Positions 1-64,000 of a stretch of 64,000 bases of DNA are shown one piece after another. How positions within the stretch are numbered: the stretch's first letter is position 1; each line of letters starts with the position of its first letter. Made by a program: the position numbers and the translations under genes. The notes beneath the pieces were generated by a model. The model was not told the origin of the DNA, did not search any database, and worked only from the letters and a program-made list of their open reading frames with translations. The DNA comes from Anadara kagoshimensis (taxonomy: Eukaryota; Mollusca; Bivalvia; Arcoida; Arcidae). Location of the stretch: positions 35,151,997 through 35,215,996 of the forward strand of contig CM037871.1 of assembly GCA_021292105.1 (NCBI GenBank), read 5' to 3'.

Positions 1-61
1 CAGACATACTTTATGACAATCGCGGATGGGCATACAGATTTCCTGTTACGACTAGGTACAA
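1..61 (+). CDS. Possible 3' end of a coding exon cut by the window edge
   Basis: The first 61 bases are followed by a good splice donor (AA|GTAAGT). Reading from base 3 gives an open peptide beginning DILYDNRGWAYRFPVT; reading from base 1 is also open. I do not recognise the protein. A 61-base open stretch occurs easily by chance, so only the donor and the plausible peptide support the call. The gene body would lie to the left of the window. Confidence 0.22.
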
Positions 62-700
62 GTAAGTGAAAAATATCAATTTTTATTCAAATTTATTTGA
101 TTTTCTATGGATATAAAGAGAATTATTTCACTGTCACAGTCACAGTGGTTTCTACAGTAACTATTTCAGAAAGTCATAGTCAACAATAGTTATAAACAAG
201 AACTCCATGAGTTCACCAAACCTAAGGCTTGTAACAACTCGCAGGTTTTATTTAGGATAAGTACAATAGTTTTTTTTAACAGAAATCCTATAAAAATTAA
301 GGTTCTAGTATAATAAGAAGTCAATAGGTATTGTACATCTTGTAGCTATGTTTCCATTCCTGGAAGCAAAAATCGCCATTGGCTACTAATTTCTGAGGAA
401 TTCTTTCAAAAAGTAACCTATTTTAGTAAATTTGTGGAAAAATACTTTAAAAAGGACTAAATTTTCACAAATTTTAGAAATTTGGCTACTAATTATTTTA
501 AATTTATGGAAACCAAGTTGTAGTATAGTTAAGTAATTCTGTATTATCAAAGTATAATTTTTGGCATATCATTACACCCCTACTCATCAGGGCAGTGATA
601 CTATCAGTGATGTAAAGTGACTAATAGACTAATAGTACAAGTTGATGGTAGCCATTAGTTAACTACTTCATGTACCACTAGCTAGTATTCATCATAGGAG
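62..700. other. AT-rich non-coding stretch, no gene seen
   Basis: No ORF of note and no recognised repeat. If the edge exon is real, this is intron. Confidence 0.5.
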
Positions 701-1036
701 TTGAGTTGAGTAATGGTGTTTAACGTCCCAGTCAAGAATATTTCACTTATATGAGACGTCGCTAGCTATAGGCAAAAGTGCAGAAATTTGCCTGTGCCTT
801 GCGCTGATGGCATTATACAGCAGGGTTCTTTAGGGTGCCAAACCTACCTTAACACGGGAACTTGTTTATTTTAAGTTCCCATCCGAAAGAACCGTGACTT
901 TCATTTCATAATGCCGAGTGCTTGGCGAAAGAACAGTCACTACCCACATTTAAGTCTTGGGTCAGACCCGGCCAGGGTTCGAACCCACGACCTCCCATTT
1001 ACGGAGCGAGCACTCTACCAACTGAGCTACAGCAGT
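701..1036 (-). mobile_element. tRNA-derived SINE, near full length
   Basis: On the minus strand the element starts with a tRNA-like head: an A box (TAGCTCAGTTGG) and a perfect B box (GGTTCGAACCC). A conserved body and a 3' end containing a TTGACTGGGACGTTAAACACC-like motif follow. The same body and tail recur at 3488-3680, 34199-34533 and 38131-38373, which shows a dispersed family. The family resembles molluscan SINEs with a conserved central domain; the exact family is not assigned. Confidence 0.8.
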
Positions 1037-1835
1037 GATATATTCATCATAGGACTGTCATGATATATTGATATACTATTGTCTCAAATCTTAAATTCCT
1101 CAAAAACTAATGTATACTTCATCATGCAAATTTGGTAAAATATCATTTAGTTCTTTGGATATGTTTTCAACATCTTTGAATAAATTCTGGTTTCACAATT
1201 TTGGTCAAAGCACTACTGATGAAGAATTGTATTCCAAATTGGCCGTATAGTGCTGTAAAATTAAAACTGGTATAATATGTACCGTAAAATTATTCATCCA
1301 AAATCACTGAATCTTTTTGAGTATTAATACCAACAAAAATGGCTGCCGCTTACCGGTATGTGTAACATTAGCAAAAGCCTCAAACAGCATCAGTTAATTT
1401 TTTTTGATGGAGTACTAGTAAAAATTTTATAAATTCATTTCAAGGCCCTCAAAAAGTTATGGCTATCATCAAAACATTGCTGATAAGTTTGATTTTTCTG
1501 TATCCAAAATCATCCTGGATATATTTCATGTCCTGCAGTTTTATGTTTTTCATTTTCTATTTTTATTTTACTTGTGTCGGGGTGAAGCTAGCTAAACAGG
1601 AGGTGCTTACCTTCAGGAGAACCAAGCCTAAATGTCCTAGTGGAAGTTTGCATGTCAAACTTAATTTGCCAGTTTCCACTTTGCTTTTAGATTGTGAATT
1701 GGATATGGATTGGCTATGTTTATTTTTTATAATTACCATTGTTTATATTACCTCAAAACCAAGAGGCTTACAGAACAGTTTATATATTATGGAAATACCA
1801 AGAGGTCCATGAGTCTTAAATTGCTCATCTGAGGA
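1037..1835. other. Non-coding, with a dispersed segment near 1580-1700
   Basis: AT-rich. A 117-codon ORF at 1459-1812 has no recognisable domain and is probably chance. Within it, about 1580-1700 contains the motif GCTAGCTAAACAGGAGG, which recurs inverted at 22520-22700, so part of this ORF is repeat-derived. The family is not identified. Confidence 0.4.
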
Positions 1836-2034
1836 AATGGGGTTCACCGCTGTACCACGTGGTTAATACCTCTTAACATTTGTGCGGAACATTTTGGAAA
1901 ACATCAACATCACAAAGCGAAATTACGTCGTTTTTACAGAAAAATGTCATATTGTGCGATTCCATGTCCATTTGAAACAAATGTTTTGCAGACACGTTAG
2001 AAGGTATCACGTGGTACAGTGGCGAACCCCATTG
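1836..2034. mobile_element. MITE with about 30-bp terminal inverted repeats
   Basis: The ends are inverted copies starting AATGGGGTTCGCC/ACC and continuing through CTGTACCACGTG. A second copy with the same ends lies at 51099-51281 in an AGGF1 intron. There is no coding capacity, and I found no clear target-site duplication. Confidence 0.7.
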
Positions 2035-2542
2035 CAATAGCAATCTGAAAAGGCTAGATTAATAATACAGTAAATCATGTTAACGATGAAGCCCTAGGGA
2101 CTCTATTTTTAACTTAGATATAAAGTGACTTCATTATACTGTTTTCAATAGACTTATATAGAAAAGCGGTCAGGCCCAATAATGACTTCATACTATCCAT
2201 GTATTCATTGTAAGTGTGTTTGTTATATTCATGTTTTACTGTACACGATGTATGAAGCTAACTTATCTATAAAGACATACCTCCTTCAGTCAATCCAGTG
2301 ATGTCACTGATATGTTGATTTAACTGCACTGTAACGGTTGTTTCATGGAGAGAGTGGGCAGAAATATGTCCATCCTCGGTCAAAGTACAAAATGATGTCT
2401 GCTCTTCATTATCAATGTCCAAGTGGCTACTACTTGATGCTGACCACAAAAAACTAAAATCATAATAAGAGATATAATTAAGATATTTTAACTGAATAAT
2501 AAATACTTGGTAATATCAAAGAAAGATATTGACTTACTTGAC
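2035..2542. other. Non-coding, no gene seen
   Basis: AT-rich DNA. The 60-codon minus ORF at 2267-2449 shows no domain. Confidence 0.4.
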
Positions 2543-2803
2543 TTAATCATCTGTACCCCTTGAGGAGCATAGGGCCTCGACAATATCTCTCCATTTGTCC
2601 CGGTCATGTGCAGCTCGTTTGGCCTCTCTCCATGACATTCGGATCAACCTCAGATCGTTTTCTAATGTTCTCCGCCATGTTATTACTGGGCGCCCTCTCT
2701 TCCTCTTTCCCTGTGGATTCCAGTCCAAAGCATGCTTCATGATGTTTCCCTGTTCTTGTCTTAGGATGTGCCCAATCCATCGCCGAAAGATATTAGAAGG
2801 AGC
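2543..2803 (-). pseudogene. 3' end of a non-LTR retrotransposon ORF (endonuclease/RT protein C-terminus)
   Basis: Minus-strand translation starts around RRWIGHILRQEQGN, runs through KRKRGRPVITWRR and AHDRDKWRDIVEALCSSRG, and ends at a stop at 2543. This WIGH-KRKRGRP-TWRR-DRxxWR arrangement is the standard C-terminus of LINE-type RT polyproteins in invertebrates. Everything upstream (endonuclease and RT core) is missing, so this is a 5'-truncated insertion. Confidence 0.8.
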
Positions 2804-2814
2804 TTAAGATTGGG

Positions 2815-2960
2815 TGGAAATGGACGAGTGGTACTGTCACTGGCTTCCGAAGTCAAGAGTCGTGAGTTCAAACCTCACATCAGGACTTGGAAATTTTCTG
2901 AGATGATTTTCATCTCCTGCCCATACTGAAGCCATAAAAAGCTCATTACCAGAATAGTCT
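2815..2960 (+). mobile_element. tRNA-derived SINE head, a different family (Leu/Ser-like)
   Basis: The segment contains GGACGAGTGGTACTGTC, like the A-box arm of a tRNA-Leu/Ser. GAGTTCAAACCTC, a B-box match, follows about 45 bases later. The downstream body does not match the SINE at 701-1036. The head is imperfect and is not a functional tRNA gene. Confidence 0.5.
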
Positions 2961-3487
2961 TTCGAATGAAACTAAAAACTGAGGTCCCGTGTCTCAGTGT
3001 ACGCTAAAGACACCTCTGTAGAGTTCGAAAATAAGTAGGCCACCTGTGTCTGCTACAGATGATGCTTACAACTAGAAGCAAATGAAACAGACTGAGCAAG
3101 GAGATTACACACAATGGAGAATAATAGAATCACTTCCTTGTTTAATGTGAAGACTTAGATATCACATCCAGAAGGTTGAGATTTCTATTTGTTCACTATA
3201 AATTAGGGGTTGATCTTGATTCTGCTCCCCCCATCCAATACATATGTGTATTCCTGTTTTGTAATGCTTTAAAGTTTATGGTAAAAAATTATCCTAAAAC
3301 TATGCAAAAAGCATATTGTTTGCATTTGCAACTAATGAGGTCATAACCTAGATTGTTAATGTCACAATCAAAGTGACCTCATAGCATGTGTGTAGCTTGT
3401 CTCACCCTAAGATTAGACAGAAATATCTTAACCTGTTAAAACCTGGGATATTCTTGTTCTATATGGGAGAAAATTATATTCATTCAT
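2961..3487. other. Non-coding, no gene seen
   Basis: No ORF or recognised repeat. Confidence 0.4.
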
Positions 3488-3680
3488 GTTGAGTTGAGTT
3501 GAGTAATGGTGTTTAACGTCCGAGTCAAGAATATTTCACTTATATCAAGATGTAATGCCGAGTGCTTGGCAAAAGAACAGTCACTACCCACTTTCAAGTC
3601 TTAGGTCAAAACTGGCCAGGGTTCAAACCCACAACCTCCCACTTACAGAGCAAGCACACTACCAACTGAGCTACCACAGT
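3488..3680 (-). mobile_element. tRNA-derived SINE, internally deleted copy
   Basis: Same family and orientation as the SINE at 701-1036. It has the tRNA-like head (CAGTTGGTAG and GGTTTGAACCC on the minus strand) and the GTTAAACACCATTACTCAAC 3' end. About 140 bases of the body are missing. Confidence 0.8.
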
Positions 3681-4204
3681 GGTTTGTTCAAGTTTGTGAT
3701 CATAAATATAATATAACTGGTTAATGTTATTAGGCTTTCAGCCCTTTCAGCTGAGTTTAAAGTAGCCGACAAGTTTTCTGGAGTAGACAGTTGTAACTCT
3801 ATATAAATGTAATACTGATGGAATGAAAGTAGGCACCAGACAAAGTGTAGAAATACCAAAGTAGACGACGGGTTTTGCTGGTTGCTCGCTTCTTTTGAAA
3901 CCGCTGGGCTTTAGTTAACTTTTAGAAACATAACCTACAAACATTTCTACCATAAAAAGATGGAGTAACAAACAGGTTTACCATTTTCTCCCATATGCTT
4001 TGTTGGGCTAACTGTGGTCAGCATGAACCAAGTAGACCATGTACCAACATGCTTGTTCATGTTGGTAATGTCTAAGTAAGCACTTATCTATAGTGTGTAA
4101 AGTCCTTGGTTTGATCCATGGTCAAAGTCTGCATTTTTCTCTATCACGTTACAGTTTGATGTACAATATAGTCCACAGAAGTTGTACAGAACCATTAAGA
4201 CCAA
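3681..4204. other. Non-coding, no gene seen
   Basis: No supported gene. The short minus ORF at 3671-3859 overlaps the SINE edge and has no domain. Confidence 0.4.
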
Positions 4205-4560
4205 GGAACATGCCATGATCCATTTTGCAACAGGATCTTGACAAACTACCACTGTTGGAGCAAGACTGGATGGTAAGCTTCAATCAGACAAGTGTGAATT
4301 GATCCATATCACAGCACATGAATGTTTTCAAGACTGACTATAACATTCATGACCACAGACTACAACAACCCATGCTAAGTACTTGGGCATCACCATTGTC
4401 AGTAAACAACATCACAAAGAAAGCAAAAAACTCCTTAAAATTTCTATGTAGTAGGATCATTAGCAGGTGCCCAAAATTTATCGAGGATACCAGATACTGC
4501 AACACAAACCAGAACATGTGGCATTTATTAAATATACCCATGTGCCAGGATCACTTACAT
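4205..4560 (+). pseudogene. Decayed LINE reverse-transcriptase fragment
   Basis: Short open stretches in shifting frames spell pieces of a LINE RT domain in the right order. They are LQQDLDKLPLLEQDWMVSF, then DHRLQQP, AKYLGITIVS in another frame, and NITKKAKNSLKFLCSRIISR. In LINE RTs these follow the catalytic core (D-L-x-L-x-W-x-x-x-F, then KYLG, then ITKKA). Stops and frameshifts make it non-functional. The family is jockey/CR1-like at best. Confidence 0.65.
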
Positions 4561-4659
4561 TTTCCTAAAGGACCATTTTTTAGTGGTACAATTTTGCCAC
4601 TCAAACATTGCCACTTCACCAACTTTAAAGTTAAAACAGCTTGGGTCCTGTAAGAACAC

Positions 4660-5120
4660 TGTTAGAAATTGTTACTGGACATGATGTAGCTCCATTACAC
4701 TGTTCTGTATAACACCCCTGCTTCCCAACACTGCCTTGTGGATCACTGACTGAATCTCTGGCGTGGCTCCCCAACACCAGCATATGGGAAACTCCTGACA
4801 ACTTTAACTTGATTTGAAGTAGTTTCCCAGGTCAACACTACTTCTCTGTATGACACTGTTGAATATTATTACATGGATCTGTTATGGTTCTCCAACACTG
4901 ACCTGTGGGACACTATTGACAACTGTTACTGTATCTGACCTGGCTCTCTGACTCTGTCCTTTATGATGACACTGACAATATTGTTACTATATCTTGAGTG
5001 GTTCTCAAACAATGTCCTCTGAGACACTGTGAACAACTGTTACTGGCTCTGAATCAAGTGGCTCCCAACACGGCTATGTGGGACATTGCTGACAACGGTT
5101 ACTGGATCCTAAAATGGCTG
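4660..5120. repeat. Degenerate minisatellite, period about 56-70 bp
   Basis: A diverged unit containing GACAACTGTTACTGGATCTG, a GGCTCTCCAACACTG-like segment and TGTGGGACACT recurs at irregular spacing, for example at about 4924, 4982 and 5037. The copies are too diverged for a sharp period. Confidence 0.55.
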
Positions 5121-5560
5121 CCCTTTGATACTGGATAGGCTTCCAGTTAACTTTATGCCTTTTTTAGCTGATACAGAATTCATCATTACAATAAATACAC
5201 TATTAACAGGTTTTAATTGTTTAAATTGAATTTAAAGTTTAATCATGTCTACTCCAGTGACGTTGAAAATGAGGAGACTACTTGGTTATCAAGTTTAAAT
5301 CACTCCAGTAGATTCTAGTATGAGAAAGTGCCTCTGAAAAAGTTTGGCGAAATTAATCAAAATTTTACCATCAAGCATCTCCAGACTAATAGGGAATTTT
5401 ATTAGGTTGATTTTTTTATGTTTAGACTTACTGTAGTCATTTATTAGCCAATGACATTATTACGAATATTAGTGAAATATGTGTACTGTACTTGGAATTG
5501 AATTTTTTTAAATTTATAAACAACTAGCCTAAAATTAAATTTCATTTAAAATACCAAAAC
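5121..5560. other. Non-coding, no gene seen
   Basis: AT-rich and featureless to the eye. Confidence 0.4.
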
Positions 5561-6216
5561 TACTGTTTAATTCATGTCCGGCAGAGCACATGTTTTTCAA
5601 GCTTTTAGATATGAAAATCAATAAATTTTCTATCATGTCATATACCGTTGTTAAGTATGCATTTTGTCGTAATAAATGAGCACCAAGGTACATACCATCT
5701 CATTCAGAAAATAAAACGCAAAACTTTTTAAAATCCTTGCGGGGAATTTGTTATTGTTTACTTTTGGAACAGACGAACGGAAGTTGCAATCATCCGGGCA
5801 ATTTCAAGTTTATCCTGGATTTGCCTATTCATCGTGGGTACGATCACGTAACAAGGGGAAACAACTCCTACAATTTCATTGTTTACAGCTACTGTTTTTC
5901 TTTGGGTAGTCTCCCTTTAGTCAGACGATCTTACCGGTGTGAAAAAATGGAATCGTCGTACATGTGCAGTTCAATTCTTCTGAGCCATATGTTTTAAACT
6001 TCCTGTCGTCTGTATGGCTCCAATGCATAGATCCCCGCAAGGATTTTAAAAAGTTTTGCGTTTTATTTTCTGAATGAGAAGGTATGTACCTTGGTGCTCA
6101 TTTATTACGACAAAATTCATACTTAACAACGGTATATGACATGATAGAAAATTTATTGATTTTCATATCTAAAAGCTTGAAAAACATTTGCTCTGCCGGA
6201 CATGAATTAAACAGTA
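5561..6216. repeat. Long inverted repeat: 185-bp arms, about 286-bp spacer
   Basis: The left arm (5561-5745) starts TACTGTTTAATTCATGTCC and runs into AAAATCCTTGCGGGGA. Its reverse complement fills 6032-6216 with only a few differences. The RNA or single strand would fold into a very long hairpin. It is probably a foldback transposon or long-TIR non-autonomous element. The 86-codon ORF in the spacer has no domain and is not called as a gene. Confidence 0.8.
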
Positions 6217-7117
6217 ATAAAATCATTATATGCATATTATCATTTCGCTGCGCTCTCAACATAGGCCGTGCCTACTATCATATCCCATGTACCTTGATTA
6301 CTTATGTCACATAAATTCATTTACTTACCCTTCGACTCCTGGTAGAGAGGTGTCAATAAAGACCTTCTTTGCATCAACTTTTAAAAACCGTACGCTTTTA
6401 TCGTGAAAATGAAGCGCAAGCAACCTGTATTTCAAACATGGATATATGCATCTTATTTCTGTTAAATCAAGTTTGTTGGCAAATTTATGAACAAAGCATT
6501 TCAAACACCCTTTATCCATTTTTCTTCTGTCAACATTCAACATTCAACTATGTTATGGTCGCCGCCATTTTTACATCACATGACGAGGGGAGGTTTGCGT
6601 AATCATGAACATTTGCTGAAAGGAAATAATGACTTCTCCATATACTATTGTCTACCACACTTTGGCGGGCGAAGTCGGATTTAAACAAAATATCCAGTCC
6701 CGCTAAATATTTAATCATTCAATGCATTAAAAAAGTAGATCTGTATGCGTCAGTAGCACGATCGGGTGCGCAATTGAATAAAGGGAAAAGATGGTGTATA
6801 TTTTCCGAAATTTAAAAGTATAATATGGATCTTTTTAATAAGCATTTAGATAATTAATTTACTGAGTAAAATAATTCAAATTTCGCGAAACTTTGTTGAA
6901 CAGTGTTGAAAAACGCGTCAGAAACGCTGTGTAACCCGTAACAAACGCCATGTGTGATTTGTGCAGTTTTTGGGACCAAATGATGAATATATCATTTTCA
7001 ATCATGAACCCGAACAGAGGTTTTTAACATAGAGGGGCCACCTAGCAACAATATCATTGGCTGCACAGAAAATATAAAAGGGTAAGATAACTTTTTGACA
7101 GGCAAATGTAATGTTAA
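6217..7117. other. Non-coding, no gene seen
   Basis: Overlapping small ORFs in both directions have no domain signature. Confidence 0.4.
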
Positions 7118-8692
7118 GTCTGTCTCACACAGAACACGGTTGGGCACACGGTTCCACAGTTCCATGTGACTCGGTTATACACGGGTTGACTGGTACGAGT
7201 ATTGAGCTCCAATCGTACCTGGGTTGGTACGATTTAGACTCGAATATCTGAATATAGCACGAGTATGTACGAACATTATACGGATATACTCGGTCAAGCA
7301 AGGTTTGTCACGGTTTGAACACGATTTGCAAACGATTTTCATACGATTGTTGTACGGTTCCAAGTACGGTCTGTTACGGCTTAGTACGATTAAACACGAC
7401 TTTTACTCGATTAACTGGACATTTACAGGGTTTACATACGGTCCCACAGACTTTTGTTCGAGTTATGCTCGAATTTTCACACATTCGTGTATGTTTTGAT
7501 ATAAATTGACTCGTTTTGATTTATACATGTACATGTATATACGATATTGACACGGTTGAGCTCACTTGTCAGCTTGTGGAGTGGACTTCGTACGGTCTCG
7601 TACGGTCTCACATGGTCGTGTACGATCGCTAATACGATCATACACGGACATGGCACCCGTGCCAGTTTTTTAAAAGTTTTAAAAATCATACACGGCTTTC
7701 ACGGATACACTCGAATGGCCCGAGTGTAAGTCGGATAAGACCACGGTTGGTTCAGTTGTATGTATGGTTTACACGGGTGGCCAACCGTATATATAAGCCG
7801 TGTGTTCTAGCCCAAGAGCTAGTGGGGTTTGAAATATGTGTCAATGGCCAAAAGCTTTGAAGGTTGTTTCTGATAGAAAAATGTCTGTAGTTTTCGAATT
7901 TGGGCGTCTTGTGAATGAACTCGTTTCCGATTTTTTTTCAGACGCGAGTTTTTACACTAGAATCGCATTTTTCAGCCGGTTTTTCGGTAATTTGATAATT
8001 CTGCATTATGGACGCGATATGGCCTTAAAATGTCTTATTACTGATGCGGTTATCAAGAATTATGATCATTGTTGACATTTAAGTTAAAAACTTCTTGATA
8101 CATTTCAGATTTTTTTTTAAAATAACTATTTTAGGAAAAAAATAGACCAAAAATTTTGCGTTTTTAATATTTTGCCCTCTTTTATGTCTTATAAAAAAAA
8201 ATAAAAGCATTTAAGTGAAATGTTTTACCATATTGTCACAGCCTAATGTGTTTTGCATTCAATAAAAGTAGCTGCATATCATTTGGTAGGAAATTGCGGC
8301 ACCCACAGTGGAAAAACTTTCCCCTACCCCAAAATTGCAAATTTCTCAAAAAATCGATCTTTACTACATATTTTGCTATTAGTTGCCATACTGATTGTTA
8401 TACCGTGTAAGCTTTAATACTTGGGTGACAACATTGAAGACCTCTAACTAAAAACTTCTTGTTAAGCATTCAATCTCAATTTTGTGGCCAATTTTAAACA
8501 ACCGAGTTTTGCGTTTTTACTTAATCTTTATTCGTTAAAGTCTTGTAGCGCATTCAAAAAAAGCCTGATTATCAATATACTATTTTATTTAGAATCCCTG
8601 ATGTTTGTGCTTTATTGTGCAAGTATAATGTATAACACAATCGTCACACAAACCCTTTCACCACAATTTATTCTTCCCCCTACCCCATATGC
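7118..8692 (+). repeat. Left terminal inverted repeat, split by the 7135-7807 insertion
   Basis: Bases 7118-7134 and 7808-8692 together match the reverse complement of 13972-14869. The junction is visible because the right copy reads continuously CAGAATAGCCC, whereas here CAGAA and TAGCCC are 673 bases apart. A 79-codon ORF (7836-8075) occurs identically in the right repeat at 14585-14824. It is a property of the repeat, not evidence for a gene. Confidence 0.85.
7135..7807. mobile_element. Nested insertion of unusual CpG-rich motif composition
   Basis: This block is absent from the matching place in the right terminal repeat. Its ends are short inverted copies (GAACAC and GTGTTC). I counted about 47 CpG dinucleotides in 673 bases, nearly all in ACG or TCG contexts such as TACGG, ACGATT and CTCGA. 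They recur every 10-20 bases in both orientations, and the surrounding DNA is AT-rich and CpG-poor. No long ORF is present. It looks like a non-autonomous element built from many subterminal protein-binding-like motifs; the family is unknown. Confidence 0.6.
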
Positions 8693-9247
8693 AATAAATA
8701 AGCGAGTTCGCGAGATATTGATTTTACACTTGTGCGTTCTCAGGCAGTGAGATTTTAAACACGGTAGAGTGTTATAACGTAAATTTGTACTTGAAACATA
8801 TAGTAAATTACGCTGTTAGCTTGTTTATTCAATGCTTTGATTTTTTGTATTATTAAGCAATGATAGTGCCACGCCCTTTTGTATGACTCGGCACATGGCG
8901 CTGCGCAAAGCGTTTGTGTTACGTTTTCTGTCATTGCAAATCACACGTGGTTGCAATTATAGATACTTTCATATGGTTGTTGTTTATGATAAGTAAGAAA
9001 AAACTATTCATCCCTTTTTTCTATTGTTTTGTTACCGTTTATATTTCGTGTGAACAAGTTGATTTTATTTAATATTTGTTTTTAAAAAGAATCCGTGTTC
9101 ACAATAGAATCAATGAAGTTTTGACGCAGATAAGTAATCTGTTTGTTAATTCTATTTGATTCCGTGACTGAATTAAAATCACTGTAAATAATATTTTGCG
9201 ATTTGTTTGTGATAACTCATTGTCATTTCAATTAGAAGTGTTGCAAA
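8693..9247 (+). promoter_or_regulatory. 5' non-coding region of the transposon ORF
   Basis: About 550 bases lie between the inner edge of the left repeat and the ATG at 9248. The DNA is AT-rich and no other ORF is supported. It presumably holds the promoter and leader of the ORF, but no convincing TATA/initiator pair could be chosen. Confidence 0.35.
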
Positions 9248-12200
9248 ATGGCCAGCACACGGCTGGATACATCTAAGGGGAAACAGATATTACAGGGCGA
9301 TAGCACAGATGAAACAAATCTTGTTTGTTGCCTTCATGTCGATAAACGTTTCCAAGATATAGAAATTAAACCTTTTGATGAAACAACATGGAGTAAAGTG
9401 GCAAAAGTTGCTGAATATCGTCTTTCGAAAACAAAATCCCACAAATATAAACAAATTTGTCAAGATCTTCCTCAAAACTTTGATCCTAAAACCAATGGTT
9501 ATCACAGAATGTGTTACAAGAACTTCACTGCTGTCTCAAAAAAAGAACTAGAGTCTTTTTCCACTGTAGAAGTAGAAGAAGTTTCTTACACTTTAAGATC
9601 CCACACTGAACATTTATCGGACGAAACTTCCTCCTCCGGTATTTTTCTTCCCGTATGTTTGTTTTGTGGCCTCCTGACGAAGGGTAAGAAAAGGGAACAG
9701 TTAGGCAATTGTGAAAGTTTGGAAGCGGGAGAAAAAATAAAAAATGCTGCAATGGTTCTGGGTGATACAGATATGATTGCCAGAGTTTGTGATATAGATT
9801 TTGTTGCTAAAGAGGTTAAATATCACCATAGCTGCCGAAAACATTACTTAAATCTTTCTGAGAGGTGTATACCCGGGTCTGCTAAGACAGAATATGGCAA
9901 CATTAGGCTAGGACACGAAAAAGCATTTAAATGGTTGACCGAATACATAAATAAAAACGTTATAGCACAAGGTCAAGCTGTAACAATTGCCTCCTTGTAT
10001 GAATATTACACTACAATGCTGATGGACATTGGTCTTGATTGCTCCTCATATACCATCCAGACTTTAGAAGTAAAACTTCTAAATCACTTCAAAGATGATA
10101 TTTGCATGAGTAAAATAGGTAAACGACAAGGCAAAATATTATATCCAAGCTTTCTAGATACAGATCAGATTATAGGTTTCCATAATACGTTTTTATTAAA
10201 TTCCAAAGTCACTGAAGCTGCATACCAGTTGCGAAATACAATATTAGAAATGTCAAAGACATGTCCCCAATTACAGAACCCATTGACTGTAAATGAAATA
10301 CAGAAAGGCCAAGCTAACCCCCCAGACATACTTATGCAGTTTTTTAAAACTCTATATACAGGGTCTTCAACAAAAGAACCTTCTGAAAGAATGAATAGAT
10401 GCATCAGTTCAGCAGCAGATGATGCTTTGTTTGCTGTAACCAATGGCGAAATAAAGCCATCAAAACATTTATGTCTTGGACTGGGTTTTAAAAGTATGAC
10501 TGGTAGTAGGAAAATTATTGAAGTACTAAATCATTTAGGGCACTCAATAAGTTACCATGTTGCGGAGACACTTGAAACTGAACTTGCAATGACAATATCA
10601 GACAGGAATCAGCTAACTCCTGATGGATTACTGAAAATTCCAAACTTGTCAACCGGAACGGCTTGGGATAATTATGATGAAAACACCGAGACTTTGTCTG
10701 GAAGCGGAACTTTGCACGACACAGTTGGAATATGTTACCAGAACACTCCCGACGAACAACATTCAATGGGGGACTCTCTAGGAATTCCACAAGTATCCAC
10801 TACACAAACAAAGTCATTGAAACGTAAACGCTCTTTAGATATTGAGGACCCTATTTTAGAATCTTACAGAAAGCGTCCAAAAATAACAAAATTTCAATAT
10901 CCCGTAAAAGCAATTTCGGACCCCTCTAATTTAAATGAGACCAGAAAAAGGGATTTAACATGGGTGATTTGTCACCATTTATTTTCTAATATACCCATGT
11001 GGTCAGGATGGAATTCTCTAATCACAGTAGATCATCTACCAGAGCAAGTGATAGGCTATATGGACAATATAAGTTTGCCACCGACCCGATTAGATGTGGT
11101 GTCGGAAACATTACGTCGATCGCAGATTGTGGCACGGGAATGTTCTGATAACACAGCAATTGTCCACTATGATCTTGCCATAGCTAAACCAGCGATGCAG
11201 ATACAATCGGAAGAATCACCAAAGTACGACAATATTTTCATATGTTTTGGTCCTTTCCATATAATGTTGGCATATTTTGGCGCTCTTGGTCACTTAATTG
11301 AGGGCTCTGGCGGACCATATGTGCTAACCGAGACCAAAGTTCTGGCAGAAGGGTCTCTAAATGGGTTCATAAAAGGGAAGCATTATAACAGATGTCAGAG
11401 AATGCATACTATATTATCTCTTTCTTTCCGTATTCTCCATTTTCGGTCTTTTCTGGAAGAGCATGGTCAGATATCTGAATCTTTATACGAGCAGTTAGAA
11501 CAATTCATTACAAATACTTCTTCAGAAGAAATGCAAAACGTTCTAGAGCAAGAAAATTTAAAATCTATTTTTGATATGTATGAAGCCTTTTCCAATGACA
11601 CAAGAACTGGAAACCATGGATCAACAGCACAGTATTGGTTTATGTATATTGAATTAGTTGAACTTCTGTTACTTTTCAGTAGATCTTGTCGAACTAACGA
11701 TCTACCTTTATTTACTTACTGCTTAGGAAAAATGTGTCCAGTATTTTTTGCAGCTAATAGACCAAACTATGCAAGATGGATGACACGCTATCACTTAAAT
11801 TTACTTAACATTGATATAAGTCATCCACAAGCAAGAGCAATGCTTGAGAATGGTGGTTTGTCTATAAGACGCTCGAATAAATCATTTTCCAGAATTCCAG
11901 TGGACATGACACTTGAGCAGACAATCAATGCTGATGCTGCATCTCGTCTAACTGGCATTTCTGCATTCAGCCAGTCATATACGGCCAGGCGAAGATGGAT
12001 GATTACACGAAGTGTCCGCAGTGCTATCGTTGGTGCTCTTCTCTCAAAAACTGGAATCCGGAAAAAGGGGGATGTGAATCAAGAGCTCAAGCCGTCGCGA
12101 ATTCAGAGAGATAATAAAGATGTAAGTAGTTTGATCGACTGTATTAAAGCAACTAAGAATCCGTTTGATACAGAGATAAGAAATGAGGATCTCCTGTGCA

Positions 12201-13816
12201 TATCAACTGGTAACAGAGTCAAAGATGATGTGAAAAATGAGATACTTAGTTGTGTAAAATATGGCGAGCAATCTTTTCACGACTTTAGAAATGGCTGTTT
12301 TGCAGATCCCTCTAGATTTGAAAAACCTATTACAAGAAACAAATTGCGCACTTTTGCATCTTTGGCACTTAAGGTTCGGGTTGAGGTGAAAGCAAAGAAA
12401 ATCATACAGCTACAGTGTTCACGTGATCTATTTGGTAGGCTTTTGTTTTTGGCAACGACAACAGATATAAACTTGCAGAAAGTTTTTGAATATCCTCTCA
12501 CTCCCGTGCCGCCAGCTCTTGCACAAATTGACGGGAATATGAATAAAACCGACAAATCAATACTTATGAAAATGTTAGAGAGCAAGGCTCATTCTGATCC
12601 TCCAGCTGCAAATCAAATTGATGCTTATGTCGTTGATGCCATGTTCCTTATACAGTTGCTGTCAAACCTACCAGATACTTTTGAAGGTGTAGCCAAAACC
12701 ATTCTCAAGCTATTATGTAAACTGGCAAAAGAAATACACTTTGTTTGTGACACATATGTCCATCCATCCATCAAAGATATTGAAAGAGATATGCGAGGAG
12801 AGAGCAGTGGACCAGATATTGTAGTAATGGGCCCAAAACAAAAGCGACCTCATGATTTCCGTTCAGCTTTGAAATCTGCTAATTTCAAGAGGTCATTACT
12901 ATCGTTTTTGCTACAAGAATGGAAGAATGATAACTATGCTGACATTCTTGCAGGCCATACATTATATTATGCAACAGAGGACCACTGCCATCAATTCTAT
13001 TGCGAAAATGATGCAACAGTAGTGTGCAGTGAAGTGTCCAATCTTGCCTGTACCCACGAGGAGGCAGATACCAGGATCACCTTACATGTGCAATACATTG
13101 CCTCAAGGTCCGATTCTCCTAACGTAGTGGTTAGAGCAAATGACACGGATGTAATGGTTATTTTATTGTATCATTGTCACCAAATACATGCAAACATATG
13201 GATGGATTCAGGCACTGACGGCACCAATACTAGGCGATTTATTGATCTAACAAAACTGTCCAATGAAATTGGGATCGAAATGTGCCAAGTTCTTCCAGCT
13301 ATCCATGCTTTCACTGGATGTGATTATACTGCAGCATTTCTTAGAAAAGGTAAAATTAGGCCTTATAATATCGTTGAAAAAAGTGCAACTTTCAGAAGCG
13401 TTTTCTCAAATATTGGAACAAATCAAAGAGTTAATGAAAGAGATATGAAGGTAATGGAATCTTTTGTCTGTGAAATGTATGGCAAAAAAAACATTAAAAC
13501 AGTAAATGAGGCACGATTTGCCATTTTCAGAGAGAAATACGCTCCAACAAATCAAACTGACCCATTAGAAAAGCTCAAAGGAGCCGATCGAGTTCACTAC
13601 CTCCTTGTAAAAGTGTTCTTGTCAGAAAATCCTCCGAACAGAATATGTTGCATATTTTTGGAAACATGCCAATTGCATTGTCCTACATTAAATACTCCAC
13701 AAGAAAATGGATGGAAAAAAGAAAATAACAAGTATGCGATTCACTGGTTTGAAGGTGAACAGATTCCGAAAGATATAAGACTGAAGATGGACAGTACAAA
13801 CTTTTACAGAGGATGA
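9248..13816 (+). CDS. Transposon-encoded 1522-aa protein with Cys/His fingers and FEN1/XPG-like C-terminal motifs
   Basis: One uninterrupted ORF fills the space between the terminal inverted repeats and is probably the element's transposase. The N-terminus has two Cys/His clusters: C27-C28 with H86/C89, and C137-x2-C140 with H193-H194, C196 and H199. These look like DNA-binding zinc fingers. The middle has a basic stretch around residues 525-550 (KSLKRKRSL, RKRPKI). Near the C-terminus three acidic motifs occur in the order seen in FEN1/XPG PIN-like nucleases: HEEADTR (about 1269), ANDTDVM (about 1297) and FTGCDYT (about 1354). FEN1-like enzymes place EAEA, D-x-D and LLGCD similarly. Academ-type transposons are known to encode an XPG-like nuclease, so that superfamily is a candidate; this is inference. 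The ORF ends STNFYRG, but an acidic tail continues in the +1 frame to 13883, suggesting a single-base change. Uncharacterised proteins with the same C-terminal motifs occur in other invertebrates. Confidence 0.85.
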   Translation: MASTRLDTSKGKQILQGDSTDETNLVCCLHVDKRFQDIEIKPFDETTWSKVAKVAEYRLSKTKSHKYKQICQDLPQNFDPKTNGYHRMCYKNFTAVSKKELESFSTVEVEEVSYTLRSHTEHLSDETSSSGIFLPVCLFCGLLTKGKKREQLGNCESLEAGEKIKNAAMVLGDTDMIARVCDIDFVAKEVKYHHSCRKHYLNLSERCIPGSAKTEYGNIRLGHEKAFKWLTEYINKNVIAQGQAVTIASLYEYYTTMLMDIGLDCSSYTIQTLEVKLLNHFKDDICMSKIGKRQGKILYPSFLDTDQIIGFHNTFLLNSKVTEAAYQLRNTILEMSKTCPQLQNPLTVNEIQKGQANPPDILMQFFKTLYTGSSTKEPSERMNRCISSAADDALFAVTNGEIKPSKHLCLGLGFKSMTGSRKIIEVLNHLGHSISYHVAETLETELAMTISDRNQLTPDGLLKIPNLSTGTAWDNYDENTETLSGSGTLHDTVGICYQNTPDEQHSMGDSLGIPQVSTTQTKSLKRKRSLDIEDPILESYRKRPKITKFQYPVKAISDPSNLNETRKRDLTWVICHHLFSNIPMWSGWNSLITVDHLPEQVIGYMDNISLPPTRLDVVSETLRRSQIVARECSDNTAIVHYDLAIAKPAMQIQSEESPKYDNIFICFGPFHIMLAYFGALGHLIEGSGGPYVLTETKVLAEGSLNGFIKGKHYNRCQRMHTILSLSFRILHFRSFLEEHGQISESLYEQLEQFITNTSSEEMQNVLEQENLKSIFDMYEAFSNDTRTGNHGSTAQYWFMYIELVELLLLFSRSCRTNDLPLFTYCLGKMCPVFFAANRPNYARWMTRYHLNLLNIDISHPQARAMLENGGLSIRRSNKSFSRIPVDMTLEQTINADAASRLTGISAFSQSYTARRRWMITRSVRSAIVGALLSKTGIRKKGDVNQELKPSRIQRDNKDVSSLIDCIKATKNPFDTEIRNEDLLCISTGNRVKDDVKNEILSCVKYGEQSFHDFRNGCFADPSRFEKPITRNKLRTFASLALKVRVEVKAKKIIQLQCSRDLFGRLLFLATTTDINLQKVFEYPLTPVPPALAQIDGNMNKTDKSILMKMLESKAHSDPPAANQIDAYVVDAMFLIQLLSNLPDTFEGVAKTILKLLCKLAKEIHFVCDTYVHPSIKDIERDMRGESSGPDIVVMGPKQKRPHDFRSALKSANFKRSLLSFLLQEWKNDNYADILAGHTLYYATEDHCHQFYCENDATVVCSEVSNLACTHEEADTRITLHVQYIASRSDSPNVVVRANDTDVMVILLYHCHQIHANIWMDSGTDGTNTRRFIDLTKLSNEIGIEMCQVLPAIHAFTGCDYTAAFLRKGKIRPYNIVEKSATFRSVFSNIGTNQRVNERDMKVMESFVCEMYGKKNIKTVNEARFAIFREKYAPTNQTDPLEKLKGADRVHYLLVKVFLSENPPNRICCIFLETCQLHCPTLNTPQENGWKKENNKYAIHWFEGEQIPKDIRLKMDSTNFYRG

Positions 13817-13883
13817 CATGGGAGAAGATGAGGATGTACGTGAATCCGACAGTAGTGATAGTGAAGACACTGATGATGAATGA
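13800..13883 (+). other. Out-of-frame acidic tail of the transposon ORF
   Basis: Just before the stop at 13814-13816, the next frame reads TFTEDDMGEDEDVRES and continues with Ser/Asp/Glu residues to a stop at 13881-13883. So acidic and in-register an extension suggests the true C-terminus, lost by one extra base near the T run at 13802-13805. Confidence 0.5.
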
Positions 13884-13971
13884 AATTATAATTCTGAATG
13901 AATACGAGTTATTTTGAACCAGCCTGTCTAAGAGCACTAACACAGTATATCCGTGAATTCGCATATCGTTA

Positions 13972-14869
13972 GCATATTGGGGTAGGGAAGAATAAATCTG
14001 GGTAATGGGTTAATGTGACGATTTTGTTACACATTATACTTGCACAATAAAGCACACACATCAGGGATTCTAAATAAAATAGTATATTGATAATCAGGCT
14101 TTTTTTGAATGCGCTACAAGACTTTAACGAATAAAGATTAAGTAAAAACGCAAAACTCGGTTGTTTAAAATTGGCCCCAAAATTGAGATTGAATGCTTAA
14201 CAAGAAGTTTTTAGTTAGAGGTCTTCAATGTTGTCACCCAAGTATTAAAGCTTACACGGTATAACAATCAGTATGGCAACTAATAGCAAAATTTGTAGTA
14301 AAGATCGATTTTTTGAGAAAATTTGCAATTTTTGGGGTAGGGGAAAGTTTTTCCACTGTGGGTGCCGCAATTTCCTACCAAATGATATGCAGCTACTTTT
14401 ATTGAATGCAAAACACATTAGGCTGCGACAATATGGTAAAACATTTCACTTAAATGCTTTTATTATTTTTTATAAGACATAAAAGAGGGCAAAATATTAA
14501 AAACGCAAAATTTTGGTCTATTTTTTCTAAAATAGTTATTTTAAAAAAAATCTGAAATGTATCAAGAAGTTTTTAACTTAAATGTCAACAATGATCATAA
14601 TTCTTGATAACCGCATCAGTAATAAGACATTTTAAGGCCATATCGCGTCCATAATGCAGAATTATCAAATTACCGAAAAACCGGCTGAAAAATGCGATTC
14701 TAGTGTAAAAACTCGCGTCTGAAAAAAAATCGGAAACGAGTTCATTCACAAGACGCCCAAATTCGAAAACTACAGACATTTTTCTATCAGAAACAACCTT
14801 CAAAGCTTTTGGCCATTGACACATATTTCAAACCCCACTAGCTCTTGGGCTATTCTGTGTGAGACAGGC
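13972..14869 (-). repeat. Right terminal inverted repeat of the large transposon
   Basis: This is the reverse complement of 7118-7134 plus 7808-8692. It is uninterrupted and ends outward in CTGTGTGAGACAG. The outer 600 bases match best, and the inner end near the GGGGTAGGGAAGAATAAAT segment carries more differences. Confidence 0.85.
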
Positions 14870-17800
14870 TTTACAAAAGGTGTAACCTTTGGGTACAATG
14901 AAAATATAGGACGTCTTTAAATGCCGTATGTTTTTATTCACCGATGCACAATCAGATAGGACAAATTAATATATCTGTTATCAGTGCATGTTCCAGGCTA
15001 TCGTCTGTACAAGTTTCACCATGAAACTGTCACTATTAGTGTTGCAATCCTCTTTTTTGCAAGTAAAACCGCTTTGTAACCACGGCGTTTTTCTCTATGT
15101 ATTCGGCGCAACCCTCTACGCATTGCCGGCACCAAACAAACTATTATTTAAGTTCATGCTTCATATTCTGGAGTTTAAATATTTATAAGCTACTCTTTTA
15201 CGTTACATAAAAATTTCAAGATGCTTTTCACCTTAAAATATTTTGTAAAGCAAAATAGCGCAGACAACCTATGTGTAACCGTAGTCTTTGGTCATTCTGC
15301 GTCGTAACGTAATGTTTGGCAGTGGTTCACTTATCAACAAGTCGGCGTAAAAATAGTGCAAACATTTTCAATTTGCGAAATAAATAATCATTCTTATATC
15401 TTAATAAAGTGTAACTATTTCTCGATAAAATGATATATTTTTTATAAAAAAAAGTGTCGATAAAATATGAGAAATAGTCTGTTTGAACCCTAGCAATTTT
15501 TTCTTTTTGATAATTTTAATATTCTTGACTACGGCTACTCAAAAATGTAGGCCCCATTTCTTTCACAATTTAATGATTATTTTTTCATTTTCAAAGCTAA
15601 AATTCTGTCATCAGAAAGTGCATATCGTGTACTAAAGTTTTATGCAAAGCATTTGGTTTATATTATATTATGACAATCGGAAAAACCCCAGGTAAAGCCA
15701 TTTTTCGGCAAAAATTGACGTGAAAACTTACGTAAAACTGGCGTGAAAACGGTCACATTTACTTTGTGCTTCTAATGCATATTAATTAAAGAGTTTGCAT
15801 TTACAATGCAACAATTTAACAACCATTTTTGTTTTAGATTTTTACACTTTAATAACTAACATTTAGGTTTAGAAAAGATTACGGAGGGGACCCGTTTTGT
15901 TTACAAATTATGAGTAATGTCCCTTGACTTGGTGACAACAAATATGTTTTATTTATTCATTTAAATTCTGCTTTCAAAATTTATGTCATATGTTAATTAC
16001 CTAATTTTTTAATGTATTTATTTTACGTTCGTCATTCTAAACAATATCATAAATAAGCTATGTAAAATGAAAAAAATAATTGATTTATTATAATCCCCAA
16101 TATTATATTTTTAACATGTAAGCAAATAAAATATAAATCATCGAAAATGATAATTAACAATTCAGGATGAAATTGAAATAAACCAATGTCAAAAAAGGTG
16201 GATTTTTTATTAGGCACTCTGGTTTCCTTCACAATACTTAATTAAATATAAGTGAAATAGTTATTGTGTGAAATAGTCACTCATACGTGTGAAAATCAAG
16301 TTAGTCCAAAAATCAAGCAAACTATTGAATCACATTGAATAGTGAATAGCTTTATCACCTCTGGATTGATTAGGGATGTTCATAAAATGTTGTTATTGTT
16401 ATATTCAGTGAGGAATTGCTGATAAACATTTTGTTGAAATCGCTTTCCACCTATTTTGCAATAAGAAGATACAATTTAAAAAAAAAATTAATGTTATGAT
16501 TTACAGTGGTCCTGGTCTAAAAGACAATGACTTAAACAACGATTTCATATATCTACGATGGATTGCATGTAGTTGATTTTTATTCATTCTAAGAGTAGTT
16601 GCAATTGACTTTCGAACTCATTGTTCACCGGATTGTTGCTGTAGTTTGATTCGAACCTCTATGTTTTTGACATGCATCTTGACCTGTAAAGGAGAGAATT
16701 AATGAATCAAAATACTGCGGCGATAGAATATATTGCATACCGGGAATAGAAGTTTTTAGAACTTGGAAACTTCATATAAAAGTTCAAATCAGCACGTGAC
16801 AAATCGCGAACTTTTACAATAACCGTTATAGTCAGACATAAAAAGAGACTTTTAGTAGAGTTGCAACGAAGTTGTACACGACTATTGATTTAGTGATTTG
16901 GGTGGCGCGCGGCCATGGGATTAATTTTTCCGGATTTTCTTTCCAAACGCCTGCTGATATTGAACTGATATTTGGTATGTGAGTCTTACCATCACGAGTT
17001 ACACATCATGATCAAGTTTGGATTTGTTCTGGTTCACTGATTTTAGTGAAATTATAGGTCATAGATTTCTTTAAAATTTCCCGGACTTTTTTCTAAACTT
17101 TCGCTGATTTTGAATTCAATTATTTGGTAAGTGAATCACACTTCATACAGAATATGAAATTGCAACTCGACTTGTGCACCCTGGTAGCTATTGATTTTTT
17201 CAAAGTTCAAATTTAATTGCTTTATCATTAACAGATGTACAGTCACTTAATATCAAATTCATTCATTCAATAAAGAAGTGCAAAGTTAACGTGATACTTT
17301 GTATATTTATAATGCGAGTATATGATTTATTTTATTTAAGGAAAGTTTATCCTAAGCTTTGCGTAATTTCGTCCAACGAAACGTCAAATGATAAAATTTG
17401 ACGTTATATTGACGCTACGCAATTGTGCACCTGATCGTGCTACTGACGATGACACTGGATTTAGTAATTCTACTGATTAATTCAGTTTGAGTTTTTAAGA
17501 ATTAAAACATTGTAATACAGGTTGTCTAATGGAAATGTATATAATGATATAAAAACATATGTAGATCTAGGCTAGTTCTGTTTCAACAGGAACAATTTTA
17601 TGTTTATGTTCTAACTTTTCTGGGAATTTCATTTTCATATGCCCATTTTTTTAAAAATCACGGTATTGAATGATAAAGTTTTAAAAATGGTATATGAAAA
17701 TTTTATAAAACTATATGGTTGTTATATGGACTCTTCTCTGCTTCTCAAGACAGTTATCGGTCGATTTATTGTAAAACTTTGGACAGTTACACCAACGACA

Positions 17801-19760
17801 GAAGAAAAACGCTGTAATATATGCCAATTATGCTACACATATACTTCAGCACATTCTCTGTGTATGTTCTCGGCTTACCGATCCGTATATATATGGACCC
17901 AGTTTTAAATTTTGGTTCATGGTATCTTTATTGTTTCACATAAATCTTACCGTCGACTGAGCTTACGTTTTACGATGATATTGAACTTACACAGATCCTA
18001 CTGAGGAAACCACCTCTCACCGCTCACGCCCAATCACTTGTTTGCCTGCTTCGATCGTCGTTCGACTAGAAATGTGCTGACATTTTATTTATGCGTATAT
18101 GTGTAAGCCTGGTCCACGCAACTGGGTTCGAGAGCATTTTCCTCCTGAAAATTTTGAAATAAAATTTTTGGCTGAGTATGGGCATTTAGCCATGAACTCG
18201 CATACATTCAATAACAACAGCAGAAATAAATGTACATGTACACGTCTTATCATCTGAGCTAGACGAAAATATTGGCTTATCATTAATAGATTGAAAGCGA
18301 AACGAAATCTTTTAGATGTGCAAAAAACTTTTTGCTGGATTTTGCTCCTTTTTTCATGTCTACAGTTTACAAATACAGGAAGACATTTGTATCATTGTAA
18401 ACGAAATTTAGGACAGAATGACAAATGACATAATTATTGGAGTAGTTTTTTATCAATAAAATATGTGCTAGCACAGGATTATTGGCTTATATGCAGGCTA
18501 CGCCACTGACACGATCTAGTTTTTTGCAGGTATTGCATGTAACTTGTTGGTGGAGATAGCTTGCCCAACCACTTGATCGTCTGCTCTGTCTGCTGTTGAT
18601 CTAGAAGCGCGCCATATAAATGCACGCATATAGAAATATCTTGTTTTTATGTAAATATTATGTATAATGAAAGTATTTGTTTGCGTAATTATGTTTAAAT
18701 TTATTGTTTATGTTCTGTCACGGTTTATAATTTTCTTATCGTGACATTGTAATCTCTTTAAAAGAGGAAATAAAGATATGATGAGTTTCAAAAATTTTAG
18801 CCTTGCTTTGAGATTGTTGTTTAGACATGGATTAGTATGCTTGGTTTTTTTTATTTGTTAAGCAATCAACAGAATATGTGTATAAATAAGCGTTACTAGG
18901 CATTCTTTCCATTGAAAAGCAAATATTCCCATTTTGATGATATTGTCCAAGTACTAGTAATCAAAAACAAACATACTTATCCATATCCAAATTTTTCTTT
19001 TTTTGACGATCTAATAGAACCTATAATAACCCAAAGAACTGACATACGGTTATCTGTGACTATAATATTTATTTATGAAATCTCCACAACTAGCCAATTA
19101 GCGAAATTACATCATAAAATATTAAAGCCTGAATGTTTTGAATGTACGAAGACAATCCTCAGTCAAATTTAGCCCGCAGAACCGAATGCAAATGCTAGTA
19201 GTTTTTATTTTACTTCTGACCACGCAGTCAGGCACTTGCTTTCATGTTTAAATTTTTTATTCAACTCACAAAAAAGATATATAGATGGTAACAGACATTG
19301 CGCATATAATACAAACAAATGGCTATACATATAATTAATTTCCCTGGTTTGCTGTCCTTTGTAATAATCCCAAACGGAAATAAATATATCCACATACAAA
19401 AACATACCACAGCCGGAGAGATAGAAGGATGTTAGTTGCGAAATGGATGTAAGTTAGGTCATGTTCTGTTCTTTAGTTCTACCGAGTAGGTTCATAGCGT
19501 TTGATTGTTTTTTTAACTGTCCGTTTCCAGATAAACTTGCTGATAATTGCACCGTTGAAAGCAAACTGATGAATGCACGGAAGTAAATTATATTGATCGA
19601 GGAAAAGTAAAATATTACTGGAAAATCCACCATGTTTATAGTTTAGATTGAGAATACATTGAAAAAGTCTACATATGAAAATCTATTTTGAGAGTCCCGC
19701 GTTCTGGACGTGTCAGTTCTGCATTAACAAAAACTGTACGAGACATTTACAAACATACTT
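14870..19760. other. 4.9-kb AT-rich stretch without a recognised gene
   Basis: Only short ORFs without domain signatures are present. The one structure noted is a diverged two-copy repeat at 16925-17215. It may be intergenic space, introns of an unseen gene or old repeats. Confidence 0.45.
16925..17215. repeat. Two diverged tandem copies of a roughly 155-bp segment
   Basis: CCGGATTTTCTTTCCAAACG followed by CTGATATTGAA and ATTTGGTATGTGA recurs about 155 bases later as CCGGACTTTTTTCTAAAC, CTGATTTTGAA and ATTTGGTAAGTGA. Similarity is partial. Confidence 0.45.
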
Positions 19761-20810
19761 TTACTGTATTGGTAATATGACATTTCGTCTTCTCAAAAAA
19801 GCATATAACAGATTTGTGAACCGTATTCGATACTCCGAACTAGATTTAATAAACAAAAGACAATTGAAACAAGAATACGAAAAATCGGCTAGTCTTGCTG
19901 CACATAATGTTAACACATTATAATCGGTTAACCCGAAGTTTTTCATATTATGCATCACCAGCATACTCATGACTATAACGTTACATACCAGGAACAGAAA
20001 ACACATTTTACATATGACCATTGTCAGTTTTTTTTCTTTTATCAATAAACGATTGCATGTTGGGAAAATCTTTCTGATGAGCATTTTGAGTTTGATAATT
20101 ACGAGTAACGTGCTTACTGCAACCAACACAAGTGATACCAACATCACCGACAAGTAGATTATACCACTAACCTCTTTTGAGAGGAAAAATGGCATAAAAA
20201 GTAAGTTCATCAAAATAGTACTCACATAGCTGATTTGTACAAGTCTTAATCCAAATTTTGGTGTCCAAATAGTTCGAAAATCAATGGGTTTAAACACAGC
20301 AAAAATTCTCTCAGTGACACAGATGGATGACATTATTCTTGAGATAAGTACTGGAACATTAAGATATGGTAAAAAGTAAGACAAAACGTCGAACCTGACG
20401 AGTATAGCTGGGTCCAGTTTGTAGATCAACATTAACGTATATCCACAAACAATAGCTAGTAAGTCAGCTACTGTTAGTCCCATCACGATGTAAATGGTGG
20501 AAGTTTTCGGTTTATACGTATATAATACTATCAATGTTACTATGTTAACGACAATACCAAATAAAGCTAAAGAAGGCAAGATTATGAAGACTATGACTCC
20601 AGAAATAGTGCCAATCCAATCCACTCCAACAATGCTGGTTACATTGGTATTGGGAATGTTCATGTCTGTATTACACAGTACACTTACTGTAGTAAGTGAA
20701 GACATATTCATAATAACCGATTGTAATAAATCTGAAACTTCGAATAATATATCTAGGTAAACTATGACTCGCCCAATACCTGTTGGCTGCTGTAAGGATA
20801 TGCTGCACAT
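19761..20810 (-). CDS. Rhodopsin-like (class A) G protein-coupled receptor, 349 aa
   Basis: A single-exon ORF with seven hydrophobic segments at roughly residues 69-98, 105-129, 144-166, 190-210, 216-240, 262-286 and 297-322. Class A landmarks are present in modified form: N89 in TM1, LTVAD (112-116) in TM2, TER-IF (166-170) in place of DRY after TM3, and NCLLF (316-320) in place of NPxxY in TM7. N-glycosylation sequons NMS (35) and NVT (56) lie in the extracellular N-terminus. The ligand is unknown; molluscan orphan and peptide receptors of this divergent type are common. The first ATG (20810) gives 349 aa, and ATGs at residues 34 and 36 are equally plausible starts. Extracellular loop 2 is only about six residues and lacks the usual cysteine, so there may be an internal deletion. 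No stop or frameshift interrupts the ORF. Confidence 0.8.
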   Translation of the reverse strand: MCSISLQQPTGIGRVIVYLDILFEVSDLLQSVIMNMSSLTTVSVLCNTDMNIPNTNVTSIVGVDWIGTISGVIVFIILPSLALFGIVVNIVTLIVLYTYKPKTSTIYIVMGLTVADLLAIVCGYTLMLIYKLDPAILVRFDVLSYFLPYLNVPVLISRIMSSICVTERIFAVFKPIDFRTIWTPKFGLRLVQISYVSTILMNLLFMPFFLSKEVSGIIYLSVMLVSLVLVAVSTLLVIIKLKMLIRKIFPTCNRLLIKEKKLTMVICKMCFLFLVCNVIVMSMLVMHNMKNFGLTDYNVLTLCAARLADFSYSCFNCLLFIKSSSEYRIRFTNLLYAFLRRRNVILPIQ

Positions 20811-20915
20811 GTATATATGATTAGCAGTTTACATGTTCTATTACAGGCAATCAGCATTGACACGCCCACTTGACCTCTCATTAGGAATACAGTGTTGATT
20901 TTATTTATTGGTATT

Positions 20916-20962
<47 letters not shown>

Positions 20963-21013
20963 TTTTTCCTGTATAGTCTCTATATGTTGACGGTGTTTAA
21001 GTGTCATCAGACT
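20811..21013. other. Spacer with a TTTA microsatellite
   Basis: It holds one end of a possible composite element (CATTGACACGCCCACTTGAC near 20858) and the microsatellite at 20915-20966. Confidence 0.4.
20915..20966. repeat. TTTA tetranucleotide microsatellite
   Basis: About 13 uninterrupted TTTA units. Confidence 0.9.
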
Positions 21014-21835
21014 AACACTGAGAAAGCCAGTGTTTGGGAATTGGAAGAACTCGCTAGGAGCTAGGTCGGGCATATAACAATTCATACCCGTTTGGCTCTA
21101 CAACATCTATTGCAACTTTGCAAGTGTGGACTCTCGCGTTGTCCTGTTGCAGCAAAACACCTTTAGTAGACAGTTTACTTTGAAAATGTTCACTGATGAT
21201 GGTTCTCGGCAGCTGGTCTAGCAAGTTTATATAATACACTCCAGTTATTGTACTTCTCTTGTGAAAAAAGTTCAATATAATACCACCTTTTGCGTCCCAA
21301 AACACTGAGGCCATCACCTTGCCAACAGATGGTTGCATTTTGAACTTCTCTGGACTCGGAGACACAGGCCCTATCCACTTACGACTTTGAGTTTATTCTC
21401 TGGCTCATAATAAAGAGTCCAAGTCTTATCTACAGTCGTCAGGCACAAGACAAACTCTCCCTTTGACCTAAAATGTTTCAACAAGGCGCTGCATACTGAT
21501 GCTCTGGTTGTCATTTCTTCACCACTAATAGATTTTGGGGACCAACGGGCTGTTAAATGTGAACTGATCATGTATGATTGTTAAAACGCCACCATGTGAA
21601 ATAACTGCGCTATTTCTTCCGCCTGAATTCGCCTATTAGAGTATACCAAATCCCGAACTTTGAAACAATGTCTTCGTCGCAGACATCCAGTTGGCATCCA
21701 GACCTGGCTTCATCTTCTAAAGACGTTCTACCGCGTTTACCCCCCCCCCCCCCCTCCCCCGAATTTAACCCGAGCATAAGATGATGCAGAAGACCCACGA
21801 ACATCGGCTAACTTTGCCTAGTTTTTCCTTGCCTG
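21014..21835 (-). pseudogene. Broken mariner-family transposase
   Basis: Minus-strand pieces in several frames follow the mariner order: SSYARVKF and KRGRTSLEDEARSG (N-terminal), then LTARWSPKS and TTVDKTWTLYYEPE (first catalytic region, DETW changed to DKTW). Next come VFWDAKGGI and LLQQDNARVHT (second catalytic D). The C-terminal PDLAPSEFFQFP is out of frame, with the third catalytic D read as E. A C/G-rich slip at 21740-21760 and several frameshifts break it. It cannot make an active enzyme. Confidence 0.8.
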
Positions 21836-22461
21836 TTTTACCTTTCAAATACAAGTAGCGAATTACAGCACGGTACTTACTTTAGAAGAAAAGCATGCCT
21901 TCGCATCACTAGTGATGCTTGACAATCAATATCTTCTTAAAGAATGGCTCGATACTTTTGCAATTTTGAAACAAGCACGGAAATCATGGCCGTGTCGGAC
22001 AATCGGAAATAGGATAGGCTGGTTACTCGTATGTACTGAAAATCGGGAGTGGGGAAGACGCGAATATAAAACTTTCGCGATTATTTTATTTTGATGTAAT
22101 TTACTTGCATTTGAACGGACCATCGTCCGACGCAAAAATAAAGATACGCGGTAGCTTTTTGTTCTCCATCATAGAATAGTGCATCAAGTTTGACCTGACC
22201 GCTTTCGTTTTGACCATAAATATTCAAATTAGATTGGGTTAAATAGACTGTGTGGTTTAGGCAAGGCAAACGTTTCATTGCCATACTGAACACCCGGTAA
22301 CCATTATTACTATCATCTACCCTTATATATCAACTTTATATAGCCCTTAAACAACACAATGGATGTGTCTGTTTGAATATTCAAATTGAAGGTCAAACGG
22401 CCAGGTTAAATTTGCGGCACCATGCCTGTTTACCTGATTGACTTTTAACGTTTATTTCAGC

Positions 22462-22465
<4 letters not shown>

Positions 22466-22497
<32 letters not shown>
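22466..22497. repeat. AT dinucleotide microsatellite
   Basis: Uninterrupted TA repeat of about 15 units. Confidence 0.85.
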
Positions 22498-22500
<3 letters not shown>

Positions 22501-22519
22501 GGTAATTATATTTTGTTAT

Positions 22520-22700
22520 GCTCAAGATAAAAAAACCAAACATACCAAACCAAGTACAAATCACAAAACTAAAGCAAAGTAAAATCTTTAATTAAAACTG
22601 GCAAATTAAGTTAAACGCGTCAATTTTCATCAGGGAAGCGAGGCTGGGTGTTCAGGAAAGGTAAGCACCTCCTGTTTAGCTAGCCACACTCGCCACGTTT
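22520..22700. repeat. Dispersed repeat segment shared with 1580-1700
   Basis: GGTAAGCACCTCCTGTTTAG followed by CTAGC, and AACTGGCAAATTAAGTT nearby, recur in inverted orientation at about 1580-1690. AACTGGCAAATTATGTT also occurs near 62771. The family is not recognised. Confidence 0.45.
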
Positions 22701-23502
22701 AAAATCGATAATGAAAATGAAATAAAGGAATCGGAAAATAATAACATTTGCTTCAGAAACGTGAATAAAAAATAATTAGCCAGGCCTTAGCCTTACTGAA
22801 CTTAAATGTTCTTAATGAATAATGGTATAATTATCAGCCCTACCAAAGCTTAAACATCGGTGACTCTGCTCTTGTTAGCCATTATGATTTTCTTCAAGCA
22901 CAATTATATCGGTCCAGGTTAACCATTAATAACATGTTAGATTATAATTCTTCAGTTAGAATGTTTAGTCTTGATAATTAGCTCAAATTACCATATAGCC
23001 ACCTGAGCTTACTGTATGATGCGTTCGAAGACATAAACAATGACAAGATAATATTTAAGACTAGGTTGTTGCCAACTTTGGATAATTCCATGGTAAGCAT
23101 TTTGTGAGATTGGAAAATTACATCTGCACGTACATCTGCACGTAAAAGAAAATTATACTGATTTTCAGGATAAAACGGTTAATTAATGTCTAATTTCTTT
23201 GTCTTTCTTTTCGTGTCGCGACAAATTAAAAATCCTATAATTATTAATCAGAGTACTATAGAAATTAGTGATGGAATATCTCTCTTTCTCTTCCTCTCTT
23301 GACTTTCTGTGTGCTCTCTCTCTCTCTCTCTCCTGTATAATTATCCACAAGTGTGAAAAAGCAGAAAACTGTAATTAATTTTAAGAAAATGTATGTACGT
23401 ATCTTGTATATTATTTTTAAATTCGATCGTCATTTTTGATTAGTTGTTCTGACTATTGTCAAGTAAAATTTATTAACAACAATTGCTACTTTATTTTCAT
23501 AA
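22701..23502. other. Non-coding, no gene seen
   Basis: AT-rich, with a short CT-rich tract near 23281-23333. Confidence 0.4.
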
Positions 23503-23684
23503 TACAGTCCAACCTGCCTTACAGGCCACCTCTATATAAGGGCCACCTGCTTATAAGGGCCAGTAGAATTGTATCCCAATTGTTTTTATTCACATTATTT
23601 TAACCTGTATATAAGGGCCACCTGCCCATAAAGGCCACTTTTACTGGTTCCCTGTGGTGGCCTTTATAGACAGGATTGACTGTA
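23503..23684 (+). mobile_element. Pogo-like MITE, copy 1
   Basis: It begins TACAGTCCAACCTGCCTTA and ends with the inverted GACAGGATTGACTGTA, flanked by TA. TIRs of the form CAGTnnAACCT with a TA target are typical of pogo/Tigger elements. The body alternates TATAAGGGCCACCTGC and AAAGGCCACTTTTACTGG. Further copies lie at 23916, 35229, 39199 and 43663. Confidence 0.75.
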
Positions 23685-23915
23685 CATGTAAAATCTCCGT
23701 CTATATTTTTATTCTTTATTTCCAATATGTATTTGTTTGTCTTACATCATTGTCTTATTTAGCTGTTTCAAACTAAAACTTCCATGTTACAGGCGCTTTT
23801 CACAGCCTCGGTGAATATTTAATTTTTGAGGTTGATAAATCCTTATGTCTACCTCATCGAGTGGTAAAAATAATTACAAATTTGCAATATCATTTCTAGA
23901 TGGATAAAAAGATAA

Positions 23916-24098
23916 TACAGTCAAACCTGTCTATAAAGGCCACCACAGGGAACGAGTAAAAGTGGCCTTTATGGGCAGGTGGCCCTTATATACAAGTTCA
24001 AATAATGTGAATAAAAAACAATTGGGATACAATTCTACTGGCCCTTATAAGCAGGTGACCCTTATATAGAGGTGGCCTTTAAGGTAGGTTGGACTGTA
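23916..24098 (-). mobile_element. Pogo-like MITE, copy 2, inverted relative to copy 1
   Basis: Nearly the exact reverse complement of 23503-23684 across its full length. The two copies form an inverted pair 231 bases apart and could fold into a 180-bp stem. Confidence 0.75.
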
Positions 24099-24532
24099 AC
24101 TGATGAAAAAGACTATAAAATTGAGGCCCATGTGATTAACAAGCACTTTCTAAGAATAACATATCATTTAATCTGCAAACCCTTCATGAATTGGAAATTA
24201 TCCCTGGTAAAAAAAATCTAATTTTAAGTTGGTAGATGCGTCAGTATTTTACAGTGGTTTATTTATAAAAAAAATTTGCGTAACATTGACGTAAAAAGAA
24301 CCATCAAGTGCATAGTGTGGAAACTGAAGTTCTGTAAAGTTGTAGCGATTGTGTATCTAATTAAATAGATTATTATTCTTAGAAAGTGCTTTTAAATCAT
24401 ATATGAGACTCAAATTTGCAATAATATAACCTTTTTCGTCAGTTTTCATCCTTTTATACTGTTTTCTGAAGCGAGAAACCAATGAAAAGTAATATGTCTG
24501 AAAAGTTTGGCGAGTACTTTTTGATCAGTATT

Positions 24533-24586
<54 letters not shown>

Positions 24587-24737
24587 TATAATATAATGAA
24601 CAAACTTTTATGGAAAAAATTAAAATGGAAATTGTTTAACATTTCAAGAAATCAATATCATATATATCTGCATTTATTTGACATTTTACTTGAACACGAG
24701 GTAAAGAAACAAAATACCTCGACTGGTTGTGGAAAAC
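24099..24737. other. Non-coding with a CA microsatellite
   Basis: No gene seen. A 167-codon ORF at 24482-24985 depends on the CA repeat for its length and is not credible. Confidence 0.4.
24533..24581. repeat. CA dinucleotide microsatellite
   Basis: About 24 uninterrupted AC units. Confidence 0.9.
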
Positions 24738-25668
24738 GCGTAAATTCTTCAATGTGTTGCATTTTTTGGGGAAAGCTCATTACCGCGACATTGTCAAAAT
24801 TTACCGTTCATTACCGCGACATTTTGTTAAAAAATAAAGTATACATTACCGCGACATTTTTTCATCTATATAGTATACGTTACCGCGACATATGTATAAA
24901 ATTTACGATTGGTTTTAAAGAGTTCTACATGTACATGTATAAAATCAATACAACACATAATATACTCACTATCTACTCACCCTGAACTGAAATCAGTTAT
25001 TGACAAAATGGCAACGATAGAGAAGTTTGTCACAAACAGAGGAAATCCTGGGATAATCGTAGATGGATTTAAATTCAGAAAAGATAAATTTTTCAAGAAT
25101 TCAAAACTTTGGAGGTGCGTAGAAAAATCGTGCAAAAGTAACTGCAAAACTGATTTAGATGAGCTTCTTATATTAGGAGGAAGACTTGAGCATGATCACG
25201 ACGAACCCGAGCGACGGACAATTGAGAGACAGAAAGTTCGACACGCCTGTAAAAGAAAAGCCGAAGATGAGCCATTAGAAAGACCATCTAAGCTGATCAT
25301 TAAGGAGATTGAAAAAGTTGGTACCGATGAACTTGTGAGTCAGGACATAACTTCTGTATAGACAACGGCGAAAGACGCAGCCCAAGTTACCAACTTCTAG
25401 AATGGAAACAATCGAGATGTTGAAAGAATATGAACTCAAGTCGAGTAAAGGTGAAGGCACTATTATATTTAAATAAAATAAATCAATCTATATAATATAT
25501 CTAACATATAAGGTCGCGGTAACGTATATTTAGAATGTCGCGGTAGCGTATACAATTTTGTCGCGGTAATGGATGGGTCGCGGTTATGAAAATTTCTAAA
25601 ATGTCGCGGTAATGTAATGTACAAACGATACTCAAGGTATGTAGCAACCCACTTTGAAAAAATTACGC
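24738..25668 (+). mobile_element. Small element carrying a FLYWCH ORF between subterminal TTACCGCGACA arrays
   Basis: The ends are imperfect inverted repeats (GCGTAAATTCTTCAATGTG on the left; GCGTAATTTTTTCAAAGTGG on the reverse of the right). Inside them, TTACCGCGACAT occurs four times in direct orientation (24780-24892). Its complement occurs about five times at 25511-25620. The single ORF lies between. FLYWCH fingers are often found with Mutator-like (MULE) transposases, so this may be a deletion derivative of a MULE-type element. Confidence 0.6.
25008..25361 (+). CDS. FLYWCH-type zinc-finger protein, 117 aa
   Basis: The ORF encodes one FLYWCH-like finger at about residues 10-65: hydrophobic FKF (21-23), LWRC (34-37), C42, and H62/H64 in LEHDHD. 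This matches the F-L-Y-W-C-H spacing. A basic segment (RRTIERQKVRHACKRK, 69-84) and a short acidic tail follow. FLYWCH domains bind DNA and often sit at the N-terminus of MULE transposases; here no transposase domain follows. The ATG at 25008 is in AAAATGG context. It may be a solo DNA-binding protein of the surrounding element or a truncated transposase. No intron is needed. Confidence 0.6.
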   Translation: MATIEKFVTNRGNPGIIVDGFKFRKDKFFKNSKLWRCVEKSCKSNCKTDLDELLILGGRLEHDHDEPERRTIERQKVRHACKRKAEDEPLERPSKLIIKEIEKVGTDELVSQDITSV

Positions 25669-26819
25669 ACATAATGGCACATATTTATAAAGAAGACATC
25701 ACGCTCATTTAAATAGTTATCGCTGAAAATAAGATTTTTCTTTGCACCTTGGAAATTGTTTACTATACAGGTAGCTTGAATCATACTGCACAAGTAGTAT
25801 GACAAATCATACCCCCCAATAAGTCAAAAATCAAAATGGGGGTTTCCGTGGTCTGGTTAGACGGGCTACTGTACAGGTAACACAAAAATAACAGTATTTT
25901 CTCTGTCCAGGTACTTCAAAATTATAACAACATAAATGAATGTTTATTTTATTATTTATTGTAGTTTTTGCAATTATTTGTTGAATAGTTTAATATTGAT
26001 TAATTTTTTTAATTCCAGACGCTAAAAGAGCATAGAAACACTTTGACCAATTGTTTACACTGCGAAAATAAACCATGGAATTTTGCTGAGATTGCCCACC
26101 ATTGCATAATATTCCACAAGCTCTACAAGTAGATGCTGGTATGTTGGAGGCTTAGTCCGTGGGGTAGGGGGCCCACCGTGCACCCCAGGATCCTCCGACA
26201 CCACTTTTTTTGTACCGTAAGGTATCTAGTAATGGATTCAGGATGTTCCCCAGAAATAAATTGGGCCCTACTACATCTAAAACTTATTTTATACTCATCC
26301 ATATTTAAGGGTACTAGATAGCTCTATTCGGGTTAGGGGGCGTTTAAATTATGTTTGTTTTCAATGATAAATATAGATCATATTTGGTATATTTGTAAAG
26401 GTAACATGTTTAGCTTTTATAAAATACAAAGTTGGTTGGTGTAGCTGCTAATATGACGTAACCATTACGCCATTAACTAAATTTTTGGGAAAAACTGTTA
26501 TAGAATCGTGTCAGTTATGCTTTATAAAATTAATTCTGTACAACATAATAAAACACATTAACACTGTATGCTTTTCGTTTGCTTCATGAATTGCAATTAT
26601 AAATGAGCATAACTCTCACCTTCAAGAACAGACGCCACTCCGTTAAGAAACATATTAAGATTAAGATTAAGATGGTTCGCCATTTAACAATATTATAAAA
26701 ATTTGATTTGAATTACAAATATAAAATTGTGTTATTTTCAATGATTAACATTGAAAATGTATTGTATGAAAATAGCTAAAATGTTCTATCAAAAACAAAC
26801 ATACAAATCCATGTCCAAT
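25669..26819. other. Non-coding, no gene seen
   Basis: AT-rich. A 62-codon ORF at 26133-26321 has no domain. Confidence 0.4.
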
Positions 26820-27348
26820 TCAGAATTCAGAAGCAAAGTAAAACTTTTGGAAATGACAGGTTAGACATGTGAACTTCCGGCAGAGAAGTGAGATCGTGTG
26901 CCCCGGAAGGGTAGACATCAAACTTATTAACAATACTATGGTGACGAGTCTGGCGACCATAAAACTTTTTAGGGGTTTGATAAGCCTTGGCTTACAATGT
27001 CCCTGGGTCAACATTTTTTGCAAACAGCCTGCTTCGTTGCACAAAGTCCTCGTAGTGGGAACAATCTCTACCACAGCGTTAATTAATTGGGAAACCAAAT
27101 ACACCATAAGCAGAAGAAGCATGTATATTGCTGCATATAAAGGAAAGTTGACAATAGAAAAAAAGAAGTCATCGCGTTTGTTATAAAGTTTCAAATGTAG
27201 CCTTTCGTGGGCTTCATAATTGAGGTACAAGTCTAAATATGAAGCATAACTTGAGGTATCAGTCGTATTTTTTATTTCAAGCTCCAAAGGATAGATGGCA
27301 TTAACGTACATGTAGTCTCTAAATTTAGGATTGTTAAGAGACAGAACG

Positions 27349-27400
<52 letters not shown>

Positions 27401-27930
27401 TGAGTTGATTGATTTGACGACAGCCTTTCTCTCCAGATTTAACAAGGTTCTGCATAAATTCTGCTTTATAAGAATAAAGAAACAAATCAACAAGCAATGG
27501 TGCACAGTTTGTACCCATGGGTATACCGATTGTTTGCTGGAAAATTATATTATCAAAGACAACAAATATGTTATCTATAAAAACATTTTGTTGATGGTAT
27601 CTTCAGTATAAATTTGTTTGAAATCAGTATGATGCGTGACAAAATAACCAGATCCCTGTTCAGCACTATATATTTGTGTCTTGTCTTACCGTTTTTGTAA
27701 AAGAATGACGAGTGAATAATTTCTTTAAGACATTGTTTATATGATAGTTTTGTATAGTGTAGAAAAATCAAATATTTTTATACTTTTTACATGAGGTAAA
27801 GTATTAGAAGCAAGATATTCGAGTTATTCTTCAGAATTTTTAAGAATCCACGTTTGGTTCATTCCAGATGTAGAATAGACTTTTTTCTGAATACGACTGA
27901 CGACCATCTTTTACATTTTCAAAATCGTAT
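26820..27930 (-). pseudogene. Penelope-like element reverse transcriptase, decayed
   Basis: The minus strand reads IIHSSFFYKNGKTRHKYIV, then the PLE hallmark GIPMGTNCAPLLVDLF, then an expanded Tyr-Ile tract, then DVLSLNNPKFRDY, SYLDLYLNY, KLYNKRDDF and VYLVSQLINA. This order is that of Penelope-like RTs. The catalytic YxDD region (normally Y-I-D-D-V-L-S) is disrupted because an AT microsatellite has grown there and one Asp is missing. Frameshifts upstream of the PMGTN motif and the scrambled C-terminus show it is dead. Confidence 0.8.
27351..27394. repeat. AT microsatellite inside the Penelope-like RT active site
   Basis: About 22 TA units. On the minus strand they translate as an Ile-Tyr run exactly where the YIDD motif should be. 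Confidence 0.9.
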
Positions 27931-27984
27931 TCGATAAATCATATTGAGATCCGTGCATGTATGATCAAATATCTCGGTTCATAA

Positions 27985-28341
27985 GGAAAACAATTTATAA
28001 AACAAATTATTCACTTGTCATTCTTTTACAAAAATGGTTAGTCAAGATACAAAGATCTAGTGTTGAATATTGATTCTGTTATTATGTCAATCGCCATACA
28101 GATTTCAAACAAAAAATTATACAGAAGATACTATCAACAAAATGTTGGGAGTTTTTGATAGCCAACATATTTAATATGTTTAGTTATATAATTTTCAGCA
28201 AACAACCGGTATACCAATGGGCACAAACTGTCCACTATTGCTTGTTGATTTGTTTCTTTGTTCGTATGAAGCAGAATGTATGCAGAACTTTATTAAACCT
28301 GGAGAAAAGACTGTTATTCTACTCCAAATACTGATACATGT
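27985..28341 (+). pseudogene. Second Penelope-like RT fragment, inverted to the first
   Basis: The plus strand contains GIPMGTNCPLLLVDLF and EAECMQNFIKPGEK. DNA about 230 bases upstream also matches the minus-strand copy, with homologous TTCACTTGTCATTCTTTTAC segments. It stops at about 28341 where the mariner begins. Several small deletions break the frame before the PMGTN motif. Confidence 0.75.
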
Positions 28342-29475
28342 ATATACGAGGGGACCATACATTTTATATTTTTTCTTCAATATAGTCCCCATTTACCCCA
28401 ATGCACTTAGCCCACTTTTCTTTCAGTAAATACCTTTGAAATAGAAGTCTTTGGTTTGGTCCTGAAAACATACCTCTGTGGCAGCCTTAAGTCCATCATC
28501 ATCAGGAAATCTGATTCCCCGTAAATGGGATTTCAAATTTCTAAATAGGAAATAATCACTGGGTGCCAAATCGGGACTGTAGGGTGGGTGAATAAGTTGT
28601 TCGAACTTGCATTCACGAATCGCTGCTTGTGCAACCCTTGACTTGTGCACAGGAGCATTGTCGTGAAGAAGCAATACCCCTCGGCTCAACTTTCCTCTCC
28701 TTTTTTAATTTAATAACAGCTTTCAGCTGCTTCATTAGATCAGCATAGTAAGCTCCAGTGATAGAGATTCCAGCAGGTTTATAATTGATTAACAGAGCAC
28801 CATTAAAATCCCAAAAACACATTGGCCATGACTTTGCCAGCTGATGGTTGGGTTTTGAATTTCTTTGGTGGGGGTGAGCCAGGGTGCTTCCATTGCATGG
28901 ACTCTTTTTTGGTTTCCGGGTCCCAATGATAAATCCATGTTTCATCACCAGTTACTAAACGTAAATAGAAGTTCTCCGGGTTATCATTATAAATGCCAAG
29001 AAGCTCCCGACTTGTCTGGAGTCTTTGGAAGCGATCCTGCACATTGAGGTTTCTGGGGACCCATCTTGCGGATTCTTTTGACATCCCAAGATGCTCGTGA
29101 ATAACCGTGTATACACTTCCATAGCTATGTCATCAATCCTAATTCGGCGATCATTCATGAGGAGGGTCTCCACAGACGTGACAATTTCCTTTGTGATGGC
29201 ATCAGCTGGCCGACCTGACCGTGGGTCATCCTTCAGTGAGGTGCGCCCACGTTTAAATTCAGCTGACCATTTTGCCACTGTGGAATAGAGAGGACCACTG
29301 TCACCGTACACCTCGGCCATTCGGTGGCGAATTTCTTTGGCATTTGGTCCCTCTACTGTGAGGAACTTTATTACTGCCCTAAACTCAACATTTTGATTTC
29401 CCATTATTGCTTGATGGTCACCAACTTTGAATGCTTTTGAGAATTACACAAATATATGTTGTGACCAAATCACAG
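28342..29475 (-). mobile_element. Mariner element, inactive
   Basis: The right-hand end in the window, CGAGGGGACCATACATTTT, follows TATA and has the look of a mariner TIR inserted at TA. The opposite TIR is not clearly preserved. The boundary near 29475 is approximate. Confidence 0.7.
28423..29404 (-). pseudogene. Mariner transposase with frameshifts
   Basis: It starts MGNQNVEFRAVIKFL at 29404. Next are the helix-turn-helix region (EIRHRMAEVYGDSG, then KRGRTSLKDDPRSGRP) and WVPRNLNVQ. The catalytic regions follow: VTGDETWIYHWDPE, LLHDNAPVHKS and YSPDLAPSDYFLF. The second and third catalytic Asp are 34 residues apart, the D34D spacing of the mariner family. All three Asp are present, but at least two frameshifts (around 29090 and 28690) break the ORF. 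Length and order fit a full transposase of about 345 aa. Confidence 0.85.
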
Positions 29476-30257
29476 GGACCAGTTTCATAATAAAATTTAA
29501 AAAATACCCCTAAGTATAAAAAAAGAGTAATGGGGAACAACGGATCTGATCTTTAACTTGTAGGTACTCCGACAAAATTCTACATTATTTTTTTATTTCG
29601 TGTCTAATCATCGTGATCTTGGTGTCATTTTGTTCCCAGATAAATATTCTTTAAATTGACATTCAATTTTTGGACATAATTTAAAATCCTAACAAAATGT
29701 TCACACGGAAAACACAGAAAAACGTTGTAATTTTGCCCGATGTAGCTAAGCCCGTCCATGTAAAAGTAGCTTAAGATTCGCATTACGGTATGTTTTTCAC
29801 TACCAGCGTCCATGTACTACAAATGCTGATGTGGATCGCAGAAATAAATAAAAAGCAAGAAATCTCAAAGGTAACCGTTACTCACTTCTACCTGTACAAG
29901 CTATTGTATCCTATTTTGTATATTTATATAGACGACTAATAATTCTATTTACAATAAGTTCCAACGGAAACATCACATTTCAAAGAACTCTGTCTCACGT
30001 TGAGCTGGGGGGATTAATTATATATCTATCATATGGCGTATTTTTCTGATGCTCCAGGAGATGCTGCTGTGAAACTTTTTTTTGTATTTTAACCTTTTAT
30101 CTAATTTATGACTGATATTGCGAGAAAAGCCTTTGCGATGTTTAATCTGGTACACAGGCACAATGGAAATATTATACCACATTTCTTTCACTTGTTTTAC
30201 TATCTTTCTGTGCCTAGTGTTTCACTTCAAAGTCCTAAACAATGCATTCCATACGAA
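29476..30257. other. Non-coding, no gene seen
   Basis: Nothing recognised. Confidence 0.4.
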
Positions 30258-30401
30258 GCTAGTCATTTCGTACCATAACCATTTCGTACCATGACCATTT
30301 CGTACCCAACTCTGTCCATTTCGTACCATGCCATATGACCATTTCGTACCATAACCATTTCGTACCCAAATTTTCCATTTCTATGGTACGAAATGACTAG
30401 C
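30258..30401. mobile_element. 144-bp mini-element with ATTTCGTACC repeats
   Basis: The terminal inverted repeats are GCTAGTCATTTCGTACC and its exact complement. Between them CATTTCGTACC occurs five more times in direct orientation. Confidence 0.7.
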
Positions 30402-31399
30402 AAATTTTTATTAAAATAATTCCATAAAGCCGTTAATGTTACGTCGAACCATTTTCAAATATCATGCAAAAAATTTCTACTCGAACACTTGACGAGCAAA
30501 ATTGTTTTGTACAGAATTCATGCTCGAAAAAGCAAAGAAAATCACGGGTGATAAGTGTTACATTATCATTGAAAATGAACAGACAGTCTCGTATACATGC
30601 AGCATTATATAAATACTTGTCACCGTCGAATAAGTTATATACGTTGAATATTGTTTAAAAATGTTTGGTCTCTAAATATTGAAAGCTTTTCAACTCCGTT
30701 TTTATTGAATGTGTATATCTAGCAAGTAGACCGTCGCCGCATGCCCTGGCATCCCCGGAAATATGTTATCTTTACCGTTTTTCTCTTCGGAAATTACCTA
30801 GAGTGTCCGACTTCCGTACAGCGTTTAAAATCTGTTAAGGATAGATAATTTTAGTAAGTAACAGTTATTACATGGGCATAATAGCTATAACAATTAACTG
30901 TAACATCCTTTACAGTTCTCCTGTGACCCAATAATTTCTTGGTAAGCTCGTGGCAACATTTTTTTCCTGACGAAGAAAGCTCATTTTTCAAATCACAGAA
31001 GTCAGTTTCACAACAAGCAATGGTTTTCTGAAGAACTTGTATAATAATAATAATAATAATAATTTATTGCTCAAACACAATTTACATAATTGGTTAAGGC
31101 AATATAAAATATTTAACAAAACAAACACCATACAAATTTACAAATAAAGAAAAAACATGTTATAGATAAAAGTGGATTTAAAATCAATGTGCAACATCCG
31201 AAGGGTTTTGATTGTCTCATTAAGTTTGTGAGTCACGTGTTGTTTCTGATGTCAAGACTGCTAGTTATGAAGGTTACTATTTCTCTCAATATCTTTTCAT
31301 TTTTATTTAATAAATATTTTATTTTTGATGTATCTGACATCTTCATAAAATAAGGATTGTGATTTGAAATTTCTTTAAATATATATTCCTATTTTGTTT
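30402..31399. other. Non-coding with an ATA microsatellite
   Basis: No gene seen. A trinucleotide ATA run lies at 31041-31063. Confidence 0.4.
31041..31063. repeat. ATA microsatellite
   Basis: About seven ATA units. Confidence 0.85.
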
Positions 31400-32033
31400 G
31401 TATTGTTTGCAGGATAACAAAGAAATGAATTTCAGTTTCAATTTGGTTTTTGTTACAACTTAAGCATATTCTGGAGTTAACATCTAAATTATTATATCTT
31501 CCCGCTTCAATAGCAAGTTTATGTGCGCTTAATCTGAGTTAGCTATGGTAGATCTGTCTTTACGCGTATGGAGAAAGATTAAGGTATGGGGGTTCATTGT
31601 GATGTTGTATTAATTGATTGAATAATTTGAGTTTATGAGACATTGTTATCATTTTGAGTTGTTCTGGTTTTCTATATAATAATAACTTTTATTGGAAAAC
31701 TGAAATATACAGTGTCACCCATTACATGATATAAAACATAGAAATCAATATATAAAACATAACAGTACATATAATTGTGACAATCACTCTCCGCAATCTA
31801 ATGAATTACAAACATTTCTGATTAAGGAAGTACCTGATATCAATAATTCTTTGTTTAATGTTTGTAAGATGCAAGTTTATAAGTTCTGGATTATTTATGA
31901 TAAAAGAGTAACCTAATCGATTTAAGATATTTTTCACATGTGTTGTCCACACATTTGTTTTATAAGTTTCTTTATATATCTTGTATAACAGAGTATTTTC
32001 TTGTGAAACGATATGGGCCAAGTATTTAATCAT
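31400..32033 (-). pseudogene. C-terminus of a LINE reverse-transcriptase protein
   Basis: The minus strand reads ETYKTNVWTTHVKNILNRLG and IKQRIIDIRYFLNQ. Further on it reads LRLSAHKLAIEAGRYNN, then a Cys cluster (RICLSCNKN, EIHFF). This is the usual tail of invertebrate LINE polyproteins (WxxxVKxxLxxLG, then LRxSxHxLxIExGRY and a CxxC-H-C knuckle). Stops lie between the two parts. Confidence 0.7.
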
Positions 32034-32299
32034 GTTATGTATATATATATATGGTACGGTTATTGACCAAATAATTGCCTAAAATGCAAGATATTCAGAC
32101 GATTTTAATTGGTTCTCAATATTCTGTAAAAGAATTATTCAGTATGATAGCACATGACTGAAAATAGTCACACAGTAGCCCAGAGGGAATCTGTGATGTA
32201 CCCATACAGATAAATATACAGAGTCTGTTGTGTAGCGGGGCTGGCTAGTTGTGGTATAGTTTATTGTGTTGTATTTAGAAGATATAAAAGAGTGATTTA

Positions 32300-32460
32300 C
32301 TGCCAGACTTTCTTGTCCGAATGATTTACCCTTGTGATGGAATGCTCGCTTTTCACCTAGGAGGGCCAGGTTCAATCCTCATTCGGGGCACTCGGTGAGG
32401 AAGTGTTTTTTTTTCAGGTGTTTCCTCCCTCCTGTTACAGTTGTGCACAGTGTTCAATTC
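32300..32460 (+). mobile_element. Partial tRNA-derived SINE
   Basis: A B-box-like GGTTCAATCCT lies at about 32369, with an approximate A-box region 40 bases before it, then a T-rich body. The match is weaker than for the SINEs at 701 or 34199. Confidence 0.4.
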
Positions 32461-33087
32461 AGAAATGCAGTTGATTATGTTATTCTGGGTATTGAAAAAA
32501 TGTGATCAAATTTTCAAAAATAAGGTGGATGTTATAAAATGTCTGATGCATTTATTCTATATGAAAAAGATCTGACAGCATAAAGAAAAGGCAGGGTTAG
32601 AAGTAAGAACTAAAAAGATGGATCCACACAGTATTTTTGCAGGACATTATTATTATTTTGGGGATAATGATCCAAGGGCCCCGTCTTGGTTAAAACTGTA
32701 CTTGTCCCAACAAGAGTTTTACTCATTTCATTGAGCTAAGTCCTGCATAAACAGTAAACACAATCAGCACTGCAGGAATAATATCTACAAAATATCAACT
32801 TTAGCATTTATGATTATTTTTGTTTCAACTTAATGTATGTACAATGTACTTTACAAAAACCTGCAGAGTACATGTACAATGTAAATATGCATCAGGATGA
32901 ATTGGTTTGAAATAAGCTTATCTACAAACCATCATATGTATTGAGCAATTTTTGGCCAGTTGAAATTTGATATAACGATGCTTCTGTACAAAAAAAAAAA
33001 AAACCAACTTTTTAATTTTTAATTGAAATTTGAGGGAAACTATTTCTTTAAATTGTTAAATTAAAAAAAAACTAAATTTTTTTACAG
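32461..33087 (+). other. Upstream intron or 5' region of AGGF1
   Basis: The first coding exon begins at an acceptor (TTTTTTTACAG, ending 33087), so at least one 5' UTR exon lies upstream. It could not be located. Confidence 0.4.
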
Positions 33088-33815
33088 GTGTATTTTCTAT
33101 CATGAGTGAAGACATGTATCATCCTCTAGAACCAGACAAAGAATCTGATGTCTTGGATCTTAATGAGACATCATCAGAACTTAAACTGTCAGATACGATG
33201 GAATCATCTCTGGATCTTTTGAAAGATGGATCCTCCAAAGAATCAAAATCAACTGCTAGCTTGTTGGAGCTTAAGAAAGGTTCAGAAAATAGTTCAGAAA
33301 ATGATGGATTAAATCTCAACTCTGAACCAATAAATCAAGCTGTTCAAGATCAACTTGATTCAGCATGTTCAGGTGCCAATGTTTCAAAAACACATCAGTT
33401 TGATAAACAATTTTACTATGGAGATCAGGAAACTGTTAAAGCAAGAAGTGAAAATTTTTCAAAAACAATTGAAAAAAGAAGGCGGTATTCAAAGTGAAGT
33501 CAGCAGTTGCCATGGAAATGACAAGGAATTACCAGTGTTGAATGCAGAATCACAAGAAGGATACACCTCAGCTACTCATTCAGAAACTAAAAAACAAATT
33601 ACAACTTCAAATATTACATCTATAGACTACAAAGGTCAACTTGACACTGCTTTAAAAAAGTTGTCAAGAGTGGAACGTCAACTGGATAAAGCTAACAATT
33701 ATGATGAATTGAGGCAGAACTGGAGAACTAAATTCTGAGCTACATAAATACAGAACTTCAGCACGAAATAAAGTAGATGTGGCTATACAGGTCATGGAGA
33801 GTGATCTCACAACAG
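33088..33815 (+). CDS. AGGF1: AGGF1 first coding exon (N-terminus and coiled coil)
   Basis: Acceptor at 33087, ATG at 33102 (MSEDMYHPLEPDKE), donor ACAG|GTATTG at 33816. The N-terminal part is acidic and Ser-rich. The coiled coil is QLDTALKKLSRVERQLDKAN, followed by LNSELHKYRTSARNKV. The reading moves from the ATG frame to +1 at the A run near 33470, and again to +1 near 33720. Each move is equivalent to one extra base. With both, the exon ends in phase 1 and joins the next exon correctly. Confidence 0.7.
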
Positions 33816-36800
33816 GTATTGTACATAAGAGAAAAATTAACATATGTTTTCCATACAATTTTATACATGTAAAAAACACATGTAAAACATGTATTGGCGG
33901 TTTAGAGCCCACATGGAGAACATTTTTAAATAAACCTATGTATATATGGAATTATGAAAACATATGGAGATTTTCTGTTAAATTATGTATTCCATAAATG
34001 AATTGGGGAAGACTTGGTGATTGTGTGTTTTAAAGTATTTGATTATACATTGCAGCATCTATTGCCTAGATTTTAAAATTTCTGGCTTTGTGGTGTGAGA
34101 AAGTCCAAACATTATGGTTATCTCCACCATCCAAGAACCTTCCACCTTATTATCATAAGGTTAACCCCCAGTATACTTGATGATACACATTCATTTTGCA
34201 GCTGTAGCTCAGCTTGCAGAGTGTTTACTCCTTAAGTGGGATGTCGTGGGTTGGAACCCCAACCGGGTCTGACCCAAGACTTGAAAGTGGGAAGTGACTG
34301 TTCTTTCACCAAGCACTTGGCATTACAAAATGAAAGTCACAGTTCTTTCAGATGGGAACTTAAAACAAACAAGGTCCCATGCCACGCTAGACTTGGCACA
34401 ATAAAGAACCCTACTGTATAATGCCATCAGTGCAATGCACAGACAAAACTTCTGCACCTCCCCTGTAGCTGGCAATGTCCCAATATAAGTGAAATATTCT
34501 TGACTGGAATGTTAAACACCATTACTCAACTCATTTGAAGCTGGGTTGACTGGAGCAATGTGACATTAAAAGTCTAGATCTTGAAAGGAAATACAACACA
34601 GCTGAGCTGCGGTCATACCAACAGCAACTGAACCATGAATCACAACCTTATCCACTCTGCCACATGACTTGTGTATATACATATCTCAATTTAATACACT
34701 TTTTTTAGGGTTCTTATCGGGGCATTTTTGGTGTCGGTATTGGGTCCTATTCACAATTAAAATTTTTATAGTCTTTTAACAAACTCTGGCTGATTTTCAT
34801 ACATGCATGTAATTTGAATTTTAAATTCAATTTGAAATAAAAACTAAAAATAAATTCTTGTCAAAAAAAACTTTTTGTAGCAATAATGGTATTTTTCATT
34901 CTCACACTTTTGGCTGTTACATTGCTTCAACAACCCTTCCCGGCTACTCCCCTCACCACCCAAAAAGTACACAATTGCTATTGTCATGACTCATGGTGAT
35001 ACACTAAAATTAAATATTGTATCTTTTTAATATATAATATCAAATCTATATGTTTCAGTTATATTTTATACAGAATTGTAAAACAGTTAAATAATATTAT
35101 ATCTGCATTAAACATGTACATAATGTAGCTCTTGTCTTTACCCAAATTTGTTTTAATTAAATCAGATTGTGAGATATGTGGTATCTATATGTTTCATTGA
35201 AATAATTTGATACAATTTTTTAAAGCAGGTTATGTCCATCTTGCCTTAAAAGCCACCTCTATATAAGGGCCACCTGCTCATAAAGGCCAGTAGAATTGTA
35301 TCCCAATTCTTTCTTCATATTATTTACACCTGTATATAAAGGTCACTTGTCCTTAAAGGCCACTTTTACTGGTTCCCTTGGGTGACCTTTATAGATAGGG
35401 TTGACTGTATTGTAGCTACTTGTCTTTACTCCAATTATTTTTACTTTTATAAGATTGTGAGATGATATGTGGTACTTCAGAAGAAAATCCAGTTGTAGTT
35501 AAAGAACATGATGGTGGTGGTCTTCATCCAAAGTCTGATGACAATGATAATAAGGTTAGTGTTACTATATACTCTAAAAAAGTAATCCACATCTGCACAT
35601 GTTTCATTATCCAATAATGCAATATACATTTATTGCCTTTTTATGAGGGAGATATGAACATTTGTTCACCCCAAACAAGTCATATTTCCCGAGGACGAAA
35701 AGATATATATTATACCGAAAGATAACCATGGTAATAAGAAAAACAGAAAGAAAAAATATTTCAAAAAAGACAGTCTGAAAACATCAGTCCATCTCGGAGT
35801 CATTGTTTTTTCTCCTATCGGAACTCATCGGAGGCAAACGCTAGAACGTCGTGACCGATTCTCCATTGATGACGTCATATCATTGTGACGTCATGGTGTG
35901 CTCCGAAGAGGTGGGATATGATGTTTTCAGAGGGATACACGATGTTTTCTCCACCCTGATCACATGATACAACGATCCAATCAAATTACAGATAGTATCG
36001 TATTTTTCTAATGAGGTATAATAATGAGCAGTATTCATATATCAGGTCTAGAATAAAGCACTGAGACATGTGTCCTGAACAAGTTAAAACCATCCTGGGG
36101 CAGTGACAAGTGGAATTTTATTCAAAATCAACCCAGTGCCAATTACATTGCTTCTTTATTCTACCCCCCGCTTAAAAAGTGGGGGGTATATAGTGATAGG
36201 GGTGTCGGTCTGTGTGTCCCTCCATCCTTTCGTTACACCTTAGGGTATCTATCTCTTATCCGCAACTCCTCCTAAACCCTTCAATGGATTTTCATGAAAC
36301 TTTCACACAATCTTTATGATATAATGTAGATGTGCACCTCCTGTTTAAAAATTTGATCCGATGGATTTTTGTTATGGGGGGAGGGGGGTATTTTTCTAGT
36401 TATAAATTATAATTAAATTTTCTTCATTATATAATGCTAAAATTAAAAATTAGATGACTTAAAGTAGCATATTTATATTGCTTAGTGTCAACTACATTTA
36501 CTTGGTTTGGAGTACACAACATCTGATTAATTGGCACCGGAGTCATTATAAGTGTGGCTCAGGGTACATTAATCTTCGACAGGGTACATTGGGCTGTGTA
36601 ACTTGCCAAAGTCCTGTTTAACGTTTTTGTCACCCTTCAAAACGTTACCAGTTAGATCTTTTTAACTTCCATTTCGTATTTTGTGTGACTTGCGTACATT
36701 GTCCCCATGTTTGTTTACCGTAACTAGACGTCAGAGATGTACAAGTTACTTCCCTTTTACCGCTAAATGTTGCGTGCGTTCATGTACCCCGGCAGATTTT

Positions 36801-39800
36801 GGACCATAGTGCTATGTACCCCGGCAAGTTAACCAATTGCTATGCGAGAAATTTTTTTGAAGGGTGACAATATTTATGTTATTGTAATCATTAAAGCCTA
36901 AATATCAAACTTTTGTTTTAAGTTTAATCATTTTGAGTTAGAGTACTAGTATTTAGTAAAGCATTATAAATTGTGATTATTTTTATTTTGAATATTTATC
37001 TACAGCCTGAAGAATCTAAGTCTATTGCCGACACACTAAGAGAGACGGCTGAAGAGGCTGTAGCACAATCAGGATATGTTTACGATGAAAACTCCGGCTT
37101 GTATTACGACTATAACACAGGATATTATTATAATGCTGTGAGTATATGTAGGCAAACAACTTTGACCTGTCCACTTGACCTTTTACTTAAATATTTATCA
37201 CGGACCAAGTTCATCTGTGTATAGGGAACACAGGTGTTTATTTTGTATACATCATGAGATATACTCACCTCATAGAGTAAACCTGTATTAACAGTGAATC
37301 CTACTACTTACTATTTATTGGGTGGACCTTCCCATATAAATATTCCTAATGAAAGGTCAAACGGACAGGTCAATATTGTTTACCTATACATGTATATCAT
37401 ACAGGCTCCAGTTGTTTGAAGCTTGATTAGTTTATTAAGATCAATTTAAAACATTACTTAAAATCAACATATCAATATTGAATCAGTACACAGCCAAATT
37501 GTGTTCACATGAGTTTCATGAGAAATTAATATGAAGTTCGCATGAAAAATTTAAAGTGAAATTAACGTGAATCGAGTTTATACGTTAAACTCATGTGAAA
37601 AATATCACTTCAAATTCATGTTAATTTCATGTGAATTTAACGTGAAATGTTGGCTGTGTAGGCATTTTTGGTTAAAGAACTTTGATGGACTAAATCATGT
37701 ACATTGTAAAAGTTTAAAAATTTCCAGTTAAAGATAAAGTTGTGCAGGTTAGGTACAGGGTAGTGGAATAACTGTTGTTTCTTTGTTTCAGGAGAAAGGG
37801 TTATATTATGATCCACGGACAGGGACTTATTTCTATTATGATCAACAAACGGGAGAGTATCAGTTTCATTCTCAAGTTGACCTTAGTTATTACACAGGTG
37901 ATCACCATGGTAACACAGATGACTCTCAGCAAACCACATCAAGGCCCCAGACAAATAACACACCTGATTTAAGGAAGAAACTGTCACAGAAGAAGAAAGA
38001 AAAAATTAAAGGACAAAAAAGTCAGCAGCAAAAAGAACAGGTTTGTTTTGTGTCTCTGAAACTATAACAGGCATTTGCGAAATTTGGTGGCTGATTTCAT
38101 AAATTTCATGATCTCCTGTTTGTATGAACACTGTAGTAGATCGGTAGAGTGTAAGTGGGAGGTCGTGGGTTCAAACCCAGACTGAATCTGACCCATGACT
38201 TAAAATAAACAAGGTCCTGTGTCACGGTAAGCACGGTACAATAATGAACCCTGCTGTATAATACCATCAGCACAACTCACAGGCAAAATTTCTGCACCTT
38301 TGCCTATAGCTGGCAATGTCTCCATATAAGTGAAATATTCTTGACTGGGACATTAAACACCATTGCTCAACTCCTGTTTGAATACATGAACAAAACACTT
38401 TATCATTTATATATTTTGTTATATCCATGAATAACAATGTTGATTCCACAGGGTTCCCACAGTCTTGAAAAGTGCTTGAAAAATGAGCCTTGACTGGAAA
38501 AGTCCTTGAAAATGAGTAAAAACAAGCAGAGTCTTTGAAAAGTCCTGGAATTCTGTCAGTCTGCCTTGAGAAGTCCTGGACTTTTGAACTAATCAACCTG
38601 AAACTTGCGGTAAAAACGCAGCTGCAACGTTTATGATAAATAACAAAAACGTTGAGTTATCCCTCTTGTCTCTGTCAATATCATTTGTGAGTCTATGACT
38701 TGTAACGGAAGAATTTTGGGTGGTGTTCCACTGAAGGAAACTACAGTGAAAAAGACGCACAATTTGATTTCAGTGGTCAAAAATACTGATTTCAGAGTCC
38801 TTAAAAATGGTCATAGAGTCCTTGAAAAACTCCTTGAATTTTGTCAGGCATTGGCTGTATGAAACCTGTAATCCAAAAAATATGATTTGCCAAGCTGTTC
38901 ATCTATTACATTTATTATGTCCCCGTAACAAACTGGTTTACAGGGGATGTAAAAGTGTTTACTCCATTTTTTGCAAACAATTTTTCTTCCCACTTTTCTT
39001 GAAATCTGTTTAAAAGATGTTATGAAACTTCACAGGAACAGTCTTTGGTGGAGGAGATGTGTCACTGGTATTCGTAGTAGTTGATCATAACATGGTTGGA
39101 AAAAACTGGGATTTCCAAGTTGGGATTTTAGGCGACAATTTTTAAAATGGCATCCCATTCATTTTATGACTTGTTACTATTGATTTCACATAATTATCTA
39201 CAGTCATTCTTGTCTATAAAGGCTACCTAAGGGAACAGTAAAAGTGGGCTTCATGGGCAGGGGACCTTTATATACAGGTTCAAATAATATGAATAAAGAA
39301 CAATGGGGATACTATTCTACTGGCCTTTATAAGTAGGTGGTCCTTATATAGAGGTGACCTTTAAGACAGGTTGGACTGTATATATAACACTCTTTAAAAC
39401 CATTTATTTATTTATTGCAATCCACAATGGCCTTTAGGCTAAAAGGTGAATGTTATTTTCCACAGTGAGTATTGATATGTAACTTACAACTGTGACAAGA
39501 AACATGTTTTGATTTTTCACCAGGTGAACCATGATATTGATGAAGTCACTGCGGGTATTGATAAACTTAATTTCACCACTAAAGGAGCAAGAAAGAGAGG
39601 TTTAGGTAAATATCATTGTAGTGTTTATATTTTTGTTTTATTTAGGGGAAACGGAAACATCAACAAGAAAAGAAAGAAGAGAAACATGCCAAAAAGAGGA
39701 AAAGGAGAAGGAAATCAAGGTTGGAAAAATGGCAAGAAATCTGTCAATCTAAAGTGAAAGAAATTGATAAAGATAGCAGCGTGGGAAATCAAATAGAGCT

Positions 39801-42800
39801 TAGTTCTTCCAGTAATGAGTCACAGGCTGTAGGGAAGTCAACTCCAGGATCAAGTAAGATAGCTGTAAAGAGGATGTCAGTATGGACGATGTTTACAGGA
39901 CATGCCATATCTTTGAACTGTCATCGGAGAATGCAGATGCCCCAGGTAGCCTCGGATGTAAATGTGTCAAATAATTCAAACCAGGATTTGTGTAATTCTG
40001 CAGGTCAAGGTCAAAGTAGTGACATTAGTAAACAAAGCAGATAGTTCAAGGACACAGAAAGTAAAGTTAATGAACGGGGATGAAATGGAACAGGGAGAAT
40101 TAAGTAGTGACTATACAAGTGACAGTGAGGGAGAATCTAGTAGTCTCTGTACGGGAGAATCAGAGTTAGAGTCTGGTGAGCTCACTGATAGTGACAGCGG
40201 AATCGGTAATAGAAGTATCAGATGATAGTGATGATAATGATAATATCATTACCCAGGAAGAAGGTACAGTAAAACCTCAGTATAATGCCCCCTCGATAAC
40301 TTTGCACCTCGCTTATTACCACATTATTTGAAGTCAGAAAATTTTTGTTCTTTTTACTTTTATGCTTTTCTTTACAAGTTTCCTTCGATTAATTGCCAAA
40401 AATTTTATAATACCAAATTTGGACTTAGTAAACAGTGGTGAAGAATCAAGGTACCATATTTATAAAGTGTTCATCTTTTTTTCTATTAAAAGGGAGGTGC
40501 AGTATACTTTGAATGTACACGTATTTGTCTATAGTGGAGTGGAGTAAAGGTGTTTTATGCCCCAGTGAAGATTCTTTCAATTATATCAAAGTGGTCATCT
40601 CAGAAAAACTCCGAGTACACAAAGAAAGCCACCATCAAGTGATATACTTTCTCACACTAGGATCTGTCTTAAGTGGGATTTGAACTCGGGCAGTGAAAGG
40701 CACTGTGATGCATAAGCATGCTCTTTATACCTCTCACCCACCTACATGTAGTTCTCCTTCATAAAAAAAAACATTTCTTTTAGTTTACAAATGTATTTGC
40801 AGGGTTCCCATTCACACCAAAATTGACGTGAATCACGCTAATTGTTGTTTATGCATGCCAAAAAAAATTATTATAATGCATGCATTCACGCTACATGGAG
40901 AAATTAAATTCAAATTCTCAACAATGAAACTGTTAGTAAAATCTTGGTCTGGGCGTGTGAAAATTTTGCTAACTAGCCCTGGTCTAGTCTTAAAAACATT
41001 GTGTTGAAACCCTGGTCCCAGAAGTAAAAGCAGCAGTGTACCCCATTATTTCATGACTTTACCCCAGTTTTTAAAAATCATGGGGTACAAAACTTCATTT
41101 CTTGAAAGGTGGTGGGAAACCCTGATTTGAACCACAGCACTTGGTACTATTCTATTAGTACATGTATATCCATTGATCAACTGTTCTTCATAAGAGAAGT
41201 TACATTACAAAATTTATTTTGAATCCAGGAAGGGTGGCCACCTTTGTGTGATAGCTATGGAAATACTATGGTCAAGAAAACAAAATAGAAATGAAAGTAC
41301 AAATGTACATTTTTATCCCATTTCTGTTTATCTCAGCTTCTGATAAGAAAGTGTCAATGTAATGATATCAAATATAGCAATAAGTTAGAGGTCAAGTTGA
41401 AAATGAGTATATTAAATGCGATTTATGCATAATGATGGTTCATATCAGTTATCAAATCCTTTTTTCTTGCATTCCATATAGAAAAATAAGGTTGAGTTTT
41501 CCATCTGGTACCACAAATAATGATGGATTCTATTGTTATCATGATCACACAATATGTTTCAGTAACCATTGGGTGATAATACTCATATTATATGTAACAC
41601 GTAAATTTCGTTTTTTCGTTACAGACCTAACAATAAGTTATCCCCCTTGTATAAGGGTGATAGTCACTGATTCCGACTGTTTAGATATTGGTAATTTATA
41701 CATCATCACTGTGACGGGCACAGCTATAGGCAGGGAAGCAGGTCAAGGTATCCTGATACCCGACATTAATATCAGTAAGGTAGGGAAAAAAAGAGTGATA
41801 TTAAAATAGCCTACAAAAGTCATTAAGAATAACTTTACTATGGGGTGCCGTTTTACTATTTATTCACTATTTATTGATATCCATAAATCATTTATGGATA
41901 TCAATAATTCGATTATTGATATCCATTAATATTTAATGATATCAATAAATATTTATTGATATCAATAATTTAATTTATTGATATCTATAATTCGATTTTG
42001 GATATCAATAAATCAAATTAGTGATATCTATAATTCGATTTATGGATATCAATAATTCATTTGCATTTATGGATATCACTAATTCAATTTATTGATATCA
42101 CGAATTCATTATTGATATCAATAAATCGAATTATGGATATCACTTATTCGATTTATTGATATCCAAAAATAAGGACGAATTGGTGATATCATTAAATCGA
42201 TTTATGGATATCAATAAATCGGAAAACTTAAATAATTTCTCCCTCTCCGCAGCGCCATAATGGGGAGAATTCGTTATTTTCAAGAATATTGCAAATATTT
42301 TTGATATCCATAAATCGATTTATTGATATCACTAATTCGTCCTTATTTTTAGATATCCATAAATCGAATTTGTGATATCAATAATTCGATTTATGGATAT
42401 CAATAAATGAATTATTGATATCCATAAATCAAATTATTGATATCAAAAAATAAGGACGAATTAGTAATATCAATAAATTGATTTATGGATATCAAAAAAT
42501 CGAATTATGGATATCCAAAAATCGAATTTTGATATCACTAAATAGTGAATAAATAGTAAAACGGCGCCCCATACTTACTCACTTGGTGCACTTGACTTGT
42601 AAATATTTCTTTAACACCAATCAGACATCAACATCTCCCATATCTCTCTGTATATGTTTCTTTGACATCAATCAGACATCAACATCTCCCATATCTCTCT
42701 GTAAGTGTTTCTTTGACATCAATCAGACATCAACATCTCCAATATCTCTCTGTAAGTGTTTCTTTGACATCAATCGGACATCAGCATCTCCCATATCTCT

Positions 42801-45800
42801 CTGTCAGGAATTGTGCATTGAATGTCGGACAAGTTTGGTTAAATATTAATCTTTAATGTTTTCAATTAATACAGGGATTTATCAAAGGCCTATTTAGGGC
42901 CGAAGTTAGGCCCCATTCCCAATGGAAAAACATTGATTTTTCCCAAAATGGGCTGAAAAAATTCCCAATTAGAAAATCGTACCAGATACATAGCTGAAGT
43001 CTGGCCATAAATGTGGATGCTGTTCACAATCTTCAATCAACTCAATACACTAAAAGCATCAGATTTAATCATTAATGGCATCAAAAGTATGTCAAAGTTT
43101 TCCTAAAATGAGCAAAAAGTTGATAGTTTTTCCCAGTTTTTAGTTTAGGGCCTTTTCCCAAAAGACCCTGATAAATCCCTGTAATATGTGTAAAAGGTTC
43201 ATTCCCGATTCTCCCACTTTTAATTACCTATGGAATTATAATCCCTTATATATACAATTAGAACAATAGGATTAAGATTATAGTCTGTTTTAAAGAAGAC
43301 TAATACCCGGTCATTTTTATCAGAAATTGATTAATTTAAACATAATTTTAATGTTTATATTTATCAAGTTTCTTTAAAACAAATATAACATATAATAATG
43401 ATAATTTTAAGCAACAAAACATAATATCACAATTTATTAAATATGCCAGATCAAAATAAATGTCAATAAAGTTAAGATGAAGCACTATAAATTCAAAAAA
43501 CTTTATGACATTGTGTATAGTGAAAGGAAGACTCCAGGGAAATATTCTTCACAGCATTTCGGGATCCTATTTAAAAATCCAAGAAAATGGCATCTATCTT
43601 CACTTTTCCCTGGTAACGGTCCAAATACCAAAAGCTACAATAAGACCATTGACCATTGCATGTACAGTTCAACCTGCCTTAAAGGCCACCTTTATATAAG
43701 GGTCACCTGCTTATAAAAACCAGTAGAATTGTATCTCAATTGTTCTTTATTCATATTATTAGAACCTGTATATAAGGGCCAACTGCCCATAAAGGCCACT
43801 TTTACTGGGTTCCTTGGGTGACCTTTATAGACAGGTTTGTATAGTACAAAGGTTGGTGGAAAATTTTCGGGCAAGTATAGACTGTACCATCACAAAATAT
43901 CACAGACACACTTGCAAGATGCTGTAAATTTTCAAATGCACTAAAAATCAAAACACGAGAAATGTAACAATCAAAATCTTTCCCCGGTAGATGTTAAACA
44001 CCAGTCGCATTGTAAATGTCTATTATAGCTTGTGTATTACAATTAAAATTATAAATAGAAGTAATAAGGACTATAAAAACTTTGAAGAATGATTTTTATC
44101 CGATCCTGCTCCTTAACTTTTGTATCAAAAGAGGTATCGAAGTGATATTTACAAGATACATATAGTATGGAAAGATGATGTGTCGCATACCAAACTGATA
44201 ACATCAAGGTCAAGACCAAGACCAAGATTATCTGCTCATGAAAGGCAGAGGAAACCGGAGTAAACCACTGACCCTTGGGAGAGTAAATCACATTCAATCA
44301 ATCTATCATAAATAAAGCGGGGACAATATGTGTTACATTGACACTTTTCTCTTGTTTATATTTTTTATAAATTTTTTTTACATTTAACTTTTTAAAATTA
44401 CGGCTGATCAGTGTTATTTGGCTGGCTCCAATTATTATCATAATTCAAAACTAGTGCTATGATAATATAATAATAATAACAGGTATTTTTAAAATTTTAT
44501 TTTATTTTTTATTATTTTTAATATTTTTTACATTTAAAGAACAAATGATTTTAACAGTGTAAAATCCAGGTGAATGAAACGAAGGATAAGGAAATAGACT
44601 ATAATTACTAAAATAACATTTAAGACCAATGTTTATATTTACCAGTAATTAAAAGTGGGAGAATCGGGAAGACCCCGTTAAAATCTAATAAAAAATCTGA
44701 TAAAATCATCATTAATCTGGTATTTCCATGCATATTGTTCTTGGCCTTTGACCTCGGGCCAATATGACACACCATGACCAAATAACTAGGTCAATATGGA
44801 AATACATGATTTATTTTTTTTACATGTATTTTAATTATAGATACAATATGTAGTGTCTCGTAGGCCACATGTGGCCGGATATAAAAATTTTATAAGGTTT
44901 TTAGCTCACCTGACCGAAGGTCATGTGAGCTTATGGCATAGCGCAGCGTGTGTATGTGCGTGCGTGTGTGCGTGCGTGTGTGCGTGCGTGCGTGCGTGCG
45001 TGTGTGCGTCGTTAACACCTATTTTCGATTTCTCCTCTGAAACTACTGGACAGTTTCTAATGAAACTTTGTCAGAAGTATATATGGGCCGGTGCAATTCA
45101 GATTTGTTCTTGGCGTTGCTATGGCTACCATAACTAGGTCAAGGTGACCTAGGGGTGCAAAAATCTTAAAAAATCTTCTTCTCCGAAAGTACTGATTGGA
45201 GAAAAAATCTGATGTGATATTTGGCTTCTCTAGGGTCTTAAGCCTATAGTTTGTTCATTTTGTGAAATTCGGATAAAAAATAGGTTACGCGTTTTTGCGT
45301 TTAATTTAAAAAAAATCGTAAAAAAGCTTTAAATTGTTATAACTTGACTATTTGACCAGATAATGACATGGGGTTTTCAGTTTTGACATCTTCTTGTTAG
45401 TATCTTCAAAATGAGGTCAAGGTCGATTGTGAAGGTCGTGACCTAATTTTTTTTACCTCTGATTATAATTATTATCTCGAAAACTATCAACTTTTTGTTT
45501 AGGCATGTATATTAGAATGTTGTAGGTATGGATACAACGATCATTTTGATGTATAGAAAAAGGTCATGGGTTCAAAGGTCAAGGTCACAGATGCGAAACA
45601 ATACCGAAATGGTTAATTATCTCGAAAACTATAAACATTTTGTATAGGCGTATATATTAGAATGTTGTAGGTATCGATACAACGATCATTTTGATGTATA
45701 GAAAAAGGTCATGGGTTCAAAGGTCAAGGTCACAGATGCGAAACAATACCGAAATGGTTAATTATCTCGAAAACTATAAACATTTTGTATAGGCATGTAT

Positions 45801-48800
45801 ATTAGAATGTTGTAGGTATTGATACAACGATCATTTTGATATATAGAAAAAGGTCATGGGTTCATAGGTCAAGGTCACAGATGTGAAACAATACTGAAAT
45901 GGTTAATTATCTCGAAAACTATAAACTTTTTGTATAGGCATGTATATTAGAATGTTGTAGGTATTGATACAATGGTTATCATGATGTAAAGAAAAAAGTC
46001 ATTGGGGTTTAGTATTTATGTGTTCTTTAAATCTATCAGCTAGCCATTAGTTATCAGGTGAGCGTATCAGGCCCATGGGCCTCTTGTTTATGTGTATGTG
46101 AACATTGAATTTTTATATGTGACACTTAAATAAAATAAATTATTATTATTATTATTTATAACATAATTAATATTATAGAATCTAAGAACTAAAACCAGTT
46201 CATTAGAAATTTTTCATCTAGAACGTTTTATTTCACAAGTTACTTAACTGTTTTACTGTTTCAGGATCATGCCTTTGTTGGTTTTGATGAGGATAAGAAA
46301 AAATATGTAATAAAGGATAACGGAAGTCAAAATGGTACATTTCTAAATGAAGAGAGGTTATCAGAGGTTAGTAATTAACTATTAAACTGTAAAGAAATAC
46401 CTTCCAATGACGTGCAAAGAAAACTGAATATGGCGTGCAAATGTTCAGATTAGTTTGCTTTGCATGTTGATGAAAATAATGGCAATACAAACACTATTTC
46501 TTGTCTATTGATTATGGACAAACAACATTGTCGTGTCCGCTTGACCTTTAATTTAAATATTTATTATGAACCAGTAGTGCTAAAACTTCCACTTGCATGT
46601 AAAGCTCAGAAACTTGTCAAGGAAGTTATGGCCAGTTTTGTTAGCATGACCAGGAAAGCTATAACAGGCATTGGTTTCACAGTAATTTCTTAGTTAAGAA
46701 TTTCCTTAACTTCAATGTGTCAAATTTGAAATCTGAATAATTTTATTAGTTTTCAAGATATTCTTTAATTTAAGGTGTCATTTTGGAGATCATTTCGAGC
46801 TTAAATTATCTTCAGTCTAATTTTGTTGAAATTTTCAATTTAGTATGATAAAAGATCAACAAAAATTGCCAGATTTAAGTTAAGGAAAATCTTAGTTAAG
46901 GACAGATTGTAAAACTGGATCCAGATGCTATTTTTAAGCTGGCTGGCTAAATCTTTTAAGAGTAATTTGATTTCATTTCTTTAGGTTTTTTGGACCTGCA
47001 ACATAAAGACCAATTTGATATGTTGTTTTTGTTTATTGAAATATTTAAAAGACCCTGCAAGCCTCATCTGAAATCTTGTACCAGAGGGGGCTGGGGTGAG
47101 GTGTTTATGATCATGACATTATAAATTCCCTCATTATGACAAATGAATTTTGTCGTCAGCGCTCCAAATAAACAGCTGTTCTATGACATCATTTAATACA
47201 GTTTCTAAGGACTCTATGACATCATTTGATACAGTTTCTAAGGACTCTGTGACATCATTTGATGCAGTTTGTAAAGTTTCTATGACATCATTTGATACAG
47301 TTTGTAAGGCCTCTATGACATCATTTGATACAGTTTCTAAGGACTCTATGACATCATTTGATACAGTTTCTAAGGACTATGACATCATTTGATACAGTTT
47401 TTAAGGACTCTATGACATCTTTTGATACAGTTTCTAAGGACTCAATGACATTATTTGATACAGTTTCTAAGGCCTCTATTACATCATTTAATACAGTTAC
47501 TAAGGACTCTATGACATCATTTGATACAGTTTCTAAGGACTCTATGAAATCATTTGATACAGTTTCTAAGGACTCTATGACATCATTTGATACAGTTTCT
47601 AAGGACTCTATGACATTATTTGATACAGTTTCTTAGAACTCTTTGACATCATTTGATACAGTTTCTAAGGACTCTATGACATTATTTGATACAGTTTCTA
47701 AGGACTCTATGACATCATTTGATACAGTTTCTAAGGACTCTATGACATTATTTGATACAGTTTCTAAGGACTCTATGACATCATTTGATACAGTTTCTAA
47801 GGACTCTATGACATTATTTGATACAGTTTCTAAGGACTCTATGACATCATTTGATACAGTTTCTAAGGACTCTATGACATCATTTGATACAGTTTCTAAG
47901 GACTCTATGACATTATTTGATGCAGTTTCTAAGGACTCTATGTCATTATTTGATGCAGTTTCTAAGGACTCTATGACATTATTTGATACAGTTTCTAAGG
48001 ACTATGAAATCATTTGATTCAGTTTCTTAGGACTCTATGACATTATTTGATGCAGTTTCTAAGGACTCTATGACATTATTTGATAGTTTCCAAGGATTCT
48101 ATGACATCATTTGATACAGTTTCTAAGGACTCTATGACATTATTTGATACAGTTTCTAAGGATTCTATGACATTATTTGATACAGTTTCTAAGGCCTCTA
48201 TTACATCATTTAATACAGTTACTAAGGACTCTATGACATCATTTGATACAGTTTCTAAGGACTCTATGACATCATTTGATACAGTTTCTAAGGACTCAAT
48301 GATATTATTTGATACAGTTTCTAAGGACTCTATGACATCATTTGATACAGTTTCTAAGGACTCTATGATATTATTTGATACAGTTTCTAAGGACTCTATG
48401 ACATCATTTGATACAGTTTCTAAGGACTCTATGACATTATTTGATACAATTTCTAAGGACTCTACGAAATCATTTGATACAGTTTCTAAGGACTTTATGA
48501 CATTATTTGATACAGTTTCTAAGGACTCCATGACATCATTTGATACAGTTTCTAAGGACTCTATGACATTATTTGATGCAGTTTCTAAGGACTCTATGAC
48601 ATTATTTGATTCAGTTTCTAAGGACTCTATGACATTATTTGATGCAGTTTCTAAGGACTCTCTGACATTATTTGATGCAGTTTCTAAGGACTCTATGACA
48701 TTATTTGATACAGTTTCTAAGGACTCTATGAAATCATTTGATTCAGTTTCTTAGGACTCTATGAAATCATTTGATACAGTTTCTAAGGACTCTATGACAT

Positions 48801-51800
48801 CATTTGATACAGTTTCTAAGGACTCTATGACATTATTTGATACAGTTTCTAAGGACTCTATGACATCATTTGATACAGTTTCTAAGGACTCTATGAAATC
48901 ATTTGATTCAGTTTCTTAGGACTCTATGACATTATTTGATACAGTTTCTAAGGACTATGACATCATTTGATACAGTTTCTAAGGACTCTATGATATTATT
49001 TGATACAGTTTCTAAGGACTCTATGACATCATTTGATACAGTTTCTAAGGACTCTATGACATTATTTGATACAGTTTCTAAGGACTCTATGACATCATTT
49101 GATACAGTTTCTAAGGACTCTATGACATTATTTGATACAATTTCTAAGGACTCTATGAAATCATTTGATACAGTTTCTAAGGACTTTATGACATTATTTG
49201 ATACAGTTTCTAAGGACTCCATGACATCATTTGATACAGTTTCTAAGGACTCTATGACATTATTTGATGCAGTTTCTAAGGACTCTATGACATTATTTGA
49301 TTCAGTTTCTAAGGACTCTATGACATTATTTGATGCAGTTTCTAAGGACTCTCTGACATTATTTGATGCAGTTTCTAAGGACTCTATGACATTATTTGAT
49401 ACAGTTTCTAAGGACTCTATGAAATCATTTGATTCAGTTTCTTAGGACTCTATGAAATCATTTGATACAGTTTCTAAGGACTCTATGACATCATTTGATA
49501 CAGTTTCTAAGGACTCTATGACATTATTTGATACAGTTTCTAAGGACTCTATGACATCATTTGATACAGTTTCTAAGGACTCTATGAAATCATTTGATTC
49601 AGTTTCTTAGGACTCTATGACATTATTTGATACAGTTTCTAAGGACTATGACATCATTTGATACAGTTTCTAAGGACTCTATGACATTATTTGATACAGT
49701 TTCTAAGGACTCTATGACATTATTTGATGCAGTTTCTAAGGACTCTATGACATTATTTGATGCAGTTTCTAAGGACTCTATGACATTATTTGATACAGTT
49801 TCTAAGGACTCTATGAAATCATTTGATTCAGTTTCTAAGGACTCTATGAAATCATTTGATTCAGTTTCTTAGGACTCTATGAAATCATTTGATACAGTTT
49901 CTAAGGACTATGACATCATTTGATACAGTTTCTAAGGACTCTATGACATTATTTGATACAGTTTCTAAGGACTCTATGACATCATTTGATACAGTTTCTA
50001 AGGACTTTATGATATCATTTAATACAGTTTCTAAGGACTTTATGATATCATTTGATTCAGTTTCTAAGGACTCTATGACATTATTTAATACAGTTTCTAA
50101 GGACTCTATGACATCATTTGATACAGTTTCTAAGGACTCTTATTTTTCTTGTACATGTACTTGGATATTACAAATTCACATAGGTCACATGACAAAACTA
50201 AGAATCTATTATTTTTCTTTAATTTATTTTCATAACCAGTCAAAATGTGTTATAGATCTGAATGATCTTAACCATGGTGACACATTACAGTTTGGTTGAT
50301 GATAATTTTTTCTTTATTTTCATAACCAGTCAAAATGTGTGAGTGATTTAAAGGAGCTTAACCATGGTGACACATTACAGTTTGGTTGTACACGTTTACT
50401 GTTACACATACATATGGGGACAGACACATGTGATGAATGTGAACCAGGAATTATAAAAGCAAACCTAGAATCTCAACAACCTAAAGGTACTGACATTGAT
50501 TCTACAGTAAACAGCTGTAATAACGGAATTTAATTTAATTTTCTTGCAATTCATGAAAATGTTATAGTGTATAGTTGTTAATTCTGCGGGGAAAACTTTC
50601 GCGGTTCAGACACTTGAACTTATTCACGGGTATAAAATTTTGTATTGTAGTGGCCAGTGGCCACAATTTTTTATACAAATTATTTCAGTCTACGTTTCAT
50701 GAATGATACATGAATGATACATGAAAATATTCACTTTGTATTTAATTTGATGCTATAGATTCAAATAATGAATATAGTGAAATTAAATCCCCAGTGAATA
50801 AAAGCAACTATATATACAGTATATAGATATTTGATTTCCTGGTTGTTAAAATGTCTGGAACTAGCCCCATTTAAAGAATTGTGTTTTGGTCACATAATAA
50901 GAGACATTAGTGGTTGGAAACATTCGCTGTTTTGATCTTCTGAACTATTTCGCAGTAAGAAATTTTCACGGTTCCAGCTGTAGTGAAAGTGCACCAAGGG
51001 AAATACAAAATTTTCAATGAGAAGATACATTAGCGGTACAGGAGTCTCTATGAAAATTGTGAATATTTATGCCATGGGAATGTTTCTTCTTATACACTAA
51101 TGGGGTTCGCCGCTGTACCATGTGATGCCCTCTAACATTTATGCGGAACACTCATTTCCAATTGATATGGAATCACATGAGATGACATTTTTCTGTGAAA
51201 GTGACGTCATTCTGTGACGTTGATGTTTTCCGCACAAGTGTTAATAGGTATTGATCACGTGGTACAGTGGCGAAGCCCATTGACCTAATTCTGCAGCTGC
51301 ACAGTATACTTCATAAATTAAGTAGTGTTACAGAAAATGGTGAACACTTAAAACATTTGTGTCATTTAAGATGTGGAAAGTTTTTGTTGGCTCAAAATTA
51401 AGTATGAATTGCAGTTGGTATTGTTATGCATGTTATTCACTGGTTTCCTATACTTTGTTGATATTCTTTTTGAGCTGTATGATAAAAAAAGTTATAACAC
51501 TGCCTTTTCCATATCATACCAAACATTTGCCAAACACATATGTAACAGGAAAGAGACAAAATGCAGGGTCGGACTTGGGATCGAACCTTGGACCTTCCAC
51601 ACTATAGGCAAGTGCTCTACCATTGAGCTACCCTGACTGCTACATTCCTCCCTTCCTTTTTTTGATTCAACTCCTTTGAATTCAAACCACTAGGTTTCAC
51701 ACTGGGACTAACCTTTTGGTTGGCCACTTCCCAGGGTCGGACAAGCCCCCAAATGTAACAAGAAAGAGGAAAAAATGCAGGGTCGGACTGGGGATCCAAC

Positions 51801-53637
51801 TTGGGACTTCCTTCACTATAGGTGAGTGGTCAACCACTGAGTTACCCAGACCGCTACACATATATATTGGCTCGAGGGTCTTTGAAAAAGACATATGATA
51901 ACCCCTATGTATTGAATTATTACTTGGTTAAAACCCCATTATTACTTGGTTAAAACCCTATTATTACTTGGTTAAAACCCCATTATTACTTGGTTAAAAC
52001 CCCATTATTAATTGGTTAAAACCCCATTATTACTTGGTTAAAACCCCATTATTACTTGGTTAAAACCCCATTATTACTTGGTTAAAACCCCATTATTACT
52101 TGGTTAAAACCCCATTATTAATTGGTTAAAACCCCATTATTACTTGGTTAAAACCCCATTATTACTTGGTTAAAACCCCATTATTAATTGGTTAAAACCC
52201 CATTATTACTTGGTTAAAACCCCATTATTACTTGGTTAAAACCCCATTATTACTTGGTTAAAACCCCATTATTACTTGGTTAAAACCCCATGTTGTTATT
52301 TCAGAGATTATCATACTGTCAAAAGAAGAGAAGAAAAAACAATACAAAGACCAAATGAAATTAATAAAAATGAAATATGGATTAAAGGTAGATAGTAGAT
52401 TTGGTATTCCTAGTATTCATTTATATCCATTGGAGTTGTAAACTGCCTCAATGGCTCAGAGCTAAAGTGTCCACCTTGATAGCAGGGGGTTTTGGGATTG
52501 AACTCCAACTGAGTCATACAAAAAGAGTTGAAAATTTGAGATTTTGCTTTCTCGCCTGGTGCTTGATATTAAGAGAACAGAGTATTGACTGGTTCACCTG
52601 GTGTCTGTATAATGTAATTTGGGAGTGGTATGCTTATCTGGGATGTACTGACTCCATGAGGTAGCATCTTAGAGTTGCCTTGAGTGTATGTAAGTACAAA
52701 GCAAAGCATAAAAACAAAACTTGCGCATCTCTTACATATATGTACTTGAACCTGTTCTCAGATCAATCCTTAGAGATTAATAAACTTGATATCATCGCCA
52801 ATAGTTGAACAATTGCTGATGCATCATTAAATAAAATTAAAACCAACCAAACAATGGTGTATTAAATAAAATTTGTTAGTGTGAAGTCATGGGGATTATT
52901 CTTTGCTGGGTCTTTCTCTAGCTAGATTTTAAAACTGCTGACCAGACAGAAAACCTGATGAAAGATTTTAAATTCGAATTGAAATACTAAAATTCTATCA
53001 GAAAAATATTTTACTTGTTTTGGACAAGCTAAACAGTTTATGTCAACAAATAATTATACACACTAAAACTATAGTCATTTGTTGTAGAATGCAGCTTATG
53101 TGGATAACGTGTCTGCCTTAAAGAATCCAGCATATTCTGATAAAGCACAGGAAAGAAGAAAAACGGTTGGAAGTGACAATCCTTATCAACCTGATGAGGC
53201 CCCAGCCTCTGTACATAGGTAAGAATTCATTAATATGATGAGGCCCCAGCCTCTGTACATAGGTAAGAATTCATTAATATGATGAGGCCCCAGCCTCATA
53301 CAAAGGTAAGAATCCATCAATACAGGCCTTTGTCAGAGCATTAAGGGTGTGCCCGGCAATCAGTCAATTCAAATCTGGGAAAGCTATAAAACTTTGGATA
53401 ACTAGACAATCTGGTAAATATTGATTAATTATAGAGATAATATCAAAATTGTGTTCCATTATGAATGTTGTAGAAGCTGAAAAATCGATATTGCAAAGTA
53501 TGCAAAAACCTGTACCAGTCTTTTTCATTTTTTAAAGGCCTATTTCTGAGAAGAATGTTGGACACAAACTATTGAAGAAGTTAGGTTGGTCAGAAGGAGA
53601 AAGTCTAGGAAAAGATAACTCTGGCATACAGGAACCA
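33102..53637 (+). CDS. AGGF1: AGGF1, angiogenic factor with G-patch and FHA domains 1 (spliced; 3' end beyond the window)
   Basis: Exons with matching phases spell the AGGF1 domain order. They encode an N-terminal coiled coil, tandem OCRE-type Tyr-rich repeats, a charged Lys/Glu then Ser/Asp/Glu linker, an FHA domain in three exons, a basic helix region and a G-patch. In vertebrates AGGF1 is an angiogenic factor; OCRE and G-patch domains link the protein to RNA processing, and FHA domains bind phosphothreonine. Exons used: 33088-33815, 35454-35554, 37006-37137, 37792-38040, 39524-39605, 39646-40263, 41625-41779, 46265-46366, 50330-50486, 52305-52387, 53088-53218 and 53538-53637. All junctions but one, at 39605/39646, join in phase. 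The exon following the G-patch is not in the window. The first coding exon and 39646-40263 contain +1 frame breaks, so the locus may carry assembly indels or be a decaying copy. Conserved domain exons are all open, which favours a real gene. Confidence 0.88.
34199..34533 (+). mobile_element. tRNA-derived SINE, plus strand
   Basis: Same family as 701-1036. The head has CTGTAGCTCAGCTTGCAGAG and GTGGGTTGGAACCCC, and the 3' end has TTCTTGACTGGAATGTTAAA. It is full length relative to that copy. Confidence 0.8.
35126..35190 (+). repeat. Partial copy of the AGGF1 exon 35454 splice edge
   Basis: CTTGTCTTTACCCAAATT and TCAGATTGTGAGATATGTGG here correspond to CTTGTCTTTACTCCAATT and AAGATTGTGAGATGATATG at 35417-35475. 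The copy includes a usable-looking CAG acceptor but diverges after about 20 coding bases. Confidence 0.6.
35229..35409 (+). mobile_element. Pogo-like MITE, copy 3
   Basis: Same body as 23503-23684 (TATAAGGGCCACCTGC and AAGGCCACTTTTACTGG). It ends GATAGGGTTGACTGTA; the left TIR is degenerate. Confidence 0.7.
35454..35554 (+). CDS. AGGF1: AGGF1 exon (short acidic linker before the OCRE repeats)
   Basis: Acceptor TTATAAG, donor AATAAG|GTTAGT. It completes a phase-1 codon and reads D-CEMICGTSEENPVVVKEHDG to NDNK, ending in phase 0. It contains a C-x3-C pair. Confidence 0.7.
36162..36400. repeat. Dispersed repeat with CCCCCCGC and GGGGGGTAT ends
   Basis: TACCCCCCGCTTAAAAAG is immediately followed by its near-palindrome GTGGGGGGTATA, then a body with TTCATGAAACTTTCACAC. 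This resembles a repeat common in bivalve introns. A related end occurs near 62600-62640. Confidence 0.4.
36625..36871. repeat. Short inverted-repeat element (MITE-like)
   Basis: TTTTGTCACCCTTCAAAA on the left and TTGAAGGGTGACAA on the right enclose about 210 bases. GTACCCCGGCA occurs twice inside. Confidence 0.45.
37006..37137 (+). CDS. AGGF1: AGGF1 exon, first half of the OCRE repeats
   Basis: Acceptor CTACAG, donor AATGCT|GTGAGT, phase 0 at both ends. It reads PEESKSIADTLRETAEEA, then GYVYDENSGLYYDYNTGYYY. That is the aromatic OCRE signature (Y-D-x-x-S/T-G-L-Y-Y-D-x-x-T-G-x-Y-Y). Confidence 0.9.
37149..37390. mobile_element. MITE with a TTGACCTGTCC-type terminal inverted repeat
   Basis: The left end reads GGCAAACAACTTTGACCTGT then CCACTTGACCTT. 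The right end, reversed, reads GGTAAACAATATTGACCTGT then CCGTTTGACCTT. About 45-bp TIRs frame 150 bases with no ORF. It starts 12 bases after an AGGF1 exon. A sister copy is at 61665-61910. Confidence 0.65.
37489..37665. repeat. Foldback element with TACACAGCCAA ends
   Basis: TACACAGCCAAATT on the left and GTTGGCTGTGTA on the right are inverted. The interior is made of ATG-rich palindromic words such as TCATGTGAA and AACGTGAA in both orientations. Confidence 0.55.
37792..38040 (+). CDS. AGGF1: AGGF1 exon, second OCRE repeats and Lys-rich tail
   Basis: Acceptor TTTCAG, donor GAACAG|GTTTGT, 83 codons in phase 0. It reads EKGLYYDPRTGTYFYYDQQT, then GEYQFHSQVDLSYY. The basic stretch KKLSQKKKEKIKGQKS follows. 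Confidence 0.9.
38131..38373 (+). mobile_element. tRNA-derived SINE, plus strand, internally shortened
   Basis: GTAGATCGGTAGAGTGTAAG and GGTCGTGGGTTCAAACCC form the head, and GACTGGGACATTAAACACC the 3' end. About 90 bases of body are missing compared with 34199-34533. Confidence 0.75.
38452..38872. mobile_element. hAT-like non-autonomous element
   Basis: The left end is CAGGGTTCCCACAGTCTTGA. The right end reads CTTGAATTTTGTCAGGCA then GTATGAAACCTGT. CAGGG-type ends and the repeated CTTGAAAAGTCCTTGAAAA words are typical of hAT MITEs. No 8-bp duplication could be confirmed. Confidence 0.5.
39199..39380 (-). mobile_element. Pogo-like MITE, copy 4
   Basis: It starts TACAGTCATTCTTGTCTATA and ends GGTTGGACTGTA. 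Same family as 23916-24098 and in the same orientation. Confidence 0.75.
39524..39605 (+). CDS. AGGF1: AGGF1 exon (linker)
   Basis: Acceptor CACCAG and donor TTTAG|GTAAAT at 39606. It reads VNHDIDEVTAGIDKLNFTT, then KGARKRGL. The following intron would be only 40 bases (39606-39645), unusually small. Either it is a true mini-intron or the region is one exon with an indel. Confidence 0.6.
39646..40263 (+). CDS. AGGF1: AGGF1 exon: Lys/Glu-rich then Ser/Asp/Glu-rich linker, with frame breaks
   Basis: Acceptor TTTATTTAG, donor GAAGAAG|GTACAG. Translation passes through three frames. One reads GKRKHQQEKKEEKHAKKRK to about 40040. A second reads EMEQGELSSDYTSDSEGE, then ESELESGELTDSDSG. A third reads SVIEVSDDSDDNDN to the donor. 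The acidic GEL/ELTDS part fits the segment before the FHA domain in AGGF1. Each change is +1, as is entry into the first frame from the upstream exon. An intact protein would need about three fewer bases here. Confidence 0.6.
40265..40457 (+). mobile_element. Pogo-like MITE (second subfamily) inserted at the splice donor
   Basis: TACAGTAAAACCTCAGTATA and CCCCCTCGATAACTTTGC match the element at 59499-59689. The right end is degraded (GAATCAAGGTACCATA). Its TA target overlaps positions +2/+3 of the AGGF1 intron, so the element forms the donor from +4 onward. Confidence 0.65.
40527..40745 (-). mobile_element. SINE copy, diverged
   Basis: On the minus strand it ends with CACTGGGGCATAAAACACC, related to the 3' end of the 701-1036 family. 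It has a B-box-like GAGTTCAAATCCC, but the A box is poor. Confidence 0.5.
40800..41124. mobile_element. hAT-like MITE
   Basis: The ends are CAGGGTTCCCATTCACACC and GGTGGTGGGAAACCCTG, inverted, with no ORF. Confidence 0.5.
41625..41779 (+). CDS. AGGF1: AGGF1 exon, start of the FHA domain
   Basis: Acceptor GTTACAG, donor AGTAAG|GTAGGG, entered in phase 1. It reads YPPCIRVIVTDSDCLDIGNL, then YIITVTGTAIGREAGQG. PPCIRVIV and the GR-E motif of the FHA phosphothreonine pocket are conserved. Confidence 0.9.
41839..42571. mobile_element. Foldback element built from GATATC palindromes
   Basis: The terminal inverted repeats are ATGGGGTGCCGTTTTACTAT and, on the right, ATAGTAAAACGGCGCCCCAT. Each is followed by TTATTCACTATTTA. 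Between them are 26 GATATC sites in about 690 bases. They are linked by short AATTCGAT/ATCGAATT words, so nearly the whole element is self-complementary at several scales. A 60-base unique core (about 42222-42290) separates the halves. Confidence 0.8.
42598..42806. repeat. 51-bp minisatellite, four copies
   Basis: The unit contains TTTCTTTGACATCAATCAGA and CATCAACATCTCCCATATCT. The period of 51 keeps a reading frame open across the array, which explains the 88-codon ORF there. Confidence 0.85.
42871..43184. mobile_element. hAT-like MITE
   Basis: The ends are ACAGGGATTTATCAAAGG and CCCTGATAAATCCCTGT, inverted. The body is rich in TTTTCCCA words and has no ORF. Confidence 0.6.
43203..44672. 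mobile_element. 1.5-kb element with about 26-bp terminal inverted repeats
   Basis: TTCCCGATTCTCCCACTTTT then AATTAC at the left edge is exactly inverted at the right edge. There is no large ORF inside, so it is non-autonomous. A pogo-like MITE is nested at 43663-43846. Confidence 0.55.
43663..43846 (+). mobile_element. Pogo-like MITE, copy 5
   Basis: It starts TACAGTTCAACCTGCCTTA, with the same body as 23503-23684. The right end is damaged (GACAGGTTTGTATAGTA). Confidence 0.7.
44901..46092 (+). mobile_element. Bivalve-type dispersed repeat with internal 145-bp tandem copies
   Basis: It starts TTTAGCTCACCTGACCGAAG then GTCATGTGAGC, and ends ATCAGGTGAGCG then GGCCCATGGGCCTCTTG. Both motifs mark a repeat very common in bivalve genomes. 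Inside, a 145-bp unit (AATTATCTCGAAAACTATAA to ACAATACCGAAATGG) is repeated at least three times (45611, 45756, 45901) plus a diverged copy near 45466. A GTGTGC-rich microsatellite sits near its 5' end. No coding potential. Confidence 0.7.
44947..45010. repeat. GTGTGCGTGC microsatellite
   Basis: Alternating GTGC/GTGT units over about 60 bases, inside the dispersed repeat. Confidence 0.85.
46265..46366 (+). CDS. AGGF1: AGGF1 exon, middle of the FHA domain
   Basis: Acceptor GTTTCAG, donor TCAGAG|GTTAGT, 34 codons in phase 0. It reads DHAFVGFDEDKKKYVIKD, then NGSQNGTFLNEERL. GSQNGTF is the conserved FHA G-S-x-N-G-T motif. Confidence 0.92.
47178..50137. repeat. 33-bp minisatellite, about 90 copies, with higher-order duplication
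   Basis: The unit reads ATGACATCATTTGATACAGT then TTCTAAGGACTCT. Because 33 is a multiple of three and the unit lacks stops in one frame per strand, long ORFs appear on both strands: 11-residue repeats MTSFDTVSKDS (plus) and ESLETVSNDVI (minus). TCA/TTA variants of the unit partly alternate. A block of 21 units (691 bp, one unit 2 bp short) ending at 48754 recurs ending at 49445, and a partial third copy follows. These ORFs are not called as genes. Confidence 0.9.
50240..50299 (+). pseudogene. AGGF1: Decayed duplicate of the 5' part of the next AGGF1 exon
   Basis: TTTTCATAACCAG acceptor, then TCAAAATGTGTTATAGATCT and CTTAACCATGGTGACACATT, read SKCVIDLNDLNHGDTLQFG and stop (TGA at 50297). The true exon 90 bases downstream has the same acceptor and the same protein start but continues. 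If spliced in, this copy would truncate the FHA domain. Confidence 0.8.
50330..50486 (+). CDS. AGGF1: AGGF1 exon, end of the FHA domain
   Basis: Acceptor CATAACCAG, donor CCTAAAG|GTACTG, phase 0 to phase 1. It reads SKCVSDLKELNHGDTLQFG, then RLLLHIHMGTDTCDECEPG. The LxHGDxLxxG beta strand and the C-x2-C-EPG motif typical of AGGF1 are present. Confidence 0.92.
51099..51281. mobile_element. MITE, second copy of the 1836-2034 family
   Basis: AATGGGGTTCGCCGCTGTAC on the left and GTGGTACAGTGGCGAAGCCC on the right are inverted. The interior (GCGGAACA and TGACGTCA-like words) also matches 1836-2034. Confidence 0.7.
51541..51860 (-). mobile_element. Two tandem tRNA-like SINE heads, 214 bp apart
   Basis: On the minus strand the copy at 51541-51640 reads GGTAGCTCAATGGTAGAGCA and GGTTCGATCCCAAGTCCGAC, a good A box and B box. 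The copy at 51755-51860 is the same with mutations (GGGTAACTCAGTGGTTGACC, AGTTGGATCCCCAGTCCGAC). The acceptor stem and anticodon arm are not tRNA-like enough to call a tRNA gene. Confidence 0.65.
51915..52292. repeat. 22-bp tandem array, about 17 copies, next to an AGGF1 acceptor
   Basis: The unit is ATTATTACTTGGTTAAAACC plus CC, nearly identical throughout, with TTAATTGG variants in a few copies. The last unit ends about 12 bases before the acceptor of the 52305 exon. Confidence 0.9.
52305..52387 (+). CDS. AGGF1: AGGF1 exon (basic helix after the FHA domain)
   Basis: Acceptor TTATTTCAG, donor TTAAAG|GTAGAT. It completes a split codon and reads EIIILSKEEKKKQYKDQMK, then LIKMKYGLK. The LSKEEK and K-x-K-YGL motifs match AGGF1. 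Confidence 0.88.
52388..53087 (+). other. AGGF1 intron with a tRNA-like SINE
   Basis: It contains the SINE at 52441-52700 and otherwise ordinary AT-rich intron. Confidence 0.5.
52441..52700 (+). mobile_element. tRNA-derived SINE
   Basis: AATGGCTCAGAGCTAAAGTG resembles an A box and GGGATTGAACTCC a B box, about 45 bases apart. The body does not match the main SINE family. Confidence 0.45.
53088..53218 (+). CDS. AGGF1: AGGF1 exon (linker before the G-patch)
   Basis: Acceptor GTTGTAG, donor CATAG|GTAAGA. It reads NAAYVDNVSALKNPAYSDKA, then QERRKTVGSDNPYQPDEAPA and SVHR. LKNP-Y-D-A-RR and DEAPASVH are characteristic of AGGF1. The 3' 26 bases and the donor are triplicated downstream. Confidence 0.9.
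53193..53314 (+). repeat. Three tandem copies of a 44-bp unit containing the exon end and its splice donor
   Basis: GATGAGGCCCCAGCCTCTGT ACATAG|GTAAGAATTC starts at 53193 and again at 53237, with a mutated copy at 53281 (CATACAAAG|GTAAGAATCC). The first donor keeps the frame. Reading through to the second meets TAA within the first GTAA. Confidence 0.85.
53538..53637 (+). CDS. AGGF1: AGGF1 exon, G-patch domain
   Basis: Acceptor TTTTTTAAAG, donor GAACCA|GTAAGT, ends in phase 0. It reads RPISEKNVGHKLLKKLGW, then SEGESLGKDNSGIQEP. This is the G-patch consensus (G-x-x-L-x-x-x-GW-x-x-G-x-x-LG-K). The next exon should begin with the continuation of the G-patch and is not in the window. Confidence 0.93.
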
Positions 53638-54600
53638 GTAAGTTGTCTATATATTGTATTTTTTAAAAGAGAATTAAATGTCACTTTTATTGTTTATTAC
53701 AAGTAGGGATTTAAATTTCCTACATCAAAAATGTTTACTTCGTGTCAGCCTATGTGATTCTGAAGACTTGATCTGTGGTGAGATCTGATTTCATATTTCA
53801 GATATATACAATGTGTAAGAATGTTTTGATTTTCATTTCTAGACAGGCAGTTGAGTAATTTATGGTCTTTAAAGTCCAGTCAGTATTCTTTCACTTATGT
53901 TAAGGTTGTCAGTTCTGCAATGGTGGAAGAAACTGGAGTGCCAGAGAAAACCCCCAAAAACCTTGTGAATACTGAATTTTGAGTGAAAAAGTCTAAACTG
54001 AATTGCAATAGGGTCTGAAGACTGAAACATAAGTAAACAAAACTAAACAGAAAAAATAAACCTGTTTAAACCAAACTACAGTGAAATACCCTAAGAAAAC
54101 AAGGAAGTGAATTAGGATCTCCTATCAGTTGATTTTTTTGTGATTTGCACTTAGGTTTGATAATGTGCATATCATCTATCACTGCTTTCTGCTAAGTCTT
54201 TAAACAGAGTTTAAATTTCTCACAGGCCACCATAGTTCAGTTTTCACAGGTTCCACAGTTGTTCAAATTAGATAGCTTTTCTGTTTACTCTAAGTTTTCA
54301 GTTTTCACGAGTTCCATTAATTTGAAGTTAATCAGTAAGAGTTGCTTCTCTTGATCTGTTTAAAATCATTCATCACTGCCAAAGTGAGATGATAAAATGG
54401 CTAACTGATATCAAATGAGTCTATTTTATGCTGTAAAAAAGTAATTAGCCCAAACATATGAAAAATGGCATTTGAGGCATAATATCATTTTAGATTGTAA
54501 TTTAAAAATATTTGATATGTTGAATTTGTGTAATTTTATCAACATTTTACTTTTCTATATATAAAATACAGAAGATCTAAATCTAATGTGAGCCACATTA
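53638..54600 (+). other. AGGF1 intron (more than 10 kb), first part
   Basis: A diverged SINE 3' piece on the minus strand lies near 53850-53985 (GTTGAGTAATTTATGGTC, related to the GAGTTGAGTAATGGTGTTT end of the SINE family). Nothing else is recognised. Confidence 0.5.
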
Positions 54601-54620
54601 CAGAAGGTAATGGAGGCTAT

Positions 54621-54653
<33 letters not shown>

Positions 54654-55041
54654 AAGGACCTTGGTGGCCAAGTGGTCTAAATAAGCTGTGCTCCTGTGAT
54701 TATCAGTTTGAGTGAATGTAATTTGCAAAATTATTGCCATTTCCAGGCGTAGATTTTTTGACACTTACAATTTTGCCCTAATTTTACAATTTTGCCAAGA
54801 AGTTTATTTAGTTATGTATCATCCAATTTTTCTGAAACTTTACACAAATGTTAAGCATCATAAGAAACCATCACTTTCAATAAATTTTTTCCACCAAAAT
54901 TTCGGGGTGGGGGTGTTAGTCTCCTCAAAATTTATGTATGGTGTAACAAAGTGGAGACATTTCACATTGTTTCAGTGAACATGTCATATCTAACACTGCA
55001 AGACAAAGTCTTACAGATTTTCGTTGAGTTTTAAAACTCCA

Positions 55042-55073
<32 letters not shown>

Positions 55074-55463
55074 AAGGACCTTGGTGGCCAAGTGGTCTAA
55101 ATAAGCTGTGCTCCTGTGATTATCAGTTTGAGTGAATGTAATTTGCAAAATTATTGCCATTTCCAGGCGTAGATTTTTTGACACTTACAATTTTGCCCTA
55201 ATTTTACAATTTTGCCAAGAAGTTTATTTAGTTATGTATCATCCAATTTTTCTGAAACTTTACACAAATGTTAAGCATCATAAGAAACCATCACTTTCAA
55301 TAAATTTTTTCCACCAAAATTTCGGGGTGGGGGTGTTAGTCTCCTCAAAATTTATGTATGGTGTAACAAAGTGGAGACATTTCACATTGTTTCAGTGAAC
55401 ATGTCATATCTAACACTGCAAGACAAAGTCTTACAGATTTTCGTTGAGTTTTAAAACTCCAGG
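54621..55463. repeat. Tandem duplication of a 420-bp unit headed by poly-G
   Basis: A run of about 32 G at 54621 and about 31 G at 55042 each lead into GTAAGGACCTTGGTGGCCAA then GTGGTCTAAATAAGCTG. The next 390 bases appear identical in both copies (an 88-codon ORF is the same at 54712 and 55132). GGTGGCCAAGTGGTCTAA looks like a tRNA-Leu/Ser A box, so the unit may contain a SINE head. Confidence 0.85.
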
Positions 55464-55464
55464 C

Positions 55465-55872
55465 ATTAGATCGATTTCTCACAAGAAATTGCCATTCCTC
55501 CCTTTAATTTTTCCAAATTCACTTGGATTTTACTAAAATATCACCTCACCCTGAAACAAATGTGCATCAGGAATAGTGTGCACTGGAAATGAATTAACTT
55601 GAATTAAATCAGATATGTATCATCAGATATATAATGGATCTGTTGACATTATAAACATTGTGAATGAAATTAGATCGATTTCTCACAAGAAATTGCCATT
55701 CCTCCCTTTAATTTTTCCAAATTCACTTGGATTTTACTGAAATATCACCTCACCCTGAAACATATGTGCATCAGGAATAGTGTGCACTGGAAATGAATTA
55801 ACTTGAATTAAATCAGATATGTATCATCAGATATATAATGGATATGTTGACATTATAGACATTGTGAATGAA
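55465..55872. repeat. Tandem duplication of a 204-bp unit
   Basis: ATTAGATCGATTTCTCACAA starts at 55465 and at 55669, and the copies differ at only a few positions. It directly follows the 420-bp duplication. Confidence 0.85.
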
Positions 55873-56273
55873 ATAGCCTGTACAGCATGGTGTAATAATT
55901 TAAACCAATAAAAAGTTGTTCTTAATTCTTATGGTGTATCAATATTCATTAATATCAATGTTTACTTTTATTGAGAATTATTACCGTTTGTCCTTTCAAT
56001 ATCTTCGTCCTTATAAACAAAATGCTAAAAAGATTGTGTCATGAACCAAGAATAATCTTCCAAAAGACAACAGCTAATAGTTTTCCTACATGATAAAGTG
56101 TAGCAAAATCTGTGCATTTTTTAAAATGAACCAATTGAGATGTAAAATTTGAGTATAAGGTAATTGTAATATATCACCCTTGGTGGTATTTGCCACCTAA
56201 CAACATATTTTTAACCATCAACCCGGAAACATACATCACAAGAGGACATTAGTGTGGACACAAAATAGTTTAA
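55873..56273. other. Non-coding, no gene seen
   Basis: Nothing recognised. Confidence 0.4.
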
Positions 56274-56426
56274 TTATCATCAAGAAGGGACTACCACTGG
56301 TACTCATTCTTTCCACAAACTGTCACCCAGTGGAACAAGCTGTGGTGTGACATAGCCCACGCAGAGACGTTGGAGACATTTAAGAACCAGATCGCCAACA
56401 TATCTCATGACCGGCTTGCATTTTAA
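56274..56426 (+). pseudogene. 3' end of a LINE reverse-transcriptase ORF
   Basis: It reads SSRRDYHWYSFFPQTVTQWN, then KLWCDIAHAETLETFKNQI, and ends HDRLAF and a TAA stop. SFFP-x-T-x-x-x-WN-x-L followed by a SLETFK-type helix is the standard C-terminus of LINE RT proteins. It is 5'-truncated, with an upstream TAA at 56271. Confidence 0.8.
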
Positions 56427-57744
56427 ACTTTCTCTTATTTAAGCACTCTCCTTCCATTCTTTCTCGTCTTTTATATCTTCTTCTTACTAACTTTTCTGCA
56501 CGCACACTGGTGATAAGCTTAGTTGACGAAGGAAACCAGTATAGTTGGTAAATGGCAAAATGGCAAAACTATGGCAACCATAGATCAGTGTGTCAATGTT
56601 ATGTTAAAACAAAGTTACTGAAGGTTTTTATAGTAGCTATGAATTTAAAACTGTGTCTTATTAAAACAGACACCTCTTTTTTGTCCCTTTCTTGAAATTC
56701 AGGGATTAATTTTATCTCATTTAAAACAAAATTAGCTATTGAAATTTAATAAATAAAGGTAATAACAATGGCCATCTATTTGATGGATTAAGTATTTACA
56801 CATGGTATATAAAGTTAAAAAATTGGATATTAGATAAGTGTCATCCATCAATCATATCTCGTTTAATTCTTCAGATGTGGTGAAATAACATTCCTTATAA
56901 AGATAATAATAAATATATACATACTTGTAATATTTACTTATATTGCTGTTCGTAACTAGACAATCATGAAATCTGAAGATTTTTAAGAAGAGTGGGTAAA
57001 TAAAACTGGATTTAGTTCAAATAAATCGGGTGGATTTACTCAAATCTCTTAATTCTCTTTATTTAAATTGAGAATTCTTTTGACATTAAACACTTGAGAT
57101 CAGGAAACCACAAAAATCTGTTTTGTTTCACTGCATTAGTTTGAAAATTTAGCATCATGTTCTTGAAATTTATGGATAATTTGGTCATAATTTTGTCCCA
57201 AACAAGTTTTCTCTTTCAATTACTTTCCTTCATTCTGTAGTTGTAAGGACCCTGTCCTGCTCTGTCTTCGGGTTTCACTCTTGAGTTATGGAAACTTAAA
57301 CATAGAAAGTGTTTCTAGGTTTTCACAATTTACAGTAGTCGCCAAATGTCCTAAATTTGTGAGATATAGTCTGTTTTAAAGGAATTTTTCACAAATTTGC
57401 AAAAATAGGTTACTTTTTAAAAACATTTACCAGAAATTAGTAGTCATTGATGATTTTGACTACTTGCAGGAATAGAAACAGTTAGGTGTTAATACTGCAG
57501 TTGTTAAGTCCCTGCCAGGATTTGTCTCCAGATGTGTACGCAAAATAGCTAATCTAAATTAATTGTTAATATAGTTCCAAAAATGACCTAATTGTTTTAT
57601 GCAATCAGTACGAGTTTGCCTATAGTTGATGGGGTAAAAAGTCTGGACTTCAAGCCTATATAGAGGCATAGTTATCAATCTATTTGAACCTTACACCTAC
57701 AAATTGCATTTTTCAAGCATTTTATTTTTAGATGGATATTTTTG
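56427..57744. other. Non-coding, no gene seen
   Basis: The first 100 bases are probably the LINE 3' tail. Near 57338-57470 the sequence resembles 400-500 (CACAAATTT...AAATTAGTAG), another dispersed repeat of unknown type. Confidence 0.4.
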
Positions 57745-57784
57745 TACAGTAAAACCTGTTATAGTGATCACATTTTTTCAAGAC

Positions 57785-59485
57785 TACTTGTCTATCAACA
57801 CCAGTGTATTAAGGTCCCTTTGCTTGAAATTTCAACCAAAAAGAACCTATATATAAAGAACACCTAGTACCTGTCCATTAAGACCACTGTATTAAGGTCC
57901 CTTTGCTTCAAATTTCAACCAAAAAGAACCTCTATATAAAGAACACCTGTCCATTAAGACCAGTGTATTAAGGTCCCTTTGCTTCAAATTTCAACCAAAA
58001 AAAAAGTTTTATTTAAAAACCATCTGTCCATTAAGACCAGTGTATTAAGGTCCCTTTGCTTCAAATTTCAACCAAAAAAAAAGTTTTATTTAAAAACCAT
58101 CTGTCCATTAAGACCAGTGTATTAAGGTCCCTTTGCTTCAAATTTCAACCAAAAAGAAGTTTTATTTAAAAACCATCTGTCCATTAAGACCAGTGTATTA
58201 AGGTCCCTTTGCTTCAAATTTCAACCAAAAAGAAGTTTTATATAAAAACCATCTGTCCATTAAGACCAGTGTATTAAGGTCCCTTTGCTTCAAATTTCAA
58301 CCAAAAAAAAGTTTTATTTAAAAACCATCTGTCCATTAAGACCAGTGTATTAAGGTCCCTTTGCTTCAAATTTCAACCAAAAAAAAGTTTTATATAAAGA
58401 ACACCTGTCCATTAAGACCAGTGTATTAAGGTCCCTTTGCTTCAAATTTCAACCGAAAAAAGTTTTATTTAAAAACCATCTGTCCATTAAGACCAGTGTA
58501 TTAAGGTCCCTTTGCTTCAAATTTCAACCGAAAAAAGTTTTATTTAAAAACCATCTGTCCATTAAGACCAGTGTATTAAGGTCCCTTTGCTTCAAATTTC
58601 AACCAAAAAAAAGTTTTATTTAAAAACCATCTGTCCATTAAGACCAGTGTATTAAGGTCCCTTTGCTTCAAATTTCAACCAAAAAGAAGTTTTATATAAA
58701 AACCACCTGTCTATCAACACCAGTGTATTAAGGTCCCTTTGCTTCAAATTTCAACCGAAAAAAGTTTTATTTAAAAACCATCTGTCCATTAAGACCAGTG
58801 TATTAAGGTCCCTTTGCTTCAAATTTCAACCGAAAAAAGTTTTATTTAAAAACCATCTGTCCATTAAGACCAGTGTATTAAGGTCCCTTTGCTTCAAATT
58901 TCAACCAAAAAAAAGTTTTATTTAAAAACCATCTGTCTATTAAGACCAGTGTATTAAGGTCCCTTTGCTTCAAATTTCAACCAAAAAGAAGTTTTATTTC
59001 AAAACCATCTGTCTATCAACACCAGTGTATTAAGGTCCCTTTTCAACCAAAAAGAACCTCTATATAAAGAACACCTGTCCATTAAGACCAGTGTATTAAG
59101 GTCCCTTTGTTTCAAATTTCAACCAAAAAGAACCTCTATATAAAAACCATCTGTCCATTAAGACCAGTGTATTAGGGTCCCTTTGTTTCAAATTTCAACC
59201 AAAAAGAACCTCTATATAAAGAACACCTGTCCATTAAGACCAGTGTATTAAGGTCCCTTTGTTTCAAATTTCAACCAAAAAAAGTTTTATTTAAAAACCA
59301 TCTGTCCATTAAGACCAGTGTATTAAGGTCCCTTTGCTTCAAATTTCAACCAAAAAGAACCTCTATATAAAGAACACCTGTCCATTAAGACCAGTGTATT
59401 AAGGTCCCTTTGTTTCAAATTTCAACCAAAAAGAAGTTTTATATAAAAACCATCTGTCCATTAAGACCAGTGTATTGTTGTCCCT
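57785..59485. repeat. 77-bp satellite array, about 22 copies
   Basis: The unit contains CTGTCCATTAAGACCAGTGT, ATTAAGGTCCCTTTGCTTCA and AATTTCAACC, followed by a variable A-rich stretch (period 75-77). Edge units are more diverged, which is usual for unequal-crossover arrays. Confidence 0.92.
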
Positions 59486-59498
59486 GCAATTTGCTTCA

Positions 59499-59689
59499 TA
59501 CAGTAAAACCTTGTTATAATGCCCCTCGATAACTTTGCCACCTCGCTTATCGCCACACTATTTTGAAGTCCCAAAATCCATTTTGTTTATGTTTTTCTTA
59601 ATGGGCCTCCCTCGATTTATTGCCAAACCCCTTTATAACGCCAAAATTTGACTGAACAAATGGTGGCGATGAATTGAGGTTTCACTGTA
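59499..59689 (+). mobile_element. Pogo-like MITE, second subfamily, intact
   Basis: It starts TACAGTAAAACCTTGTTATA and ends GAATTGAGGTTTCACTGTA, with inverted ends and TA flanks. The body (GCCCCTCGATAACTTTGCC) matches the copy at 40265-40457. Confidence 0.75.
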
Positions 59690-59747
59690 TTTCAATCAAG
59701 AACTTCTGTGCACATTGTGTCATTGGTCTATATATAGTCAATTATTC

Positions 59748-60580
59748 TAAGTTTCATGGGTGGTCTTTATATACAAGTTTTACTTCTAAGTTTCATGGGT
59801 GGTCTTTATATACAGTTTTTACTTCTACGTTTCATGGTAGTCTTTATATACAGTTTTTACTTCTACGTTTCATGGTGGTCTTTATATACAGTTTTTCTTT
59901 CTACGTTTCATGGTAGTCTTTATATACAGTTTTTACTTCTACGTTTCATGGTTGTCTTTATATACAGTTTTTACTTCTAAGTTTCATGGTGGTCTTAATA
60001 TACAGTTTTTACTTCTACGTTTCATGGGTGGTCTTAATATACAGTTTTTACTTCTACGTTTCATGGTAGTCTTTATATACAGTTTTTACTTCTAAGTTTC
60101 ATGGTGGTCTTTATATACAGTTTTTACTTCTACGTTTCATGGTAGTCTTTATATACAGTTTTTACTTCTACGTTTCATGGTGGTCTTTATATACAGTTTT
60201 TACTTCTACGTTTCATGGGTGGTCTTAATATACAGTTTTTACTTCTACGTTTCATGGTGGTCTTTATATACAGTTTTTACTTCTACGTTTCATGGGTGGT
60301 CTTTATATACAAGTTTTACTTCTAAGTTTCATGGGTGGTCTTTATATACAGGTTTTACTTCTATGTTTCATGGGTGGTCTTTATATACAGGTTTTACTTC
60401 TAAGTTTCATGGGTGGTCTTTATATACAGTTTTTACTTCTAAGTTTCATGGTTGGTCTTTATATACAGGTTTTACTTCTACGTTTCATGGTGGTCTTTGT
60501 TTTATTTCTAAGTTTCATGGGTGGTCTTTATATACAGTTTTTACTTCTAAGTTTCATGGGTGGTCTTTGTATACAGGTTT
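59748..60580. repeat. 39-bp satellite array, about 22 copies
   Basis: The unit reads AAGTTTCATGGGTGGTCTTT then ATATACAGTTTTTACTTCT (38-39 bp). The 39-bp period leaves overlapping ORFs of 13-residue repeats (FMGGLYIQFLLLS), which are not genes. Confidence 0.92.
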
Positions 60581-60585
60581 TATTG

Positions 60586-61664
60586 TTGTCATTTTCAATT
60601 ATTCAGTTATTTTTTTATATTAACTGTTGACGTCTGGTAAACAGATACATGCTCTATTTTAGTTCATTATATGTTAAACCGTACAAAACACATCAATTCA
60701 TCAAGTAGAGTTAAATGATTAATTTACCCGACACATAATGATTTGATGACAAAAATCACCTGTTAAAGTTTTGTCAGTGTGTCACTCACCTGTCTAAAGG
60801 CATTGTTAATGTAGCATGTGTGATTTTAGATTATTTTAATATATAGGTATATATGAGAATCTTTTTCCAAACCACTATCTGATGGTCAGTGTGGTAGTTG
60901 TGTGGTCAAAGTTAATATGACCTTTACATGTATAGAGTCCAGTTTAAAATACCCATTTTCCCAACTCCAGTCCCATTAATAAACTTATTTGTAATTTTAA
61001 TAACCTGAAATAATATGTTTAGGAAACATAAACTCTATAATCATATGTTTGTCTAAATTTAAAATATTTATTTCATTTAAGTCATTAGATTATTTACATT
61101 TTCAACAGATATAACTGACCACCTGCATTTGACTTTGTAAACAGAATCTGTGTTATTTTTATCCTTGAGGTCATTTAAAACCGCCCATGTCTATATAGGC
61201 TTAATCCTTTACCTGGTGGTAAATTTAACAGGTCAGACCTGGCCTTTTTTCCCTTAGATGACCACTTCTCACACCTTTGACCAGGTATATTACAGATATC
61301 AACATGATAAGCACCAAGCTCCGAAACAGTGCACACCTCCTAGCTCCATATGTCGCAAGGTAGAAAAAAGGTATGAATGTTGGCCGCTGTTCGGAGCTTG
61401 GATAAGCACTTATACAGGGATATCAAAATATCATCTTACTGTGCCATATGGTACATATAATTGAACCCAGTTGCACTAAAAGTATAAATAATAATTGTCA
61501 CAACATTTTGAAGTAAAACCATAAATGGTCCATAAAACTAGAAAAGAAATTAATTATCAAATATGACAAAGTGATGACTGGCCCATTATACTCCTATATC
61601 ATATAGCTGCTGTTTATAATGATGGATTAAGTTGATTAAATTGTTGTGGGGGGGGGGGGGGGTA
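60586..61664. other. Non-coding, no gene seen
   Basis: The 68-codon ORF at 61258-61464 has no domain. A run of 16 G lies near 61647. Confidence 0.4.
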
Positions 61665-61910
61665 TAGGTAAACAACACTGACATGTCTGCTTGACCTCTC
61701 ATTAGGGGTCATCAATATATGATGATCTACTCAAAAGTCTGTAGTGTTAGGATTAACAGTTAATACATAAACAAGGTATGCTCCTCATGACGTAGATGAA
61801 ATAACACCCATGTTCCACATACATACATGCATACACTGGTCCATTATAAATATTTAAATTAAAGGTCAATTGGACAGGTCAATGTTGTTTGACTTTAATT
61901 ATCAGCTTTA
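61665..61910. mobile_element. MITE of the TTGACCTGTCC-type family, second copy
   Basis: GGTAAACAACACTGACATGT then CTGCTTGACCTC on the left pairs with GGTCAATTGGACAGGTCAAT then GTTGTTTGAC on the right. Same family as 37149-37390. Confidence 0.6.
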
Positions 61911-62879
61911 TCAGATGACAGAAAGTAATGGAATAAATTGTGTAATTATAACTAATATGAAAGGCAGTTCATATAAATGTTCAGATTTCATAAAGATAAA
62001 CACTGAATTGCTGCAATTTAAGATTGCATTTAAACAATTTATTTAGGAATGGCCTTTAAAGAGTGTTTTTATTAAACACAATACCATTTTGTCTTAATAC
62101 AATGGGATTATCATAAGACTGTCATATAAATTGTTTGAACACACACGTTAACATAGATAAAAATGACTACAATGAATCTACCATTTATCAAAGCTGATTT
62201 AAGTTGTTCTTCATATTACCTGTTCCTCGGTTGTTGTTGGTGTAATATGAGACAAGCTATGATCTATTTCCACTCTTGACAAATCTCTCTCCTATTATTA
62301 ATGGACATTTTTAACAATGACTCGACTTACACTTCACTTACATTCCCTGTTTATAAAATAAATCTGATCAACTGAACTGCACCAAGAAAAACTAGAATGA
62401 ACTATCTCTCTTGAGAGCCAAATACCCCTACCTCCCCAATATTAAATGTTTTCCTGCGACCTTAGCCTTTCTGATATGACCTTGGTGCAAGGTCATTCAT
62501 TACATACCTTTGGACCATGAAGCTTATTTGTGTGAAGTTTTATCACAATCATCCATAGCAATTATGAAATATGGCCCAGAGACAGACAGACATGGTTATT
62601 CCTATATACACCCCTCAAACTAGTTTGCGAGGGGTAGAATCATAGCTAGGGGCCATCTGCATACAACTTAGAATACTATATTTTAATTCAGTCTGTTCAA
62701 CTGAACATAATCAGATACAAACATACTTACTGTTCCAAACACAATCTAAAAAACAAATTGAAAACTTTGAAAACTGGCAAATTATGTTAAATGTGTGAAC
62801 TAAAGAGAGAGAAAGAGAAATGAGTGTATGACTTTACACTGGTTAATGTGTACCACTGTGCATTCAGTCAGTGTTATCA
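61911..62879. other. Non-coding with a dispersed repeat near 62440-62640
   Basis: About 62440-62640 (GGTCATTCATTACATACC, then GTGAAGTTTTATCACAATCA and GACAGACAGACATGG) looks like a repeat frequent in bivalve introns. No gene is seen. Confidence 0.4.
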
Positions 62880-63862
62880 AGTATCAAACACATGATCTAC
62901 CATTCTGTAACCACTAAGCCATCAATGTGGGTGTATGACCCAGACAAGGATCAAACCCATGATCTACCATTCTGTAACCACTAAGCCATCAATTTGGCTG
63001 TATGACCCAGATACAGATCAAACCCATGATCTACCATTCTGTAACCACTGAGCCATCAATGTACTTGTATAACCCAGATAAGGATGAAACACATGATCTA
63101 CCATTCTGTAACCACTAAGCCATCAATTTGGCTGTATGACCCAGATAAGGATCAAACCCATGATCTACCATTCTGTAACCACTGAGCCATCAATGTACTT
63201 GTATGACCCAGACAAGGATGAAACACATGATCTACCATTCTGTAACCACTAAGCCATCAATTTGGCTGTATGACCCAGATAAGGATCAAACCCATGATCT
63301 ACCATTCTGTAACCACTGAGCCATCAATTTGGCTGTATGACCCAGATAAGGATCAAACCCATGATCTACCATTCTGTAACCACTGAGCCATCAATGTGGC
63401 TGTATGATGCAGACAAGGATCAAACCCATGATCTACCATTCTGTAACCACTACGCCATCAATATTGATGTATGACCCAGACAAGGATCAAACCCATGATC
63501 TACCATTCTGTAACCACTGAGCCATCAATGTACTTGTATGACCCAGACAAGGATCAAACCCATGATCTACCATTCTGTAACCACTGAGCCATCAATGTGG
63601 CTGTATGATCCAGACAAGGATCAAACCCATGATCTACCATTCTGTAACCACTAAGCCATCAATATTGATGTATGACCCAGACAAGGATCAAACCCATTAT
63701 CTATCATTCTGTAACCACTGAGCCATCATAGTGGCTGTATGACCCAGCCAAGGATCAAAACAATGACCTCTAATTCTGTAACCACTACGCCATCAATGTT
63801 GCTGTATAACCCAGACTAGGATCAAACCCATGTCATTCTGTGACCACTGTGCCATCAGAATG
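62880..63862 (-). repeat. 67-bp tandem array of a truncated tRNA-like unit, about 14.7 copies
   Basis: On the minus strand each unit reads TGGCTTAGTGGTTACAGAAT then GGTAGATCATGGGTTTGATC and CTTGTCTGGGTCATAC. The first part fits an A box (TGGCnnAGTGG) and the second a B box (GGTTTGATCC), spaced about 31 bases apart. Units are 67 bp (for example starts at 62916 and 62983) with few differences. The acceptor stem and anticodon arm are missing, so these are not tRNA genes. The array looks like a SINE head that has become a satellite. Confidence 0.85.
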
Positions 63863-64000
63863 GTGACTTAGGAGTGGATGTGATTCCGTGTTCAGGATTT
63901 CTTGTTGAACTATAAAGTTACACCTGCATTAATTGTATAGATTTTTGTATGTGATATCACCTACACAGATGATATAATTTTTATTTCATTAGATTATTTT
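63863..64000. other. Window end, no feature seen
   Basis: Unique AT-rich sequence. AGGF1 should continue beyond it if the intron is this long. Confidence 0.4.

Follow-up and report, generated by a model that had tools for sequence, protein, structure and literature searches.

How does a transposon move whose single protein ends in a nuclease of the FEN1/XPG type, and to which class does it belong? The question is raised by a 64,000-nucleotide stretch of the genome of the bivalve Anadara kagoshimensis (hereafter, the window), in which a preliminary description, made from the letters alone, saw an intact element with a 1,522-codon open reading frame. To that description the protein did not look like a standard DDE protein, and it suggested that the PIN-like module itself may do the cutting.

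Borders of the element and the repeat that hosts it

A search of the genome assembly (1.115 Gb, 36 contigs) with the protein yielded 1,230 first-look candidates, of which 31 were scored. One of these is the window copy; the remaining 30 are 98% identical, scored full-length, and free of internal stops. For the borders, 20 of the 31 were taken as loci; L009 was left out because one of its ends fell outside the locus, leaving 19 copies. All 19 run from TAGCCC to GGGCTA, with a perfect 3-bp duplication on either side. The duplicated bases were exclusively A or T in 16 of the 19 copies, compared to 29% expected if an A+T content of 66% is assumed, the value taken from the window (binomial p ~8e-7). 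In the family consensus the terminal inverted repeats are 913 bp long and 97.9% identical, and both arms are present in the window, in agreement with the repeats of about 900 bp reported initially. Collecting the copies, as had been proposed, therefore defined the termini and the target-site duplication, and it also corrected the outer borders first assigned, 7118 and 14869, which lie at the ends of a surrounding ~700-bp host repeat (Table 1).

This second repeat is older than the transposon, is unrelated to it, and hosts it as a nested insertion. It carries its own perfect 18-bp terminal inverted repeat, CTGTCTCACACAGAACAC, and is split by the transposon 12 bp from its right end. With a 641-bp query, 40 places were scored of 141 candidates in the genome; among them were nine other full-length or near-full-length copies, 80 to 87% identical. 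A separate inverted repeat lies upstream (5561-5745 and 6032-6216; 185 nt, 98%, 286 nt apart) and is perhaps a foldback element or MITE.

Table 1. Features of the transposon and its surroundings in the window
Feature	Position	Strand	Remarks
Older ~700-bp repeat, left part	7120..7807		Not part of the transposon
Target-site duplication, left copy	7805..7807		TTC
Whole transposon, window copy	7808..14852	+	7,045 bp, TAGCCC...GGGCTA; ends and 3-bp duplications common to 18 other copies
Left terminal inverted repeat	7808..8718	+	Inner border approximate; window arms and family consensus
Transposase ORF	9248..13816	+	1,522 aa in the window copy, 1,545 aa in 18 other aligned copies
First Cys/His cluster, aa 26-89, likely zinc finger	9323..9514	+	From translation; similar pattern by eye in L054, L056
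Second Cys/His cluster, aa 137-196, likely zinc finger	9656..9835	+	From translation; same pattern by eye in L054, L055, L056
Candidate first catalytic Asp, D474 (motif DNxD)	10667..10669	+	Same residue in 4/4 alignment rows with letters
Candidate second catalytic Asp, D642	11171..11173	+	Same residue in 4/4 alignment rows with letters
Weak DUF6589 match, aa 654-893	11207..11926	+	Pfam PF20231, E 2.9e-4, 20.1 bits, cut-off 27
Candidate third catalytic residue, E890 (VDxTxEET or EQT)	11915..11917	+	4/4 alignment rows with letters
FEN1/XPG/Exo1-like 5'-nuclease domain (predicted), aa 1100-1486	12545..13705	+	
Stretch with three 1-bp deletions and one 1-bp insertion relative to other copies	13588..13800	+	
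Right terminal inverted repeat	13947..14852	-	Inner border approximate; window arms and family consensus
Target-site duplication, right copy	14853..14855		TTC
Older ~700-bp repeat, right end	14856..14867		

Domains of the encoded protein

The N-terminal Cys/His clusters mentioned in the preliminary description were found in the translation as two groups (C27-x2-H30...H86-x2-C89 and C137-x2-C140...H193-x2-C196), and their pattern recurs by eye in related families. They resemble zinc fingers and could bind the transposon termini.

At the other end of the protein, the motifs HEEADTR, ANDTDVM, and FTGCDYT, which had first drawn attention to a nuclease, start at aa 1270, 1297, and 1355. The structure predicted for this domain has the PIN-like nuclease fold throughout, in line with the preliminary description. 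Together with the fold, seven active-site carboxylates (D1130, D1168, E1272, D1274, D1299, D1301, and D1359), whose positions, assigned from FEN1, we take to be metal binding, are common to the window protein and the FEN1/Exo1/XPG/GEN1 family, as are two conserved arginines after the second Asp (R1180 and R1183). The set is complete in the window family; it departs from this only at two degraded loci, L055 (Y for D1130) and L054 (A for D1299). The predicted structure and the conserved catalytic carboxylates thus support a FEN1/XPG-like C-terminal module with predicted nuclease activity. Unlike the members of the FEN1/Exo1/XPG/GEN1 family, this nuclease is fused to a transposase, and identity is 9 to 16% among the structural alignments listed.

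In the central region, the preliminary view that this does not look like a DDE protein is not supported. D474, D642, and E890 form a candidate catalytic set that is invariant in the alignment of four families of the host genome, and the region is weakly related to DUF6589; no other Pfam family was listed for the ORF at E values up to 10. The match is below threshold, unlike in DUF6589 proteins proper, and structure prediction did not recover an RNase H/DDE fold for this region. DUF6589 proteins (PF20231) with a related central region include two from the host genome, L029 and L040, in both of which E890 is aligned with D...E; like the window protein, L029 also has the nuclease motifs, and L040 matches the nuclease region at an E value of 1e-3. 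In the short DNA examined at four other DUF6589 loci (L021, L022, L024, and L031), nothing matched the window protein, and the word DUF6589 was found nowhere in the open-licence literature searched.

Two of these loci have features of their own. In the 1,225-aa frame of L029 (G000:C5, around 4786215) the DUF6589 core and the FEN1-like motifs are combined with an N-terminus resembling a GDSL lipase (PF13472, E 1.7e-8), and L022 has on its other strand an ORF that looks by eye like a RecQ-type helicase.

Probable assignment to AcademX and proposed division of labor

We consider it probable (about 0.8) that the element belongs to the AcademX lineage of the Academ superfamily and is autonomous, a cut-and-paste DNA transposon with zinc fingers, a DDE core, and a built-in nuclease. 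The AcademX nuclease is of the XPG type, and the preliminary description likewise gave Academ elements an XPG nuclease. The lineage is referenced to Kapitonov and Jurka (2010) and Kojima (2020); the defining works are reportedly those of Yuan and Wessler (2011) and Kojima (2020). Like AcademX, the window element is a DNA transposon with terminal inverted repeats and a nuclease-bearing transposase. According to PMC10045372, AcademX duplications measure 3 to 4 bp and those of AcademH, of the same superfamily, 9 to 10 bp, a difference seemingly linked to the possession of a nuclease versus a helicase; here a nuclease goes with 3 bp in all 19 copies, and the 9- to 10-bp duplication of AcademH was not seen, nor was a helicase among the Pfam families listed up to an E value of 10. 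Since the nuclease and the 3-bp duplication match the published AcademX, the element is a further member of a type already known. According to PMC10294476, a study of bivalves, Academ is almost exclusive to bivalves among molluscs, and its curated consensus elements average 5,565 bp, versus 7.05 kb here, the likeness to AcademX being drawn from published description. Academ naming and references also appear in PMC10799480, PMC5753468, and PMC4455052.

The initial suggestion of a poorly described superfamily is not supported by these observations. An undescribed superfamily merely resembling Academ might be argued from the sole, subthreshold Pfam match and from a likeness to Academ that rests on published descriptions, but we regard it as highly improbable, given that duplication length, nuclease type, and the candidate D-D-E set of a putative DDE-class core all agree with the published AcademX.

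In the proposed mechanism, the N-terminal zinc fingers would bind the long terminal repeats, and the central DDE domain would nick the ends and join them to target DNA with a stagger of 3 bp. For this step the triad comes from conservation and the 3-bp result is observed; the chemistry and fold we infer. The C-terminal FEN1/Exo1/XPG-type domain would act as a structure-specific nuclease, trimming or cutting branched DNA during excision or insertion. Its predicted fold and active-site residues are established, whereas its role and the division of labor between the domains are proposals made here.

The preliminary description proposed the opposite, that the PIN-like module may do the cutting; on this reading most of the cutting in transposition would fall to the FEN1/XPG module, and the central region would be only structural or serve targeting. 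This would accord with the nuclease being the only part with a confidently predicted catalytic fold, its active site complete in the window family, and with the DDE fold missing from the structure prediction. However, FEN1-type nucleases cut DNA, and we know of none that joins 3' ends to a target. Also left unexplained would be the invariance of D474, D642, and E890 in four families, which extends in part to DUF6589 proteins. Academ is, moreover, placed among the DDD/E superfamilies in the published classification, and we judge the proposal improbable.

A variant of the explanation by a DDE core with an accessory nuclease, overlapping with it, is that both domains cut, the DDE domain one strand per end and the FEN1-like domain the other, jointly producing the double-strand break. 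We hold this as a tentative possibility: the D-D-E and nuclease sites are both conserved, but many DDE enzymes need no partner to cut both strands. The link that PMC10045372 draws between AcademX/AcademH duplication length and nuclease versus helicase speaks for it as well. That the FEN1/Exo1-type domain makes cuts essential to transposition, for instance by cutting the second strand at both ends of the element, we find doubtful; if true, a single cut-and-paste reaction would be shared by two nuclease folds, unrelated to each other, within the same protein.

Age of the family and state of the window copy

The family amplified very recently, mostly as full-length elements in the sample examined. 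In the 18 aligned copies other than that of the window there are 15 substitutions in 126,991 bp relative to the majority sequence (~1.2e-4 per site), and four of them (L014, L015, L018, and L019) are identical to it. All 18 encode 1,545 aa, although these intact ORFs are no fair sample because they were ranked as the best full-length protein matches. Of 446 candidates for a 281-bp terminal-repeat probe, 40 places were scored; every one was 100% identical and lay on contig C1 or C2. Judged by their positions, 34 of the 40 make up 17 pairs (16 of ~7.0 kb and one of 5.3 kb), leaving 6 single. With a 108-aa nuclease-core query, all 150 places scored of 646 candidates were 100% identical. By row count, the open frames at these 150 places were of 1,549 aa in 31, longer in 2, and shorter in 117. 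Near-identity at this level, ~1e-4 per site with 100% identical probes, points to a very recent burst, and we infer that the family is active at present.

Some lengths recur among the shorter frames with an identical nuclease core (649, 1389, 481, and 1188), reflecting either sublineages with a common frameshift or assembly indels.

The window copy itself differs from the family majority by 6 substitutions and 14 indel events, 12 of the latter within 13588-14542. Through single-base deletions at 13588, 13621, and 13677 the frame is lost and then regained; near 13800 an inserted base costs the protein its acidic tail, so that it has 1,522 rather than 1,545 aa. The indels are possibly assembly noise, which would also fit with single-base indels outnumbering substitutions. 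Of the intact ORF described initially, the open frame of 1,522 codons stands, but with three frame-shifting deletions and its acidic tail lost. Recent activity is supported by the family of near-identical copies, not by the window copy.

The element is ordinary in type, and its usefulness lies in the youth and uniformity of its family. No experimental study of an Academ transposase was found by title or start of abstract in the open-licence literature, and the role of the AcademX nuclease is, in the accessible part of PMC10045372, a suggestion tied to duplication length. The family has many nearly identical copies, of which 30 besides that of the window scored as full-length and free of internal stops; it is close to its active sequence and would let this role be tested at the bench.

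Elsewhere in the window, a 349-aa ORF (19761-20810, minus strand) looks by eye like a seven-helix receptor, and a 224-aa ORF (48080-48754, plus strand) is built of a short repeated peptide (VSKDSMTLFDT-like) and is therefore a tandem repeat with an open frame.
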